A DNA stretch of 64,000 nt from Bacillota bacterium. GTDB lineage: Bacteria; Bacillota; Clostridia; UBA1381. The stretch covers positions 1 through 64,000 of the forward strand of contig JAQXIJ010000021.1 of assembly GCA_029007725.1 (NCBI GenBank), given 5' to 3'. Positions 1 to 64,000 of the stretch are shown here, piece after piece. The translations under genes and the position numbers were made by a program. The notes beneath the pieces were generated by a model. That model had not been told where the DNA came from. It made no database searches and saw nothing but the letters and a program-made list of their open reading frames with translations. Position 1 is the stretch's first letter; the number at the start of each line of letters is the position of its first letter.

Positions 1-572
1 AGGTGGTTGGTCGGCTCGTCTAAAAATAGCAGATTACAGTCTGACAGCAGAATTTTTGCGAGCGTAACGCGCGTTTTTTGTCCGCCTGACAGGTCGCTCA
101 CATTTTTATCAAGCTCTGTTTCTGAAAACCCCAGTCCCAAAAGGCAAGACTTAATAAGATTTTTATAATAAAATCCATCCAACTCAGCGAAGCGCTCCTG
201 AAGCTTTTGCTGCTTCAGAACCAGTTCTTCAAGCCCTTCCGGCTCATTTTCTATCTCCCAGTGAACACAATCAAGCTCCCTTTCAATTTCCACAACCTCA
301 GCAAAAACGGTCAGAACCTCGTCAAAAACCGTTTTTTTTGATTCGATGCAGGAATACTGCTCCATATATCCTATTTTAAGAAATTTATTGCGGAAAATAT
401 CTCCTATGTCATAGGTCGCTTTTTCCATCAAGATTTTGATGAGCGTGGATTTTCCGGCGCCGTTTATGCCGATAAAACCTATCTTATCCTTATCATCTAT
501 TGAAAAGGAGACATCCGAAAACAGAACCTCATCGCCAAATGATTTGGTCAGTTTATTAACATTTATAAGCAT
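1..572 (-). CDS. ABC-F family ATPase, partial (N-terminal side missing its continuation past the window edge)
   Basis: Reading the minus strand from an ATG at 572 gives a protein that runs off the left edge after about 190 residues. It starts with a typical ABC-F N-terminus and has a Walker A (GINGAGKST, about residues 35-43), an ABC signature (LSGGQKTR, about 160) and a Walker B followed by DEPTNHL at the very edge. ABC-F proteins are soluble twin ATPases without membrane domains that act on ribosomes, in translation or antibiotic protection. Signature and Walker B of one domain appear within 190 residues of the start. It could be the first domain of a twin ATPase, or the gene could begin elsewhere as a short form. 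Subfamily cannot be told. It lies 15 bp downstream of the SLH hydrolase start-to-stop block in the same orientation. Confidence 0.9.
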   Translation of the reverse strand, partial: MLINVNKLTKSFGDEVLFSDVSFSIDDKDKIGFIGINGAGKSTLIKILMEKATYDIGDIFRNKFLKIGYMEQYSCIESKKTVFDEVLTVFAEVVEIERELDCVHWEIENEPEGLEELVLKQQKLQERFAELDGFYYKNLIKSCLLGLGFSETELDKNVSDLSGGQKTRVTLAKILLSDCNLLFLDEPTNH

Positions 573-587
573 TATTTACTCCGTAAG

Positions 588-1697
588 CTACATTTTTTCA
601 AGATAATTATGCAAAATACTGTATCCGTAATACAAATCCGGGCACCACTTTCCGCCGAGTTCCTCAACAGTTTTGACGCTGCCTGCCCATTTAAGTGTTT
701 TTACCGAATAGTATCTGCCGTGCGGTGTCCCTACCGGTTCAAGACCGATATATGCCGACATATGATTAAAGTGTGCTCTTACTCCGTCATCGGGAGTTTC
801 AAAGGTTTCGTGGTCCTCTGTTCTGTCTCCGGTCGCGCCCTTAACCTTTATTCCAGCCCAGTTGTTCTGCTCTGGCAGAACATTTCCACCGTATTTTCCG
901 TATCCGGTTTCCTTTGCCGCCTGAGCATACAAAATTTCCGGACGTATTCCGGTTATTTCGCCGTACTTCCAATAAATATCGGCAATGTCAATAAATCTTT
1001 CCGCCGCGCCGCTTTTTTTTGCCCACGCCTTTGCCTGTCCAACCGAAATCTGCGCCGCACCGCAAATAGGTGTCGACGACTGCTTTACTCCAAGATCAAG
1101 AGTAATCTTGCCTTCCTTTGCGCCAAGCACGCGGTACAAAAGCGAGCATGCTTCAGCTCTTGTAAGTAGGTCTGCCGGACGCAGCATACCGTCCGAGCCT
1201 TTATAATATCCTCTTTCCACAGCAATGCTCAAAAGCTTTTTATAGTCGCTGTCTACTTGGTTGTAGTCCGAAAAATTCACCGAAAGAATATCCGGGTTGC
1301 GCAAATTACTCTCTTTTAGTCCTGAAGACAGCACAAGTGATGCAGCGAATTCCTGTCTTGACACATTTTCGTCAGGCTTAAAGTTGCTGCCGGATTTTTT
1401 CATATACTTATGAAAAGCCTGAATATATGCGTATGACCATCGGTCATTGAAAACATCGGAAAAGTCAGAGTATTCGTCTGCCGTAAGCCCAAACGCATCC
1501 ACCATTATTTTTGCCATCTGCTCGCGCGTCAGATTATCACCGAGAGCCAAATCTCCGTTTTCCATTCCTGACAGAATTTTTTTCTCTACACAGTAATTAA
1601 CCGCGTTTTTTGCCCATTCATATTCTGCAAAAGCAGGCATCTGAAACAAAAGTGCTGCCGCTATTACTAAAGATGGTAATTTTACAGATTTTTTCAC
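588..1697 (-). CDS. SLH-domain glucosaminidase (GH73-like wall hydrolase)
   Basis: This 369-aa exported protein likely cleaves peptidoglycan glycan at the cell surface. Residues 1-24 are a signal peptide (Lys-rich start, hydrophobic core, cleavage near AFA-EY). Three SLH-like repeats follow at about 25-70, 78-130 and 142-195; these usually bind secondary wall polymers. The C-terminal part, about 235-369, resembles GH73 glucosaminidase, with the likely catalytic Glu in AAKETGYG (about residue 264) and NNWAGIK downstream. The start is a GTG at 1697 with GGAG six bases upstream. The usual order in the family is variable, so the SLH-first layout is not remarkable. Substrate is inferred from the domain only. 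Confidence 0.88.
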   Translation of the reverse strand: MKKSVKLPSLVIAAALLFQMPAFAEYEWAKNAVNYCVEKKILSGMENGDLALGDNLTREQMAKIMVDAFGLTADEYSDFSDVFNDRWSYAYIQAFHKYMKKSGSNFKPDENVSRQEFAASLVLSSGLKESNLRNPDILSVNFSDYNQVDSDYKKLLSIAVERGYYKGSDGMLRPADLLTRAEACSLLYRVLGAKEGKITLDLGVKQSSTPICGAAQISVGQAKAWAKKSGAAERFIDIADIYWKYGEITGIRPEILYAQAAKETGYGKYGGNVLPEQNNWAGIKVKGATGDRTEDHETFETPDDGVRAHFNHMSAYIGLEPVGTPHGRYYSVKTLKWAGSVKTVEELGGKWCPDLYYGYSILHNYLEKM

Positions 1698-1711
1698 AAC
1701 AGTCTCCGTTC

Positions 1712-1727
1712 TGCCGCGTACGCGGCA
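1712..1727. repeat. Perfect 16-bp GC-rich palindrome just upstream of the SLH hydrolase ribosome-binding site
   Basis: TGCCGCGTACGCGGCA is its own reverse complement and lies about 14 bases before the GTG start at 1697, next to the GGAG ribosome-binding site. It could be a regulator site or an mRNA hairpin affecting translation. No T-run follows, so it is not a terminator. Confidence 0.6.
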
Positions 1728-1844
1728 CCAGTTGTCACAAAAAACACATCGCCTTGCACAAAACGGCTCCGGCTCATATACTGTCGAAACCTGTTCGGCA
1801 AATTTTTCATGTCAACATGTATAAAATATAAATATTCTTTCCCT

Positions 1845-2633
1845 CTATATTTTCTTAATTACACCCTTGGGGCACTTTGCTGCGCAAATTCCACAGGATT
1901 TACACTTGTTATAATCTATGACCGCCAGATTGTCTTCAACGGTAATTGCCTCAAACGGGCAGTTCTTTTCGCATATTTTACATGCTATACAACCTGCTGA
2001 GCAATATTTATTTACCTCCTGACCCTTATTTCTGTTGCGACATATTACCGATACTTTCTTATTCTTAGGAATAATTTCAATTATATGCTTTGGACAGGCT
2101 TTTTCGCACATTCCGCAGGCCGTACACTTTTCTTCGTCAACAGCCGCAATGCCGTCAACAATCGAAATTGCACCGAAGTTGCAGACTTTTGTGCATGTTC
2201 CGAAGCCAAGACATCCTTCGGTACATGCTTTCGGGCCTCCGGCAAGTCTTGCCGCCGCAGCACAGTCCTCTACACCAAAATATTCATATTTATTCTTTGC
2301 CTTTTCACAGGTTCCGCCACACATAACCCTGGCTGTTTTAGGCTCCTGCTTTTCGGCTTTTTTTCCCATTATTTCGCCGATTGCGTCCGCCGCTGTTTCC
2401 TTTCCGACGCTGCAGCAGTTTATCGGAGCACCATCCTCAACAACTGCCTTGGCATAGGCGCTGCAGCCTGCATATCCACATCCTCCGCAGTTTGCCCCGG
2501 GCAGAATTTCTTCAATTTTTCCTATTCTTTCGTCTACATCAACTCTGAATATAACAGAAGCATATGCTAAAAGGCAGCCGAACACAAGACCTATTATACC
2601 TACGGTAAGCACCGCTGAAACTATACTGTTCAT
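1845..2633 (-). CDS. rnfB: Rnf complex subunit B (iron-sulfur electron-transfer subunit)
   Basis: A 262-aa ferredoxin-like subunit thought to receive electrons from reduced ferredoxin and pass them into the Rnf complex. Residues 1-27 form one membrane anchor. A four-cysteine Fe-S motif follows (CGGCGYAGC around residue 49, with CC further on), then another Cys-rich part with CGGTC and CLGFGTC. Three classical 4Fe-4S motifs occur near the C-terminus: CTACGMCEKACP, CIACKICEKNCP and CKSCGICAAKCP. It is the last gene of rnfCDGEAB, 12 bp after rnfA. No clear terminator follows, so reading through into the SLH hydrolase is possible. Confidence 0.96.
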   Translation of the reverse strand: MNSIVSAVLTVGIIGLVFGCLLAYASVIFRVDVDERIGKIEEILPGANCGGCGYAGCSAYAKAVVEDGAPINCCSVGKETAADAIGEIMGKKAEKQEPKTARVMCGGTCEKAKNKYEYFGVEDCAAAARLAGGPKACTEGCLGFGTCTKVCNFGAISIVDGIAAVDEEKCTACGMCEKACPKHIIEIIPKNKKVSVICRNRNKGQEVNKYCSAGCIACKICEKNCPFEAITVEDNLAVIDYNKCKSCGICAAKCPKGVIKKI

Positions 2634-2645
2634 TGCTTATCCTCC

Positions 2646-3233
2646 TTAAATAGCAAAACCGGAAAAGCCCATAAACGCTATAGCCATAAGTCCTGCCGTT
2701 ATAAGCGCTATAGGAAATCCTCTGAAAGGTACCGGAACTTCTTTTTCACTGATAAATTCACGGATACCGGCAAAAAGGATTATCGAAAGCGAAAAGCCCA
2801 TTGCGGCAAATGTTCCGTAAAGAATCGAATGTATAAAGTCGTAGTTGTTCTGAACATTAAGCAGAGTGACCGCCAAAACTGCGCAGTTTGTCGTAATAAG
2901 CGGGAGATATATGCCAAGCGCATTATAAAGTGACGGCATTGCTTTTTTTATGAACATTTCAACAAATTGAACAAGTCCAGCGATAATAAGAATAAAAACT
3001 ATCGTCTGCAAATATTCAAGGTTGAATTTTTCAAGAAGAAAGTGATTTGCCGCCCACGTAAACATTGACGCTATTGCCATGACAAAGGTTACTGCCATGC
3101 CCATTCCCATTGCGGTATCGAGTTTTTTCGACACACCTAAAAACGGGCAACAGCCCAGGAACTTGACCATAACGAAGTTTTCGGTGAACAGCGCTGCAAT
3201 TATAAGCGAGATTATTGAAGGTTGTGACGACAT
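2646..3233 (-). CDS. rnfA: Rnf complex subunit A (integral membrane)
   Basis: A 195-aa polytopic membrane subunit with about six hydrophobic segments and the usual N-terminal [18 protein letters not shown], a family hallmark with membrane Cys residues implicated in an Fe-S site shared with RnfE. It belongs to the ion-translocating core. Its start overlaps the rnfE stop (TAATG at 3233), which indicates translational coupling. RnfA and RnfE are homologous; order and the conserved N-terminus separate them here. Confidence 0.96.
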
Positions 3234-3841
3234 TATTCATTTCCTCCTTTTCTTTTTGCAACTATTGCATTTATCGAAGCGATGAGTATTCCCAACACAA
3301 TAAATCCGCCAGGAGGCATCCCAATAATTGCTACAGGCTTTATTACACTGCCGTAAAGCTTTATTCCCCAAACACTGCCGCTTCCAATAAATTCGCGGAC
3401 AGCCGAAATTATGCAAAGCGCGCAAGTAAAGCCGAGCCCCATGCTCAGTCCGTCAAGCGCGGATTTTCCTACACTGTTTTTTGATGCAAATGCCTCTGCA
3501 CGAGCAAGAATTATGCAGTTTACAACAATAAGCGGAATGAAAATTCCTAGTGAAGAATACAATGATGGAACATATGCATTAAGCAGCATTTGCACTATAG
3601 TTACAAAGGTTGCTATTATTACTATGTATGCGGCAATGCGCACCTTTTCGGGGATAATTTTCCGTAAAAGAGATATCAGCATGTTCGACATTATAAGAAC
3701 CACCGTTGCCGAAAGTCCCATTCCCAGCCCATTTTTAAGCGTTGTTGTTACCGCAAGCGTGGGGCACATTCCAAGAAGCTGAACAAATGTAGGGTTTTCA
3801 TACAAAAGTCCGTTCAAAAAAATCGATTTATCTTTTTTCAT
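3233..3841 (-). CDS. rnfE: Rnf complex subunit E (integral membrane)
   Basis: A 202-aa membrane protein homologous to RnfA, with about six hydrophobic helices and the N-terminal pattern [17 protein letters not shown]. RnfE and RnfA form an inverted pair in the membrane core that couples electron flow to Na+ or H+ export. It starts one base after the rnfG stop and overlaps rnfA, so it sits in a tightly packed operon. Nothing is unusual in length or motifs. Confidence 0.96.
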
Positions 3842-3842
3842 T

Positions 3843-4406
3843 CTACTCTACTCCCCTCATTTGCTTAACCGTATCAACAGCCTCGTTTACGCCCTTTGTT
3901 ACCGCTCTTGACGTAATGGTTGCCGATGAAATTGCGTCTATCTGATTATCCTTGGCATTTTCCTTTACCACTTCAATGCCCGACGTCTTGCCCGCAAACT
4001 GTTTTCTGAAATCTTCATTTTCACAGTTTGCGCCAAGTCCCGCCGTTTCCGACTGCGACACTATTTCAAGACCTGTCACTTTGAAATCATTGTCAATGCC
4101 AACTATCATTGAAATTTCTCCGCCGTAACCCTTTGGCGCAGCTTTAACCGCAACACCGGCATCTCCGGCACTGTAAATTTCTTTAACGCACGAGCCTTCC
4201 TCCGGATTGAACTCAACCTTATCAAAGCTCTGCGCTTCCGGCAGAACCTTTTTCATTGCGAGTTCCTGCGTTTTTTTATCATTATGTGCTATAACCGGCG
4301 CCGTGCACGAATTTACGACCGCAAGAATAAGAGCTGCAACAGCCGTTATCGCAAACAGAATTGCGCCGACTTTTATTATTTCGGTTCTATCACTGCTTTT
4401 AAGCAT
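3843..4406 (-). CDS. rnfG: Rnf complex subunit G (covalent FMN subunit)
   Basis: A 187-aa protein with one N-terminal membrane helix (about residues 12-32) and an extracytoplasmic FMN-binding domain. The flavin attachment motif in this family is S-G/S-A-T-x-T; SSATITS is seen at about residue 160, and the second Thr would carry FMN through a phosphoester bond. The preceding AGLGANCENEDF is also typical. It overlaps rnfD by 8 bp. Confidence 0.96.
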   Translation of the reverse strand: MLKSSDRTEIIKVGAILFAITAVAALILAVVNSCTAPVIAHNDKKTQELAMKKVLPEAQSFDKVEFNPEEGSCVKEIYSAGDAGVAVKAAPKGYGGEISMIVGIDNDFKVTGLEIVSQSETAGLGANCENEDFRKQFAGKTSGIEVVKENAKDNQIDAISSATITSRAVTKGVNEAVDTVKQMRGVE

Positions 4407-5373
4407 TTTTCTTTACCTCCCCAAACTTTTTTGGAATGGTATATCTGTCAATAAGAGGTGCCGCAACATTCATCAGTATGATTGAAAAGGACACACCCTC
4501 AGGATATCCGCCGAAGGTGCGGATTGCAAATGTAAGAATTCCGCAGCCTATTCCGAAAATTATCTGTCCCACAGGCGATGTAGGCGTAGTTACGTAATCT
4601 GTCGCCATGAAAAACGCACCGAGCAGAAGTCCGCCGGTCAGAATATGCAAAAGAGTAAAATAACCCTGCGAATACCCAGTGTTATTTCTGCCAAAAAGGA
4701 ACATGAACACTGCAAATGTAAGTATGTATGAAAGCGGAATTTTCCAGCTTACGACCTTTCTGATAAGAAGATATGCAAAACCGATAAGCAGCATCAGTCC
4801 GGAGGTTTCTCCTATGCAACCTGCTTTTCCTCCCAAAAATGCGTTAAGCAAAGACGGCATACTGCCGTCCGATGTTCCTTTAAGCACCGCAAGCGGAGTT
4901 GCAGACGAAACTGCGTCAGCTCCGTAGCCCATAAACGGAGTGACAAACGCAGTCATACTGCCCGCCCATGCCGCAAGCATAAAGCACCTAGCGGCAAGAG
5001 CCGGATTCATAAAGTTTTTCCCAAGACCTCCGTAAAGCTGCTTTACGATTATTATAGCAAATACACTGCCGATAACAACCATCCATAACGGAATGGTAAC
5101 GGGCATATTTAGTCCGAGCAGTATTCCGGTAACAACCGTCGAAAAATCTCCGACAGTTATGCGTTTTTTCATAATTTTTTCAAATACGTATTCCGATACA
5201 ATGCAAGCAGCCACCGCCGTCATAATAACCACAGCAGCACGAAATCCGAAAAAATAAACTCCCGATGCTATCGCCGGAATCAGCGCTATAACAACATCGG
5301 TCATAATGGATGCAACAGATTCATTTGCACTTATGTGAGGAGAAGATGTAACTGTAAATTTTTGTTCTGTCAT
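4399..5373 (-). CDS. rnfD: Rnf complex subunit D (integral membrane, FMN-binding)
   Basis: A 324-aa membrane protein of the NqrB/RnfD family with about eight to ten hydrophobic helices. The N-terminus carries the usual VTSSPHIS pattern. SSATPLAVLK (about residue 155-165) corresponds to the flavin-attachment segment of the family. It sits in the membrane core with RnfA and RnfE. The ATG overlaps the rnfC stop by four bases (ATGA), and the 3' end overlaps rnfG. Confidence 0.96.
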   Translation of the reverse strand: MTEQKFTVTSSPHISANESVASIMTDVVIALIPAIASGVYFFGFRAAVVIMTAVAACIVSEYVFEKIMKKRITVGDFSTVVTGILLGLNMPVTIPLWMVVIGSVFAIIIVKQLYGGLGKNFMNPALAARCFMLAAWAGSMTAFVTPFMGYGADAVSSATPLAVLKGTSDGSMPSLLNAFLGGKAGCIGETSGLMLLIGFAYLLIRKVVSWKIPLSYILTFAVFMFLFGRNNTGYSQGYFTLLHILTGGLLLGAFFMATDYVTTPTSPVGQIIFGIGCGILTFAIRTFGGYPEGVSFSIILMNVAAPLIDRYTIPKKFGEVKKNA

Positions 5374-6686
5374 TTCTTTTTCCTCCTGTTTTCTATAATT
5401 TTTTGCTTAGCCATGCGTATATTCTGCAGCGGGCTTTGCTTTCCCGGGCACAGATATGAACACAAACCGCACTCTATACAGTCCAGTATATTATACCTCA
5501 TACACTTTTCTAAGTCACCCTCTGCTGCATATCTTGAAAGATACAGCGGCATAAGCTTCATTGGGCAATGACTTACACACTTTCCGCAGCGTATGCACGG
5601 CGAATAATCGTCATAAATAGCCTCTGTTTCCGAAAATGCCAGAATTGCAGAGGTGGTTTTCATCGTCGGAACATCAAGTGTAAACTGTGCCATTCCCATC
5701 ATGGGTCCGCCCATGATGATTTTTTTCGGCGGCTTTGAAAATCCTCCGGCCGCATCTGTTACAAAACTGAAAAGTGTGCCTATGCGTACTTCAAGATTGC
5801 ACGGCTTTGCCACAGCATCGCCCGCAACCGTAATTATTCTTGATATTACCGGCATTCCTGTTGCAAAAGCTTCGTTTATTTCATATGCGGTGTCTACGTT
5901 TATTACAATTGCGCCAATGTCTATGGGAAGACCGCCAGACGGCACGCTCTTTCCCGAAACCGCTTTTATTATGTGCTTTTCTGAGCCCTGCGGATATTTT
6001 GTTTTAAGCGCAATAACCTCAATACCGCTTGATGAGGTTTTTTGCTTCAACAGTTCAATAACGTCTGCTTTGTTGGCCTCTACCGCTATATACGCCTTTT
6101 CAAGTTCAAAAATCTTCATGCAGATTTTCAGTCCACTGATTACCTTTTCGGGTTCTTCGATCAGTCTTCTGTGGTCAGAGGTTATGTACGGCTCGCATTC
6201 GGCTGCATTTACAATAAGGTGTGTAACCTTTTTTCCGTCCGGCACTGTCAATTTTGCATGGGTAGGAAAACCTGCTCCGCCCATTCCAACAATTCCGGCA
6301 TTGCGAATTACTCCTATTATATCCTTGGCGCTCATTTTGTCCGGATTCTTTGGGCAAACATCGTCTGAAACAAGATATTTTCCATCATTTTCAACAATAA
6401 TCGCCGTCACCATAGTTCCGGATGGATGCAGATGTGGCTTAATAGCAGTCACCGTTCCCGAAATCGAAGAATGAAGCGGCACCGTCAGAAAAGCGTCGGA
6501 ATCAGCAATCACCTGACCGACCTTTACATATTCGCCCAGCGAAACCTTGGGTTCTATCATTGCCCCTATATGCTGATGCAGCAAAAATATATGTTCCCTT
6601 GCACCGTCAATTTGTCGGACCGGAACACCATTTGTCTGTTCCTTATGGTCCGGAATATGCATTCCGCCTTTGAAAGTTCTAAGCAA
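5370..6686 (-). CDS. rnfC: Rnf complex subunit C (NADH/FMN-binding subunit)
   Basis: A 438-aa peripheral subunit that passes electrons to NAD+. Features in order: N-terminal TFKGGMHIPDHK; a nucleotide/FMN-binding motif GMGGAGFPTHAK (about residues 136-147); a SLBB-like region; two 4Fe-4S motifs CIRCGKCVSHCP and CIECGLCSYLCP (about 365-415). The start is a TTG at 6686 preceded by a strong AGGGGGTGG; an ATG at residue 9 lies inside the conserved N-terminus, so TTG is preferred. First gene of the rnf operon. Confidence 0.96.
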   Translation of the reverse strand: MLRTFKGGMHIPDHKEQTNGVPVRQIDGAREHIFLLHQHIGAMIEPKVSLGEYVKVGQVIADSDAFLTVPLHSSISGTVTAIKPHLHPSGTMVTAIIVENDGKYLVSDDVCPKNPDKMSAKDIIGVIRNAGIVGMGGAGFPTHAKLTVPDGKKVTHLIVNAAECEPYITSDHRRLIEEPEKVISGLKICMKIFELEKAYIAVEANKADVIELLKQKTSSSGIEVIALKTKYPQGSEKHIIKAVSGKSVPSGGLPIDIGAIVINVDTAYEINEAFATGMPVISRIITVAGDAVAKPCNLEVRIGTLFSFVTDAAGGFSKPPKKIIMGGPMMGMAQFTLDVPTMKTTSAILAFSETEAIYDDYSPCIRCGKCVSHCPMKLMPLYLSRYAAEGDLEKCMRYNILDCIECGLCSYLCPGKQSPLQNIRMAKQKIIENRRKKK

Positions 6687-6720
6687 AATTCCACCCCCTG
6701 GAAATTAATATAATATAATA

Positions 6721-6749
6721 ATTATAGCACATTTTCCTATAAAATTCAA
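6721..6749 (-). promoter_or_regulatory. Promoter of the rnf operon
   Basis: On the minus strand: -35 TTGAAT (6744-6749), 17-bp spacer, -10 TATAAT (6721-6726), about 35 bases upstream of the rnfC TTG start. This is a near-consensus sigma-A promoter. No clear operator palindrome is visible. Confidence 0.75.
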
Positions 6750-6887
6750 TCGGATTGTAAAAAATTCGCCATAAAAAAACAAATTGTTCGGACAAGCAGT
6801 TATTTCACATCTTTTATCAAAAAGCATATGTGAATATACGCAGTTTTTTATTGCAATTATCCTAAACAATTCGTATCCTTTTTTATA

Positions 6888-7382
6888 CTATATTATTTGT
6901 TTAATTATTCCGAAGGAAATCAGCGACATCACAAGTCCCGCCGTCATTACTCCGAAAAATATCGGAAAAATCGAATCCTTGAATTTCATTCGAAGCAGAG
7001 TTGCAACAAGTGCCCCAGTCCATGCCCCGGTGCCCGGCAGTGGAATTGCAACGAATAAAAACAGTCCGAATTTTCCATATTTCCTGATTTGTCCAGACTT
7101 TGAAAGTGCACGATTTTCCATTCTTACAACTGCATTTTTAAAACGCGTTTTTTTCATCCATACAAAAATTTTGTCAATAAAAAACAGTATGAACGGTATT
7201 GGCAGCATATTGCCTATCACCGCAAGAATGTATGTTGAAAAAAAATCCATTTTCAAAAATCCCGCCGCCAAAAGACTGCCCCTCAGCTCCAGGATAGGTA
7301 TCATGGAAATTATAAATACAATTACTTCTTTTGAAAGTTTCCCCGAAAAAAAGCCGACTATTGCTTCTACTGCACTGTTCAT
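6888..7382 (-). CDS. COG2426-type small membrane protein (putative small multidrug exporter)
   Basis: A 164-aa integral membrane protein with about four to five hydrophobic segments. The motif PLPGTGAWTGALVA (about residue 111-124) and the ELRGSL segment near residue 32 mark the COG2426 'small multi-drug export' family, whose real substrate is poorly known. The ATG at 7382 lies eight bases after GGAGG; a TTG one codon earlier is possible. It follows the methyltransferase gene by about 14 bp, and both probably share the transcript starting before 9852. A weak hairpin with a T-run lies downstream (about 6824-6841). Confidence 0.82.
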   Translation of the reverse strand: MNSAVEAIVGFFSGKLSKEVIVFIISMIPILELRGSLLAAGFLKMDFFSTYILAVIGNMLPIPFILFFIDKIFVWMKKTRFKNAVVRMENRALSKSGQIRKYGKFGLFLFVAIPLPGTGAWTGALVATLLRMKFKDSIFPIFFGVMTAGLVMSLISFGIIKQII

Positions 7383-7396
7383 CAAAAGTTCCTCCG

Positions 7397-8725
7397 TTAA
7401 ATCTGTCTTAAATATTTGGGGAAATGATTTTTAAGCACACCGTCCGATGCCTTTCCCCAACCTATCGGGCAGTTATTATATAGTACTGCGCACCACCCCT
7501 TTTTATCACTTGCAAGCGTTTCGCCACGATAAAATTTCTCAGGCTCGCGGGTATCTTCCGTAATTTTAAAATCACTGCTTTCAAGCGCCACGCACAGCGA
7601 ATGCGCCGGCTCAAACCTGCCCTTTTTACAGGTTCCGAGCATAAGGCCCGGCAGAACGACTTTTATTTTATCAACATCCAGTTCATACGGTATTAGGTAC
7701 AGACGGTCACCGAATCCTACTATTTCTCCGTGCAGATGCGTATTAAGGCTTTCATGCTCAAACTGCCTGAATATATCCTCGTTTTGGCAGTCATAGTGCT
7801 TTTTGCATATGTTTTTCTGTCCGCCGGTTTTTTCAAACAAAGCGATGAAATGGCCCTCGCCTTTACTTCTATGCGGAAAAATACGTTTTGTCATCGACAA
7901 GTCAAACTCGCTCTCGCACCACTTGCCGTTTCCATCTGAAACACCGTCAAGTTCTATTGGCAAAAGACGCATATATGGGTACTTTTTTAGTATGTAGTCC
8001 ACCACTCCCTCGTTTTCACAAGGGGCAAAGGTACAGGTTGAATAGACAAGCTTTCCGCCGCCCCTGAGCATTCTCAGCGCAGAATCCAAAATATGCTTCT
8101 GCCTCACCGCACAGGAACTAGTATGCGTCTCGCTCCATTCCTCTATAGCTTTCGGTTCCTTTTTGAACATACCCTCTCCCGAGCACGGTGCGTCAACTAT
8201 TATCTTATCAAAAAATCCGCCATATTTCTGTGCAAGCCGCTCCGGCGATTCGTTTGTTACAACCGCGTTTTTTATGCCCATTCTCTGAATATTCTCCGCA
8301 AGAACCGCCGCACGTTTCGGAATTATTTCATTGGCAACCAGAAGTCCGGTTCCTCCGAGTTTTTCCGCTGCATGTGTTGCTTTTCCGCCCGGGGCCGCAC
8401 ACAAATCAAGCACAAAATCTCCATTTTCAATACCAAGAGCCTCAACCGTTGACATTGCCGACGGTTCCTGAAAATATACCAATCCCCCCATATGATAAGG
8501 GTGTTTCCCCGACAGAACCGACTTGTCAATATAATATCCGTTTTCGCACCACTTAATACGCTCTAGTTTACCGGTCAGCTCTGTAACAATTTCGTATGAG
8601 TTTTTCTTAAGCGGATTTATGCGTATTCCGCTGTAAACGGCGCCGTTTTCAATAGCATAGGCAAAATCGGCATATTCGCTTCCCAGCATATTTTTCATTC
8701 TGTTTTCAAATTCCAAAGGAAGCAT
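7397..8725 (-). CDS. rsmF: RsmB/RsmF/NOP2-family RNA m5C methyltransferase
   Basis: A 442-aa SAM-dependent enzyme that methylates cytosine C5, probably in 16S rRNA. Conserved parts: DLCAAPGGKATH (SAM binding), DAPCSGEGMF (catalytic Cys in the PC motif) and YSTCTFAPCENE (second Cys). The C-terminal 150 residues match the RsmF-type RNA-binding region of Firmicutes. The start is the ATG at 8725, which overlaps the upstream TGA (TGATG) and has GGAGG upstream; an in-frame extension to 8776 lies in the upstream gene and is unlikely. Exact target (which cytosine) cannot be told. Confidence 0.92.
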   Translation of the reverse strand: MLPLEFENRMKNMLGSEYADFAYAIENGAVYSGIRINPLKKNSYEIVTELTGKLERIKWCENGYYIDKSVLSGKHPYHMGGLVYFQEPSAMSTVEALGIENGDFVLDLCAAPGGKATHAAEKLGGTGLLVANEIIPKRAAVLAENIQRMGIKNAVVTNESPERLAQKYGGFFDKIIVDAPCSGEGMFKKEPKAIEEWSETHTSSCAVRQKHILDSALRMLRGGGKLVYSTCTFAPCENEGVVDYILKKYPYMRLLPIELDGVSDGNGKWCESEFDLSMTKRIFPHRSKGEGHFIALFEKTGGQKNICKKHYDCQNEDIFRQFEHESLNTHLHGEIVGFGDRLYLIPYELDVDKIKVVLPGLMLGTCKKGRFEPAHSLCVALESSDFKITEDTREPEKFYRGETLASDKKGWCAVLYNNCPIGWGKASDGVLKNHFPKYLRQI

Positions 8726-9852
8726 CAGTTGTCTTTTTCCTCCGTTTTTCCGACAAGCTTTATTATAAAATCGCACAAATCGCGCGTAGAATCAGGTTTC
8801 CCGAGATGAGCCACACTTGAACGCAGCAACTCGAGCCGCCAAGGATTTTTTAAAATTTCAAACAGGGCCTCGTCAATTCCGAAAGTTTCTGTCACCATAA
8901 TTGCCGCTCCGTTATTAACCAAAAACTCCATATTCCTGTCTTCCTGCCCCGGAATAGGATTCATTATGATAGCAGGAAGCTGCTTTGCCAGGAGCTCTGA
9001 GGTAGTGAGTCCTCCCGGCTTTGTTATTATACAGTCGGACGCATCCATCATTACGTCTACATTATTTACAAATCCGAAAGGTATCACTGTCTTTTTCCAG
9101 ATATGCGACTCGATTTCCTTATACATCTTTTCATTTTTTCCACACACGCACAAAACCTGAAAATCAATATCAAGCTCGTCTATTGCCCTAAGTTCCTTGA
9201 AAATATTTCCGAAGCCCATTGATCCCATCATCAGCAAAATCGTTGTTCTGTTGTCTATTCTCAGTACGCTGCGAGCTTCCTCCTTAGACATTTTTTTTGA
9301 GAATTTAGGTTTTATCGGTATACCCAAAGGCAATATTTTTTCCCTGGATATACCCTTCTTTTTCATCTGATTGTCAAGCAGCGAATCGGCGGTAACGTAA
9401 TAGTCAAGGTCGGTGCTTTCCCAAAACGGATGCACCGTAAAATCTGTTACTATACCTATCAGCGGACAGCTGACAATTTTCTTTTCACGCATATATGTCA
9501 TCAACATGCACGCATACGAATGAGTACCTATTATTGCGTCAGGATTATATTCGCACACATATTCCTTCAACTTATGCGACACTATCTTTGACAAAACCGC
9601 AATTGGTGAAAACTTTTCGTATTTTTCATCGTGTTTATCCAGCTTGGAATATGCTTTTCCGTAAATTTCCGGAATATATTTTGTAGAAAAAAGATATCCG
9701 TTATCTATTGAATCCGCAAGCACGGGATTTATGTATTCAAAAGTATCAAGCATTTCGCATTCGACATTTTTATTACGAAAGCAGTCTATCATCGCCTGAG
9801 CAGTGGAATGATGCCCAAATCCTGCCTTTACCGAAATAATGAGTACTTTCAT
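8725..9852 (-). CDS. MGDG synthase/UgtP-like diacylglycerol glycosyltransferase
   Basis: A 375-aa GT-B fold enzyme of the GT28 family that probably adds a sugar from a nucleotide donor to diacylglycerol, making membrane glycolipid. Evidence: N-terminal GFGHHSTAQAMIDCF (MGDG_synth domain, about residues 12-26), MMGSMGFGN and ITKPGGLTTSELLAK (about 275-290), the donor-binding segment shared with MurG. Substrate (glucose or galactose, number of transfers) is not visible. First gene of a three-gene operon with the m5C methyltransferase and the COG2426 protein. Confidence 0.88.
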   Translation of the reverse strand: MKVLIISVKAGFGHHSTAQAMIDCFRNKNVECEMLDTFEYINPVLADSIDNGYLFSTKYIPEIYGKAYSKLDKHDEKYEKFSPIAVLSKIVSHKLKEYVCEYNPDAIIGTHSYACMLMTYMREKKIVSCPLIGIVTDFTVHPFWESTDLDYYVTADSLLDNQMKKKGISREKILPLGIPIKPKFSKKMSKEEARSVLRIDNRTTILLMMGSMGFGNIFKELRAIDELDIDFQVLCVCGKNEKMYKEIESHIWKKTVIPFGFVNNVDVMMDASDCIITKPGGLTTSELLAKQLPAIIMNPIPGQEDRNMEFLVNNGAAIMVTETFGIDEALFEILKNPWRLELLRSSVAHLGKPDSTRDLCDFIIKLVGKTEEKDN

Positions 9853-9863
9853 TTTTATCCCCC

Positions 9864-9892
9864 TTGAAATTTATATATAAGTATGTTATAAT
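9864..9892 (+). promoter_or_regulatory. Promoter of the amidotransferase-like/ECF/hpt operon (plus strand)
   Basis: Plus-strand -35 TTGAAA (9864-9869), 17-bp spacer, -10 TATAAT (9887-9892). It faces the minus-strand promoter and shares its -10 region. The expected start of transcription near 9899 leaves a leader of about 50 bases before the ATG at 9950. Confidence 0.75.
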
Positions 9893-9919
9893 TATACCAT
9901 ATGCGATTATTTTTTTCAA
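9891..9919 (-). promoter_or_regulatory. Promoter of the glycosyltransferase operon (minus strand)
   Basis: Minus-strand -35 TTGAAA (9914-9919), 17-bp spacer, -10 TATAAT (9891-9896). Its -10 box overlaps the -10 box of the divergent plus-strand promoter by two bases, so both cannot be occupied at once. Confidence 0.75.
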
Positions 9920-9949
9920 GATAAAGTTTTGTCGAAAAGGAGGAAGCCT

Positions 9950-10471
9950 ATGGTACTTTATATGGGCGAAAGAGAAATTTTCGATTATTTGGCGGCAATG
10001 TCTGTGCCAGTAATTTTTTCAAGCACTATATCTCAGGCGGAAAAAATTATAATTACAGAGTACTCAGACCAGGCAGTACGCCTTATACGCGAAGCTATGC
10101 TTATAAACGTACCTGTTCTCGGTATTCTGGACGGATTTCGGAGCGTGGTAAGTGCGTTCGGAGGAAGATGTGAGGACATCGAGTGTGCCGAGGGCAAGCA
10201 GGAATGGGCCGTTGCCGACACATCGGTGCCTATATATAAAAATTTGGAAACAACAATCCGAATTTGCCGCGGAAAACCTGTCGGTGTTGTTGAGACAATA
10301 CTTCCTAAGGAGCTTGATTGCATAACTCGCTCGGACAGTGGAGATATTCTTGCTGTCTGCAACCTGATTGCTCCCAGCAAGCACGGCAACATCTACGGCA
10401 TCAACTATTACATCGCGTCTGACCTTACTCCCGACGCCGAAAAAATAATCAATAATTTTTTAAATATTTGA
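9950..10471 (+). CDS. Class I glutamine amidotransferase-like protein lacking the catalytic triad
   Basis: A 173-aa protein whose layout follows class I glutamine amidotransferases of the PabA/TrpG kind. PVLGILDGFRSVVSAFGG (55-72) matches the nucleophile-elbow segment, where the canonical G-I-C-x-G has Leu60 in place of Cys. The C-terminal YGINYYIAS (149-157) aligns with Y-G-V-Q-F-H-P-E-S, so His becomes Tyr154 and Glu becomes Ala156. All three triad residues are therefore gone and glutaminase activity is unlikely. The ATG at 9950 follows AAAGGAGG; a TTG at 9929 is less likely. It is followed 10 bp later by an ECF S component and then hpt. Function is unknown; a ligand-binding or partner-stabilising role is a guess. 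Confidence 0.75.
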   Translation: MVLYMGEREIFDYLAAMSVPVIFSSTISQAEKIIITEYSDQAVRLIREAMLINVPVLGILDGFRSVVSAFGGRCEDIECAEGKQEWAVADTSVPIYKNLETTIRICRGKPVGVVETILPKELDCITRSDSGDILAVCNLIAPSKHGNIYGINYYIASDLTPDAEKIINNFLNI

Positions 10472-10481
10472 GGAGCTAAAA

Positions 10482-11018
10482 ATGAATAAAAAAACAAAAG
10501 ACCTTGTGCTCGCGGCACTTCTTACCGCAATTTCAATCTTGATCACATATTCGCCGCTGAGACTGCAAACACCGTTTTTCACACTCACACTCGGTGCGCA
10601 TGTTCCGACGCTGATTGCAATGTTTATCAATCCTTGGGTTGTAATTATGACTGTCATCGGCAGCTGCCTTGGATTTTTTATGGTAATCCCGGCACCTAAT
10701 TCAGTAATAGTCGTTGTGCGTGCCGCAACACACATTATTTTTGCACTCGCCGGCTACAAAATGATAAAAAACAAAACAGTGCATCCGCTGATTATTCTTC
10801 TGGTCACTGCACTGCTTCACTCCTCCACAGAGGGAATAGTCGTTTACATACTGACTCCAATTATTCTCGGAAATCAGACGGCAGCTATAATAACCGCTGC
10901 CACCGCCTTTATCGGGACATTCATCCATCATTTTCTGGACTCTGCAATATGTCTGCCGATTTTATACGCTCTTGCAAAAGCAAAAATCATTCACTTACCG
11001 CAGAAATTTTTATATTAG
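10482..11018 (+). CDS. ECF transporter S component, NiaX-like
   Basis: A 178-aa membrane protein with about six hydrophobic segments. It resembles substrate-binding S components of energy-coupling-factor vitamin transporters, especially the niacin type: LGAHVPTLIAMFINPWV (about 37-53) and the APNSVIVVVRAATH stretch (70-83) match that group's pattern. S components use shared EcfA/EcfT subunits, which are not in this window. Niacin is the best guess; the following hpt gene leaves a purine or other base possible. The start follows GAGGAG and lies 10 bp after the preceding gene. Confidence 0.8.
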   Translation: MNKKTKDLVLAALLTAISILITYSPLRLQTPFFTLTLGAHVPTLIAMFINPWVVIMTVIGSCLGFFMVIPAPNSVIVVVRAATHIIFALAGYKMIKNKTVHPLIILLVTALLHSSTEGIVVYILTPIILGNQTAAIITAATAFIGTFIHHFLDSAICLPILYALAKAKIIHLPQKFLY

Positions 11019-11029
11019 GAGATTTTACC

Positions 11030-11569
11030 GTGCATAAAGATGTCAAAAAAATTTTAATTACAGAAGAACAAATAAATTCCGCAGTTTGCAGAATTGCAGA
11101 CGATATAAACCACGATTTAAACGGCGAGCCGCTGCTTATGGTAATAATTTTAAAGGGCTCAATGCCTTTTGCCACCGACCTTATGCGTCACCTTACCATG
11201 CCGCTGACACTTGATTATATGCAGGTTTCGAGCTATGGAAAAAATATGTCCTCAAGCGGTTTTATAAATCTGAAAAAAGACCTTGAGCAGGACATAACCG
11301 GTAAAAACATACTCATTGTTGAAGATATAATCGATAGCGGTAACACCCTAAAAAAGATTAAAACGCTTTTAGAACACAGAAACGCAAAGTCCGTCCGTAT
11401 ATGCACTCTTCTTGACAAGCCATCACGCCGCGTTGTCGATGTCACCGTTGATTATGTAGGGTATGAAATTCCGGACGAATTCGCTATTGGATACGGTCTT
11501 GACTATAACGAGCTTTACCGCAATCTTCCGTACATAGGCGTTCTGAAACCATCAGTTTATCAGAAATAA
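11030..11569 (+). CDS. hpt: Hypoxanthine (guanine) phosphoribosyltransferase
   Basis: A 179-aa cytosolic enzyme that makes IMP or GMP from hypoxanthine or guanine and PRPP. The PRPP-binding motif ILIVEDIIDSGNTL is clear (about residues 98-111), as are ILKGSMPFATDL (PPi loop) and the C-terminal DEFAIGYGLDYNE. The start is a GTG at 11030, seven bases after TTAGGAG; an upstream in-frame ATG at 10949 would overlap the transporter gene by 70 bases and adds no conserved sequence. Last gene of a three-gene operon closed by two terminators. Confidence 0.95.
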   Translation: MHKDVKKILITEEQINSAVCRIADDINHDLNGEPLLMVIILKGSMPFATDLMRHLTMPLTLDYMQVSSYGKNMSSSGFINLKKDLEQDITGKNILIVEDIIDSGNTLKKIKTLLEHRNAKSVRICTLLDKPSRRVVDVTVDYVGYEIPDEFAIGYGLDYNELYRNLPYIGVLKPSVYQK

Positions 11570-11576
11570 CACACGT

Positions 11577-11612
11577 GGTGTGCAAACAATATTTTGCTTT
11601 GCACACCTTTTT
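11577..11612 (+). terminator. Rho-independent terminator of the hpt operon
   Basis: GGTGTGCAAA (11577-11586) pairs with TTTGCACACC (11598-11607), followed by TTTTTC. Confidence 0.85.
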
Positions 11613-11650
11613 CATTATATATTTAAAACCTGTCTTTTTATAGCTTCACG

Positions 11651-11678
11651 CACTGCCTTTTTAGGCAGTGTTTTTTTA
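11651..11678 (+). terminator. Second terminator-like hairpin before the GntR cassette
   Basis: CACTGCC (11651-11657) and GGCAGTG (11664-11670) flank a six-base loop and are followed by seven Ts. It backs up the first terminator and insulates the regulated promoter downstream. Confidence 0.8.
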
Positions 11679-11694
11679 TTTTTTCAAAAAACAC

Positions 11695-11752
11695 TTGACA
11701 TTAAAACTGTATTATAGTATTATTGTATTAGTTTAATAATACAATAATACTA
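11695..11752 (+). promoter_or_regulatory. Promoter and operator of the GntR/ABC cassette
   Basis: -35 TTGACA (11695-11700), 17-bp spacer, -10 TATTAT (11718-11723). A perfect inverted repeat with 16-bp arms, TAGTATTATTGTATTA (11715-11730) and its complement (11737-11752), separated by six bases, covers the -10 box and the start of transcription. This is the expected place for repression by the GntR/YtrA-type regulator encoded just downstream. Confidence 0.85.
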
Positions 11753-11765
11753 AAGGAGGTATTAT

Positions 11766-12143
11766 ATGGACTGGAAATTTAGCAGCGACCGGGCGATATA
11801 TTCGCAGATAGTTGAACAGATAAAGCTGTTTATTGTATCGGGATATTTTGCCAAGGGCGACAAAATTGCGTCTGTGCGCGAGCTGGCGGCAGATGCGGGG
11901 GTTAATCCCAACACCATGCAAAAGGCTCTGACAGAGCTTGAAAGGGATGGTCTGTTATATTCCAGCCGCACAAGCGGCAGATTTATAACAGACGATTCCG
12001 AGCTTATAGCTTCCACAAAAAAGGAATTTGCCGATGAAAAAATAGCAGATTTTCTTTTGAGCATGAAAAAACTCGGATATACCAGGCAGGAAAGCATACA
12101 GTTAATCGAAAACTATGATATAGGAGGAAAAGATGATGAGTGA
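11766..12143 (+). CDS. GntR-family regulator, YtrA-type
   Basis: A 125-aa DNA-binding protein. Residues about 8-75 form the GntR winged-helix (IYSQIVEQIKLFIVSGYF, then SVRELAADAGVNPNTMQKAL as recognition region). The short C-terminus of about 45 residues without a ligand domain is typical of the YtrA subfamily, whose members repress an adjacent ABC transporter. AAGGAGG lies seven bases before the ATG. It overlaps the ATPase gene by 11 bp. It probably binds the perfect palindrome in its own promoter. The inducing signal (often a cell-wall antibiotic in relatives) is not visible. Confidence 0.92.
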   Translation: MDWKFSSDRAIYSQIVEQIKLFIVSGYFAKGDKIASVRELAADAGVNPNTMQKALTELERDGLLYSSRTSGRFITDDSELIASTKKEFADEKIADFLLSMKKLGYTRQESIQLIENYDIGGKDDE

Positions 12144-12837
12144 AAATATATTAGAATGCCGCAGTCTATCTAAAAACTACGGCAATGTGCAGGCGCTTAA
12201 AAATGTAAGCTTGAGCATGACGCGTGGAAAAATTGTCGGACTTTTGGGGCCCAATGGAAGCGGAAAAACAACCTTGATAAAGCTCGCAAACGGGCTTCTT
12301 ACTCCCACATCGGGTGAAATTCTTATAGATGGTGCAAATCCGGGAGTTGATACAAAGAAAGCCGTTTCTTATCTCACTGACTGCGTATGTTTGCCGGACT
12401 GGATGACAATAGACGAGCTTATCAGCTTTTTCAAAAGCTTTTATGACAACTTTAACGAACTGAAGGCATATGAGATGATTAACAATCTTAATCTTGACAG
12501 CGGTAAAAAGCTGAAAACGCTTTCAAAGGGCAACAAAGAAAAGGTTCAGCTTATACTCGCAATGAGCCGTGACGCGGACCTCTATCTTCTTGATGAGCCT
12601 ATGGGAGGCGTCGACCCCGCAACGCGCGATTATATACTAAACACGATAATTTCAAACTACAATCAAAATTCCACTGTTGTGATATCAACGCATTTGATTT
12701 CTGACATTGAAAAAATTCTGGACGAATTCATTTTCATAAACAACGGTGAAATAGTAATGCAGGATATAGTGGATAACGTCAGAAACGAAAAAGGTATGAG
12801 CATAGACTCATTATTCAGGGAGGTATTCAAATGTTAG
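12133..12837 (+). CDS. ABC transporter ATP-binding protein
   Basis: A 234-aa ATPase with Walker A GPNGSGKTT (about residues 39-47), the signature as LSKGNKEKVQ (about 137), a Walker B ending in LLDEPMGGVD and a switch His in STHL. It powers the permease encoded next. It overlaps both neighbours, so the three genes are one transcription unit. Two ATGs (12133 and 12136) are possible; AGGAGG fits both. Confidence 0.93.
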   Translation: MMSENILECRSLSKNYGNVQALKNVSLSMTRGKIVGLLGPNGSGKTTLIKLANGLLTPTSGEILIDGANPGVDTKKAVSYLTDCVCLPDWMTIDELISFFKSFYDNFNELKAYEMINNLNLDSGKKLKTLSKGNKEKVQLILAMSRDADLYLLDEPMGGVDPATRDYILNTIISNYNQNSTVVISTHLISDIEKILDEFIFINNGEIVMQDIVDNVRNEKGMSIDSLFREVFKC

Positions 12838-13652
12838 GTAAACTGATGAAGTACGAATTTAAGGCAAGCGGAAGAATACTTATGCCGCTGTATGCCGGAA
12901 TACTTGTCATGGCAGTGCTGTCGGGAATTTTTACCAAAGCTTCTTCAAACATATTTGACATATACACCGTTTATGTTGCGCACATACCGAAATTTATATC
13001 ATTTATTTCTACTATTTCAATATTGTTGTATGTGATTTTGATTATGACCGGTTTGATTTTGAGCTACATTGTGGCAATCATACGCTTCAAGCGTAATCTG
13101 TTCGGCGCAGAGGGTTATCTGATGAACACCCTGCCCGTGACACCATCTCAGAATATCACTGCAAAAACGCTTGTTGCTGTGGTATATCAGATTTTGGGTA
13201 TGCTTGTTTCCGCTGTTTCGGTGCTTATATTTGCTATTATATGTATCGATAATTTTGCCGCAAATTTCACAGATTTATTCAAAGTATTGGGCGCATTTAT
13301 AGCAGAAGCGGGAGTTGGCAGTGTGACTGCATTCGTGCTTGAATCGGTTGTGCTGGCTATACTTTGCTTCTTCTGCGGAAATCTTATATTTTATGCGGCA
13401 ATCAGCATCGGCCACAGTGCAAATTTACACAGGGTTGCAAAATCAATCGTTGCATACATTTTGCTTTACATTGCGGGGCAGATTATATCATTTAATATAA
13501 TTTCCATTGCTGCCCGTATTATACCTATTACGGATTCCATGTTGTCAATACATATCATATTAATCGGCACGGCTGCTCTTGAAGCGGTTTATGCATCAGC
13601 ATACTTTGCAATTACGCATTATTTCCTCAAAAACAAACTGAATCTTCAATAG
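12831..13652 (+). CDS. ABC transporter permease of the GntR cassette
   Basis: A 273-aa integral membrane protein with about six hydrophobic segments and no recognised motif beyond NLFGAEGYLMNTLPV, a phrase common to permeases of YtrA-linked ABC systems. With the ATPase upstream it would make a small ABC-2-like exporter; the substrate is unknown. It overlaps the ATPase gene by 7 bp. A shared bidirectional terminator follows. Confidence 0.85.
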   Translation: MLGKLMKYEFKASGRILMPLYAGILVMAVLSGIFTKASSNIFDIYTVYVAHIPKFISFISTISILLYVILIMTGLILSYIVAIIRFKRNLFGAEGYLMNTLPVTPSQNITAKTLVAVVYQILGMLVSAVSVLIFAIICIDNFAANFTDLFKVLGAFIAEAGVGSVTAFVLESVVLAILCFFCGNLIFYAAISIGHSANLHRVAKSIVAYILLYIAGQIISFNIISIAARIIPITDSMLSIHIILIGTAALEAVYASAYFAITHYFLKNKLNLQ

Positions 13653-13655
13653 AAT

Positions 13656-13698
13656 ATAAAAAACCAGAAATCCACACATATGGGTTTCTGGTTTTTAT
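13656..13698. terminator. Bidirectional terminator between the ABC cassette and GH94
   Basis: AAAACCAGAAA (13660-13670) pairs with TTTCTGGTTTT (13685-13695) with further inner pairing. A-tract on the left and T-tract on the right let it serve both the plus-strand permease gene and the minus-strand GH94 gene. Confidence 0.88.
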
Positions 13699-13720
13699 TT
13701 CACTATTCCAAGCGTATTTT

Positions 13721-15967
13721 TTACATAACCACTTTTACCGCATGAGTTTTTCCGTCTGAAAATGCCGGTACCACATTTCCGCTAATTTCTTTGCCGTCCA
13801 CATTTATTTTAGCCGTATCACCGCCGCCATTCTCCATTTCTATTTCATAAACCGTACCCCTGTATTTTCTTACAGCGGACAGCTTTTTCCATGTCTTCGG
13901 CAACACAGGGTCAATAATAAGTCCGTCAAAATCTGCTCTGATTCCCAGCATATATTCCACTATGCCACGGAATAGCCAGCCACTCGTTCCAGTTATCCAG
14001 CTCATTGGAGCAACTGCTTTTCTGAATTCGTTTTCCGGTCCAAGATACATATTGCTTATTGCATATTCCTCAACGCCGGCATTTACAAGAGCAGGATTTT
14101 TAGGCAGTATAAGATTAATGCTCTCATACGCGGCATCACCGTTTCTCAGCTTGCAGTCGGCAACAATTTTAAATGTTACACCATGATTATATACCGAGCC
14201 GTTTTCATAACAGCCCTTCTGCATATAGCTTACTCTTCCTATACGGTCACTACCTTCTGAGTAGCTCGGTTTTTGCTGAACATATCCGTATGGGCATTTC
14301 ATCTCGCGTTCTACAAAACGCATAAGCTCTTTTGCATCTTTTCCCTCCGAAATGCCCGACAAAATTGCCCAAACCTGTGCGTTTAGGAATATCTGACCTT
14401 CCTTGGTATCATATGAACCTACCTTTTCGCCCCAGTCATTTATTCCGTAAATATAGTGGTCCTTATCCCATCCGTATTTGTTTGTATTTTCTTTAAGTTT
14501 CAAGGAATTCGCTCTGATTTCCGAAGAATCCTCGCCTATTTTATCAAGGAGCACTGCAAATTCGTTTGCGGCATAAACCGTTGCTTCAGACAGCCAAACA
14601 CTCTCGCCTCTGCCTAAAAGTCCGCAGGCATTTATCGAGTCGTTCCAGTCGCCGCCTCCCCAAAGGCAGAGTCCGTGCTCGCCCAGTCCTCCGAACATAA
14701 ATTTCATTCCGCGTTTACAATGGTCAAGAAGCGTACCGCTTTCGTCGCTTTCATAATACGGTACATTTTCGTTCAAAATATCAAAATCTCCGGTTTCTTT
14801 GATATATGTAGAAACTGTGTGAATCATCCAAGTTGCACCGTCACGGTAAGGATATTTGTCGACCGGCTCCCACTGACGTATTGTGTTTCCGCTATCAAAC
14901 TGGTGTTCGGCACAATACAGAATTTTTGTTCTTGCGGTTTTTGGGTCAAGCTGAATAAATGCAGAAATGTCCTGCATTATATCTCTGAAGCCCTTTCCGT
15001 AAACTCTTCCCCATGTCTTGCCCAGCTCCAGCTGGCGCTTAAGCCATATATTTACACGTCTGTTAATTTCTTCGTCCGGAGTATTGATTCTGATCTGCTC
15101 ATCATACATATCGGCTTTTTTCTTCAGTGTACAAAGCTCCTTGTCAAAACTTTCCGATGTCAAAAGCCTACTCATATTTACCGCTTCTTTGCGGTCTTTT
15201 ACCGCTCCGATTGCAAAAAGGTAGTGTGTTTTTTCTCCGGCTGCAAGTTTCACCTTGTACTGGAATGCACACATTGCATTATGCTCAAAGCATGTTCCCT
15301 TTGAAGAAAGTATATCACTTTCAAGTGCGATCGGATTTCTTAAGTCGTTGTATATTCCCTTAAAACGCTCCAGCGCCGTTTCATACGCACATGGCTTTTT
15401 TTCAGCCGCAAAAAATGTACCAACGTATTTTGTGGGTGACTGAAATCCGTTATGAGAGCAGTATATTCCATTCAGCTCTTCATCAAAATCCGCACGCATG
15501 TACGCATCATGACTTGTAACGGCCGCGTCTATGTCAGCAAAAACATAAAGGTCAAATTCCTTATCCTCCGCTTTCGTATTTTCAAGCGTGACCTCCCAAC
15601 ATTCCATACGTCCCTGCTGCGGTACAAAAATTTTATAGTCAACGTCTAATCCTTTATAGGACGAGCGAATAACAGTATATCCCTGACCTACCACAGTTTC
15701 AAACCGGTCAAAAGGCAGATTGTCATAGTTCCTGTTTGCGGCATAGTATTCACCACCGTCCTTTATGTAAACAAGCCTGTTTTCATCCTCTGCCGTAAAA
15801 TTACGCTGAAATGCATTATCATCTTGATAACGTGCCTTTCCGAATCCAAATTGATTAACAAGTGACATCTGGTTCTCATTCCACAGGTAATTTACCCACG
15901 GTCTTGGTGTAAACATATTTGTTATTACATATTCTTTTGTTTCGTCTTTAAAATAACCGTTTTGCAT
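13721..15967 (-). CDS. GH94-family glycoside phosphorylase (cellobiose/chitobiose phosphorylase-like)
   Basis: A 748-aa cytosolic enzyme; no signal peptide. Family 94 enzymes cleave beta-glucosidic disaccharides with phosphate, giving a sugar 1-phosphate. The N-terminal beta-sandwich (about 1-280) opens with TPRPWVNYLWN and QFGFGKARYQDD. The (alpha/alpha)6 domain carries GGGDWNDSINACG (about residue 440), where the Asp of DWND is the general acid of the family, then GRGESVWLSE. The C-terminal beta domain ends with a conserved-type SWITGTSGW stretch. Length is slightly below cellobiose phosphorylases (about 800), so the substrate is not settled. It is a single-gene unit with its own promoter and terminator. 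Confidence 0.9.
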   Translation of the reverse strand: MQNGYFKDETKEYVITNMFTPRPWVNYLWNENQMSLVNQFGFGKARYQDDNAFQRNFTAEDENRLVYIKDGGEYYAANRNYDNLPFDRFETVVGQGYTVIRSSYKGLDVDYKIFVPQQGRMECWEVTLENTKAEDKEFDLYVFADIDAAVTSHDAYMRADFDEELNGIYCSHNGFQSPTKYVGTFFAAEKKPCAYETALERFKGIYNDLRNPIALESDILSSKGTCFEHNAMCAFQYKVKLAAGEKTHYLFAIGAVKDRKEAVNMSRLLTSESFDKELCTLKKKADMYDEQIRINTPDEEINRRVNIWLKRQLELGKTWGRVYGKGFRDIMQDISAFIQLDPKTARTKILYCAEHQFDSGNTIRQWEPVDKYPYRDGATWMIHTVSTYIKETGDFDILNENVPYYESDESGTLLDHCKRGMKFMFGGLGEHGLCLWGGGDWNDSINACGLLGRGESVWLSEATVYAANEFAVLLDKIGEDSSEIRANSLKLKENTNKYGWDKDHYIYGINDWGEKVGSYDTKEGQIFLNAQVWAILSGISEGKDAKELMRFVEREMKCPYGYVQQKPSYSEGSDRIGRVSYMQKGCYENGSVYNHGVTFKIVADCKLRNGDAAYESINLILPKNPALVNAGVEEYAISNMYLGPENEFRKAVAPMSWITGTSGWLFRGIVEYMLGIRADFDGLIIDPVLPKTWKKLSAVRKYRGTVYEIEMENGGGDTAKINVDGKEISGNVVPAFSDGKTHAVKVVM

Positions 15968-16007
15968 TTTTTCCTCCCGAAATAAGCTAAAAGCTATAAT
16001 TAGATTT

Positions 16008-16036
16008 ATATTAGCATATTTTCCCTCTCATGTCAA
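16008..16036 (-). promoter_or_regulatory. Promoter of the GH94 gene
   Basis: Minus strand: TTGACA (16031-16036), 17-bp spacer, TAATAT (16008-16013), about 40 bases upstream of the ATG at 15967, which has GGGAGG as ribosome-binding site. Confidence 0.7.
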
Positions 16037-16392
16037 ACATTTTTTCCTTATTAAAAAATTAAGAATTTATGAAAAAGCATAAAAAATCATCTCCATTATA
16101 TTTTACAGCAAATTGCTTATATTGTTTATTGCTGAAAGCAATAGCTATTGTTTGAAGAAATATCATTTTCATCTCTTGTTTTCTTCAAAGCGGAAAAGTT
16201 AAAACTTACTGTAGTCCGTTCGTTAGAAATGCTTCCATATATAAACTTCATTCAGCTCAGTAAGCGTCATATTAATTGAAGTTTCCACCGCATAGGCATA
16301 AAACGGCTTAAGCTGTGCCGCTACTGAGCTGATTGCTCCGGAAAACTGGATGTAATCATAAATTTTGTTTCAACTCAAAATTAAATGCGCAC
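16037..16392. other. Non-coding stretch with two hairpins and a start-less open frame
   Basis: Between the prsA terminator and the GH94 promoter no gene is supported. Two inverted repeats lie side by side: ATTGCT-GAA-AGCAAT (16128-16142) and TTTGAAGAAA/TTTCTTCAAA (16151-16160 with 16180-16189). On the minus strand 16369-16223 is open for 48 codons, has amphipathic-looking composition, but no start codon or ribosome-binding site at its head. It may be the tail of a decayed gene or chance. Confidence 0.35.
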
Positions 16393-16420
16393 AAAAAAGG
16401 ACACCGGTTAGCTAGTGTCC
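16393..16420 (-). terminator. Terminator of the alaS-to-prsA operon
   Basis: Minus strand: GGACAC and GTGTCC (16415-16420 and 16399-16404) around a ten-base loop, followed by TTTTTT (16393-16398). Confidence 0.75.
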
Positions 16421-16430
16421 CAAAAAGCAG

Positions 16431-17417
16431 TTATTGTTTTGCTCCGCTTATTTTGATGTCATTTTTTGTAATTTTTATGTTATACTTCATTTCCCATTCA
16501 GGCAGTTTTTCGGCAAGGCAGATTTCAACAAGCTTGCTTTTAACATTTGACTCAATGTCAGGGTATTCAAGAGGAAGCCTCTTTATAATGTGATAGCCGT
16601 ATTCTGTTTCGGCAAAAGTAAGCTCATCCGGCTTAATCCGGTCCACAGCTTTTTCAAATTCGGGCAACATCTGTCCCGAAGTGAATACATATCCGCCCGG
16701 ATTTTTCTTTAATCCTGGATCCTCAGAATACGTCTTCATAAGCGAGTCAAAGTCCTCGCCTTTTTTTGCACTATCATATATATTTTCGGCTTTTTTCTTT
16801 GCCTCCGTCTTTTCTTCATCAGATTTCGGCTGCTCCGTGTTCGCATCTACGGTCAGAATCAAAATATGCTTTGCTTTTCTGTACTCTGTTTCAAAGTCCG
16901 ATTTATTGTTTTCGTAATATTCCCGACACTGTTCGTAGGTGATCGGATTTTCTTCGGCAAGCATATCGGCAAGCTTTGCATGATAAATCGTGGAACTGCA
17001 CATCATATCTATAAATTTATCGGTAATGTTGTTTGATTTAAGAAATGCCTTGTACGCTTTTTCACCGCCATAACTCGAAACAACTCTCTGCTTTGTCAAC
17101 TCTGTTTTTTTTCTGTCCTCTTCCGTAAGCTTTATCCCTGCTTTTTTCCCAATCTCACAATATTCGGCATTTTTTATCGCCTGGTCAATAGCCTTTTGCT
17201 TTGCAACGTCAATAGCTTTCTTGCCTTCAATCTCTTTCGTTTCCCAATCTTCATCGGTCTGAATCTCGGTATCTTGCATCTGCTGTTTTATGCTTGACAG
17301 ATAAAAATTAAATTCACCTTCGGTTATTTTTGTATTTCCCACAGTAGCAACCGGCTGATTTGATGCACACGATGAGAGCATATAAATCGCTAAAAATATT
17401 GTAATAATTCTTTTCAT
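16431..17417 (-). CDS. prsA: PrsA/SurA-type peptidyl-prolyl isomerase lipoprotein
   Basis: A 328-aa surface foldase. A short lipoprotein signal (MKRIITIF start, lipobox LSSC at about 15-18) precedes an N-terminal chaperone region (SurA_N-like, about 25-170) and a parvulin domain (AKHILI at about 185 to YGYHIIKRL at about 290). It would help secreted proteins fold on the outer face of the membrane. The ATG at 17417 gives the expected signal peptide; an ATG at 17447 that overlaps the mfd stop would add ten residues in front of it. Last gene of the alaS operon, as mfd-prsA pairs are common in Firmicutes. Confidence 0.9.
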   Translation of the reverse strand: MKRIITIFLAIYMLSSCASNQPVATVGNTKITEGEFNFYLSSIKQQMQDTEIQTDEDWETKEIEGKKAIDVAKQKAIDQAIKNAEYCEIGKKAGIKLTEEDRKKTELTKQRVVSSYGGEKAYKAFLKSNNITDKFIDMMCSSTIYHAKLADMLAEENPITYEQCREYYENNKSDFETEYRKAKHILILTVDANTEQPKSDEEKTEAKKKAENIYDSAKKGEDFDSLMKTYSEDPGLKKNPGGYVFTSGQMLPEFEKAVDRIKPDELTFAETEYGYHIIKRLPLEYPDIESNVKSKLVEICLAEKLPEWEMKYNIKITKNDIKISGAKQ

Positions 17418-17446
17418 AGTCCTCACCCCTACATATTTATTATACA

Positions 17447-20400
17447 TTATTTTTCAGAGCCATGCAATTCATTTATCTGCTGTAATACAAATTTAATATT
17501 AGCAAGCATATTTTTACTCTCTCCAAAGCGGTAGCGCATTGTCGGTTTTTTTGTCGCACTTATAGTCATTGTCCTTGTATAATTTTCTACTATAAACTGA
17601 ACCAGCTCAGGTGTAAATTTATCTTTTTCAAAAGCAAACACAGCCTCACCGCCTTTTTGCGTTATATCATGTATTCCTACAGTATGAGCAAGCGCCTTAA
17701 TCTGAGCGATTTCAAGAAGATTTGCAACCGATTTCGGCATATCTCCGAAGCGGTCAATTATTTCATCGGTAATCTCTGACGCATCGTCCTCATTTTCAAT
17801 TCCGGCAATACGCTTATAAGTATCTATACGAATATTATTGCTCCTTATATAATTTTCCGGAATAAATGCGTCTACCTGCAAGTCTATCGAGGTCGCTTCT
17901 TCCTCTTCCGCCGATATGCCCAGTGCCTCCTTTACGCTTTCAGAAAGAATTTTGCAGTACATATCATATCCCACGGCATCCATGTGCCCATGCTGTTCCG
18001 CGCCAAGAATATTTCCCGCACCGCGAATTTCAAGGTCGCGCATTGCAATCTTGAATCCGGATCCAAACTCAGTAAATTCGCGTATAGCGCTGAGCCTTTT
18101 TTGCGCTACCTCGGTCAGAACAGCGTCCCTTTTATATGTCAGATACGCATATGCGCTGCGGCTTGAGCGTCCCACTCTGCCCCTAAGCTGATACAACTGT
18201 GAAAGGCCCATTTTATCTGCGTTTTCTATTATAATCGTGTTCGCATTTGGAATATCAAGACCCGTTTCGATAATAGTAGTGCAAACAAGTATATCTGTTT
18301 TTCCGTTTACCATGTCGTACATTATATCCTCAAGCTCATCTTCATTCATCTTACCATGTCCTACAGCCACATTTGCGTTTGGAAGCATCTGCCGGATGTT
18401 TTCTGCCACGCGGTAAATACCCTGAACGCGATTATATAGATAGAATACCTGACCTCCGCGTGAAAGCTCCTTTTTCATTGCATCGGCAATAACCTGCATA
18501 TTGTATTCCAGTACATAGGTAGAAACAGGATATCTGTTTTCGGGCGGCGTTTCAAGAACGCTCATATCGCGCACCGAAACCATCGCCATATGCAGTGTAC
18601 GTGGAATAGGTGTAGCTGTCATGGAAAGAACATCGACATTCTTTTTCATTTCCTTCAGCTTTTCTTTGTGAGCCACACCAAATCTCTGTTCCTCGTCAAT
18701 TATCAAAAGACCTAGATCCCTAAATTCAAGATCCTTCTGTAAAATTCTGTGCGTACCGATTATGATGTCAATTTCACCAGTTTTAAGTTTTTTCAAAATC
18801 TTCTTTTGTTCTGCCTGAGTTCTGAATCTTGACAGCATTTCTATCTTAATTGGGAAATTTTCCATTCGCTTCGAAAATGTTTCGTACTGCTGCATCGCAA
18901 GGATTGTGGTTGGGCAAAGATATGCCACCTGTTTCGCTTCTGTTGCTGCCTTAAATGCCGCACGAAGCGCAACCTCAGTTTTGCCGTATCCGACATCGCC
19001 GCAGAGCAGTCTGTCCATAGGGCGAGTGCTTTCCATATCTTTTTTTACCTCTTCAATAGAACGCAGCTGATCTTCGGTTTCCTGATATGCAAAGGTGTCT
19101 TCAAAATCACGCTGCCACGGTGTATCGGCAGAATATGCATATCCCTTTATTTTCTCTCTCTCTGCATAGAGATTCACAAGCTGCTTTGCCATATCCGATG
19201 TCGCAGCTTTTACCTTTTGCTTTGTTTTTGTCCATTCCGTGCCGCCGAGTTTATTAAGCTTTAATACCTTTTCATTTCCGCCGACATACTTAAACAGCAT
19301 ATCAAGCTGGTCAACCGGCACATACAGGCTGTCGGTGCCGCGATACTTTATATGCAGATAATCTTTGGTTATACCCTCAACAGACATTTTTTTTATTCCC
19401 ATATACTGTCCGATTCCATGTGCCTGATGAACTACATAATCGCCCACATTTATGTCTGTATATGACTTTATTCGGTTGGCATTATCTGCTTTACAGCGCG
19501 TGCGCTTTTTGCCGGTGTCAAAAATCTCCTGTTCTGAAATCATAACGAAGTTAAGTTCGGGATATTCAAATCCCTTGCTTGTTTCGCCTCTTACAACAAC
19601 AATCTCGCCCTTTTCAAATTCCGTGTCATCATGGATATAGCGGCATTTTATACCCTTGTCTTTAAGAGTTCCGGCAAGGTTTTCGCCCCTGCTGCGGTTT
19701 GCCGCAAGAATAACCACCGTTGTGCCGCTCTTGCTCCGCTCTTTGAGGTCGTCATAAAGATAATCTATTTTTCCGTGCAGTGATACGGTTGTTTTTGTAA
19801 CAAAATTAAAAATTGATTTATAGGTATAATTCACTGTGGTATGTGATAGTGAATTTAGCGAAATCATTGGAAGACGCTGCAGTTTGTCGGCAGCATCAGA
19901 ATAGCTTTCCCAAATCGCTGTATAATCCGGAAGTATAAGCTTTTTTGCCGAAAGCTCTTCTATTATTTCTCCCTGCTCCCATTCTAGCGACTTCGCGCGG
20001 TCGGCAAGCCGTTTCGGCTCAATAAGAAACACTGCCGAAGCATCGTCAAAATAATCAGTCACTGTAGGCAGATCATCATAAATCATCGCGGCGTATCTAT
20101 CTATTGCAGCAAAGCCGCCGCACAAAAAAGACTCCATATCTTCTCTTATATGATAGATAAGCTCACTTTGGTCATGTTTTTTCCGTTTCAGCTTTTTAAT
20201 GTATTCTTCCGTCTTTAAATAAAGAACGTTTTTATCCTCAAAAATAAGTTCAGTACACGGCAGAACAATCGTTTTGTCAAGTGTCCCTATTGAACGCTGA
20301 GTCATAACGTCGAATTCGCGTATGGAATCCACCTTAGTATCAAAAAATTCAATGCGAACAGGATTTTCGGTCTGAACCGAAAAAATGTCAAGGATACCTC

Positions 20401-20911
20401 CGCGGAGCGCATACTGTCCCTTTCCGCTTACTTCTTCCTCGCGCACATATCCCATTTTTACCAGTGTTTCGGAAAGCTCATCAATATCATATTCGCTGTC
20501 CATTCCAAAAAAAAGAGTATATTTTTTCAAAGTTTCTTTTGGAATGGTATATTGCAGGATACTCTCAAGTGAAGCCACAGCAACTGCGTTATCTTCTATT
20601 CCGGCAAGCGCCTCGATACGCATATATTCATCATGGTGATTGCGCGCATCGATATTATAAAACACATATTCTCGCGTAGGAAAGAGATATACATTGCTGC
20701 AGAAAAACTGCAAGTCGGCAGCAATCTGTTTCGCCTCAATATCGCTGCATGCAACAACAAGCGTTTTTTTGTTCTCACGGGCTTCGGATATAAACTGCGG
20801 TACCGCGGATTCAACAATACCTGCAATTGAAACGGGAGTTCTGCCATTTTTTACGGCAGCACAAAAATCGGAATATTCTTTATATTCCGACAGTAAATTT
20901 CCAAAATTCAT
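17447..20911 (-). CDS. mfd: Transcription-repair coupling factor
   Basis: An 1154-aa DNA translocase that removes stalled RNA polymerase and recruits UvrA. UvrB-homology region in the first 330 residues; RNA polymerase-interacting CarD-like domain starting near VGDYVVHQAHGIGQY (about 490); helicase motifs with Walker A GDVGYGKTE (about 640), DEEQRFG (about 740) and TATPIPRTL; C-terminal TRCF domain from about 1000. Length is normal (about 1150). It is preceded by pth with a 23-bp gap and followed by prsA. Confidence 0.97.
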   Translation of the reverse strand: MNFGNLLSEYKEYSDFCAAVKNGRTPVSIAGIVESAVPQFISEARENKKTLVVACSDIEAKQIAADLQFFCSNVYLFPTREYVFYNIDARNHHDEYMRIEALAGIEDNAVAVASLESILQYTIPKETLKKYTLFFGMDSEYDIDELSETLVKMGYVREEEVSGKGQYALRGGILDIFSVQTENPVRIEFFDTKVDSIREFDVMTQRSIGTLDKTIVLPCTELIFEDKNVLYLKTEEYIKKLKRKKHDQSELIYHIREDMESFLCGGFAAIDRYAAMIYDDLPTVTDYFDDASAVFLIEPKRLADRAKSLEWEQGEIIEELSAKKLILPDYTAIWESYSDAADKLQRLPMISLNSLSHTTVNYTYKSIFNFVTKTTVSLHGKIDYLYDDLKERSKSGTTVVILAANRSRGENLAGTLKDKGIKCRYIHDDTEFEKGEIVVVRGETSKGFEYPELNFVMISEQEIFDTGKKRTRCKADNANRIKSYTDINVGDYVVHQAHGIGQYMGIKKMSVEGITKDYLHIKYRGTDSLYVPVDQLDMLFKYVGGNEKVLKLNKLGGTEWTKTKQKVKAATSDMAKQLVNLYAEREKIKGYAYSADTPWQRDFEDTFAYQETEDQLRSIEEVKKDMESTRPMDRLLCGDVGYGKTEVALRAAFKAATEAKQVAYLCPTTILAMQQYETFSKRMENFPIKIEMLSRFRTQAEQKKILKKLKTGEIDIIIGTHRILQKDLEFRDLGLLIIDEEQRFGVAHKEKLKEMKKNVDVLSMTATPIPRTLHMAMVSVRDMSVLETPPENRYPVSTYVLEYNMQVIADAMKKELSRGGQVFYLYNRVQGIYRVAENIRQMLPNANVAVGHGKMNEDELEDIMYDMVNGKTDILVCTTIIETGLDIPNANTIIIENADKMGLSQLYQLRGRVGRSSRSAYAYLTYKRDAVLTEVAQKRLSAIREFTEFGSGFKIAMRDLEIRGAGNILGAEQHGHMDAVGYDMYCKILSESVKEALGISAEEEEATSIDLQVDAFIPENYIRSNNIRIDTYKRIAGIENEDDASEITDEIIDRFGDMPKSVANLLEIAQIKALAHTVGIHDITQKGGEAVFAFEKDKFTPELVQFIVENYTRTMTISATKKPTMRYRFGESKNMLANIKFVLQQINELHGSEK

Positions 20912-20934
20912 ATAAAAGACCTCCCATATAACAT

Positions 20935-21495
20935 CTATCTGTTATATTTGTTCATTGCGCTGTCAATGCTGCGCAAAATAATTTCCTCCACAGCCTTTTT
21001 TGCACGAATGATTGCGTCCTCAAGCACAGGAATTTCGTCTTTTGTAAATTTTCCGAGAACAAAATCAGCAAGATTACATTCCTTGCCCGGAGTGCCTACT
21101 CCCATGCGTATTCTTGGAAAGCAGTCCGAACCCAACTGATAAATAATCGACTTGAGACCGTTGTGTCCGCCAGCCGATCCCTTGGCTCGGATACGTATTC
21201 TGCCCGCTTCTAGATTTATATCATCACTGATTATAATTATGTCTTCCGTAGAAATTTTATAAAACGACGAAAATTCTCGCACGCTTTCACCCGACAAGTT
21301 CATATATGTCTGCGGCTTTAAAAGATAAACCTTTTCGCCGCCAATATTTATTTCACCAAAAAGTCCCTTGAATTTCAGCTTATTAATCTTCACTTTATAT
21401 TGGTCCGCAATGTAATCTATGACTTCAAAGCCTATATTATGCCGCGTCATATAATACTCTATGCCCGGATTACCGAGCCCGGCAACTAAATACAT
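20935..21495 (-). CDS. pth: Peptidyl-tRNA hydrolase
   Basis: A 186-aa cytosolic enzyme releasing peptides from dropped-off peptidyl-tRNA. Motifs: GLGNPGIEYYMTRHNIGF with the catalytic His (about residue 20) and Asn10, LLKPQTYMNLSGES, and GGHNGLKSI (about 109-117). Complete and of normal size. It is 28 bp downstream of the GlmU-like gene and 23 bp ahead of mfd; pth-mfd is a common Firmicutes pair. Confidence 0.97.
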   Translation of the reverse strand: MYLVAGLGNPGIEYYMTRHNIGFEVIDYIADQYKVKINKLKFKGLFGEINIGGEKVYLLKPQTYMNLSGESVREFSSFYKISTEDIIIISDDINLEAGRIRIRAKGSAGGHNGLKSIIYQLGSDCFPRIRMGVGTPGKECNLADFVLGKFTKDEIPVLEDAIIRAKKAVEEIILRSIDSAMNKYNR

Positions 21496-21523
21496 TTTTT
21501 ATGTCCTTTCAAAAAAATACGGT

Positions 21524-22228
21524 TTATTTTCTCTTGTCATGCCAACCGGTTTTGTTCACCTGTCTTGCACGCGCAATAGCCAGACTTTCGGCTGGAACCT
21601 CTTCGGTAATCGTAGATCCTGCCGCAGTATACGCACCGTTGTTCACTATAACCGGAGCTACAAGGTTTGTGTTGCAGCCAATAAAACAGTCATCTCCGAT
21701 TGTAGTTCTGTGCTTATTTTTTCCGTCGTAATTCACGGTCACCGTTCCGCATCCGAAGTTTACGTGTTTTCCGACATCGCTGTCACCAACATATGTCAAA
21801 TGCGCAATCTTTGTCCCCTCATTTACAGTTGAATTTTTAACCTCAACAAAATCGCCCACTTTGACATTGTTTCCTATTTTGCTGCCCGGACGTACATAAG
21901 CAAAGGGGCCTGCCTGAACATTTTCACCGATTTCTGATTCCACAATAACGCCAGAAAGTATCTCTGTTCCGTTTCCCACGCTTGAGGCTATAATCTTGCT
22001 GCCCATGCCTATTATGCAGCCACTGCCGATTTTTGTGCCCCTTTGAAGCATTACGTTCGGCTCGATTACGGTATCCTTTCCGATTTCTACATCGGATTCA
22101 ATATATACCGCTTGGGGATTTATAAAAATAACTCCGTTTTTAATATGCTTCTCTAATGTTTCCTCGTGTTTCATAATTGTTTCGCGTGCTTTTTCTACAG
22201 TCATGCCTGTAAGTGATTTTTTACTCAT
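21524..22228 (-). CDS. GlmU acetyltransferase half as a free-standing protein
   Basis: A 234-aa left-handed beta-helix protein matching the C-terminal half of GlmU, which acetylates glucosamine-1-phosphate. Hexapeptide repeats run from about 38 to 190. GPFAYVRPGS, IAHLTYVGDSDVGKHVNFG (with the catalytic His), TVNYDGKNKH and IGCNTNLVAPV match the GlmU active site, and the end IARARQVNKTGW is a GlmU hallmark. The uridylyltransferase domain (about 225 residues) is absent; the first 35 residues are only a linker-like helix. The start overlaps the ribF stop by four bases, so this is not a sequencing break in a larger local gene. A separate uridylyltransferase must be elsewhere if the cell makes UDP-GlcNAc this way. 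Confidence 0.88.
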   Translation of the reverse strand: MSKKSLTGMTVEKARETIMKHEETLEKHIKNGVIFINPQAVYIESDVEIGKDTVIEPNVMLQRGTKIGSGCIIGMGSKIIASSVGNGTEILSGVIVESEIGENVQAGPFAYVRPGSKIGNNVKVGDFVEVKNSTVNEGTKIAHLTYVGDSDVGKHVNFGCGTVTVNYDGKNKHRTTIGDDCFIGCNTNLVAPVIVNNGAYTAAGSTITEEVPAESLAIARARQVNKTGWHDKRK

Positions 22229-23088
22229 TTCACTTTTCTCTCCCTTACAAAGTTTATATCGTTTGCTATTTGATTTTTTAAATCGTTAATATTATCAAAG
22301 GTTATATCGTCCCTGATTTTTTCGATAAATTCAAGTGCTATGCGCTCCCCGTAAACATCTCTGTCAAAATCGAGTATATGTGCCTCAACAGTGCGCCTTT
22401 CAGCATGAAATGTCGGATTTTTTCCTACATTAATGACACATAATCCGTTTTTTGTGCGTCCGCAGTATACCCCGTCCCCCGGTAAAAGCTTGTTTCCCTC
22501 ATAACCAACGTTTGCAGTCGGAAATCCAAGCTTTCTGCCGTTGGCAAGACCTCTTTCGACAATTCCGCAAACGGTATAATTATATCCCAAAAGCCTGTTT
22601 GCCTCAGCGATTTTTCCCGCTTTTATAAGCGCGCGTATATTGGTGCTTTTTATAGGTATGCCGTTTTCGGTAACAGCGCTCACAATTTTAACCGAAATTC
22701 CCTTTTCCGAAGCCAGATTTGTCAAAAGTTCTGCATCGCCTCTTGCCATATATCCGAAGCGATAGTCATAGCCGACCGCAACGTTTTTTACGCCTATCCA
22801 TGACAAAAATTCTACAAACTGCCGCGGTGTCTGTTTTCTAAAACTGTCATCAAATTTCGTAATGAATGTATAATCCGCGCCGAGTCCTTCTATAATCGAC
22901 AGCTTTTCCTGCATAGTCGTAAGCAGCGGTCTGCCCTTCGTATTTCGGTCAAACAGCAGAACCCCCCACTCACCGTCCGAGGCAGCCTCAAAAATTTTTC
23001 TATGACCGCGGTGCACTCCGTCAAAGTTCCCCAATGCAATGCAGCTGTCCTTATATTTAAAATTTTCACAAGAATTATATATCTTCAT
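22225..23088 (-). CDS. ribF: Bifunctional riboflavin kinase/FAD synthetase
   Basis: A 287-aa enzyme making FMN and FAD. N-terminal nucleotidyltransferase domain with GNFDGVHRGHR (about 20-30) and GYDYRFGYMARGD (about 113-125); C-terminal flavokinase domain with GFPTANVGY (about 195) and a YCGRTKNG loop. The usual place after truB is kept. Full length is slightly under the average of about 310. Confidence 0.95.
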   Translation of the reverse strand: MKIYNSCENFKYKDSCIALGNFDGVHRGHRKIFEAASDGEWGVLLFDRNTKGRPLLTTMQEKLSIIEGLGADYTFITKFDDSFRKQTPRQFVEFLSWIGVKNVAVGYDYRFGYMARGDAELLTNLASEKGISVKIVSAVTENGIPIKSTNIRALIKAGKIAEANRLLGYNYTVCGIVERGLANGRKLGFPTANVGYEGNKLLPGDGVYCGRTKNGLCVINVGKNPTFHAERRTVEAHILDFDRDVYGERIALEFIEKIRDDITFDNINDLKNQIANDINFVRERKVK

Positions 23089-23107
23089 ATCTCTTTTCCG
23101 TAAGTAG

Positions 23108-23986
23108 CTAATTCCAAAATGCCTTTTTAAGTATCAGTTCACCGCCTTGATACTGTGAAATACAGATAAATGTGCCGTTTTCTTCATATAAGCGGTAGAA
23201 TGCGCCCTCCGAAAGTCCATTTTTTCGGATTCGTACTCCGTTTTTTGCTTTCTGCGCCAAAAATGTGTCAAGCACAACCTTGTCATATTCCGAAAAAAGA
23301 GCATCTACCGGAATGAACGCGGTTTCAAGAGTTCCGTTTTTTTTCATTTCCAAAAGCTGCTTTTCGGTAAAGCTTTCGGAAATGTCAAAAATGCTGCTTT
23401 TTGTGCGCACAAGCGTATTCATATATGCGCCGCATCCAAGCTTCATGCCGATATCGTCACAAAGCGTTCTTATATATGTGCCCTTTGAACAGCTCACATC
23501 AATAACTGCGGTATAATTTTCGGTATCGATATCTATGATTTCGATGTCATAAATCGTTACTTTTCGCTTTTCGCGCTCTACAGTTATTCCTCTGCGAGCT
23601 AAATCGTAAAGCTTTTTGCCGTCTTTTTTTATTGCAGAAAACATAGGCGGAATCTGCTCGATTTCGCCTATGAAGCTTTTTATTGCCTTTTCTATATTCT
23701 CGTGCGATGCATGCACCGGCTGGTCAGACAGAATTTCTCCTGATGCGTCGAGGGTGTCGGTTGTCATGCCGAAAACCAGCTGTGCTCTATATGCCTTATC
23801 TGACATGGTGAGCATATCTGCTGCTTTTGTCGCTTTGCCGACACAAACCGGCAGAACTCCCGTTGCATCCGGATCCAGTGTTCCGGTATGACCGACTTTT
23901 TTTATGCCGCACAGACGACGCACAAAATATACCATGTCATGCGACGTTTTTCCTATTGGCTTGTTTATTACAATAATACCATCCAT
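23108..23986 (-). CDS. truB: tRNA pseudouridine-55 synthase
   Basis: A 292-aa enzyme that makes pseudouridine 55 in the T loop of tRNAs. DGIIVINKPIGKTSHD at the N-terminus and GHTGTLDPDATGVLPV with the catalytic Asp (about residue 39) are diagnostic, and GTYIRTLCDDIG is typical further on. The ATG at 23986 shares its A with the alaS stop (TGATG), with GGAG upstream; a GTG one codon earlier is possible. Translationally coupled to alaS. Confidence 0.96.
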   Translation of the reverse strand: MDGIIVINKPIGKTSHDMVYFVRRLCGIKKVGHTGTLDPDATGVLPVCVGKATKAADMLTMSDKAYRAQLVFGMTTDTLDASGEILSDQPVHASHENIEKAIKSFIGEIEQIPPMFSAIKKDGKKLYDLARRGITVEREKRKVTIYDIEIIDIDTENYTAVIDVSCSKGTYIRTLCDDIGMKLGCGAYMNTLVRTKSSIFDISESFTEKQLLEMKKNGTLETAFIPVDALFSEYDKVVLDTFLAQKAKNGVRIRKNGLSEGAFYRLYEENGTFICISQYQGGELILKKAFWN

Positions 23987-26622
23987 CACAACTCCAGCTG
24001 TGCCTTAACAATTTCAGTCACTTTTGAAAGCGCTTCGCCTATCTTCTCAGCGTCCTTTCCTCCGCCTTGTGCCATGTCCGGCTTACCGCCGCCCGATCCG
24101 CCGGCAATCGCTGTAATTTCCATGATTATTTTTCCTGCATGAACGCCCTTTTTTACGGTATCCTTTGTAGCAGTTGCTAAAAATGAGATTTTCCCGTCAT
24201 TTGCGGATGCCAAAACTGCGATGCAGCTGCCTATTTTTTCCTTAAGAGTATCTCCAAGTGTTCTTAAATCATTTCCGCCCAGTCCGTCAACTCGACCGAA
24301 CACAACCTTTATTCCTCCTATTTCAGTCATGTTTTCCATAACGTCATCGGTTTTCCCCGAAGCAAGTTTGGCATTAAGCGATTCTAGCTTCTTTTTGGTT
24401 TCCTTAAGCTCTGCCGAAAGCTGCTCCGCTTTTTGATCTATTTCATGAATGTTGTTTGACTTCAGAGCCAAAGCGGTCCTTTCTATAAGCGCGTTATTTT
24501 TCGCAATATAATCCATAACTCCCTCGCCTGTAACAGCCTCGATTCTTCTTGTGCCGGCAGCAACGCCCGATTCGGAAATCAGCTTAAAAAGTCCAACATT
24601 TGCGGTATTCGTAAGATGAGTTCCGCCGCAGAATTCAACCGAATAGTCGCCCATTGAAACCACTCGCACAACATCACCGTATTTTTCGCCGAATTGTGCT
24701 TCTGCACCAAGCTTTTTCGCCTCTTCAATCGGCAGTTCCTTAACCGTTATAGGCATAGCGTCAAGAATTGCCTTGTTTACTCTCTTTTCAACATCTTCAA
24801 GCTCTTCCTTTGTCATAGCCTCAAAGTGTGAAAAGTCAAAGCGTAGATGATTTTTGTTTACCTCAGAACCAGCCTGTGCAACATGAGTACCCAAAACTTC
24901 CTTAAGCGCCTTGTGCAAAAGGTGAGTTGCACTATGATTCCTCGAAACCGCCATACGGTTATCCTTTGAAACCGCCAGTGTCACGGTATCTCCGTCGGAA
25001 ATACTGCCAGCGGTAACCTTTACATAGTGCATATATATTCCGTTTCCGTTCTTTTTCGTGTTCACAACCTCTGCTCTTGCACCGGCGGAAACGATTGTTC
25101 CGACATCGCCTGCCTGTCCGCCCATTTCCGCATAAAACGGAGTTTTTTCGGTTACTATAATTCCCTCTTCACCGGCATTTATCGTTGCGGAAACTTCGCC
25201 CTCAGTCGCAATTCCAACAACCCTTGAATCAGACTTAAGGTTGTAATATCCGACAAATTCGGTCGGAGCGGCATCCTCAAAATTATATCCTTCCTCACCT
25301 TCCCAGCTCGAACCGTCTTTTCTTGCAGTTCTTGCTGTATCCTTCTGAATCTGAAGCTCTTTGTCATATCCCTCACGGTCAACCGCAAGTCCCTGCTCGC
25401 CGCAGATTTCAACGGTCAGGTCAATCGGGAATCCGTAGGTATCGTTAAGCTTAAATGCCTTTTCGCCGGAAATAACGGTTTTACCCTCTTTTTTTGTTTC
25501 TTCAATATAGTCATTCAGAATTGTAAGACCGTTATCGATAGTCTTTGCAAATCTTTCTTCCTCTATCCTGATAATCTTCTTTATATATTCGCGCTTTTCG
25601 TCAAGTTCTGGATATCCTTGCGCAGATTCGTCGATAACGGTATCGGCAACTTTGTACAAAAATGCACCCTTTATGCCCAAAAGCTTTCCGTGACGTGCGG
25701 CACGGCGTAAAAGACGTCTTAAAACATAGCCTCTTCCCTCATTTGACGGAATTACACCATCCGAAACCATCATAACCGTGCTTCTGATATGATCGGTGAT
25801 AACACGCAGTGAAACGTCCGTTCTATGATCTTTTTTATACTCAACACCTGCTATTTTTGAAATATGAGTCATAATGTTTTTAACCGTATCGACTTCAAAC
25901 AGGTTGTCTACGCCCTGCATAATTGCAGCAAGTCTTTCAAGGCCCATGCCGGTATCAATGTTTGGATGGTCAAGACGGTTATAATTTCCGTTCTCGTCCT
26001 TATCAAATTGCGTGAATACAAGATTCCAAACCTCCATAAACCTGTCACAGTCGCAGCCAAGCTTGCAGTCTGGTCCACAGCTGTATTCCTCGCCGCGGTC
26101 AACATGGATTTCGGAGCAAGGTCCGCACGGACCTGTGCCGTGTTCCCAGAAGTTATCCTCCTTGCCCATCTTTACCACTCTGTCCGCCGGCACGCCAATT
26201 TCGTTTATCCATATATCCCTTGCCTCGTCATCGTCCTGATATACGGTTATCCAAAGCTTTTCCTTCGGAATACCCATAACCTCGGTCAAAAATTCCCATC
26301 CCCATGCTATTGCTTCATGCTTGAAATAGTCACCAAAAGAAAAATTTCCAAGCATTTCAAAATACGTACCGTGCCTTGCAGTCTTTCCGACACACTCGAT
26401 ATCGGGTGTCCTGATACATTTCTGGCAGGTGGTAACTCTCTTTCTAGGCGGAGTTTCAGCACCTGTGAACCATTTTTTCATTGGTGCCATTCCCGAATTT
26501 ATAAGAAGCAGGCTGGCATCATTTTTAGGAACGAGAGAAAAACTTCCCAGTCTTAAACAGCCTTTTGATTCAAAAAAGCTTAAAAACTTTTCTCTTATTT
26601 CATTAACTCCGAATTTTTCCAT
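23986..26622 (-). CDS. alaS: Alanyl-tRNA synthetase
   Basis: An 878-aa class II synthetase. Catalytic domain from residue 1 (FFESKGCLRLGSFSLVP, RHGTYFEMLGNFSFGDYFK); editing domain with HSATHLLHKAL (about 555) and CGGTHL (about 660), whose His and Cys bind zinc; C-terminal C-Ala domain (about 730-878) with the Gly-rich GGSGGGKPDMAQGGG. The ATG at 26622 follows GAGGAG at the right distance; the in-frame extension to 26649 is not needed. First gene of the seven-gene operon. The leader is too short for a T-box. Confidence 0.97.
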   Translation of the reverse strand: MEKFGVNEIREKFLSFFESKGCLRLGSFSLVPKNDASLLLINSGMAPMKKWFTGAETPPRKRVTTCQKCIRTPDIECVGKTARHGTYFEMLGNFSFGDYFKHEAIAWGWEFLTEVMGIPKEKLWITVYQDDDEARDIWINEIGVPADRVVKMGKEDNFWEHGTGPCGPCSEIHVDRGEEYSCGPDCKLGCDCDRFMEVWNLVFTQFDKDENGNYNRLDHPNIDTGMGLERLAAIMQGVDNLFEVDTVKNIMTHISKIAGVEYKKDHRTDVSLRVITDHIRSTVMMVSDGVIPSNEGRGYVLRRLLRRAARHGKLLGIKGAFLYKVADTVIDESAQGYPELDEKREYIKKIIRIEEERFAKTIDNGLTILNDYIEETKKEGKTVISGEKAFKLNDTYGFPIDLTVEICGEQGLAVDREGYDKELQIQKDTARTARKDGSSWEGEEGYNFEDAAPTEFVGYYNLKSDSRVVGIATEGEVSATINAGEEGIIVTEKTPFYAEMGGQAGDVGTIVSAGARAEVVNTKKNGNGIYMHYVKVTAGSISDGDTVTLAVSKDNRMAVSRNHSATHLLHKALKEVLGTHVAQAGSEVNKNHLRFDFSHFEAMTKEELEDVEKRVNKAILDAMPITVKELPIEEAKKLGAEAQFGEKYGDVVRVVSMGDYSVEFCGGTHLTNTANVGLFKLISESGVAAGTRRIEAVTGEGVMDYIAKNNALIERTALALKSNNIHEIDQKAEQLSAELKETKKKLESLNAKLASGKTDDVMENMTEIGGIKVVFGRVDGLGGNDLRTLGDTLKEKIGSCIAVLASANDGKISFLATATKDTVKKGVHAGKIIMEITAIAGGSGGGKPDMAQGGGKDAEKIGEALSKVTEIVKAQLEL

Positions 26623-26672
26623 AATTAATCTCCTCGTATAACTACTCATAACTATAGCATTTTATCCTTATA

Positions 26673-26701
26673 ATTATATAAAATTATATGTAAATTGTCA
26701 A
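26673..26701 (-). promoter_or_regulatory. Consensus promoter of the alaS operon
   Basis: Minus strand TTGACA (26696-26701), 17-bp spacer, TATAAT (26673-26678): a perfect sigma-A promoter, about 50 bases from the alaS ATG. Confidence 0.88.
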
Positions 26702-26760
26702 CATTTAATTGAATTTTCCCATTAGCTATGATAAAATATATGTATAAAATGGAGGTTGCT

Positions 26761-26898
26761 ATGTCAGATTTAGTCTTAACAGTAATACTTCTCATTCTCG
26801 CCATTCTCGCACTGCGCTCAATCCTAAAGCGCAAAGGCAAATGTTGCGGTTGCTCCGGTGACTGTTCAAAATGCAGTGTCAAGGGCGAAAAAAAATAA
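26761..26898 (+). CDS. FeoB-associated Cys-rich membrane protein (45 aa)
   Basis: A very short gene with a good ribosome-binding site (GGAGG six bases before the ATG). Residues 5-20 are a membrane helix; a basic RSILKRKGK follows, then a CCGCSGDCSKC cluster with five cysteines. This is the pattern of the FeoB-associated Cys-rich membrane protein family, usually found next to feoB and thought to help iron uptake. Here it stands alone, 13 kb from feoAB, on the plus strand between alaS and the SLH gene, closed by a terminator at its stop codon. Confidence 0.8.
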   Translation: MSDLVLTVILLILAILALRSILKRKGKCCGCSGDCSKCSVKGEKK

Positions 26899-26922
26899 AA
26901 CTGCCGAAGCAGTTTTATTTTT
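26890..26922. terminator. Bidirectional terminator between the Cys-rich gene and the SLH gene
   Basis: AAAACTGC (26897-26904), loop CGAA, GCAGTTTT (26909-26916), with a T-rich tail on the plus strand and an A-tract upstream that gives T-run on the minus strand. It overlaps the stop codon of the 45-aa gene and ends one base before the SLH gene stop at 26923. Confidence 0.85.
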
Positions 26923-29388
26923 TTATTTTCCGGTAACAACCGTTACAACTCTTACTATTCCACCGTCATTTTTTGCCTTATCGGAATAAAGCGTAACAGA
27001 AGTAATGTTTTTCAGTGCATCAAGTTCATCAACGGTTATTGACTGCATATTGTCGGTGTTTGTTATATTAACAATCTTTACATTTGCGTCCATTTTGTAT
27101 ATTTCGGAACCCAGCATAATTCTGCTGCCCTCAACTGCTCTTATTGAGCTTGCAGAACCGATTTTTGTAAGCGCAACCAGCTTTGACAACTGTCCGCCAT
27201 TAGTTTTGTATCCTACTGCCGATCCGATGGATGTCCTTATTCCGCCCACCGTATTGAGCGCATATGAGGTCGACTGTCCGTCCGAATAAATCTTATATCC
27301 AACCGTCTGTTTTTCATCGCCTACTTTAATTCTCTCAAATCCGCTTATAACGCCATAGTTATATGTGTTTTCAAGATTTTTCACATACAATATTGCAATA
27401 TCTCCGAAAGAATTTGCCGTCACACCGTTAATTACCTGAATATCCTCTAAGGTCTTTGCCGTCAAATTGTCAAAATCAAGCAACTCGCAGGAAGCAACCG
27501 CTGCATCATCATCCGACGTCCTCTGAATAATCGCTGCGTCTTTGAGCACATATTTACCGTTTATTGTACGCTGATTAAGGTCAATTTCTCCGGCAAACGC
27601 GCCCTTATCCGAAATTCTCTGGCTCGTCAGTACCGCAACTCCGTTATCATAGCTTATATTTACAAAATTTCCTATGATGCTCTTGTAATCCTTTGCGGTT
27701 ACAATGTCATATGTCTGACCGTCGGTCATAAACACCGATGCAATATTTTCTGTATTACCCTCATTATCGCCTTCAGTTGCGACCCTTGATGACGTTGACA
27801 AAAGGACACCGTAGCTAAAGTAGTCAAAGTCGGAATTATTATCTATTGCAAACACAATTTTGTCGTTTTTACCCAAAAGCAAGGTTACCTTATCTCCGAT
27901 TTTATACGCGCCGCTTGAAGCATCAAGCTTTCCTGTTGCGGCGGAATAACCTATTTCATAAGATTTTCCGCCTACAGTTACCGATTCAACATATGCCTTC
28001 GACGGACTTGCGCTGTAATAAACACCGGTAACCTTTTTTGAATAAACTTCCATTGTGTTTGACTTTGTATTGTAATATACAACATCGTTTATGCGAATAT
28101 CTCCAAGTTCTGCTGCCTTTCCGTCTCGGTATACAATCAGATTGCTTTTATTTATCGGTGTTCCCTCAAGGCTATCTGCGTCATCAGAATAATTTTTCGT
28201 TGCACGGACAGGGTCAATGTCATTTTCGCTGCCTATAACCGCAATGCTCCACGCGCCGTAGCTGTTGCCATAGAAGGTAACGTCTGTACCGGCTGTTATG
28301 TGCTGCTTTGCCGCCGCATAGGTCTGCTTTGAATTATCATAATAAGTAACAAAGCTGTCTTCAAACTTAAACGTACCCTTCAAACCCTGTGTGGATGTAT
28401 ACTCAAGGGTATTGTCAGTTAACTTGTTTGCAACAACCGTCAAAGAATAAATTTCTTTCTTTGACGAATCGTAATTTTTATATGTTACAAGATATCCGTC
28501 CCTATCTATAACGGCATGCTTATACACGCTTCCCTCTGACGTTGTCATTTGCGTTTTACTTATATATGTAGCTGCATTGTTAAGCTTAAGGTTTCCCGCA
28601 AGTATGCTCGTGTTGTTTCCGTCTATATCAAGAACAAGCGCGTCATCAAGCACGGTATATCCGATTGTTTCAAGATATGTGTCTGCAGATGATGCGCTGC
28701 TTTGCGAAGCATAACCCTGTTGTGCCTCCAAAGTGCTCATTTGCTGCGCAGCTGCATTTGTCTGCTGAACAGACGAATTACCGGCTTTTGTAACCGCCGT
28801 GCCGCTGCCGCTTGACGGCTTTGCAAACAGTGCATTATCCACCAAAATCGCCGCTGTACCCCGCGAAAGAGGAACATATGCGTTATAGTTCATATCTCCG
28901 GTTATTCCGAGCGAAGTAGCTGCGGTAACATAATTATCCGGCCAGTAATAGCCTACGTTTGTTTCATCATAGCCAAGTACACGCATAAGAATAGTAAGTG
29001 CTTCGCCGTAGCTTATGGTTTTGTCAGGGCCGAATGAACCATCGGAATATCCCGACAGAATTTTCTTCTGAACTGCATAGTTTACATACGGTGCGAACCA
29101 TCTGCCCTGCGCCACATCATAGAAGCTTGAAGTTGAGCTTGATGATTTTGCGGCTGTGTCCTCATCCATCATGCAGATTACGATTTTTGTAAATTCCGCT
29201 CTTGTTATCTGATTTCCTGCTCTAAAGGTGTTGTCATCATACCCGTTTATTATGCCTAGGTCCTGAAGCCGTATTGCAGATTCATAGTACGAAGCCGAGC
29301 TGTCCGCATCGGTATATGCAGCAAACACCGGCGAAAATACACACAGAGCAAGTATTGCAGAAAGCATCATGCTGATAAATTTCTTCAT
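26923..29388 (-). CDS. Large secreted SLH-domain protein, C-terminal part unrecognised
   Basis: An 821-aa exported protein. Residues 1-23 are a signal peptide (AFA before YTDAD). Three SLH repeats fill about 24-190 (TRAEFTKIVICMM in the first, SDGSFGPDKTISYGEALTILMRVLG in two parts in the second, SRGTAAILVDNAL in the third). A Ser/Gln/Ala-rich linker (about 195-240) leads to a 580-residue beta-rich region with many Tyr, Asp and Ser and no catalytic motif that I recognise. It probably is an S-layer or other wall-bound structural protein. It sits 26 bp after the MacB-type permease, so it may share its transcript. The order SLH first, unknown second is common in clostridia. Confidence 0.85.
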   Translation of the reverse strand: MKKFISMMLSAILALCVFSPVFAAYTDADSSASYYESAIRLQDLGIINGYDDNTFRAGNQITRAEFTKIVICMMDEDTAAKSSSSTSSFYDVAQGRWFAPYVNYAVQKKILSGYSDGSFGPDKTISYGEALTILMRVLGYDETNVGYYWPDNYVTAATSLGITGDMNYNAYVPLSRGTAAILVDNALFAKPSSGSGTAVTKAGNSSVQQTNAAAQQMSTLEAQQGYASQSSASSADTYLETIGYTVLDDALVLDIDGNNTSILAGNLKLNNAATYISKTQMTTSEGSVYKHAVIDRDGYLVTYKNYDSSKKEIYSLTVVANKLTDNTLEYTSTQGLKGTFKFEDSFVTYYDNSKQTYAAAKQHITAGTDVTFYGNSYGAWSIAVIGSENDIDPVRATKNYSDDADSLEGTPINKSNLIVYRDGKAAELGDIRINDVVYYNTKSNTMEVYSKKVTGVYYSASPSKAYVESVTVGGKSYEIGYSAATGKLDASSGAYKIGDKVTLLLGKNDKIVFAIDNNSDFDYFSYGVLLSTSSRVATEGDNEGNTENIASVFMTDGQTYDIVTAKDYKSIIGNFVNISYDNGVAVLTSQRISDKGAFAGEIDLNQRTINGKYVLKDAAIIQRTSDDDAAVASCELLDFDNLTAKTLEDIQVINGVTANSFGDIAILYVKNLENTYNYGVISGFERIKVGDEKQTVGYKIYSDGQSTSYALNTVGGIRTSIGSAVGYKTNGGQLSKLVALTKIGSASSIRAVEGSRIMLGSEIYKMDANVKIVNITNTDNMQSITVDELDALKNITSVTLYSDKAKNDGGIVRVVTVVTGK

Positions 29389-29414
29389 ATTTCTTTCCTT
29401 TCCTATAAATAGTT

Positions 29415-30608
29415 TTATTCTGAACGCAATGCATCAATAGGATGCAGTTTTGCCGCTTTTTTTGCAGGCGCAAGTCCAAAGAATATGCCAATGAACAGCG
29501 AGAAGCAAAAGCTTGTTATTACCATGCTAGGCTGTGCCACAAACTGCATATTTATCAGCTTGCATACCAACTGCCCGACTCCGCACCCGAACAAAATTCC
29601 CACAATTCCGCCCATTGCGCTTAGTATCATCGATTCTATCAGAAATTGCAGAAGAATGTCGGTTGTTCTTGCACCAATAGCCTTTCTTATGCCTATTTCA
29701 CGCGTTCTTTCGCTTACCGAAACGGTCATAATATTCATGATTCCTATACCGCCGACAACCAGTGATATTGCGGCAATTCCGGCAAGCATGGTAGTCATTG
29801 TACCCATTATATCATTTACGGTATCAAGCATTTCGGCAACACTTTGTACCGAAAAACCGTCATCTGTTCCCAGTTTGTTAGCTATGAAGCGTTTCAACTC
29901 CGTGGTTGCAGCGTCAACGGTATCCTCTGATGTTGCATTGAAATAATAGTTTGATATGCTCTTGTTTTTCAGAAATCTTATAGCCGTCGTATACGGAATG
30001 GTGATTTTGTTATCCTGCGAGGTTTCGCTGGAATCGCCGCTTTCTTCATATACACCGATAATTTTAAATGCTCTGCCATTTAGTTTTATCGTTTGTCCTA
30101 TTGGATTAATACCAGAGAAATATTCCTGAACTATGTATGTACCTACAATACAGACAAATGAGCGCTTGTTGACATCGGAATCGGACAGAAATCTTCCGGT
30201 GTCTAAACCGATGTCTTTTATATCGGCATAGCTTGCATCATATGCGTAAAGCGGCGACATGCCGTTGTTATTCCCTACCTTGACCTGAACCGTTCCGTTT
30301 ATAGCCGGAGACATAGCTTCAACAAGAGTCGGATTGTCGTCAAGAAACTTTTGCATATCTTCTATATCTATACTTCGGGTTGAAGAATTGAATCCTCCCC
30401 TTGACATAGAAACGGTAATCATCCTCGTTCCGAGTGAGGACAGCGAATCTGTTATCTGCGAAGTTGCGCCGTTGCCTATTCCGGTAAGGACTATTACCGA
30501 CGCAACACCGATTATGATTCCGAGCATTGTCAGCGCAGATCTGCCCTTGTTGCTTAAAATGCTTTTCATTGACATTTTTATAGATTGATTAATTTTTGAA
30601 AATATCAT
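29415..30608 (-). CDS. MacB-type ABC transporter permease
   Basis: A 397-aa membrane protein with one N-terminal helix (ALTMLGIIIGVASVIVLTGIG), a large extracytoplasmic MacB_PCD domain (about 50-260) and three C-terminal helices of the FtsX domain with SERTREIGIRKAIGA (about 300). It is a mechanotransmission permease of the MacB/LolCDE kind rather than a classic solute channel. It overlaps the ATPase gene by four bases (ATGA). Confidence 0.93.
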   Translation of the reverse strand: MIFSKINQSIKMSMKSILSNKGRSALTMLGIIIGVASVIVLTGIGNGATSQITDSLSSLGTRMITVSMSRGGFNSSTRSIDIEDMQKFLDDNPTLVEAMSPAINGTVQVKVGNNNGMSPLYAYDASYADIKDIGLDTGRFLSDSDVNKRSFVCIVGTYIVQEYFSGINPIGQTIKLNGRAFKIIGVYEESGDSSETSQDNKITIPYTTAIRFLKNKSISNYYFNATSEDTVDAATTELKRFIANKLGTDDGFSVQSVAEMLDTVNDIMGTMTTMLAGIAAISLVVGGIGIMNIMTVSVSERTREIGIRKAIGARTTDILLQFLIESMILSAMGGIVGILFGCGVGQLVCKLINMQFVAQPSMVITSFCFSLFIGIFFGLAPAKKAAKLHPIDALRSE

Positions 30609-31402
30609 CTGCCGTCACCTCCGCTGCCGAAATCCGCATGAAGGTCGGCGTCAAGTTCAGCCATCTTGCCGTGTTCATTATCGCCGATATCCGAGCCCTT
30701 TACGTTTTCCGCACCTGCCATATCGCTGCTGTTGTCAATATCGCTCGTTATCTTTCCGTCACGGATTGTCAGAATCCTTTCCGCCTGCTTTGCAATGTTC
30801 AAATCATGAGTGATAATTACTATTGTGTTTCCCTCTTCGTGCAAATCGTGCAACATCTGCATGATTTCAATGCCAGACTTTGAGTCAAGGGCTCCTGTAG
30901 GCTCATCGGCAAGAATCAGCGATGGATGTGCAGAAAGTGCTCTCGCGATCGAAACTCTTTGCTGCTGACCTCCCGAAAGTTCTGTCGGCTTATGGTGCAT
31001 TTTATCCTCAAGTCCCACACGTGCCAAAGCTTCCATTGCCATTTTTTCGCGTTTTCCTGCCGGAATCCCACGATAAATCAACGGCAGTTCTACATTTTCA
31101 AGTGCCGATAATTTTGTCAGAAGATTATACTGCTGAAAGATAAATCCAATTTTTTTGTTTCTTAGATCAGCAAGCTGATTATCACTCATCTTACTGACCT
31201 CTACGCCCTCTACCCAGTATTTTCCGCTAGTAGGAACATCAAGGCAGCCTATCATATTCATAAGTGTGGATTTACCGGAACCAGAAGGGCCTATTATTGA
31301 TACAAATTCATGAGGTTTTATGTGCAAGCTTACGCCGTCGAGCGCATTCAGCTCGGTATCACCCATTTTATATACCTTTTTTATGTTTTCCAGTCTAATC
31401 AT
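30605..31402 (-). CDS. MacB-type ABC transporter ATP-binding protein
   Basis: A 265-aa ATPase with Walker A GPSGSGKST (about 39-47), Q-loop FIFQQYNLLT, signature LSGGQQQR (about 143), and LADEPTGALDSKS. After about residue 218 it has an acidic, Gly/Asp-rich extension of about 45 residues ending DFGSGGDGR, which is longer than in usual family members. It pairs with the permease downstream and the MacA-like adaptor upstream (12 bp). Confidence 0.95.
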   Translation of the reverse strand: MIRLENIKKVYKMGDTELNALDGVSLHIKPHEFVSIIGPSGSGKSTLMNMIGCLDVPTSGKYWVEGVEVSKMSDNQLADLRNKKIGFIFQQYNLLTKLSALENVELPLIYRGIPAGKREKMAMEALARVGLEDKMHHKPTELSGGQQQRVSIARALSAHPSLILADEPTGALDSKSGIEIMQMLHDLHEEGNTIVIITHDLNIAKQAERILTIRDGKITSDIDNSSDMAGAENVKGSDIGDNEHGKMAELDADLHADFGSGGDGR

Positions 31403-31414
31403 GCCAAATCACCC

Positions 31415-33187
31415 TTATCTTGGGCCGCCGCCGCTTGGACCGCCGCCCATTCCGCCGCTCGGGGCGCCGCCCATTCCGCCGTGACCGCCCATCATCATCA
31501 TGTTATTGTTTCCCGATGATTCAACGGTCTGGCGGTAAATCAGGTCGCCCTCGTTAACACCTCTGATTATCTCGGTATAATCGTCACCAGATATTCCGAT
31601 TTCGACCTCTACAGCCTTATATCCGTCCGGTGCCTGTGGCATACCGTCCTTAGCCGCGCTGTCCGGTGCATTTTCCCCATTTGTCGGTGTCATACCGTCC
31701 GTTTTTCCCGGCTTTTCGTTTTTCTTCTTTTCTCCGGAATCATTTTTTCTTTCTGCATTTTCGTCTTTTACGAACAGATAATTCTTATTTTTAACTGTTT
31801 TCAAATCTTCCGTAGGCACTCTCAAAACATCCGAAGCGGACTGAACAATTACCGTTGCGTCAATGTTCATGCTGGGGCGAAGATTTCCCGGATTGTCAAT
31901 TTCAACCTCTGCAGTATATGTAGTTACGCCGTTTGAGGCAGTACCCTCAACCGATACCTTAGTAATTATACCCTGGTATTCCTCATCGGGCAGCGCGTCG
32001 CAGGTTACATCAACTGTCTGACCGACCGCAACCTTGCTTACGTCCAGTTCGTCTATCTCAAGATCGAATTTCAGCTTTGAAATATCCGCAACAACCATCA
32101 TCACTGTTGAAGAATTGGTCTTATCGATAGTATCACCGGCTTTTGAATTTTTGGTTATAACTGTACCGCTTATAGGCGAAGTAATGCTGTAGTCATCAAG
32201 CTCCTCTTGCGACTGCTGCATAGAAATCCCTGCATTTCTGTAAGACAGACTGCTGTCCTCAATTTTGTTTGATATCGTATCGCTTGTCAGTGTTGCAATA
32301 AGCGCACCCTTTTCAACATAGTCACCGTTCGCACGGTATACCTTGGACACCGTTCCGTCAACCTCTGCGCTAATTGTTCCGGAAGATGAATTTTCAATCG
32401 TTCCGTATCCCGGACTTACAAGTGAGCCAACACTTCCGCCAACGTCAAGGCCTTCATAAAATGCGCCCGGATTGTCAAAGATTATAGTAACGTCATACAA
32501 CTTCGAACCATCGCTGCCGGCATATGAAACCGCTGCCTTGTGTGTAACGGTTCCGTCAACCGAACTCATGTGCTGCGAACTCGTTATTCTCGCCACGTCG
32601 CCGACTGCTATGCTTCCTATCTGTGCCTGTGTAAACGGCAGGTCAACCTGCATTTTTTTTGTATTTGCAACAGTTGCAATGGTTGTGCCCATTTTTACGT
32701 TCTCTCCGACTTTTACTGTAAGTCCCGAGATAACACCGCTGTTTTTCGCGACAATCCGCAATTTATCTGCGTCCTTTACTGCTTCATTATAATTGTTGCG
32801 ACTCTGCTCAAGAGAAATCCGCTGTTTTTCCAAATTCAAATCTGTATTTGAAGAATCAAATTTATACAGCACATCGCCCTTTTGTACCGTATCACCGACA
32901 TCGTACGGACTTGAAATGATATCGCCGCTTACCATAGGTATAATTTCATATCTTTCGTATGGCTCGATAGACGCGTTTCCGGTTATGGTAACCTCTACAT
33001 CTCCGCGTGTAATCTCATCGGTATCATTTGACGTCGTTGTCGGAATATTCTTTTTTCCTTTGCCCAGTGTCACAACCGCTGCAACAACGACAACTGCCAC
33101 AATCAGGGTAAGGGCTGCTTTTTTCTTTGTAGGCTTAAAGACATTTTTTAACTTTTCCTTATCAAAGAATCTCTTTTTCCTTTTCAA
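31415..33187 (-). CDS. MacA/HlyD-type periplasmic-adaptor homologue with Gly/Met-rich tail
   Basis: A 590-aa membrane-fusion protein. A cytosolic basic stretch and one membrane helix (about 25-43) anchor it; then a biotinyl-lipoyl-like half (SPYDVGDTVQKGDVLYKFD at about 90-108), helical hairpins, a second lipoyl-like half and beta-barrel region up to about 440. It ends with a Lys/Glu/Pro-rich linker and a tail of Met, Gly, His and Pro (MMMMGGHGG, about 555-563, then GG repeats). In Gram-positives such proteins work with MacB-like ABC pairs. The TTG start at 33187 follows AAGGAGG by eight bases. First gene of the adaptor-ATPase-permease-SLH set. Confidence 0.88.
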   Translation of the reverse strand: MKRKKRFFDKEKLKNVFKPTKKKAALTLIVAVVVVAAVVTLGKGKKNIPTTTSNDTDEITRGDVEVTITGNASIEPYERYEIIPMVSGDIISSPYDVGDTVQKGDVLYKFDSSNTDLNLEKQRISLEQSRNNYNEAVKDADKLRIVAKNSGVISGLTVKVGENVKMGTTIATVANTKKMQVDLPFTQAQIGSIAVGDVARITSSQHMSSVDGTVTHKAAVSYAGSDGSKLYDVTIIFDNPGAFYEGLDVGGSVGSLVSPGYGTIENSSSGTISAEVDGTVSKVYRANGDYVEKGALIATLTSDTISNKIEDSSLSYRNAGISMQQSQEELDDYSITSPISGTVITKNSKAGDTIDKTNSSTVMMVVADISKLKFDLEIDELDVSKVAVGQTVDVTCDALPDEEYQGIITKVSVEGTASNGVTTYTAEVEIDNPGNLRPSMNIDATVIVQSASDVLRVPTEDLKTVKNKNYLFVKDENAERKNDSGEKKKNEKPGKTDGMTPTNGENAPDSAAKDGMPQAPDGYKAVEVEIGISGDDYTEIIRGVNEGDLIYRQTVESSGNNNMMMMGGHGGMGGAPSGGMGGGPSGGGPR

Positions 33188-33219
33188 TTTCCATTCCTCC
33201 TTGCTGCTTTCTATGAATA

Positions 33220-33228
33220 ATTATACCA
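33220..33228 (-). promoter_or_regulatory. Extended -10 promoter of the MacAB/SLH operon
   Basis: Minus strand TGGTATAAT: an extended -10 (TG-n-TATAAT) with TATAAT at 33220-33225, about 33 bases before the start codon. No good -35 is present, which fits an extended -10 promoter. Confidence 0.55.
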
Positions 33229-33297
33229 GCAAACTGTTTATTCATTGTGTACAACATATGAACATCCTGTAAATGTTTCCAGTATATAATTTTTATA

Positions 33298-35199
33298 TTA
33301 TTTCACCTTTTTAAAAATTTTAACTGCATACCTCGGCATATCTATATAGTATATTCCGTCCTCGGATGAATAATTTTCATTATGAAATACTCCGTAGAGT
33401 TCACAAATTCCATAACGCGCTACATCCAGTCTAAAGCATTCTGCATCACCAGAATTTATCAGAACTATATAGCTTTCAATTTCGTCATAGCGTATAAAGC
33501 CATAGCCATTATTGATTTTATAGACTGTTTCAAATTCGCCACTTCTGAAAACCTCGTTTTCATTGCGCAGAGCTATATTTTTTCGGTAAAATTCTATAAG
33601 CACATCGTCCTCGTCTCCCCAAGGATAGCAACTGCGGCAGAAGGGATCTCGGTAACCCTCGACACCTGCTTCATCTCCGTAAAAAACACACGGCACACCG
33701 GGCATAAGCATCTGCATGGTCACAAGGCATCTGCATTTGCTGACCGCAAGTCCTCTGCTGTAATCGTCAAGCTTTGCCCGCGCCTGTCGGTCCTTATCAT
33801 TGTCGATTTCGCGTACGCCCATGACCGTCATGATTCGTTCAACATCATGACTTGACAAAAAATTCATCGTTGAATAATATGCCGGCTTAGGATAATTCTC
33901 TTTCAGGCTCATTATACGCGCGTCAAATTCTTCCGCATCGATATACTCGTTTATATACTCAATAAGTGCGCTTCTTAACGGATAGTTCATCACTGAATCC
34001 AGCTCGCTGCCCAAAAAATATTCGCGCTTTTCGCCATAGCTTTCCTTGTTTGAGGCATCCTCCCAAACCTCGCCGAGTATAACAGCGTCACTGTCCTGCT
34101 TTTTAACCTCGCTGCGCAAAATCTTTACAAAAGAGTCGGGAAGCTCATCTACAACGTCCAGTCTCCATCCGCGTGCGCCGCATTTAAGCCATTTTTTCAC
34201 CACTGCGTCATCATCGCGCAGAATATAATCGCGGTAAGATTCGGAGTTTTCTTCGACTTGCGGGAGCGTGTCTATGCCCCACCATGATTCGTATTCATCG
34301 GGAAATTTCGTAAATCTGTACCAGTCATAGTACGGCGAATCTTTAGACTGAAACGCGCCCAGCGAATCATATTTCCCGTATTTGTTAAAATACAGGCTGT
34401 CGCTTCCGGTATGATTAAGTACCCCATCCAGAATTATCGATATTCCATGCTTTTTCGCCTCGGCGCAAAGGTGCTCAAAGTCCGCTTGAGTACCGAACAT
34501 AGGGTCTATTTTTTTGTAATTTCCGGTGTCATATTTATGATTTGAATACGCCTCAAAAATCGGGTTTAAATACAGACACGATATTCCGAGCTCCTTCAAA
34601 TATGGCAGTTTTTTTTCTATTCCCTTTAAATTTCCTCCAAAAAAATCGTTTGCAAGATATTTTCCTCCGAACTGCTCGCTTTTATAATATGGTGTTTCTC
34701 CCCAATTGCGGCGGATGATGTCTTCCCTTTCTCCCAAAAATTCACCACCCGGATTTCCGTTAAAAAATCTGTCTGGGAAAATCTGATAGCAAACCGAGTT
34801 TTTCCACCAATCCGGAGTTTGAAAGCTTTCATCATAAACCGTAATCTGAAATTTATTTGAAGGAGGTTCGGTATAAATTTTTCCAAGTCCTCCCAGATTT
34901 TCTTCGTTGTTTCCGTAAAATATTCTGTTCTCATGCGATGCGATATCAAAATAATACCACAGATTTCCCACATCGTCGGGCATTTTTATCCTTGCCTCAT
35001 ACACGCACGCGCCGAAAAGCGAATACACGTATGACATATTTACGCTTTTCTTGGTATCTTTAAATGCAGAGCACACCCTTATATGCGTAGGTATGCCGAA
35101 ATTCACCAGTGAGAGCCGCAGCGTCACCTCAGTATTTTTTGTAACCGCGCCGAACGGCATGCGATAAAGCTCCACTCTCGAATTATGTTCAATCTTCAT
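33298..35199 (-). CDS. GH13 alpha-amylase-family glucan hydrolase (neopullulanase/maltodextrinase-like)
   Basis: A 633-aa cytosolic enzyme, no signal peptide. The first ~120 residues form a beta-sandwich (CBM34-like), followed by the catalytic barrel starting at SVCYQIFPDRFFNG. Four conserved regions are present: DGVLNHTG (region I), ARGWRLDVVDE with the nucleophile Asp (about 347), VILGEVWED with the acid Glu (about 375), and SSHDVERI (about 450). The N-domain plus barrel arrangement suits neopullulanase, cyclomaltodextrinase or maltogenic amylase, acting on imported or stored glucans. It follows glgA-glgP with a terminator between. The exact product specificity is not visible. Confidence 0.9.
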   Translation of the reverse strand: MKIEHNSRVELYRMPFGAVTKNTEVTLRLSLVNFGIPTHIRVCSAFKDTKKSVNMSYVYSLFGACVYEARIKMPDDVGNLWYYFDIASHENRIFYGNNEENLGGLGKIYTEPPSNKFQITVYDESFQTPDWWKNSVCYQIFPDRFFNGNPGGEFLGEREDIIRRNWGETPYYKSEQFGGKYLANDFFGGNLKGIEKKLPYLKELGISCLYLNPIFEAYSNHKYDTGNYKKIDPMFGTQADFEHLCAEAKKHGISIILDGVLNHTGSDSLYFNKYGKYDSLGAFQSKDSPYYDWYRFTKFPDEYESWWGIDTLPQVEENSESYRDYILRDDDAVVKKWLKCGARGWRLDVVDELPDSFVKILRSEVKKQDSDAVILGEVWEDASNKESYGEKREYFLGSELDSVMNYPLRSALIEYINEYIDAEEFDARIMSLKENYPKPAYYSTMNFLSSHDVERIMTVMGVREIDNDKDRQARAKLDDYSRGLAVSKCRCLVTMQMLMPGVPCVFYGDEAGVEGYRDPFCRSCYPWGDEDDVLIEFYRKNIALRNENEVFRSGEFETVYKINNGYGFIRYDEIESYIVLINSGDAECFRLDVARYGICELYGVFHNENYSSEDGIYYIDMPRYAVKIFKKVK

Positions 35200-35358
35200 A
35201 AAAAAATCTCCATTCCTATGCCCAAAACCGCCTGAAAATTAAAATCCCATGAAACATTTCAGGATAGATGCTTTTATACCGTCTATTCCGTTATGGGTAA
35301 TAAAACATGAAAAAAGCTTTATTTAAAGCACTTTTCCATGCAAAAGCTTCTTTAACCT

Positions 35359-35392
35359 GCAAAAGGGACTGTCATGCAGCAGTCCCTTTTAA
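35359..35392 (-). terminator. Terminator of glgA-glgP
   Basis: AAAAGGGACTG (35361-35371) pairs with CAGTCCCTTTT (35380-35390) on an eight-base loop. On the minus strand the hairpin begins nine bases after the glgP stop and ends with TTTT. Confidence 0.85.
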
Positions 35393-35398
35393 AGCTGA

Positions 35399-37855
35399 TT
35401 ATTTGATTGGCTTAAGATGCCAGATTTCCTTGTTGTAATCGTCTATCGTTCTGTCTGACGAAAAGTATCCGCAGGAAGCGGTGTTCATAATCGCCATGTG
35501 CCACCATTTTTTCTTGTCTTTATAGTCTCTTGCGGCACGCTCATGAATCCGGCAGTAGTCTTCAAAGTCCCTTATTACCATATACTGATCCGGATATCCG
35601 TAATCGCCAAACAGAAGTGTCTGATACAAATCCTTGAACATATGTGCATTTTCCGGTTCAAGCTCACCCGAAATCAACTGGTCAAGTGCTTTTCTCAAGG
35701 CATTGTTTGTTGAATAAATAGTCTTAACCTCTTCGGAGTTGTTGTACTTGAGTCTTGCTGCAACCTCGTCTGCTTTCAGTCCGAAAATGTATATGTTATC
35801 CTCGCCGACCTGTTCGGTCATCTCAACGTTAGCGCCGTCGAGCGTTCCGACAGTAACTGCGCCGTTTAACATAAATTTCATGTTTCCGGTGCCGGAAGCT
35901 TCTTTTCCTGCAGTTGAAATCTGCTCAGAAATATCAGCCGCAACAACCAGCTTTTCCGCAATTGATACACCGTAGTTTTCAAGGAATACCACCTTAATTT
36001 TGCCCTTGATTCTTGGGTCGTTGTTAATCTTTTCACCGACAGTGTTGATAAGCTTTATGATAAGCTTTGCGCGGGTATAACCCGGTGCAGCCTTTGCTCC
36101 GAAAATATATGTCTTCGGTGTAAACTCCATATCCGGATTTTCAACGAGCTTATTATATTCCACCATTATGTGCAGAACATTCATCAGCTGACGCTTATAT
36201 TCGTGCAGACGCTTTGCCTGCACATCGTAGATTGAATCAGGGTCAACCTCTATCCCGTTATGCTCTTTAATATATTCGGCAAGCTTTACCTTATTGCTAT
36301 GCTTGATATCGGCGAATCTCTTTTGAAAGTCCTTGTCATCGGCATATTTTTTAATCTTTTCAAGCTGCTTGTAATCCTTTATCCAGCTCTTCCCGATTTT
36401 TTCTGTTATAAGCTCTGCAAGCTTCGGATTACAGTTGCATATCCAGCGTCTGAATGTGATACCGTTTGTTATTGAATGAAAGCGGCTCTTGTCAAGACGA
36501 TAGTAGTCTGCAAAAATATCGGATGTCAGAATCTTTGTGTGCAGTTTTGAAACACCGTTTATCGCGAAGCAGGTAGCAAGGCAGAGATTTGCCATGAATA
36601 CTTGATTATCCGCAATAATAGCCATCCATTTGTGCTTGCCGAAATCATTCGGATAAACCTCCTGAAGCTTAATCATAAGACGTCTGTTGATCTCCTCGAC
36701 AATCATATAAACTCTCGGCAAAATCTTTTTGAACATATCAAGAGGCCACTTTTCAAGTGCCTCGCTCATTACCGTATGGTTCGTATATGCAAAGGTTTTT
36801 GTGGTAATTTCCCATGCGTCGTCCCATCCGAGACCTTTTTCGTCAATAAGTATTCTCATCAACTCAGGAATTGCAAGAGTCGGATGAGTATCATTGATAT
36901 GGATAACAGCCTTTTCCGGCAATTTTTTCCAGTCGTATCCGTATCTGTCCTCGTATTCCTTTAGTATCCATTGCAGAGTTGCGGAAACAAGGAAGTACTG
37001 CTGCTTCAAGCGAAGCTCCTTTCCCTCTATGTGATTATCCTCGGGGTACAGAACCTTTGAAATCACCTCGGCAAGCTGCTTTTCCTCCATTGCGCGCACA
37101 TAGTTTCCGCTATTGAATTCCTGCATATTCATAACATCTGGTGCTTTCGCCGACCACATTCTGAGCTTGTTTACGATTTTTGAATCGTAGCCTACAAGCG
37201 GAACATCGTACGGCATTGCAATTATTGAATGCGCATTCTCATATCTGAACGAAAAATGTCCGTCATTCCAATCGGTATATACCTGACCGCCGAATTTTAC
37301 AATGACCGACTCTTCCGGACGTGCAATTTCCCACGCATTTCCGTTTTCAAGCCATGTATCGGGCAGCTCCGTCTGATATCCGTCGACGATTTTCTGTCTA
37401 AAAAGTCCGTATTCGTAACGGATTGTGCATCCGTATGCCGGCAAATCCATTGTTGTCAGCGAATCTATAAAGCATGCTGCAAGTCTGCCAAGTCCGCCGT
37501 TTCCGAGTCCGGCGTCATTTTCCAGTTCAACAATATCTGAAAGCTCATAGCCGAGCGAGCGCAGTGCGTTCACATATGTTTCGGTTTGCATAAGATTCAA
37601 AATGTTTGTTGCGAAAAGTCTGCCCATCAAAAATTCAAATGAAAGATAGTACAACTTTTTTGAGCCTTCATTTTTAACTTCCTTGTGCGAAATCGCCCAC
37701 TTTTCCATAATCTTGTCACGCGCTGTAAGAGCGCACGCTGTATACACCATTTTCGGTGTTGCGTCCTCCAGTGTTTTTCCAAAGTGTCTGGAAATTTTTC
37801 CGATAATTTCTTTTTGAAGATTCGTTTCTTCTGAGTTTAGATTAACCTTTTCCAT
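35399..37855 (-). CDS. glgP: Glycogen/starch phosphorylase
   Basis: An 818-aa GT35 enzyme that removes glucose-1-phosphate from alpha-1,4-glucan ends. The PLP-binding region KEASGTGNMKFMLNG (Lys about residue 660) and NDTHPTLAIPE are diagnostic, as are RIKGKIKVVFLENYGVS and the N-terminal YYLSFEFLMGR. The ATG at 37855 fits the usual beginning and has AAAGGA upstream; an extension to 37891 has only a TTG start. It lies about 84 bp after glgA, and is likely co-transcribed. Confidence 0.97.
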   Translation of the reverse strand: MEKVNLNSEETNLQKEIIGKISRHFGKTLEDATPKMVYTACALTARDKIMEKWAISHKEVKNEGSKKLYYLSFEFLMGRLFATNILNLMQTETYVNALRSLGYELSDIVELENDAGLGNGGLGRLAACFIDSLTTMDLPAYGCTIRYEYGLFRQKIVDGYQTELPDTWLENGNAWEIARPEESVIVKFGGQVYTDWNDGHFSFRYENAHSIIAMPYDVPLVGYDSKIVNKLRMWSAKAPDVMNMQEFNSGNYVRAMEEKQLAEVISKVLYPEDNHIEGKELRLKQQYFLVSATLQWILKEYEDRYGYDWKKLPEKAVIHINDTHPTLAIPELMRILIDEKGLGWDDAWEITTKTFAYTNHTVMSEALEKWPLDMFKKILPRVYMIVEEINRRLMIKLQEVYPNDFGKHKWMAIIADNQVFMANLCLATCFAINGVSKLHTKILTSDIFADYYRLDKSRFHSITNGITFRRWICNCNPKLAELITEKIGKSWIKDYKQLEKIKKYADDKDFQKRFADIKHSNKVKLAEYIKEHNGIEVDPDSIYDVQAKRLHEYKRQLMNVLHIMVEYNKLVENPDMEFTPKTYIFGAKAAPGYTRAKLIIKLINTVGEKINNDPRIKGKIKVVFLENYGVSIAEKLVVAADISEQISTAGKEASGTGNMKFMLNGAVTVGTLDGANVEMTEQVGEDNIYIFGLKADEVAARLKYNNSEEVKTIYSTNNALRKALDQLISGELEPENAHMFKDLYQTLLFGDYGYPDQYMVIRDFEDYCRIHERAARDYKDKKKWWHMAIMNTASCGYFSSDRTIDDYNKEIWHLKPIK

Positions 37856-37939
37856 TTGCTGTTTTTTCCTTTCGACTAAAAAATTTGCCAAGCGTCACCG
37901 ATTCGGTTCGCTTTTTCCGATATTATATTAACACAGAGT

Positions 37940-39784
37940 CTATTTTTCAGTAACATCTTTGTCAGATGCAGTCGCTTTGTTTATTGTATTATTTACCGTT
38001 TTTGTTTTTTTAGCAGTTTTTTCTTTATTTGGCGTTTTTTTGACGGAAGCTTTTGCCGTCTTTGCGCCTTTTTTTGCCGCAGTTTGTTTTTGCAGATTTG
38101 TTTTTTTATATTTGTTGTCTGCTTTAACGGATTTTTCTATATCAGAACGCACCGATTCAATGTTCTCTCTAAGTTCCCTGTCATTGAGCTTTACATTAGC
38201 GTCTTTATCTTTTGCGCTTGATTCCTTTACCCATACCTTTTCGGAATTATCCGCATCAAACTTTATTACTTCGTCAAAGTCCAGGTATGTTTTTTTTTCT
38301 TTCTTTTCTTTAGGCTCGGTCTTTTTGCGCGCCATATCTAGCTTTTCAACCTTTATGCCTGTAAGATTTTCATACAGAGAAATATATTTGTTTGCCGAAA
38401 CATCCCATGAAAAGTCCTGCTGCATCGCATTTTTAACAATTTGGTCCCATTTGTCTCGCTTATCATAATATGTTCTCATGGCATAGTTAATGACATAAAT
38501 CATGTCATCGGCATTATAGCTTGCAAACGAGAATCCTGTTCCCTCACCGGTATATTCGTTGTACGGAATTACAGTATCCTTAAGTCCTCCTGTTTCACGT
38601 ACAATAGGCAGTGTTCCGTATCGCATCGAAATCAGCTGTGACAATCCGCACGGTTCAAACCTTGACGGCATCAAAAACGCGTCACACGCCGCATAAATTT
38701 TATGCGACATTTCGTTTGAAAAATAAATATTTGCCGAAACCCTGTCCGGATATTTCCATGCATAGTGGCGGAACATATTTTCGTACTGCTCGTCACCCGT
38801 TCCGAGAACAACTACCTGATATCCGCCTTCGCACAGGCGCTCCATTGCATAAGCCACAAGGTCAAATCCTTTTTGATCTGTAAGTCTCGATACAATGCCC
38901 ACCATGAATTTATTTTCATCAACAGGCAAATTAAGCTCTTTTTGGAGCTCAGTTTTGTTGATTCTTTTATCCTTTATCGTTTCAATTGAGTAATTTTTGT
39001 ATATATATTTATCTGTTTTGCAATCCCATTCAGGTGAAATTCCATTTACAATGCCGGAAAGATCCGCACGTCTTGAAGATAATAGTCCATCAAGTCCCTC
39101 ACCGTATTCGGGAGTTGTAATTTCATTTGCATAGGTTTCTGATACGGTTGTAACCTTGTTTGCATATACAATTCCTCCCTTTAATAGGTTTGCGTCCTTG
39201 TAATATTCAAGCTTGTCGCTTGTGAAATAGTAGTCGGATATGCCCATTGCATCTTTAATTTTATTAAAATCCCATCTTCCTTGAAATCTCAGGTTGTGAA
39301 TAGTCATAACCGTCTTTATACCGCGATAGAAAGGGTTGTCATAAAATGTGTCAAGAAATACCGGTATTGCTCCGGTCTGCCAGTCGTTGCAGTTTATGAC
39401 ATCCGGGCGAAAGCCAAGTGTTGGAAGAAGCGACAAAACCGCCTTTGAAAAGAATATAAATTTTTCGCAGTCAAGATGTATAAAATCGTACGGCTTGTCA
39501 CCGTTAAAATAGTACTTATTGTCGACGAAATAATAAGTAATTCCCTCATGCTCGAGTGAGAACACGCCGCAGTACTGCTTTCTCCATGACATATTAATAT
39601 AAATATGGTCGATATAGGTCATTTGATCCTTGTACTTTTGGTCAATACATCTGTAAAGCGGTAATATTACTCTTGCGTCAACGCCTTTTTGCTTCAGTGC
39701 TATAGGCAGTGATCCTGCCACATCGCCGAGTCCGCCGGTTTTTACAAACGGTGCTGCCTCGGAGGTCGCGTATAAAAGATTCAT
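37940..39784 (-). CDS. glgA: Glycogen synthase with a long Lys-rich C-terminal tail
   Basis: A 614-aa GT5 enzyme that adds glucose from ADP-glucose to glycogen. The core covers about residues 1-483, with KTGGLGDVAGSLP at 15-27 and the SRFEPCGLSQ acceptor segment near 365. A normal GlgA ends there. This one continues for about 131 residues (38335-37940) that are highly charged: a KKTEPKEKKEKK stretch, a coiled-coil-like middle and a Lys/Ala/Thr tail with AAKKGAKTAKASVKK that resembles histone H1. The ATG at 39784 follows AAAGGTGG; in-frame ATGs upstream are not needed. No glgC, glgD or glgB is in the window. Confidence 0.95.
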   Translation of the reverse strand: MNLLYATSEAAPFVKTGGLGDVAGSLPIALKQKGVDARVILPLYRCIDQKYKDQMTYIDHIYINMSWRKQYCGVFSLEHEGITYYFVDNKYYFNGDKPYDFIHLDCEKFIFFSKAVLSLLPTLGFRPDVINCNDWQTGAIPVFLDTFYDNPFYRGIKTVMTIHNLRFQGRWDFNKIKDAMGISDYYFTSDKLEYYKDANLLKGGIVYANKVTTVSETYANEITTPEYGEGLDGLLSSRRADLSGIVNGISPEWDCKTDKYIYKNYSIETIKDKRINKTELQKELNLPVDENKFMVGIVSRLTDQKGFDLVAYAMERLCEGGYQVVVLGTGDEQYENMFRHYAWKYPDRVSANIYFSNEMSHKIYAACDAFLMPSRFEPCGLSQLISMRYGTLPIVRETGGLKDTVIPYNEYTGEGTGFSFASYNADDMIYVINYAMRTYYDKRDKWDQIVKNAMQQDFSWDVSANKYISLYENLTGIKVEKLDMARKKTEPKEKKEKKTYLDFDEVIKFDADNSEKVWVKESSAKDKDANVKLNDRELRENIESVRSDIEKSVKADNKYKKTNLQKQTAAKKGAKTAKASVKKTPNKEKTAKKTKTVNNTINKATASDKDVTEK

Positions 39785-39811
39785 ACTATATTCCACCTTT
39801 CTTATTAAATA

Positions 39812-39840
39812 ATAATACATCAAAACGATGTATTTGTCAA
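39812..39840 (-). promoter_or_regulatory. Promoter of glgA-glgP with a palindrome filling the spacer
   Basis: Minus strand TTGACA (39835-39840), 17-bp spacer, TATTAT (39812-39817). The spacer contains AATACATC-N5-GATGTATT (39814-39834), an inverted repeat with 8-bp arms that overlaps the -10. It is a plausible repressor site; the regulator is unknown. Confidence 0.75.
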
Positions 39841-39918
39841 TTTTTTTACAATATTACGGCGCATGTTTTTTTACCAAAATTTAAGAGGCATACATCCCTT
39901 TTTTGGGTATAATTATTA

Positions 39919-39947
39919 TTGACAATACTTTTGCGTAATGTTAAAGT
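39919..39947 (+). promoter_or_regulatory. Promoter of feoAB
   Basis: TTGACA (39919-39924), 17-bp spacer, TAAAGT (39942-39947), 23 bases before the feoA ATG. I cannot see a clear Fur or DtxR box. Confidence 0.6.
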
Positions 39948-39970
39948 ATATAGGTAAAGGTGGAATGAAA

Positions 39971-40198
39971 ATGAAATTATCTGAAGGTAAAATCTCAAGG
40001 GATTACCGCGTATGCGATATACTCCTTGACTTAAATATAAAGCGCCGGCTTGAAATGCTCGGAATGACGCATAACACCATAATACGAGTCATGAATAAAA
40101 AGCGCTCGGGTCCTATGATTATAAAAATCAGAGGAACTCGCTTTGCGCTCGGAAAAGGTTTTTGTGACGGCATTTTTGTGGAGGAAACCAATGAATAA
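39971..40198 (+). CDS. feoA: Ferrous iron transport protein A
   Basis: A 75-aa SH3-like cytosolic protein that works with FeoB in Fe2+ uptake. The family shape is seen in RRLEMLGMTHNTIIRVMNKK and the closing GTRFALGKGFCDGIFVE. The ATG at 39971 is seven bases after AAAGGTGG; the ATG at 39965 would be too close. Its end overlaps feoB by eight bases. Confidence 0.93.
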   Translation: MKLSEGKISRDYRVCDILLDLNIKRRLEMLGMTHNTIIRVMNKKRSGPMIIKIRGTRFALGKGFCDGIFVEETNE

Positions 40199-42224
40199 TC
40201 TTAATGTAGCATTTATAGGAAACCCCAACTGCGGAAAAACTACACTTTTTAACGCATATACAGGTGCCAACTTGAAGGTTGCTAACTGGCCCGGAGTAAC
40301 AGTTGAAAAAATCGAAGGTAAAATGACCTATCACGACCATACATATAAGCTTGTTGACCTGCCCGGAATCTACTCTCTTACCTCATATACAATGGAGGAA
40401 AAACTGTCAAGGCAGTACATTTTAGACGACGAGGTCGATGTCATTATAGACGTTGCGGACGCATCGAGCCTTGAGCGCAACCTGTATCTTACTCTGCAGC
40501 TTATCGAACTCGGAAAGCCCGTCGTTCTTGCCCTAAACATGATGGACATTGTCGAAGAACGCGGAATGGAAATCGACCTGCACAGGCTTCCCGAAATGCT
40601 CGGAATACCAGTTGTTCCAGTCTGTGCACGAAAGCGCTCCGGACTCGGAATACTTATGCACGCTGTTGCGCACCATGTCGGAAAGCCGCTTGATGCTACC
40701 GAACACCATCACAGCAAAGGAAGCCACAAGCACCCTCATCACGACGAATATGTTATGGTGTATTCCGACGAAATTGAGGATAAAATAGACATAATTATAG
40801 CGATTCTTAAAAAGAAATATCCCGACATGAAAAACTATCGCTGGCATGCATTGAAATATCTTGAAGCGGACGAAGAAATATGCAGCAAATTTCCTGTAGA
40901 TTTGAGCGGCATAGTAGATAAAAGCTACGAATCTGAAATAATCAATCAAAAATATGACTTTATTCAGGAGGTCATTTCGGAAACGCTTGAAAACAAGGAA
41001 GAAAAAAGTGCATTCACAGACAAAATCGACCGTTTTTTGACACATCGCATACTCGGTGTTCCTATTTTTCTGGCAATAATGGCTCTGGTATTTTTCTTGA
41101 CTTTCACCGTAGGAGATTTCTTAAAGGGCTACTTCGAGCTTGGACTCGAAAAATTTTCTTCTATGGTTGAATACCTGCTGACATCAGCTGAAGTCGGGCC
41201 AGTACTGCACTCGCTGATTATTGACGGAATTATTTCGGGCGTAGGTGGAATACTAACCTTCCTGCCTAACATATTCATATTGTTTCTTGCTCTCGCGTTG
41301 CTTGAAGACAGCGGATATATGTCTCGCGTTGCCTATGTCATGGACGGCATTATGGGTAGAATCGGGCTTTCGGGGCGTGCGTTTATACCTATGCTGCTTG
41401 GTTTCGGCTGCACCGTTCCCGCCGTAATGGCTTCAAGAGCACTCGAAGACAGACATGACAAAGCACGGACTATTTTAATTACGCCGTTTATGTCATGCAG
41501 TGCACGGCTGCCGATATATGTCTTATTTTCACAGATGTTTTTCCCCGGCAGCGCAATGCTTGTTGCATACTCGATGTATGTTATAGGTCTCGCTCTTGCC
41601 ATTCTGATTGCATTTATTCTGTCAAAAATCGACAAACAGAACAATGTAACAAATCTGCTTATCGAGCTGCCGGAATACAAAACTCCGAACGCGCGCACCA
41701 TAGCGATATACGTATGGGATAAGGTGAAGGATTACCTCATAAAGGCAGGAACTACGATATTTATAGCCTCCATAGTGCTTTGGTTTATACTTAACTTCAA
41801 CAAAAACGGCATGGTAGCCGATATGTCAAATAGCTTTGCGGCGTCAATCGGCAGGCTTTTGGTACCGATAATGTCAACGGCAGGTTTGGGATACTGGCAG
41901 ATTGTTGTTGCTCTGATTTCCGGCATCGCCGCAAAAGAAGTTGTAGTTTCAAGTATGTCAGTTCTGTTCGGCATAACCAACATTTCCTCCCCCAACGGAA
42001 TGGAAGCGCTTGCGCAAATTTTGGGCGACGTTGGATTTACTGCGCTAAATGCATATTCAATGATGATGTTCTGCCTTTTGTATATCCCGTGCATCGCAAG
42101 TATAGTAACAATAAAAAAAGAAACAAACTCATGGAGAAACGCACTTTTGGCAATTGTACTGCAGCTTGGTCTTGCGTGGCTGTTGTCAACTGCGTTCTAC
42201 CAAATCGGAAGGATGATTTTTTGA
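40191..42224 (+). CDS. feoB: Ferrous iron transport protein B (GTPase-permease) with a His-rich insert
   Basis: A 677-aa Fe2+ permease. The N-terminal G domain has GNPNCGKT (10-17), DLPG (about 57-60) and LNMMD (about 115). A His-rich segment (about residues 171-187, with HHH, HKH and HH) lies between the G domain and the following spacer, before the membrane domain (about 285-677) with two Gate motifs such as GFGCTVPAVMA. Such His runs occur in some FeoB and may bind metals. GGAGG precedes the ATG at 40191, inside the end of feoA. Its stop overlaps the start of dus. Confidence 0.96.
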   Translation: MNNLNVAFIGNPNCGKTTLFNAYTGANLKVANWPGVTVEKIEGKMTYHDHTYKLVDLPGIYSLTSYTMEEKLSRQYILDDEVDVIIDVADASSLERNLYLTLQLIELGKPVVLALNMMDIVEERGMEIDLHRLPEMLGIPVVPVCARKRSGLGILMHAVAHHVGKPLDATEHHHSKGSHKHPHHDEYVMVYSDEIEDKIDIIIAILKKKYPDMKNYRWHALKYLEADEEICSKFPVDLSGIVDKSYESEIINQKYDFIQEVISETLENKEEKSAFTDKIDRFLTHRILGVPIFLAIMALVFFLTFTVGDFLKGYFELGLEKFSSMVEYLLTSAEVGPVLHSLIIDGIISGVGGILTFLPNIFILFLALALLEDSGYMSRVAYVMDGIMGRIGLSGRAFIPMLLGFGCTVPAVMASRALEDRHDKARTILITPFMSCSARLPIYVLFSQMFFPGSAMLVAYSMYVIGLALAILIAFILSKIDKQNNVTNLLIELPEYKTPNARTIAIYVWDKVKDYLIKAGTTIFIASIVLWFILNFNKNGMVADMSNSFAASIGRLLVPIMSTAGLGYWQIVVALISGIAAKEVVVSSMSVLFGITNISSPNGMEALAQILGDVGFTALNAYSMMMFCLLYIPCIASIVTIKKETNSWRNALLAIVLQLGLAWLLSTAFYQIGRMIF

Positions 42225-43159
42225 TTGGCAAAATTAATCTCGCGCCTATGGCAGGAGTTACCGACCTAACCTTTCGCCTTATCTGCAAAAGCTTCGGTGC
42301 AGACGGGCTTACAACCGAAATGGTCAGTGCAAAAGGGCTTTTTTATAAAGACAAAAAAACCGCATCGCTCATGAGGCTTGACGAGCGCGAAAAGCCTGTA
42401 TCTATACAGATTTTCGGTTCCGACCCTGATATTATGGCTGAAATTGCCCCAATTGCCGAAAGCTTTGGTGCAGTGGCAATTGATATAAATATGGGCTGTC
42501 CTATGCCGAAAATAGTAAATAACGGTGACGGCAGCGCACTAATGAAAAACCCTGTCCTTGCTGAAAAAATTGTCCGAAAAGTCAGCAGTGCCGTAAAAAT
42601 TCCTGTAACGGTAAAAATCCGAAAAGGCTGGGACTGTGAAACCGCGCCGGAATTTGCAAAGGCCCTCGAAGCCGGCGGTGCGGCGGCAATCACCGTTCAC
42701 GGCCGCACACGCGAGCAATTTTACAGTGGGAAAGCCGACTGGGATACCATAAGGAAGGTTAAAAAAGCCGTGCATATCCCGGTTATCGGCAATGGTGATA
42801 TTTTTTGCGGCGAAGATGCAAAGCGTATGTTTGAAGAAACCGGTTGCGACGGTGTTATGGTTGGACGCGGAGCGCAGGGAAATCCATTTATTTTCAGCCA
42901 GATAAATGAATTTCTTAAAACGGGTACCATTACATTTTTCCCGACTAACCGCGATAAAATTGATCAGGCACTTAAACACACAAAGCTTCTTTGCGCCGAA
43001 AAGGGCGAACACCGCGGCATACTCGAAGCGCGTAAACATATCGCATGTTACATCAAGGGTATTCCTCATTCGAACGAGCTTAAAGCAAAAATATTTACCA
43101 TAACCTCTTTGTCCGAATTGGTCGAAACCTTGGAACATACCTTGTCTTATGCGAAATAA
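42221..43159 (+). CDS. dus: tRNA-dihydrouridine synthase (DusB-like)
   Basis: A 312-aa FMN enzyme that reduces uridine in tRNA D-loops. INLAPMAGVTDLTFR at the N-terminus, NMGCPMPKIVNNGDGSAL with the catalytic Cys (about residue 90), and HGRTREQFYSGKADW are diagnostic. The likely start is the TTG at 42221, which overlaps the feoB TGA (TTGA) with GGAAGG eight bases upstream; the longer frame from 42089 would lie fully inside feoB. Co-translated with feoB, although functionally unrelated. Confidence 0.93.
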   Translation: MIGKINLAPMAGVTDLTFRLICKSFGADGLTTEMVSAKGLFYKDKKTASLMRLDEREKPVSIQIFGSDPDIMAEIAPIAESFGAVAIDINMGCPMPKIVNNGDGSALMKNPVLAEKIVRKVSSAVKIPVTVKIRKGWDCETAPEFAKALEAGGAAAITVHGRTREQFYSGKADWDTIRKVKKAVHIPVIGNGDIFCGEDAKRMFEETGCDGVMVGRGAQGNPFIFSQINEFLKTGTITFFPTNRDKIDQALKHTKLLCAEKGEHRGILEARKHIACYIKGIPHSNELKAKIFTITSLSELVETLEHTLSYAK

Positions 43160-43195
43160 GGTCGCACGCTTGTCAAGATTCGTCAAAGTTATGTC

Positions 43196-43225
43196 TTGCT
43201 TATGCGTGTACGCGCATGATATAAT
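43196..43225 (+). promoter_or_regulatory. Promoter of the L,D-transpeptidase with an imperfect palindrome in its spacer
   Basis: TTGCTT (43196-43201), 18-bp spacer, TATAAT (43220-43225). ATGCGTGTACGCGCAT (43202-43217) is palindromic at 14 of 16 positions and fills the spacer. Confidence 0.55.
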
Positions 43226-43262
43226 CTGTTTATATAGAAAAATTACCTTAGGGGGAAAAGTT

Positions 43263-44339
43263 TTGAAAAACAGAATATTTATTTTTTTAATCGCAGCCTT
43301 GATTTCATCCTCTTCGCCGGCTTTTGCTGAAAATTCCGCCGCCGAAGAGCAGTCGCAAATCATAAAGGCAGAATCTGCTTTCAGCGCACAGTCTGACAGT
43401 TCTCTCCCTGATACGCAAGTCTCCGAACCAATGAGCATACAGCTGCCTTATGAAACTCAAAATTCTGCGCCGGAATCCAAGGAAACTCCGTCACCGACTC
43501 CCGAACCTTCCGAAACGCCCACAGCCGTTTCGTACACAATACGACGCGCGGATTTATACATATGGGGCAATCCCGTAACGCTCTCGGAGCCGTCGATTAT
43601 AGTAAATGACACGCTTTTGGTGCCTATAAAAGAGTTTCTTTCAAACCGCGGAGTATATGATTTTTCTGTTGATGAAACCAATCAGATTACAATAACATAT
43701 GGCAAAAAGCTTATATCTATGCATCTTGATTCATGCGTGGCAAATAAAAACGGCAAATCGGCAGAGCTTTCCGCCACACCTGTGCTTATTGGAAGCACCG
43801 TATATGCACCGCTCAGATTTGTGTGTGAAAGCCTCGATTTCAATGTAGATGCATCAATGCCAAATGGAATACTTACGGTACGTGTTGATGAGCCTGAATC
43901 TCCGGTAACAGTTCAGAAAAAGATGAGCGAGCAGTATGTGAATGCTTCAAATCTTCCTTCAGACACAAAATATTTGATTTGGATTAACAAATCCAGTTAT
44001 ATGCTGTACGTGTTTCTGGGTGAAAACGGAAACTGGCGCGAAGTATATTCCTGCAAATGTGCAATCGGCGCTTCATCAACTCCGACAATAACCGGCACAT
44101 TTAAGTATTTCTCAAAGGAAGCCAGATGGTCGTATGATAAGTTCTATGTCGGTCCTATAATGCGCTTTTATCGTGGGTACGCCATTCATACCACACTGCT
44201 CAATTATGACGGAACAAACTATAACAGCACCGTAGGGGCAAAAATTTCGCACGGCTGCATTCGTGTCCGTCCTAATGATATGAATTGGCTTGTTTCTTAC
44301 GTACCGCTGAAAACCACGATACATATAACGGAAAACTGA
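43263..44339 (+). CDS. Secreted L,D-transpeptidase (YkuD) with a copper-amine-oxidase-N-like domain
   Basis: A 358-aa exported enzyme. Signal peptide 1-22 (ends near AFA), a Ser/Pro/Glu/Thr-rich linker (about 25-90), a domain like Cu_amine_oxidN1 (about 95-215, with DTLLVPIKEFLSN and STVYAPLRFVCESL), then the YkuD domain to the end with AIHTTLL (His) and the catalytic SHGCIRV. It should link peptidoglycan through 3-3 bridges or anchor proteins. The start is a TTG at 43263 after AGGGGG; an upstream in-frame ATG at 43149 overlaps the dus end and would destroy the signal peptide. Confidence 0.9.
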   Translation: MKNRIFIFLIAALISSSSPAFAENSAAEEQSQIIKAESAFSAQSDSSLPDTQVSEPMSIQLPYETQNSAPESKETPSPTPEPSETPTAVSYTIRRADLYIWGNPVTLSEPSIIVNDTLLVPIKEFLSNRGVYDFSVDETNQITITYGKKLISMHLDSCVANKNGKSAELSATPVLIGSTVYAPLRFVCESLDFNVDASMPNGILTVRVDEPESPVTVQKKMSEQYVNASNLPSDTKYLIWINKSSYMLYVFLGENGNWREVYSCKCAIGASSTPTITGTFKYFSKEARWSYDKFYVGPIMRFYRGYAIHTTLLNYDGTNYNSTVGAKISHGCIRVRPNDMNWLVSYVPLKTTIHITEN

Positions 44340-44346
44340 AAATTAT

Positions 44347-44383
44347 TGAAAAAAGTAAGCATATCGGTTGATATGCTTACTTT
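44347..44383. terminator. Terminator between the L,D-transpeptidase and the SGNH hydrolase
   Basis: AAGTAAGCATATC (44353-44365), loop GGTT, GATATGCTTACTT (44370-44382): a 13-bp perfect stem. The T-run is on the minus strand (after the SGNH gene); it may also stop the plus-strand transcript. Confidence 0.82.
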
Positions 44384-44405
44384 GGTATAAAACGCAAATG
44401 CGCTT

Positions 44406-45065
44406 TTATATATTATGATTATAGTCAAATCCGCATTTTGACAAAAATTCTCTTGCCATAAGAGTTGCGCCCATTTGGTTCGGATGTACTCTGTCCCATG
44501 CTATGCAGCTTGAATGGCGAATTTCGCAAAAATCCTCATACAGTTTTTGAAAATTCACAAATATACAGCCATATTTTTCGGCAAGTTTTTCGCAGATTGC
44601 AACATATTCATCCATCCGTGCGCGCATTTTGTCACTTTTGTTCGGCTCCATATAGTACGGTGACAGAATGAAGATGCCCTTCACACTGTCTTTTACCTTA
44701 AGAATCATGGTTTCTACATTTTTTTCATATTCGTCCGGCATAACCTGTAAGTTAAGCATTGCCGGGCAGTCAAACTGACGCCATACGTCGTTTATGCCTA
44801 TGCAGATTGAAACCCAATCCGGATTCAAAGCCACTACGTCTCGGTCAAATCGCGCAAGCAGATCGCGGCTTGTATTACCCCCAATGCCGGAATTTGTAAC
44901 ACGTATATTAAGCTCCGGATAACAGGCAACAAGCATATTTTCAACTATTCGTACATAGCTTTTTCCGAGATTATCAAACAGTCCTTCGCCGACGGGCTGT
45001 TCACTACCCATATCGGTAACGGAATCACCTGCGAATACTATTCTGTCATTATTTTCAAAAATCAT
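44406..45065 (-). CDS. SGNH/GDSL-family hydrolase (putative esterase)
   Basis: A 219-aa protein with all four SGNH blocks: FAGDSVTD (Ser at about residue 14, block I), GIGGNTSRDLL (Gly, block II), GINDVW (Asn, block III) and DRVHPNQMG (Asp and His, block V). No signal peptide, so it probably acts in the cytosol, perhaps as a deacetylase or esterase on sugars; substrate unknown. GGAGG-type site precedes the ATG. It has its own promoter, behind the arg operon. Confidence 0.9.
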   Translation of the reverse strand: MIFENNDRIVFAGDSVTDMGSEQPVGEGLFDNLGKSYVRIVENMLVACYPELNIRVTNSGIGGNTSRDLLARFDRDVVALNPDWVSICIGINDVWRQFDCPAMLNLQVMPDEYEKNVETMILKVKDSVKGIFILSPYYMEPNKSDKMRARMDEYVAICEKLAEKYGCIFVNFQKLYEDFCEIRHSSCIAWDRVHPNQMGATLMAREFLSKCGFDYNHNI

Positions 45066-45104
45066 TTTAAGTACCCTCCGTCTTAAAATTGTTTACAGTA
45101 TAAC

Positions 45105-45133
45105 ATTTTAATACAACTGTTTAAAAAAGTCAA
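45105..45133 (-). promoter_or_regulatory. Promoter of the SGNH hydrolase
   Basis: Minus strand TTGACT (45128-45133), 17-bp spacer, TAAAAT (45105-45110), in the 93-bp gap after argF. No terminator is seen between argF and this promoter. Confidence 0.6.
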
Positions 45134-45158
45134 TATGTTTCCAAATACTTAAATACAA

Positions 45159-46064
45159 TCAATCACGCATGAGCTTTACAAGTACTGCTTTTTGCGCATG
45201 AAGGCGGTTTTCCGCTTCATCGAAAATTTCGTCCGCATGCTTTTCAAAGATATCTGCAGTTATTTCCTCGCCGCGATGTGCAGGCAGACAATGCAATACC
45301 ATTGCGTCTTTTTTAGCTGATGACATAACGTCCTCGTTAATCTGATATCCGGCAAAAATTTTCTTCCTTTCCTCTGCCTCCGACTCCTGCCCCATCGATG
45401 CCCATACATCGGTATATACAACATCAGCGTCCTCAGCTGCAGCCATAATATCTGAAGTACATATAAATTCACCGTTTTCCGCTGCCCATTTCATAATCTC
45501 CGCATCAGGTTTGTTGCTATCCGGGCAGGCAACAGCTACCTTCATGCCACACTTTATGCAGCCGACAATAAGCGAATTTGCCATGTTGTTTCCGTCACCA
45601 ATAAAGCATAGCTTTAGTCCCTGCAGTTTTATTTTATGCTCGCGTATAGTAAGCAAATCTGCAAGCACCTGACATGGATGTGCATAGTCGGTAAGACCGT
45701 TTATAACCGGAATCGAGCCGTATTTTGCCAGAGCCTCAACCTCTTCCTGGTCAAAAGTTCTTATCATTATTCCGTCAAGAAATCTCGAAAGAACTCTCGC
45801 CGTATCCTCTACCGGTTCTCCTCTTCCTATCTGCAAATCATTTGAGCTCAAAAACAGCGGATGTCCTCCGAGGTCATACATACCTACTTCAAAGGATACG
45901 CGCGTCCTGGTTGATGCCTTTTCAAAAATCATTCCGAGCGATTTTCCGGAAAGATATTTATGTTCAATTCCGTTCTTTTTTTCATATTTCAGCTGATCTG
46001 CCAGATTAAGCAATTCAATAATATCTTCTCCCGTCAAATCTCCAAGCTTCAGTAAATGTTTCAT
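45159..46064 (-). CDS. argF: Ornithine carbamoyltransferase
   Basis: A 301-aa enzyme that makes citrulline from ornithine and carbamoyl phosphate. STRTRVSFE (carbamoyl-phosphate loop, about residue 52-60), HPCQ (about 131) and HCLPAHRGEE (about 260) are diagnostic for OTC. Last gene of argCJBDF and coupled to argD by a four-base overlap. An arginine deiminase set is not nearby, so a biosynthetic role is favoured. Confidence 0.96.
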   Translation of the reverse strand: MKHLLKLGDLTGEDIIELLNLADQLKYEKKNGIEHKYLSGKSLGMIFEKASTRTRVSFEVGMYDLGGHPLFLSSNDLQIGRGEPVEDTARVLSRFLDGIMIRTFDQEEVEALAKYGSIPVINGLTDYAHPCQVLADLLTIREHKIKLQGLKLCFIGDGNNMANSLIVGCIKCGMKVAVACPDSNKPDAEIMKWAAENGEFICTSDIMAAAEDADVVYTDVWASMGQESEAEERKKIFAGYQINEDVMSSAKKDAMVLHCLPAHRGEEITADIFEKHADEIFDEAENRLHAQKAVLVKLMRD

Positions 46065-47218
46065 GCTTCAATAACTCCCTTCAAAATTTTTAGTCCTTTT
46101 TTTATTTCTTCATCAGTTATATTAAGTGCCGGCAAAAGGCGTACTTTTATTTTGGCAGTCAGTACCAAAAGTCCGTTTTTAAGGCATATATCTGCAATTT
46201 CTTTTGCGCTTTTTTCTGTTTCTATTCCTAACATAAGTCCCATTCCGCTGACGGATTTTACGCCGTTGATTTTTTTTAGTTCGGATTGTATAAGCTCGCT
46301 TTTTCTTCTGACCTCTTTAAGCAGAGCATCATCAATCCGCTCAAGATTGCTTATTGCAGCAGCCGCACATACAGGGTTGGCGCCAAAGGTCGAACCGTGA
46401 GTGCCGGGCGAGAGCGTATCCTTTACTCTTTCTCCTAGCATGGTTGCACCGAGCGGAAGTCCGCCGGCAAGTCCCTTTGCTGTTGAGACAATGTCTGGAG
46501 TCAATTCGAAATTCATATATGCATACAGCTGCCCTGTTCTGCCGTTTCCGGTCTGAACCTCATCAACTATCAGCAAAATTTCGTTTTCTGTAGTTATTTT
46601 TTCTATTTCATCAAGAAATCTCTTCGAAAGAGTATTAACTCCACCCTCACCCTGAACAATTTCTATCATAATTGCCGTAACTTCGGGTGTTATCGCTTTC
46701 TTCAGTTCTTCCGTATCATTTGCCTCAACATATTTAAATCCTTCTGTAAACGGAGTAAAGCTTGTATGAAAAGCGTCCTGCCCTGTTGCCGAAAGAGTTG
46801 TTATTGTGCGTCCGTGAAAACTGTTTTTTAATGTAACTATCACATTTTTTTCGTCCGCTCGATCAGTTCCGAACTTGCGTGCAGTCTTAATTGCGCACTC
46901 ATTTGCCTCTGCTCCCGAATTGGAGAAAAATACCTTTTTCATTCCCGTGCGCTCGCAAAGCATTTTCGCAAGCAATGCGCCGTTTGAGTTATAGTATAGG
47001 TTCGATGTATGCTGAATTTTATTAAGCTGGTCTGTCACTGCTTTTTTCCATATTTCATCCGCGACACCGAAGGTGTTTACAGCAATTCCACTGCCAAAAT
47101 CTATGTATTCTTTACCATTTTCATCATACAGTGTGCTTCCCTGGCCTCTTTCTATCACCGCATCAAACCTTACGTATGTGTTTGCGACAAATTCACTGTC
47201 CATTTGTTTAAAGTTCAT
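46061..47218 (-). CDS. argD: Acetylornithine aminotransferase
   Basis: A 385-aa PLP enzyme turning N-acetylglutamate semialdehyde into N-acetylornithine. Visible: FSNSGAEANECAIK, DEVQTGNGRTG and STAKGLAGGLPLGA with the PLP Lys (about residue 240). The ATG at 47218 lies 16 bp after the argB stop with AAAGGA upstream. The extension to 47254 would overlap argB. Confidence 0.95.
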   Translation of the reverse strand: MNFKQMDSEFVANTYVRFDAVIERGQGSTLYDENGKEYIDFGSGIAVNTFGVADEIWKKAVTDQLNKIQHTSNLYYNSNGALLAKMLCERTGMKKVFFSNSGAEANECAIKTARKFGTDRADEKNVIVTLKNSFHGRTITTLSATGQDAFHTSFTPFTEGFKYVEANDTEELKKAITPEVTAIMIEIVQGEGGVNTLSKRFLDEIEKITTENEILLIVDEVQTGNGRTGQLYAYMNFELTPDIVSTAKGLAGGLPLGATMLGERVKDTLSPGTHGSTFGANPVCAAAAISNLERIDDALLKEVRRKSELIQSELKKINGVKSVSGMGLMLGIETEKSAKEIADICLKNGLLVLTAKIKVRLLPALNITDEEIKKGLKILKGVIEA

Positions 47219-47234
47219 TTCCCGGTATCCTTTC

Positions 47235-48086
47235 TTATACAAACATAGTGCCAATGCCCTCGTTTGTCAGGGTTTCGAGCAGTATGGAGTGTGGCACTCT
47301 GCCGTCAATCATAAACACACGCTTAACGCCCTGGCGTACCGCTTCAATGCAGCAGTCAACTTTCGGAATCATTCCTCCCGAAATAATCCCCTCGCTTATA
47401 AGCTGCGGTGCTTCGCTTACACGCACCACAGGAATAAGCGACTCTTCATCGTCCTTGTCGCGTAGCAGACCACGGATATCAGTCATTGAAATAAAGCTCT
47501 CTGCTTTAAGCATTCCAGCAATTTTTGATGCAGCCGTATCGGCATTTATGTTATATATATTATTTTTGCCATCGCAGCCTATTGTGGAAATTACTGGAAT
47601 ATAGCCCTTATCCAAGACATCAAGTATAGGCTGAACATTTATATGTGTAATTTTTCCGACAAATCCCAGGCGCTCGTCCATAGATTCAGCCTCAATCATG
47701 TGTCCGTCGGTACCGCAGAGACCGATAGCCTTTCCACCCATATTCTGAATAAGGTTTACCAGTCCCTTGTTAATTTTTCCCGAAAGCACCATCTGAGCAA
47801 CATCAACGGTTTCTCGGTCGGTCACACGCAGACCGTCCACAAACTCGGTCTTTTTGCCGATTTTATTCAGCATACCGGTAATTTCCGGGCCGCCGCCATG
47901 GATAAGCACAACGCGCACTCCGATAAGCGACAAAAGTACTATGTCGCCCATTACCGCATTTTTCAAATCCTCGTTTATCATGGCGTTTCCGCCGTATTTT
48001 ACAACAAGAATTTTATTATAATATTTTTGTATGTATGGCAGCGCTTCAATAAGAATTTTAGCGCGGTCTTTGTTTTCAATCTTCAT
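47235..48086 (-). CDS. argB: Acetylglutamate kinase
   Basis: A 283-aa amino-acid kinase. VVKYGGNAM (about 27-35), IHGGGPEI (about 63-70) and GGMIPKVDCCIEAVRQGVKRVFMIDGR split across 235-260 are typical. The segment of argJ-argB spacing (99 bp) is longer than other gaps in the operon and holds no clear hairpin. In many bacteria ArgB is the arginine-inhibited step; an N-terminal helix of the inhibited form is short here, so this cannot be read off. Confidence 0.96.
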   Translation of the reverse strand: MKIENKDRAKILIEALPYIQKYYNKILVVKYGGNAMINEDLKNAVMGDIVLLSLIGVRVVLIHGGGPEITGMLNKIGKKTEFVDGLRVTDRETVDVAQMVLSGKINKGLVNLIQNMGGKAIGLCGTDGHMIEAESMDERLGFVGKITHINVQPILDVLDKGYIPVISTIGCDGKNNIYNINADTAASKIAGMLKAESFISMTDIRGLLRDKDDEESLIPVVRVSEAPQLISEGIISGGMIPKVDCCIEAVRQGVKRVFMIDGRVPHSILLETLTNEGIGTMFV

Positions 48087-48185
48087 TTTTCCTCCTGTCA
48101 GCCGCTTTTAACCAATTAAAACTCTCACATTAAACTACAAGGCGGCATAGAATTTTTATTAGCGGTTAAATTCGCTACTTTTTTA

Positions 48186-49400
48186 TCAGGTACGGTAATC
48201 TCCGTTTATCTTTATGTAGTCATATGTTAAATCGCATCCCCATGCGGTAGCGGCATATGAGCCTGCATTGAGCTCTATATAAATGATGATCTCATCCTCT
48301 GAGAGTATACTTTTCGCTGTGTCTTCGTCAAAGTCAACACCGCTTCCGTTTTTGCACACATCAATTTTTCCAACTCTTGATGAAAGGCTTACATCAACTT
48401 TAGTTACATCAAGATTAATCCCTGCATAGCCGATTGCGCACAAAATTCTTCCCCAGTTGGCATCCGCTCCGAACATTGCCGCCTTAAATAGAGTTGAGCA
48501 GATGACGCTTTTTGCAACCGTCTTTGCATCCGTATCGCTTGCGGCACCACTGACATTACATTCCAAAAGTTTTGTCGCGCCCTCGCCGTCCTTTGCAATT
48601 CTACGGCATAGGGTTGTCGTAACTTTGTTGAGTGCTTCGGCAAACATTTTAAACTCACTGTTTTCGCTGTCTATCGTCTTGTTTTCTGCCATTCCGTTCG
48701 CCAAAACAGTAACCATATCGTTTGTTGACGTATCCCCGTCAACGCTTATCATATTAAAGGTATCCTTTATATCGGCCGACAGCGCCTTTTGCAGCATTTC
48801 GCTGGTTATACATACATCGGTCGTTATGAACACAAGCATTGTCGCCATATTCGGATGAATCATGCCCGAACCCTTTGCAATTCCTCCGATATGACAGGTC
48901 TTGCCTCCAATTTCAAATTCAAACGCAATTTCTTTTCTCACTGTATCGGTCGTCATTATTGCATATGCAGCGTCACTGCTGCCTTTTTCATTCAGTCCTG
49001 CGACCAGTGCCGGCATTGCATCGGCTATAGGCTTCGGATCAAGTGGGAGTCCGATAACTCCGGTTGAAGCCACTATAACATCCTCCGGCTTTATATAGGT
49101 ATTTTCTGCAACTATGCTGCACATTTTTTTCGCAACTTCTATTCCGTCGCTGTTGCAGGTGTTTGCATTGCCGCTGTTGCAGACTATCGCCTGTGCAACG
49201 CCGTCTGAAATATTCTTTTTCGTAACCCACAGCGGTGCGCCTTTTACGAGATTCTGTGTGTAGCAACCGGCTGCCGCCGCCGGCTTTTCACTAACTATCA
49301 GCGCAAGATCATATTTATCCTTGTTTTTTCGTATTCCGGCATGGATTCCATTCGCAAAAAAACCTTTTGCAGCACAAACTCCTCCGTTTATCTCTTTCAT
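48186..49400 (-). CDS. argJ: Ornithine acetyltransferase/glutamate N-acetyltransferase
   Basis: A 404-aa enzyme that recycles the acetyl group in the cyclic arginine route. It is made as a precursor that cleaves itself before a Thr: the site is in KGSGMIHPNMATML (about residue 180), where the T of ATML is the nucleophile. CNSGNANTCN and GDTSTNDMV are also typical. Full-length and in the usual place after argC. Whether it also makes acetylglutamate from acetyl-CoA cannot be seen, but no argA is present here. Confidence 0.96.
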   Translation of the reverse strand: MKEINGGVCAAKGFFANGIHAGIRKNKDKYDLALIVSEKPAAAAGCYTQNLVKGAPLWVTKKNISDGVAQAIVCNSGNANTCNSDGIEVAKKMCSIVAENTYIKPEDVIVASTGVIGLPLDPKPIADAMPALVAGLNEKGSSDAAYAIMTTDTVRKEIAFEFEIGGKTCHIGGIAKGSGMIHPNMATMLVFITTDVCITSEMLQKALSADIKDTFNMISVDGDTSTNDMVTVLANGMAENKTIDSENSEFKMFAEALNKVTTTLCRRIAKDGEGATKLLECNVSGAASDTDAKTVAKSVICSTLFKAAMFGADANWGRILCAIGYAGINLDVTKVDVSLSSRVGKIDVCKNGSGVDFDEDTAKSILSEDEIIIYIELNAGSYAATAWGCDLTYDYIKINGDYRT

Positions 49401-49418
49401 TTATATATACCTCCGTTA

Positions 49419-50351
49419 TTACAAGTCAAGTCCCTTTGTTTCATCAAATCCAAGTGCCAGATTCATGCACTGAATTGCCGCTCCCGAAGAACCTTTACCT
49501 AGATTGTCAAACCTGGCCGCAATCAATACCCTGTCATCATTTCCAGTAACCTCAATCTCCAGACTGTCTTTACCCGAAAGATTGTTACTGCCCAAAAAGC
49601 CCTCTTTGCCGAACGGCATAACCTTTACTACCTTTTCATCTTTATAATGCTCCGCAAAAAACAAGTAAATATCGCGTGCCGTAACATTTTTGGCCAACAG
49701 CCGCGTGAACACCGGTACCGACACCACCATTCCACTGTAAAAATCTGATACAATCGGTGAAAAAATCGGCTCGTTTTCAAGTCCAGTTATCTTTTTCATT
49801 TCTTTCAAGTGCTTGTGTTTCTGTGTAAGACCATACTGTCTCGGTGAATCAAGCTCCCTGCCCCTGTTCTGCGATTCATATTCGGCAATCATTTTTTTCC
49901 CTCCGCCGGAATATCCGGTGACCGAATAGCATACCACCGGATAATCCTTTGGCATAAGTCCCGAGAAAATAAGCGGATATACTATAGAAATGAAACCGCT
50001 TGCATGACAACCGGGGACTGCAATTCTGGCTGACGAACATATTTTTCCCCTAAAGCTTTCGCCCAACTCCGGAAATCCGTATGCCCATCCCTTCTCAGTC
50101 CTGTGAGCTGTTGAAGTATCAAGTATCTTTACCTTGCTTTCGCCCAGTGCACCGACAATTTCTCTTGAAGCGTCGTCCGGAAGGCATAAAAAGGCCGCAT
50201 CTGCGCTTTTGATTGCCTGTATTCTCTTATCCAGATTTTTTCTGTTTTCATCACTTATTGTTATAAGTTCAACATCGTCGCGTGCCGAAAGCCGTTCATA
50301 AATCCTCAGTCCCGTGGTACCGGCACTCCCGTCAACAAACACTTTTTTCAT
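49419..50351 (-). CDS. argC: N-acetyl-gamma-glutamyl-phosphate reductase, type 2
   Basis: A 310-aa NADPH-dependent dehydrogenase. The N-terminus VFVDGSAGTTGLRIYERL and the shorter length (310 against about 345) are those of the type 2 ArgC group. The catalytic Cys is in VPGCHASGF (about residue 114-122). First gene of the arg operon; GAGGTG precedes the ATG by six bases. Confidence 0.94.
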   Translation of the reverse strand: MKKVFVDGSAGTTGLRIYERLSARDDVELITISDENRKNLDKRIQAIKSADAAFLCLPDDASREIVGALGESKVKILDTSTAHRTEKGWAYGFPELGESFRGKICSSARIAVPGCHASGFISIVYPLIFSGLMPKDYPVVCYSVTGYSGGGKKMIAEYESQNRGRELDSPRQYGLTQKHKHLKEMKKITGLENEPIFSPIVSDFYSGMVVSVPVFTRLLAKNVTARDIYLFFAEHYKDEKVVKVMPFGKEGFLGSNNLSGKDSLEIEVTGNDDRVLIAARFDNLGKGSSGAAIQCMNLALGFDETKGLDL

Positions 50352-50366
50352 TTATTGCACCTCTTG

Positions 50367-50380
50367 TGTATAAATATACA
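50367..50380. promoter_or_regulatory. Candidate ARG box
   Basis: TGTATAAATATACA: two perfect 6-bp arms (TGTATA/TATACA) around AA, located between the argC promoter and its ribosome-binding site. Place and AT-rich palindromic form suit an ArgR/AhrC half-pair; no argR gene is in the window. Confidence 0.45.
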
Positions 50381-50401
50381 TATAGACTTTTTAACTCTAG
50401 T

Positions 50402-50430
50402 ATTATGACATATTATTTACAATCTGTCAA
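50402..50430 (-). promoter_or_regulatory. Promoter of argCJBDF
   Basis: Minus strand TTGACA (50425-50430), 17-bp spacer, CATAAT (50402-50407), about 50 bases from the argC ATG. Confidence 0.78.
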
Positions 50431-50535
50431 GCAGTGATACATTACAAATGATACATTATACGTCTTTTTGTGAATATTTATAAGTTAAAGTGACTTTTTA
50501 TTCATTATTTTGTTATTTTTTTTTATGAAACACTA

Positions 50536-50564
50536 TGGCAATATACGTATATTTGTGTTATAAT
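50536..50564 (+). promoter_or_regulatory. Promoter of the EamA permease gene
   Basis: Poor -35 TGGCAA (50536-50541), 17-bp spacer containing the palindrome ATATACGTATAT (50541-50552), -10 TATAAT (50559-50564), then a leader of about 50 bases. The missing -35 suggests it may need an activator. Confidence 0.5.
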
Positions 50565-50619
50565 AAGAAGTGATTCTACTATTTCAGCAAGTATTCAATA
50601 TATTTCGGAGGATATAATT

Positions 50620-51504
50620 ATGAATAAAAAAATAAAGTCAACAGTCATGCTTTTCACAGCAGCAATTATATGGGGCTTTGCATTCGTCGCACAGTGTCTT
50701 GTAGACACCGACAAACTAGGGAACTTTTCATTTAACGGAATACGATTTGCACTAGGCGCAGTTTCCCTTATTCCTATTATAATGATTTTTGAAAAGGAAG
50801 AAAAAAATCTCGAAAAGCTGAAAAAAACCGTCATATCCGCGGCAGTGGCAGGAACCGCGCTGTTTGCGGCATCAGCTCTTCAGCAATTCGGAATAAGTAT
50901 CAATCACAATGCCGGAAAGGCAGGGTTTATAACAGGGCTGTATACTGTTCTGGTGCCGATTCTCGGATGCATAATATGGAAAAGAAAAACGCACATAAAC
51001 ACATGGATTGCGGCATTACTGGCGGCAATGGGTCTGTTTTTGCTGAGCGCATCTGAGGGTATTTCGTCAATAGATGTCGGCGATATCGTTGTGCTTATCG
51101 GTTCGTTTTTCTGGGCAATACATATTCTTGTGGTTGACAGCAACGTAAATTTCGTAAGTCCGATTAAGTTTTCATGTATCCAGTTTTTTGTATGCAGCGC
51201 GCTGAATCTTATTCTTGCCTTGTTTACCGAAAGCATTACGTGGAGTGGTATAACCTCAGCTACTATTCCGATTCTGTATACCGGAATTATGTCTGTCGGA
51301 GTTGCGTATACCTGTCAGGTTATCGGTCAAAAAGATGCTGACCCTAATTTTGCGGCAATCGTGCTGTCCAGTGAATGTGTTTTCAGCGCAATTGGAGGTG
51401 CCATAATTCTTAACGAAAAAATGCCGTGGCAGGGATATCTTGGCTGTGTGATGATATTTGCCGGAATTGTTCTTTCACAGTTAAAATCAAAGGAGAATGC
51501 ATAG
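50620..51504 (+). CDS. EamA/DMT-family permease
   Basis: A 294-aa membrane protein with about ten hydrophobic helices in two EamA halves (about 5-140 and 155-290). The first half ends WIAALLAAMGLFLL and the second SECVFSAIGGAIILNEKMPW, a shape common to drug/metabolite transporters. The substrate is unknown. GGAGG precedes the ATG. The stop is directly followed by the DUF4250 gene. Confidence 0.9.
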   Translation: MNKKIKSTVMLFTAAIIWGFAFVAQCLVDTDKLGNFSFNGIRFALGAVSLIPIIMIFEKEEKNLEKLKKTVISAAVAGTALFAASALQQFGISINHNAGKAGFITGLYTVLVPILGCIIWKRKTHINTWIAALLAAMGLFLLSASEGISSIDVGDIVVLIGSFFWAIHILVVDSNVNFVSPIKFSCIQFFVCSALNLILALFTESITWSGITSATIPILYTGIMSVGVAYTCQVIGQKDADPNFAAIVLSSECVFSAIGGAIILNEKMPWQGYLGCVMIFAGIVLSQLKSKENA

Positions 51505-51678
51505 ATGATACCAAATGACCCCGTAATACTTTTAAGCTTTATAAATACTAAGCTTCGCGACAACTACGCCAGTTTGCATGAGCTTTGTTCAGATTTTGAA
51601 GTAAACGAGGATGACATAAAATTAAAGCTTGACTCAATCGGCTACAGCTACAGCAGCGAACAAAACCGTTTTGTATAG
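51505..51678 (+). CDS. DUF4250 small protein (57 aa)
   Basis: A 57-aa acidic protein beginning right after the permease stop codon (TAG ATG) with AAAGGAG nine bases upstream. The pattern PNDPVILLSFINTKLRD, then HELCSDFEVNEDDIKLKL and SIGYSYSSEQNRFV matches the DUF4250 family of clostridia, with unknown function. It looks like a small helical DNA-binding-like fold (a guess). Shorter than common ORF-size cut-offs, but the coupling to the permease and family match support it. Confidence 0.8.
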   Translation: MIPNDPVILLSFINTKLRDNYASLHELCSDFEVNEDDIKLKLDSIGYSYSSEQNRFV

Positions 51679-51827
51679 TAAACAATGTTTCGGTGAACAA
51701 AACAGGTATGCGTGTACTAAAAAGCTTGTTTCTATCACAACAGTATATGACTTTTTTATGCGTCGGTGATTTAATCTGTGTCTTTTTGCGACTAAGTAGC
51801 GAGCAAGCAACCGGCTTTTTCATTAAA

Positions 51828-51857
51828 TAAAAATCGGAACAAGCAAAGCTTGCTCCG
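51828..51857 (-). terminator. Terminator of tRNA-Leu
   Basis: Minus strand stem CGGAGCAAGC/GCTTGTTCCG (51848-51857 and 51835-51844; one G-T pair) with loop TTT, followed by a T-rich tail. Confidence 0.82.
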
Positions 51858-51860
51858 ACG

Positions 51861-51949
51861 TGGTGCCCAAGGCCGGGGTCGAACCGGCACGGGAATCTCT
51901 TCCCACAGGATTTTAAGTCCTGGGCGTCTGCCAATTCCGCCACTTGGGC
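51861..51949 (-). tRNA. tRNA-Leu (anticodon UAA)
   Basis: On the minus strand, acceptor arms GCCCAAG and CTTGGGC (51949-51943 and 51871-51865), discriminator A and encoded CCA (51864-51861). Anticodon stem CAGGA/TCCTG around a loop with TAA; long variable arm with GGGAA/TTCCC; T arm GCCGG-TTCGACC-CCGGC. The long variable arm marks a class II tRNA. Confidence 0.97.
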
Positions 51950-51968
51950 ATATTTAACAACAAATAAA

Positions 51969-51997
51969 ATTATATCATATTTATCAATTAGTGTCAA
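51969..51997 (-). promoter_or_regulatory. Consensus promoter of tRNA-Leu
   Basis: Minus strand TTGACA (51992-51997), 17-bp spacer, TATAAT (51969-51974), 20 bases before the tRNA 5' end. Confidence 0.88.
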
Positions 51998-52049
51998 TAC
52001 CTTTTTTCTTCAAATTGACATTTGTGTTTTTTTTACTGACAGTTTTACG

Positions 52050-52082
52050 AAAAGCAAAGCGGCACAGAAAATCTGTGCCACT
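52050..52082 (-). terminator. Terminator of the hrcA-grpE-dnaK-dnaJ operon
   Basis: GGCACAGA (52061-52068) pairs with TCTGTGCC (52072-52079) on a three-base loop; on the minus strand it is followed by TTTGCTTTT. Confidence 0.8.
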
Positions 52083-52108
52083 TTCACAAAATTCTATCAT
52101 TTATCCCA

Positions 52109-53248
52109 TTATTTGAATATATCCTTCATAGTATCGATAAATCCCTTTCGCTTGCGGTAATTTTTCTCCACTACCGTTCCGTCAAACTCACGCAACAAAT
52201 CCTTTTGCTTTTGTGTAAGGTTTTTCGGAGTTTCAACCTCAACAACAATATATTCGTCACCTCTGCCTTTGCCACGCATATACGGAATACCCTTACCTCG
52301 TATTCTGAAGATGCTTCCGGTCTGCGTTTCCGGAGGAATATCGTACTCAACAAGACCGCTTATTGTAGGCACTTTGATCGTTGCACCGAGTGCCGCCTGA
52401 GCAAAGGTAATCGGCAATGTCAAGTAAACGTCAAATTCCTTACGTGTGAATATATTATGCTTCTTTATGCGGACAGTCAGCAAAAGGTCACCTGCCGGTC
52501 CTCCCTTTTCTCCTATTTCACCGGCGCCCTGAATCTGCATGGTTCTGCCATCATCAATGCCCTGCGGGATTGTAACCTCAATGGTTTTTTGCACACGAAC
52601 TCTGCCATTGCCGTGACATTTATCACATGGGCTTTCTATAATCGTACACTTACCACGGCACTCCGGGCAAGTAGTAACGTTACGTATATATCCGAGCGGG
52701 GTCCTGGTCTGCGTTGTAACCTGACCCGTACCGCCGCATCGCGGACAGGTTTTGGGGCTTGTTCCCGGTTTCGCGCCGCTGCCGTGACACGTGCCGCACT
52801 CATCATATTTATCAATATTAATTTTCTTTTTACATCCAAATGCAGCTTCTTCAAATGTAAGTTCGATAATTTGACGGATATCGGCACCCCTTTTCGGTCC
52901 GTTTCTGCGTCCGCCACCACCGAAACCGAAGCCTCCCCCGAACAAATCGGAGAAAATATCACCGAAATCACCGAAGCCGTCAAAGCCGCCTGTGCCTCCT
53001 TGACCGGCACCGAAGTTAGGGTCAACTCCGGCATGACCATACTGGTCATATCTCGCCTTTTTATCACTGTCAGACAAAACCTCATATGCCTCGTTTATCT
53101 CTTTGAACTTGGCTTCTGCAGTTTTATCTCCCGGATGCAGATCCGGATGATATTTTTTTGCTTCTTTTCTGTAAGCCTTTTTTATTTCGTCGGCTGATGC
53201 ACCTTTGGATACACCTAAAACCTCATAATAATCTCTTTTATCAGCCAC
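52109..53248 (-). CDS. dnaJ: Chaperone DnaJ
   Basis: A 379-aa Hsp40. J domain (1-70) with the HPD tripeptide, Gly/Phe-rich linker (about 75-120), zinc-binding domain with [24 protein letters not shown] and CDKCHGNG (about 150-215), then the substrate-binding C-terminal domains. The third zinc motif ends with Cys instead of Gly, leaving one extra Cys. The start is a GTG at 53248 ([13 protein letters not shown]), with GAGGTGG five bases upstream; the ATG at 53293 lies close to dnaK and has no such site. Confidence 0.95.
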
Positions 53249-53309
53249 AATTTCCACCTCATAAATATCTTGACAAAAGGGCGACCGATTCAAGCCGCCC
53301 TATTGCAGA

Positions 53310-55175
53310 TTATTTTTTGTTGTCATCGTTATCTACTTCTCTGTAGTCTGCCTCATATACATTATCACCGTTTGAACCCTGCTGAGAAGCGCCGCCCTGT
53401 GCATCGTTAGGATTAAATCCGGCGCTGCCCTGCGCACCCTGCGGATTTGCTTGTTGATACATTTTTTCGGAAATTTTATAGAACTTCTGCTGCAATTCGT
53501 CGGAAGCCTTCTTTATAGCTTCGGTATCCGTACCCTTCAAAGCTTCCTTTACATTGTTGATTTCAGTTTCAACCGCTGTCTTGTCGGCAGCGTCAACCTT
53601 ATCACCGATTTCTTTCAAAGTCTTCTCGCACTGATATACCATGCTTTCAGCATTATTTCTGATTTCGACTTCTTCCTTTCTCTTCTTATCCTCTTCGGCA
53701 TACTTTTCGGCATCCTTTACAGCCTTTTCGATATCCTCCTCAGACAAATTTGAAGAAGCGGTAATTGTAATCTTCTGCTCGTTGCCCGTGCCCATATCCT
53801 TTGCGGAAACCTTTACAATACCGTTTGCATCGATATCAAAGGTAACTTCAATTTGCGGAACACCTCGCGGCGCAGGAGCAATTCCCGTCAGGCTAAAGCG
53901 TCCGAGAGTCTTGTTGTACTGCGCCATATCTCTTTCACCCTGCAGAACGTGAACCTCTACAGAGGTCTGACCGTCTGCTGCAGTTGAGAATATCTGTGAC
54001 TTCTTTGTAGGAATTGTTGTATTTCTGTCAATCAGTCTTGTAAATACGCCGCCCATCGTTTCAATACCCAGTGACAGCGGAGTAACATCAAGAAGAAGAA
54101 GGTCTTTTACATCTCCTGCAAGAACACCTGCCTGAACAGCAGCACCGACAGCAACACATTCATCAGGGTTAATGCCCTTTGTAGGCTCCTGTCCCATTTC
54201 GCTTTTAACGGCTTCCTGAACCGCCGGGATTCTTGATGAACCTCCGACCAAAAGAACCTTGTTGATATCGCTTTTTGACAGTCCTGCGTCATTCATTGCG
54301 TTTCTTATGCAAACCAATGTTTTCTGAACCAAATCTGCTGTCAATTCATCGAATTTAGCCTTTGTAAGTGTGATATCCAAATGCTTAGGGCCTGTAGCAT
54401 CTGCTGTGATAAACGGCAGATTGATGTTTGAAGTCGTCATCCCGGAAAGCTCGATTTTCGATTTTTCGGCAGCTTCTTTCAGTCTTTGCATTGCCATTTT
54501 ATCGGTTGTCAGGTCAATTCCTGTTTCCTTTTTAAATTCATCAACAAGATAATTTATAATCCTCTGGTCAAAATCATCACCGCCCAGATGTGTATCACCG
54601 TTTGTTGAAAGAACCTCGAATACACCGTCACCAATTTCAAGTATAGATACATCGAATGTACCACCGCCGAGGTCATAAACCATAACCTTTTGGTCGGTGT
54701 CGTTCATTCCGTAAGCAAGCGCAGCAGCTGTCGGCTCGTTGATAATTCTCATAACCTCAAGACCCGCAATTTTGCCGGCGTCCTTTGTAGCCTGACGCTG
54801 AGCGTCGTTGAAGTAAGCAGGAACCGTAATGACAGCCTGTGTTACCGGCTCGCCGAGGTAGCTTTCAGCGTCCTGCTTAAGCTTTGTTAGAATCATTGCT
54901 GAAATTTCCTGCGGCGTATATAATTTTCCGTCTATAGTTACGGTATGTGTTGTACCCATTTCTCTCTTTATTGACATAATTGTTCTGTCCGCATTGGTAA
55001 CAGCCTGACGCTTTGCTACCTGTCCGACAATTCTTTCGCCATTCTTCTGAAAAGCAACAACTGACGGTGTTGTTCTTGCGCCCTCAGAGTTTGCTATAAC
55101 AGTCGGATTTCCGCCTTCTATAACTGCTACGCATGAATTTGTAGTTCCCAAGTCAATACCTATAATTTTTCCCAT
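53310..55175 (-). CDS. dnaK: Chaperone DnaK (Hsp70)
   Basis: A 621-aa ATPase chaperone. [14 protein letters not shown] (4-17), [13 protein letters not shown] (about 165-177) and the linker [10 protein letters not shown] mark the nucleotide-binding domain and its end (about 363); the substrate domain follows, with an acidic Gly/Gln-rich C-terminal tail. It works with GrpE and DnaJ coded on both sides. GGAGG lies before the ATG. Confidence 0.98.
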
Positions 55176-55202
55176 GATAATGTCCTCCTTATATTAACTG
55201 TC

Positions 55203-55790
55203 TTAATTTGCAACCTTAACCATAGAGTGCCTTACCACTCTGTTGTTATCATAAATATAACCCTTCATAAATTCCTCTACAACCGTGTTTTCGGTCACCG
55301 TGTCATCTTCAATGTGCATTACCGCATTATGAAAATTCGGGTCAAATTCTTCGCCGACCGCATTAATTTCGGTTATTTTAAGCTTAGCCAGCGAGTCTGT
55401 CATCTGCTTTTTTACCATTTCGACACCATCCTTAAGCTTTTGCGCGTCCTCGCTTTTCACCTCGACTGCCAATGCCCTGTCAAGGTTATCAAGAGTAGGC
55501 AGCAACTCCGCAACAGTATCGATAAGAGCATCTGCATATCTTGCGTCTTTTTCCTTTTGGGTACGCTTCTTATAGTTATCAAATTCAGCGTACAATCGCA
55601 GATATTTCTCTTCGCTCTTTTTAAGCTTTTCCTCAAGTTCAGCTTTTTTGCTGTGTTTTTCCGAGCCTTTTTCTTCTTTATGCTTTGTTTCAGCTTTCTC
55701 TGTATCCGATTTTTTTTCAGTTTCCTCTGTGTCCGGATTTTTTTCAGTTTCCTTTTCCTCAACCTTTGCGTTTTTTTCTTCCTCTGCCAA
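55203..55790 (-). CDS. grpE: Nucleotide exchange factor GrpE
   Basis: A 195-aa protein that releases ADP from DnaK. The first ~45 residues are almost only Glu, Lys, Asp and Thr, a low-complexity acidic tail; a long coiled coil (about 48-100) and a beta domain (about 135-195) with GEEFDPNFHNAV follow. The extended charged head is longer than in many relatives but the core is normal. It lies two bases after hrcA. Confidence 0.95.
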   Translation of the reverse strand: MAEEEKNAKVEEKETEKNPDTEETEKKSDTEKAETKHKEEKGSEKHSKKAELEEKLKKSEEKYLRLYAEFDNYKKRTQKEKDARYADALIDTVAELLPTLDNLDRALAVEVKSEDAQKLKDGVEMVKKQMTDSLAKLKITEINAVGEEFDPNFHNAVMHIEDDTVTENTVVEEFMKGYIYDNNRVVRHSMVKVAN

Positions 55791-55792
55791 TA

Positions 55793-56842
55793 CTATCCCT
55801 CGCCTTCTGTATTATATAACTGGTCAAGAATCTTATCTATATGATTAGATATACAGTCTAGGCTTGCTATAACCTTTGCATAATTCATACGCTTAGGTCC
55901 TATAACACCTATTCTGCCGACCACCTTGTTACCCATTGAATAGTTAACCGTAACCAGACTTGAATTTTCAAGTTCCGCAAATTTATTTTCCGTTCCTATC
56001 TTTACGTCAACACCGTCGCTCTGGTCGCCAATAAGCTTTACTAGATTATCTTTGTTCTCAAGAAATGTCAGCATTTCGCGCGCCTTCTCAACATCCGAAA
56101 ATTCCGGATATTTAAGAATTGATTTTGCGTTGTTTACATAAATATCTGTCTGGTCAAGTGCGTCGATTGTTTCATAAACAAAATTTAAGATACCTATGAG
56201 AAGCTTCGGCTGCAAATCAAATTTGCCCTCCATTTCTTCCTCAATAGCCTTTATTTTGTCAAACGTTATCTCGTCAGCTGTCAGTCCTGACAAACGCTCA
56301 TTAAGCATTTCCGAAATATGCTGCACATCCAAATCGGACAGCTGCGCGTCCATCGTCTGATTTTTAATTATGCCTGTGCGTGTTATAACGACAACCATTA
56401 CACAACCGGTTCCAAGATTTACAAGTTCCAACTTTTTAATCACAGCACGGTTCAGCTTAGGTGACGTTACAATAGTTGTATACTCAGTCAGATTTGATGT
56501 AATTAGGCTCGCTTTTTTTATAATCAGCTCCAACTGACTTACCTTTTCCGCCATGATTGACTGAAGCTTTTCCACAGCGTCAACACTCATCTGGTACCGC
56601 TTCATCAATGAATTGACATAAAATCTGTAGCCGACATCTGATGGAATTCTTCCCGCAGAAGTATGCGGTTGAAGCAGATATCCCATTTCTTCAAGGTCTG
56701 CCATTTCATTTCGAATCGTTGCACTCGAAAGCCCAAGCTCATTTTTTTTTGAAATAGCACGAGAACCTACAGGCTCCGCAGTACCGATATATTCATCGAT
56801 GACCGCCTGAAGAATCTTTTGTTTACGTTCGCTGAGCTCCAC
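55793..56842 (-). CDS. hrcA: Heat-shock repressor HrcA
   Basis: A 349-aa repressor binding CIRCE. The N-terminal winged helix (about 1-75) carries LSSATIRNEMADLEEMGYL, the DNA-reading segment; the rest is the GAF-like dimer domain with LVNLGTGCVMVVVIT. The GTG at 56842 gives the usual MELSERKQKILQA beginning and has GAGAGG upstream; a GTG three codons earlier is possible. It leads the operon hrcA-grpE-dnaK-dnaJ and is self-regulated through the CIRCE just upstream. Confidence 0.95.
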   Translation of the reverse strand: MELSERKQKILQAVIDEYIGTAEPVGSRAISKKNELGLSSATIRNEMADLEEMGYLLQPHTSAGRIPSDVGYRFYVNSLMKRYQMSVDAVEKLQSIMAEKVSQLELIIKKASLITSNLTEYTTIVTSPKLNRAVIKKLELVNLGTGCVMVVVITRTGIIKNQTMDAQLSDLDVQHISEMLNERLSGLTADEITFDKIKAIEEEMEGKFDLQPKLLIGILNFVYETIDALDQTDIYVNNAKSILKYPEFSDVEKAREMLTFLENKDNLVKLIGDQSDGVDVKIGTENKFAELENSSLVTVNYSMGNKVVGRIGVIGPKRMNYAKVIASLDCISNHIDKILDQLYNTEGEG

Positions 56843-56874
56843 AGTTCTCACCTCTCTAAGCTATGTATATATTG

Positions 56875-56901
56875 TTAGCACTCGTTCTCTATGAGTGCTA
56901 A
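56875..56901. promoter_or_regulatory. CIRCE element (HrcA operator)
   Basis: TTAGCACTC (56875-56883), nine-base spacer, GAGTGCTAA (56893-56901): identical to the CIRCE consensus in both arms. It lies just downstream of the -10 of the hrcA promoter. Confidence 0.98.
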
Positions 56902-56908
56902 CAAGTAT

Positions 56909-56937
56909 AATATAACCCTATTTTATGCATTTGTCAA
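56909..56937 (-). promoter_or_regulatory. Promoter of the hrcA operon
   Basis: Minus strand TTGACA (56932-56937), 17-bp spacer, TATATT (56909-56914). The CIRCE covers the expected start of transcription, so HrcA would block initiation. Confidence 0.82.
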
Positions 56938-56982
56938 GGGGTTTTATACATATTTTTTAATAATTCACAAATTATTAAAAAG

Positions 56983-58089
56983 TTATAGTATAAATTCGCA
57001 CATAATAGAATTGGATACACTGACGGCGCTGTGCGAAAGCCGGATATATCCGTTTTCTTCTTTTAAAAATCCGTTCTTTACAAATTTTTCAAGTGGCTTT
57101 TTGAAGACGCTTTTCATCTCTTTTCCAAAGCGTGCGTAAAAGTCGCGTTCTGATACCCCTTTTGTCATTCTTAGTCCCAAAAACATAAATTCTGACATCA
57201 TATCTTTTTCGGTAAGCTTGTCAAATGTGCCGCTGCTATAATGTCTCGAAATATACTCCGAAAAATCATCGGTATTTGAAAAGCGTTTCCCGTCATCATA
57301 CGAATGTGCCGAAAGTCCAACACCAATATATTCTTTGCACTGCCAGTATTTAAGATTATGCCTTGACTCATATCCAGGATTTGCAAAATTCGATATTTCA
57401 TATTGGCAAAATCCGTTTTTTGCAAGAAATCCGCAGGCATATTCATACATATCACGCTCAAGCTCTTCGTCAGGAAGATCCAAATCACCGTTTTCAAATT
57501 CATCAAACAGCGGCGTTCCATCTTCCAAAATAAGACTGTAGCATGAGATGTGGCGCGTTCCGAGATCAACTGCCTCCGCAAGCGTTTTTTTGAAGCTTTT
57601 CATAGTTTGCCCCGGAAGATCTAACATTAAATCAATGTTAATATTATCAAATCCGCAGTCTTGGGCAAGCCGCACAGTTTCTTTTGCCTCCTCTGCCGTA
57701 TGAATTCTGCCTATTCGTTTTAGCTCATCGTCGCAAAAGGACTGAACGCCTATTGAAATACGGTTTACGCCGCCGTTTTTCATCACAGTAAGTTTTTCGG
57801 CATCAAGTGTTTTCGGGTTTGCTTCGACAGTATATTCCGCATTTTTATCTATTGAAAAGCATTCGTTTATTTTGCAAAGCAGTGCATAAAGCTCTCCGCT
57901 TTCAAGACTTGTCGGTGTTCCGCCGCCGATAAAAGCAGTATCTACGGCTTCGTCGCGATATTTTTCTAGTTCTCCGAAAAGTGCTGAAAGATAGCTTTTC
58001 TTTTCCATGCCGCATGCGGCAAAGGAATTAAAATCACAGTATGCGCACTTTTTTATGCAAAACGGTATATGAACATATAATCCTCTCAT
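56983..58089 (-). CDS. hemW: HemW-like radical SAM protein (coproporphyrinogen III oxidase-like)
   Basis: A 368-aa radical SAM protein. YVHIPFCIKKCAYCDFNSF gives the C-x3-C-x2-C cluster motif (Cys at about 12, 16, 19), GGGTPTSLES and IGVQSFCDDELKRIGR follow, and the C-terminal HemN-like domain closes it. HemW proteins are heme chaperones, not oxidases, as the extra Cys of true HemN is missing. The ATG at 58089 has AAAGG upstream. It lies between the CD1247-like gene and the hrcA operon, with a terminator-like hairpin just before it. Confidence 0.92.
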   Translation of the reverse strand: MRGLYVHIPFCIKKCAYCDFNSFAACGMEKKSYLSALFGELEKYRDEAVDTAFIGGGTPTSLESGELYALLCKINECFSIDKNAEYTVEANPKTLDAEKLTVMKNGGVNRISIGVQSFCDDELKRIGRIHTAEEAKETVRLAQDCGFDNINIDLMLDLPGQTMKSFKKTLAEAVDLGTRHISCYSLILEDGTPLFDEFENGDLDLPDEELERDMYEYACGFLAKNGFCQYEISNFANPGYESRHNLKYWQCKEYIGVGLSAHSYDDGKRFSNTDDFSEYISRHYSSGTFDKLTEKDMMSEFMFLGLRMTKGVSERDFYARFGKEMKSVFKKPLEKFVKNGFLKEENGYIRLSHSAVSVSNSIMCEFIL

Positions 58090-58115
58090 AATTGTACCTT
58101 TGTTCTTTATCACTC

Positions 58116-58143
58116 AAAAAGGGGGCGGAATCACTCCGTCCCC
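58116..58143 (-). terminator. Terminator-like hairpin after the CD1247-like gene
   Basis: Minus strand GGGGACGGA (58143-58135) pairs with TCCGCCCCC (58129-58121) with one mismatch, followed by TTTTTG. It ends only about 27 bases before the hemW ATG. Confidence 0.75.
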
Positions 58144-58154
58144 TTAAAACAATT

Positions 58155-58622
58155 TTATTCTTGGCCGTGGTCGTGTCTGCAGTCACAGTCATCGTCGCCG
58201 CAGTCACAATCAAATTCAAGCTCAATTTCTTCGTGACAGTTAGGACAAATTATTCCCTTTTCTTCATCAAGAGCATCGAAATCAACCATAACATCTTCGT
58301 GACAATTCGGACATTCTATTTCAAAAAAATCCATGTCGTCATCAAATTCATCATCATCGTCAAAGTCTCCATCAGAATTCTCGTCTTCATCGTACTCATC
58401 GTCATAGGCCAGCTCCTCGAGATCGGCCAAATCTTCGTCAATCTCGGCAACCTTTTCGTCAAGCTCATCATGAGCGTCAATTACGTCATCGAGTGAAAGC
58501 GCAATATCGTTCATAACGCTGACGATATGGACAAGCAACTTTCCCTCCGGCTTGGACTCGTCTATTTTAAGTCCGTCGCACAAACCTTTAAGATAAGATA
58601 CCTTTGAAACTAAGTTATCCAT
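58155..58622 (-). CDS. CD1247-like acidic zinc-ribbon protein
   Basis: A 155-aa protein. The first ~60 residues are a helical CD1247-type N-terminal domain (KVSYLKGLCDGLKID). Next is an Asp/Glu-only acidic stretch (about 75-100), then a double-knuckle CPNC...CPNC zinc ribbon (about 104-130), and at the end a CDCGDDDCDCRHDH tail rich in metal-type ligands. Function of the family is unknown. It follows efp by 17 bp and probably shares its promoter. Confidence 0.82.
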   Translation of the reverse strand: MDNLVSKVSYLKGLCDGLKIDESKPEGKLLVHIVSVMNDIALSLDDVIDAHDELDEKVAEIDEDLADLEELAYDDEYDEDENSDGDFDDDDEFDDDMDFFEIECPNCHEDVMVDFDALDEEKGIICPNCHEEIELEFDCDCGDDDCDCRHDHGQE

Positions 58623-58639
58623 ATTAATCTCCTTATTAA

Positions 58640-59197
58640 TTAAACACGCTCCATGTATTCGCCTGTTCTTGTATCGATTCTGATAACGTCAGACTCGTTT
58701 ACAAACAGCGGAACCTGAACAACAGCACCTGTTTCAAGTGTCGCAGGTTTGGTTGCACCGGTTGCGGTGTTTCCCGCAAAGCCCGGTTCTGTTTCGGTAA
58801 CCTGAAGCTCAACAAATGTAGGCGGCTCAATGCCAAATACATTGCCCTTGTATGAAAGAATCATACAAACCATGTTTTCCTTAACAAAATCAAGAGCATT
58901 GCCTACCTGATCCTTACTTATAGGAAGCATATCGAATGTTTCCTGATCCATGAAGTAGTACAAATCTCCGTCGTTGTATGAATATTCCATATTCTTCTTT
59001 TCTATTCTTGCTTCTTCAACCTTTTCCGTAGGTCTGAATGTTTTTTCAACAACGGCTCCAGTAATAACGTTTTTAAGCTTTGTTCTTACAAAAGCGGCAC
59101 CCTTACCCGGCTTAACGTGTTGAAATTCAACAACCTGAAAAACGTTTCCTTCAAGCTCAAAGGTTTTGCCGTTTCTAAAATCTCCAGCAGTAATCAT
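58640..59197 (-). CDS. efp: Elongation factor P
   Basis: A 185-aa factor that helps ribosomes pass proline stretches. Three beta domains; the tip loop [13 protein letters not shown] holds Lys32, the residue that is modified in Bacillus-type EF-P. The ending GEYMERV is typical. No modifying enzyme gene is in the window. GGAGG precedes the ATG. Confidence 0.97.
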
Positions 59198-59236
59198 AAA
59201 AAATTTTCCTCCATTAGTTTTTTATATAACATATTT

Positions 59237-59265
59237 ATTTTAATATATTACAGATTAAATTTCAA
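59237..59265 (-). promoter_or_regulatory. Promoter of efp and the CD1247-like gene
   Basis: Minus strand TTGAAA (59260-59265), 17-bp spacer, TAAAAT (59237-59242), about 40 bases before the efp ATG. Confidence 0.65.
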
Positions 59266-59273
59266 GTCTTTTT

Positions 59274-60311
59274 TTAAATTATAATCAGTTCCTTAGCAGA
59301 TTTTGTCAAATTTTGTGCAGTTTCACCTATAACAATTATATCTTCTATACGTACTCCGCCAAAATTTTCAATATAAATCCCCGGTTCAACGGTAATAACA
59401 TTGTTTTTTTGGGCAACATCGTGGCTTTTCGGAGCAAAGCACGGCATCTCGTGAATTTCAATTCCTACGCTGTGACCAAGGCTGTGACCGAAGTTTTTGC
59501 CGTATCCGGCGCTTTCAATAATATCGCGTGCCGCCTTGTCGATATCAGCACATTTCTTTCCCGCACACGCTTGTGATATTGCAGACGTCTGCGCTTTTAA
59601 AACTATATCATAAATTTCGCGTTGTTTTTCGGAGCAGTGTCCGACAACAATCGTGCGTGTCATATCGGAACAATATCCGTCTAGCACGCACCCGAAATCC
59701 ATAGTCACAAAGTCGCCGTCCTCTATAACCTTGTTGCTCGCAACTCCATGTGGCATACTTGAGCGCACACCGCTTGCGACAATAGTATCAAAGGAAGTTC
59801 GGCTTGCACAGTTTTTGCGCATATAAAATTCCAGCATCAGCGCAACCTCGCGTTCGGTCATGCCGGCATGCATATTCTTAACCGTGTACAAAAATGCCGC
59901 ATCTCCCAGCTCTTCAGCAGCTTTAATTTTTGCAATTTCGCTGTCGTCCTTTATTCTTCTCAGTCCCGAAATTTTCTCCTGCATCGGAATAAGCTTTTTG
60001 CCAAGTTTTTGGTACATTGCAAACTGCGAAATCGTAACAGATTTTTCTTCAAATCCAAGAACCTCCACATCAAGCTCCCGCACTATCACATCCAGCTTTT
60101 CAGTTATGTCATGTATCTCAAAATCTTTTGCTTCAATATGTGCCTGGACGGTATAGCGTGAATCGGTTACCAAAATACGCCGAGTTTTTGTTATAAGCAA
60201 CACGGCATCCTCCGTGGTGAATCCAGAATAGTAAAAAATATTAGGATAGCTTGTAATAAGCACGCCCTCGTTATCATTCAGTGCCGCGCAAAGCTTATCA
60301 CTTCTTGTCAT
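59274..60311 (-). CDS. M24-family aminopeptidase (Xaa-Pro peptidase)
   Basis: A 345-aa creatinase-fold metallopeptidase. N-terminal domain about 1-120; the C-terminal pita-bread domain has the metal ligands Asp in TMDFGCVLDGYCSDMTRT (two Asp), His in HSLGHSVGIEIHE, Glu in VEPGIYIE and Glu in GVRIEDI. It probably cleaves X-Pro dipeptides or N-terminal residues in the cytosol. It overlaps aroQ by 14 bases. In clostridia this gene commonly precedes efp. Confidence 0.93.
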   Translation of the reverse strand: MTRSDKLCAALNDNEGVLITSYPNIFYYSGFTTEDAVLLITKTRRILVTDSRYTVQAHIEAKDFEIHDITEKLDVIVRELDVEVLGFEEKSVTISQFAMYQKLGKKLIPMQEKISGLRRIKDDSEIAKIKAAEELGDAAFLYTVKNMHAGMTEREVALMLEFYMRKNCASRTSFDTIVASGVRSSMPHGVASNKVIEDGDFVTMDFGCVLDGYCSDMTRTIVVGHCSEKQREIYDIVLKAQTSAISQACAGKKCADIDKAARDIIESAGYGKNFGHSLGHSVGIEIHEMPCFAPKSHDVAQKNNVITVEPGIYIENFGGVRIEDIIVIGETAQNLTKSAKELIII

Positions 60312-60732
60312 TCAGCAACATCTCCAATGCGATAATATATCCTTCAAAGCCTTTGCCGGAAATCATTGCTCGGCATGCCGGAGCTGTGACCGAAGTACGT
60401 CTAAATTCTTCGCGCTTTGAAATATCGGAAATATGCACCTCAACCACCGGAGTGGTAACCGATGTAATGGCATCATGAATTGCATATGAATAATGCGCAT
60501 ATGCACCCGGATTCATCACTATCCCGTCAAATTTGTTCATAGAGTTCTGAATTTCGGTTACAATATCACCCTCACAATTGCTATGAAAAAAATGTACATC
60601 TGCGCCGAGCTTTTCGGCGGCATCGCAAATAAATTCGCACAAGTCATCATAGGTGCGCTTTCCGTAAATCTCTGGTTCGCGTATTCCAAGCATATTCAGA
60701 TTCGGTCCGTTTATCACAAGTATCTTTTGCAT
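60298..60732 (-). CDS. aroQ: 3-Dehydroquinate dehydratase, type II
   Basis: A 144-aa shikimate-pathway enzyme. INGPNLNMLGIREPEIYG (with the Tyr at about residue 22 used in catalysis), NPGAYAHYSYAI and the His-containing VEVHISDIS are diagnostic. The ATG at 60732 follows GAGAGG by seven bases, right after the ispG stop. An alternative start five codons upstream would overlap ispG. Confidence 0.96.
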   Translation of the reverse strand: MQKILVINGPNLNMLGIREPEIYGKRTYDDLCEFICDAAEKLGADVHFFHSNCEGDIVTEIQNSMNKFDGIVMNPGAYAHYSYAIHDAITSVTTPVVEVHISDISKREEFRRTSVTAPACRAMISGKGFEGYIIALEMLLNDKK

Positions 60733-60733
60733 A

Positions 60734-61771
60734 TTAAAACCTCTCAATCTCTTGCATCAGCGTCGGTATTATTTGGTTTTCCGGCACTTTTTTAATTATT
60801 TTACCCTTTTTGAAAATAAGTCCTTCTCCGACTCCGCCGGCGACACCGATATCAGCCTCTTTTGCTTCTCCGGGGCCGTTGACCGCACATCCCATAACTG
60901 CGACTTTTATGTTTTTATTTACATCTTTCAGCCGTTTTTCCATTTCATTCGCTATAGAAATTATGTCTATGCGCGTTCTTCCGCAGGTCGGACATGCAAT
61001 AAGCTCTGCTCCCTGCTTTCTGAGTCCCAATACCTTCAAAATTTTCTTTGCCGAATAAACCTCTTCCACAGGGTCGGCAGTCAGCGAAACGCGCATGGTG
61101 CTTCCAATTCCCTCTGCAAGCAGAGCTCCTATTCCGACTGCTGATTTTATCATACCGCTCTGTATTGTTCCGGCTTCTGTAACACCGATATGAAGCGGTA
61201 TATCATTCATTTCGTTAAATTTGCGGTAAGCTTCAAGCATGACAGGTACATTTGTAACCTTTATCGAAACGACTATATCGTAAAAATCAAGTTCCTCCAA
61301 AATTCTGACGTGACCCATTGCACTTTCAATCAAGGCATCAGCATTCGGTGTTTTGTATTTTTCAAGAATACTCTTTTCAAGCGAGCCGCCATTTACGCCT
61401 ATGCGTATTGGGATATGTCTTTCTTTGCAGGCATCAACGACCTGCTTTACGCGTTCCCTGTCACCTATGTTTCCAGGGTTAATCCTCACCTTGTCTACAC
61501 CGTTTTTTATACACTCCAGTGCCAGGCGGTAATCAAAATGAATATCGCTTACAAGAGGGATACTGATTTGCCGCTTAATCTCTCTTACGGCTTCCGCCGC
61601 TTCCATGTCTAAAACGGCAACTCTTACAATCTGGCATCCTGCAGTCTGAAGCCGTTTTATCTGCTCGACCGTCGCGGCAACATCTCTCGTGTCCGTGTTA
61701 GTCATGGACTGTATCGAAACGGGATTTTTACCGCCTATCTTTACTCCTCCTACATTAACTTCTCTTTTCAT
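60734..61771 (-). CDS. ispG: 4-Hydroxy-3-methylbut-2-enyl diphosphate synthase (MEP pathway)
   Basis: A 345-aa [4Fe-4S] enzyme, flavodoxin type without the plant insert. [20 protein letters not shown] at the N-terminus (in two parts), [19 protein letters not shown] (two Cys, about residue 265) and [16 protein letters not shown] (third Cys) hold the cluster. It lies ten bases after rseP; the order dxr-rseP-ispG is common in Firmicutes. Confidence 0.97.
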
Positions 61772-61780
61772 TAGCTTTAC

Positions 61781-62929
61781 CTACTTTGCAATTAGTTTCA
61801 TAATATCATTAAAGCAAATCACTGCCGACAGCAAAAGCAGCAGCACAAGACCGATTGCATGCACCATTCCCTCTTTTTCGGGTGGAACCGGCTTTCTTCT
61901 TATAAGCTCTACCAACATGAAAAACAGTCTGCCGCCGTCCAGCGCCGGAAGCGGTAAAAGGTTGAATATGCCGAGATTGATAGTCAGAACCGCAATGATA
62001 AATATAACGTTTATCCAACTGTCTCTTCCTGAATTTACCGCCTGATTTACAACGCCGACAACACCAACCGGTCCCGAAACATTATCAAGTCCCGAGTGTC
62101 CGCTGATCATATCCCACAACGCGTGATAAATGCTCTTTATTACATATTTTGTATAGTTCCAGCTCTGAGGGATAAGGTTTGCGGTGCTGACATCCAGTTT
62201 AAGTGGCTCAAACCCTATAATGTAACGCTTTGATGTTACCGTTTTGCCTATATATTCACTTCCTATTTCGTTTCCGTTGTATTTAATTTCACGTGTGTTC
62301 TGTATGCCGTTTATTGAATCCACATACTTTGCTGAATTTTTGCCGTATGTGATTTCTGTTTCGTCAAGTGACGGCTTTATATTAAAATTAAGTTTTTCGC
62401 CGTTTCTCTTAACCGTCAGCACAACATCACTGTCAGCATCTAATTCATTGGTATATAGCAAAATGTCATTATAAAAGCTGACCTTTTTGCCGTTTATACC
62501 AACAATCCTGTCGCCTTCCATAATCCCAGAATCCGCAATATACGAACGAGGGTCAATTCTGCCGATAATGTTGGAGTTAAATGGTCCCGTCACAGACACT
62601 ATTATCATAAACAAAACAAAGCCCAAAATCAGGTTCAACACCGCACCGGCAGCTACAACCAAAAACCTTTTCCAAAGTTTCTGATTGCAGAATGCGCCTT
62701 CATTTTCGCTGTCGCCATCCTCGCCGTCCAGTTTGCAGTATCCTCCGATAGGAAAAACTCTTACCGAATAAAGTGTTTCTTTGCCCTGCCTTTTAAATAT
62801 TGCGGGTCCCATTCCGACCGAAAACTCAAGTACGCTTACCCCGATGGATTTTGCCATTATAAAATGTCCGAACTCATGCAGAGTAATCATAACCAAAAAT
62901 ATTAAGATTGTTACTACAGCCGTAACCAT
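61781..62929 (-). CDS. rseP: Site-2 protease RseP family
   Basis: A 382-aa intramembrane zinc protease. HEFGH at about residue 17-21 holds two zinc ligands; GGYCKLDGEDGD follows; a PDZ domain with GIMEGDRIVGINGKKV sits in the middle; the last ligand Asp is in LPLPALDGGRLF (about 315). It cleaves anti-sigma factors or remnant signal peptides in the membrane. The ATG at 62929 is nine bases after AGGAG; an ATG at 62935 overlapping the dxr stop is an option. Confidence 0.94.
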   Translation of the reverse strand: MVTAVVTILIFLVMITLHEFGHFIMAKSIGVSVLEFSVGMGPAIFKRQGKETLYSVRVFPIGGYCKLDGEDGDSENEGAFCNQKLWKRFLVVAAGAVLNLILGFVLFMIIVSVTGPFNSNIIGRIDPRSYIADSGIMEGDRIVGINGKKVSFYNDILLYTNELDADSDVVLTVKRNGEKLNFNIKPSLDETEITYGKNSAKYVDSINGIQNTREIKYNGNEIGSEYIGKTVTSKRYIIGFEPLKLDVSTANLIPQSWNYTKYVIKSIYHALWDMISGHSGLDNVSGPVGVVGVVNQAVNSGRDSWINVIFIIAVLTINLGIFNLLPLPALDGGRLFFMLVELIRRKPVPPEKEGMVHAIGLVLLLLLSAVICFNDIMKLIAK

Positions 62930-62934
62930 ATGCA

Positions 62935-64000
62935 TCAACTCCTGCTATATACTAATTCTCTGGCATATTTGTCAGCTTCTGCAATCTGTTCCACAGACGG
63001 ATTTTGTATATTTGCGACCTTTTCCATGGCGCGGCTTATTTCATCAGTTATGCCAAGATAACTTAGCTTTCCCTTTAAAAACAAATCCACTGCTGCTTCG
63101 TCACTTCCATTAAATATAACCGGTAGAATTCCACCCTCTCTGCCTGCCTTTTTCGCAAGCTCAATCGCATAAAAAGTTTCGGTGTCCGGCTTCTCAAATG
63201 TTAGGTCCGGATAATCAGAAAAGTCCAGTTCATTGCCGGTCATGGGCAGTCGGTCGGGATAGGTAAGCGCATACTGAATCGGCAGTTTCATGTCTGGCAC
63301 GCCAAGCTGCGCAATTACCCCATTATCATCATACATTACCGCAGAATGCAGCACGCTCTGCCTGTGTATAAGCACCTCTATCTGTGAAATATCAACATCA
63401 AAAAGCCATTTTGCCTCAATCACCTCAAGCCCTTTGTTCACAAGCGTCGACGAGTCTATCGTAACCTTTGCACCCATATTCCAGTTTGGGTGTTTTAGTG
63501 CCTGCTGCGGCGTTATGTGCTCAAGTTCTACGCGCGCTTTTCCGAAAAACGGACCGCCCGAAGCAGTCAGAAGTATTTTTTTTATTTTCTTCGGATTTCC
63601 CTGAAGAGACTGAAAAATTGCCGAATGTTCGCTGTCTACAGGCAATATTCTTACGTTATTCTCTTTTGCCAGCCGAGTTACGATATGTCCGCCGGTTACA
63701 AGCGTCTCTTTATTTGCAAGCGCTATGTCTTTTCCGGATTTTATAGCTTCTATCGTCGGCACAAGCCCCGCAATTCCGACAACGGCGGTAACTACCGTAC
63801 GTGCCTTCGGATATGTTGCCGCTTCAACAAGGCTTTCTATACCACCCGAAACGCGGATATCGGTATCCGCAAGCTTAATCTTTAGTTCTTCTGCTTTTTT
63901 TTCATCAACCACACACACAAGCTCCGGCTTAAATTCTCGCGCCTGCTTTTCAAGTAGTCCGATGTTGGAATATGTCGAAAGTGCCCAAACCCGTATTCCG
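62935..64000 (-). CDS. dxr: 1-Deoxy-D-xylulose-5-phosphate reductoisomerase, N-terminus cut by the window edge
   Basis: A partial MEP-pathway enzyme. Only about 25-30 N-terminal residues (the first part of the NADPH fold) are lost past 64000; the frame enters as RVWALSTYSNIGLLEKQ. Visible are LANKETLV, DSEHSAIFQ with the metal ligands, TASGGPF, MGAKVTIDSSTLVNKGLE and the C-terminal helical domain. An internal ATG-like start at 63918 is not the true beginning. It overlaps the rseP start region. Confidence 0.95.
   Translation of the reverse strand, partial: GIRVWALSTYSNIGLLEKQAREFKPELVCVVDEKKAEELKIKLADTDIRVSGGIESLVEAATYPKARTVVTAVVGIAGLVPTIEAIKSGKDIALANKETLVTGGHIVTRLAKENNVRILPVDSEHSAIFQSLQGNPKKIKKILLTASGGPFFGKARVELEHITPQQALKHPNWNMGAKVTIDSSTLVNKGLEVIEAKWLFDVDISQIEVLIHRQSVLHSAVMYDDNGVIAQLGVPDMKLPIQYALTYPDRLPMTGNELDFSDYPDLTFEKPDTETFYAIELAKKAGREGGILPVIFNGSDEAAVDLFLKGKLSYLGITDEISRAMEKVANIQNPSVEQIAEADKYARELVYSRS

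Follow-up and report, generated by a model that had tools for sequence, protein, structure and literature searches.

The window analysed here is a stretch of 64,000 nucleotides from a clostridial genome assembly that is 97.6% complete. It carries a putative operon of three genes and a divergent neighbour, with the following features.

8725..9852, minus strand: divergent MGDG-synthase-like glycosyltransferase gene, a conserved neighbour (PF06925, 114 bits; synteny)
9864..9892, plus strand: promoter-like TTGAAA-17-TATAAT of the pseudo-GATase operon (11/12 matches)
9891..9919, minus strand: promoter-like TTGAAA-17-TATAAT of the divergent MGDG-synthase-like gene (sequence match)
9950..10471, plus strand: pseudo-GATase, 173 amino acids, with a predicted triad-less class I glutamine amidotransferase (GATase) fold, apparently derived from TrpG/PabA (PF00117, AlphaFold2, Foldseek, tree, motif table)
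10127..10129, plus strand: pseudo-GATase codon 60 (Leu), where GVCLG has its nucleophile Cys (TrpG/PabA alignment)
10409..10417, plus strand: pseudo-GATase codons 154-156 (Tyr-Ile-Ala), at the His-Pro-Glu position (TrpG/PabA alignment)
10482..11018, plus strand: predicted ECF transporter S component, probably NiaX-like, 178 amino acids (AlphaFold2, Foldseek, relative beside a putative NiaR-type regulator)
11030..11569, plus strand: hpt, predicted hypoxanthine phosphoribosyltransferase, GTG start, catalytic motifs intact (TIGR01203, motifs)
11577..11612, plus strand: terminator-like hairpin GGTGTGCAAA...TTTGCACACC then TTTTT, 3' of hpt (direct reading of the sequence)
11650..11671, plus strand: second terminator-like hairpin after hpt (sequence)

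The pseudo-GATase frame starts with an ATG and has GGAGG, a good ribosome-binding site, 6 nt upstream; 10 nt separate it from the S component gene, and 11 nt separate the latter from hpt. The operon and the MGDG-synthase-like gene have a common promoter region. Shuffled sequences are expected to yield about six sites like the operon promoter-like site in this region, so that the match is weak alone; a site resembling it can be read in some relatives. The upstream region (window 9853-9949) also holds a block, ATTATA...TTCAAG, that is present in 10/10 aligned upstream regions from four genera and that, on the minus strand, looks like a promoter for the MGDG-synthase-like gene. Riboswitch control of the operon was considered and rejected, the sole Rfam match within the window being a distant tRNA.

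The first-pass annotation of this DNA had described the 173-amino-acid protein as a class I GATase layout in which Leu60, Tyr154 and Ala156 stand for the catalytic Cys, His and Glu, and this is confirmed by the open reading frame, the Pfam profile, the structural model and the Foldseek search. PF00117 (Pfam GATase) matches the window protein barely over its cut-off (E 5e-5) and, at E<=0.01, matches each of the 14 sequences in the family alignment; the NCBIfam models that respond are those of TrpG/PabA and GuaA, far under their cut-offs. The AlphaFold2 model, computed from 14 sequences, has a pLDDT of 94.2 and a pTM of 0.91. Its best PDB match in Foldseek is Escherichia coli PabA (8rp0; E 1e-14, TM 0.84), and the other top matches are GMP synthase subunit A and TrpG. 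As modelled, the pseudo-GATase fold is that of a class I glutamine amidotransferase, and a structural match to this class, with PabA as the best, was indeed found.

TrpG/PabA serves anthranilate synthase and aminodeoxychorismate synthase as their glutaminase subunit. In the alignment with TrpG/PabA, GVCLGHQ becomes GILDGFR in the window protein, FHPES becomes YYIAS, RYHSL becomes RGKPV and HGKQS becomes EGKQE, Leu60 lying within GILDG and Tyr154 and Ala156 within GINYYIAS. The losses exceed the triad, as the PGPG and YHS loops are gone too: the oxyanion loop (SPGPG in TrpG/PabA) aligns to a gap and the glutamine-binding YHS loop is replaced by G-x-P. In the 13 full-length orthologues the Cys position is occupied by L, H, V or M and the Glu position by A, S, H, Q or N, and the catalytic His is retained in two only (G018 and G031, LHPAS). 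The proposed loss of all three triad residues thus holds for the window protein and, in the orthologues, for Cys and Glu, but not for His in these two. No close relative with an intact Cys-His-Glu was found among the orthologues, and 46/46 of the nearest outside homologues inspected, which are clostridial TrpG/PabA proteins, have intact G[VI]CLG and FHPE. Glutamine hydrolysis by the known GATase mechanism needs elements that the pseudo-GATase does not have; since triad and glutamine loops are absent, hydrolysis by this mechanism would be impossible, and we infer that the protein is devoid of amidotransferase activity.

Pseudo-GATases were found in 14 of the 95 genomes of the order (E 1e-69 or better); these 14 belong to six genera of a single uncultured family, and the other families represented among the 95 had none. 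The 13 orthologues show 38-75% identity. A sample of 391 genomes of the class contained no pseudo-GATase outside the family, the members found there all being from the window's genus, and the next matches after them were TrpG/PabA (E 1e-26 vs 1e-89). A scan of GTDB contigs gave 13 loci, all in metagenome assemblies of clostridia, among them Candidatus Avimonoglobus intestinipullorum; the carrier lineage consists of gut-associated clostridia known from metagenomes only. A mobile or viral origin was rejected, as viral contigs held no relatives and plasmids gave one weak TrpG match only. In the tree, the pseudo-GATases form one clade (support 100/100), with a stem length of 2.7 changes per site, nested within clostridial TrpG/PabA (node 100/99); the alignment is short and long-branched, and the exact sister group is not claimed. 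Judged from this tree, the clade has a single origin inside TrpG/PabA.

At E<=0.001 the class I GATases of the window genome are CarA, GuaA and PyrG, identified by length and sequence, and the pseudo-GATase only; TrpG/PabA was not found among them. TrpE/PabB (PF00425, chorismate-binding enzyme) is absent from 13 of the 14 carriers, the window genome included, and the only carrier with TrpE and TrpG, G009, has them as an intact pair elsewhere in its genome. A silent TrpE/PabB partner is ruled out, because a host without TrpE/PabB offers the pseudo-GATase no synthase to accompany. The same absence could be expected if the gene were a decaying or dispensable TrpG/PabA remnant left after the loss of tryptophan and folate synthesis, an explanation that we find scarcely credible: there is no internal stop in any of the 14 carriers, dN/dS is 0.06-0.14 in the within-genus pairs where it is computable (values like those of the S component gene, hpt and the MGDG-synthase gene), the orthologues have new invariant residues in common, and G009 has the pseudo-GATase alongside its separate TrpE-TrpG pair.

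The genus holds one more class I GATase whose catalytic residues are damaged. CarA of the sister species G004 (L192:802-1932, a single metagenome assembly) has GIGLGHQ in place of GICLGHQ, and HPDS in place of HPES, unlike CarA of the window genome, which is intact.

Seven columns are conserved both in TrpG/PabA and in the pseudo-GATases with different residues in the two groups (D to G6, T to I34, L to D61, H to E81, Y to G108, S to P110 and Q to N152). C106, R107, Q84 and E85 are invariant across the orthologues; C106 and E85 are new invariants of the pseudo-GATases, the TrpG column at C106 being Ala or Gly. By alignment, the new invariant residues occupy columns that line the TrpG/PabA active site. 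Strong purifying selection despite the lost catalytic parts points to another function, and as far as these sequence patterns tell, the protein is a case of neofunctionalisation, not of decay. The earlier view of a pseudoenzyme rather than a decaying gene is therefore upheld by the fold, the clade-wide loss, the purifying selection and the new invariant residues. The other function might equally be catalytic: Cys106-Arg107, Glu85 and Asp61 could constitute a replacement site in the old cleft, and the protein would then catalyse a new reaction other than that of an amidotransferase. The invariance of C106, R107, Q84 and E85, the acquisition of the Cys and the strength of selection would all suit such an enzyme, but R107 is merely inherited from TrpG and no class I GATase-fold enzyme is known to have such an arrangement, so that we regard this explanation as quite unlikely.

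The third gene of the operon encodes, by its sequence, a hypoxanthine phosphoribosyltransferase (TIGR01203, 215 bits for a cut-off of 150), in which the PRPP motif VEDIIDSGNT, LKGS and GYGLD are present. The three-gene order, about whose conservation the first-pass annotation had asked (pseudo-GATase, then ECF S component, then hpt), is found in 10/14 carriers and breaks down in the remaining four, including G009 and G011; in these counts G007 is split over two contigs, and the MGDG-synthase position of G031 cannot be judged. Ignoring the S component gene, which is missing between the two others in G031 and G020, hpt is directly downstream of the pseudo-GATase gene in 12/14 carriers. The MGDG-synthase gene is divergent from it directly in 11/14, and with one intervening gene in G011. 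The S component gene is confined to pseudo-GATase carriers (11/11, among 70 genomes of the family; Fisher p 2e-10, with genomes treated as independent of relatedness). In G009 the pseudo-GATase, S component and hpt genes are all apart, hpt being seemingly in its common tilS-hpt-ftsH place, and the G011 assembly has the pseudo-GATase without an S component gene and without a real hpt.

These two genomes present further particularities. In G009 (L040:1265-1819) the pseudo-GATase gene lies behind an apparent ribosomal infC/rplT operon, not before hpt, and a small frame divergent from the S component gene, which seemed to be a pseudo-GATase N-terminus, proved to be no relative. In G011 (L042:8731-10119) a CDF cation-efflux transporter and the pseudo-GATase form one uninterrupted frame of 462 amino acids, with an internal ATG preceded by a ribosome-binding site before the pseudo-GATase part; this frame is either a fusion or a stop-less overlap.

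Another possible role for the pseudo-GATase is that of a protein without a ligand of its own that would assist Hpt (or the S component) structurally or by regulation, as TrpG partners TrpE. The position of hpt immediately downstream, at times with no S component gene between, argues for such a role, as does genus g1, in which the two genomes that lack hpt (G006 and G008) also miss the pseudo-GATase and the S component. Against it, the Hpt of the carriers is canonical and groups in the Hpt tree with that of genera g6 and g8, where the gene is absent (two changes needed), and both G009 and G011 have the protein away from any hpt. We consider this role somewhat unlikely. In G015 the MGDG-synthase gene adjoins hpt and the pseudo-GATase is absent, and therefore operon membership is maybe an inherited position; the pseudo-GATase-hpt linkage is real, but may in part be inherited in this way.

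The S component is, as modelled, of the ECF S fold: the AlphaFold2 model has a pLDDT of 89, and its top 11 Foldseek matches are all ECF S components, among them RibU, PanT, BioY, FolT and ThiT, with a probability of 0.89-1.00 and E of only 0.02-0.5. EcfT (PF02361) is present in the window genome (G000). Class-wide relatives of the S component occur in many contexts, and one of them (L179) immediately follows an HTH_11+3H gene, which its NiaR architecture designates as a putative NiaR-type regulator. NiaX is a predicted niacin ECF S component under NiaR control, and NiaR represses niaX in Streptococcus pneumoniae (PMC5343564). The NiaX profile model did not match the S component of the window. 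In the window genome NadA was not found, and one frame matches NAPRTase weakly (E 6e-6). The first-pass description as NiaX-like therefore stands for the fold and gains from the relative behind the NiaR-type gene and from a host without NadA and with a NAPRTase-like gene; NiaX is the likeliest identity, with niacin as its putative substrate.

In conclusion, the pseudo-GATase is very probably a functional protein that is not a glutaminase. We propose that a TrpG/PabA-type glutaminase subunit changed a single time, in an ancestor shared by some members of an uncultured clostridial family, that glutamine binding and hydrolysis were lost, and that the protein was retained because it had taken on a task other than that of a glutaminase, most likely that of a small protein that binds a ligand or a partner and is co-produced with a niacin-type S component and Hpt. 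The remodelled former active-site region (D61, E81, Q84, E85, C106, R107, G108, P110 and N152) would bind either a partner protein or some small molecule. To this model as a whole we give an even chance. Judging by the operon content, the candidates to consider first are nicotinate, a purine base, a nucleotide and Hpt itself, and it is possible, if somewhat doubtful, that what the protein binds is part of base salvage. The first-pass annotation had inferred a role in sensing or handling a base, nicotinate or a nucleotide; the results spoke neither for this role nor against it, and a functional link of this kind is plausible. A fuller version, in which the remodelled pocket is a sensor for one of these compounds (nicotinate, a purine base or a nucleotide) and vitamin ECF uptake is thereby coupled to phosphoribosyl salvage, is distinctly improbable.

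We found neither a paper on a triad-less TrpG/PabA relative nor a stand-alone class I GATase pseudoenzyme surviving without a synthase in the open-access literature searched; the pseudo-GATases are a new pseudoenzyme family. They offer a clean case, in which a single origin and the loss of catalytic elements are combined with a switch to new invariants under strong selection, and the finding of a ligand or partner would show how a glutaminase scaffold can be put to another use in bacteria with reduced biosynthesis. Among known systems, NiaX resembles the S component by its predicted S fold and by the class-wide relative behind the NiaR-type HTH_11+3H gene; unlike NiaX, the S component described here stands between the pseudo-GATase and hpt. 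GATD1, a GATase-like class 1 protein, is a subunit of the FERRY complex (PMC11928052) and is a precedent only for a GATase-like protein as a complex subunit, being eukaryotic and part of a different complex. Vertebrate CPS I, the ammonia-dependent carbamoyl phosphate synthetase, has kept its class I GATase domain and lost the catalytic Cys (PMC7657897), but there the domain remains part of a synthase, whose product is still formed from ammonia, whereas the pseudo-GATase is stand-alone, with no synthase known. The closest system is TrpG/PabA (PDB 8rp0, 6qur, 1qdl), compared with which the pseudo-GATase is about 15-20 residues shorter, is without the Cys, the Glu, PGPG and YHS and mostly without the His, and lies in another operon, in hosts that nearly all lack the TrpE/PabB partner. 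It shares with TrpG/PabA the fold and the phylogenetic origin, and retains the GK of HGK, the Arg of RYHS and the TP..NF tail.
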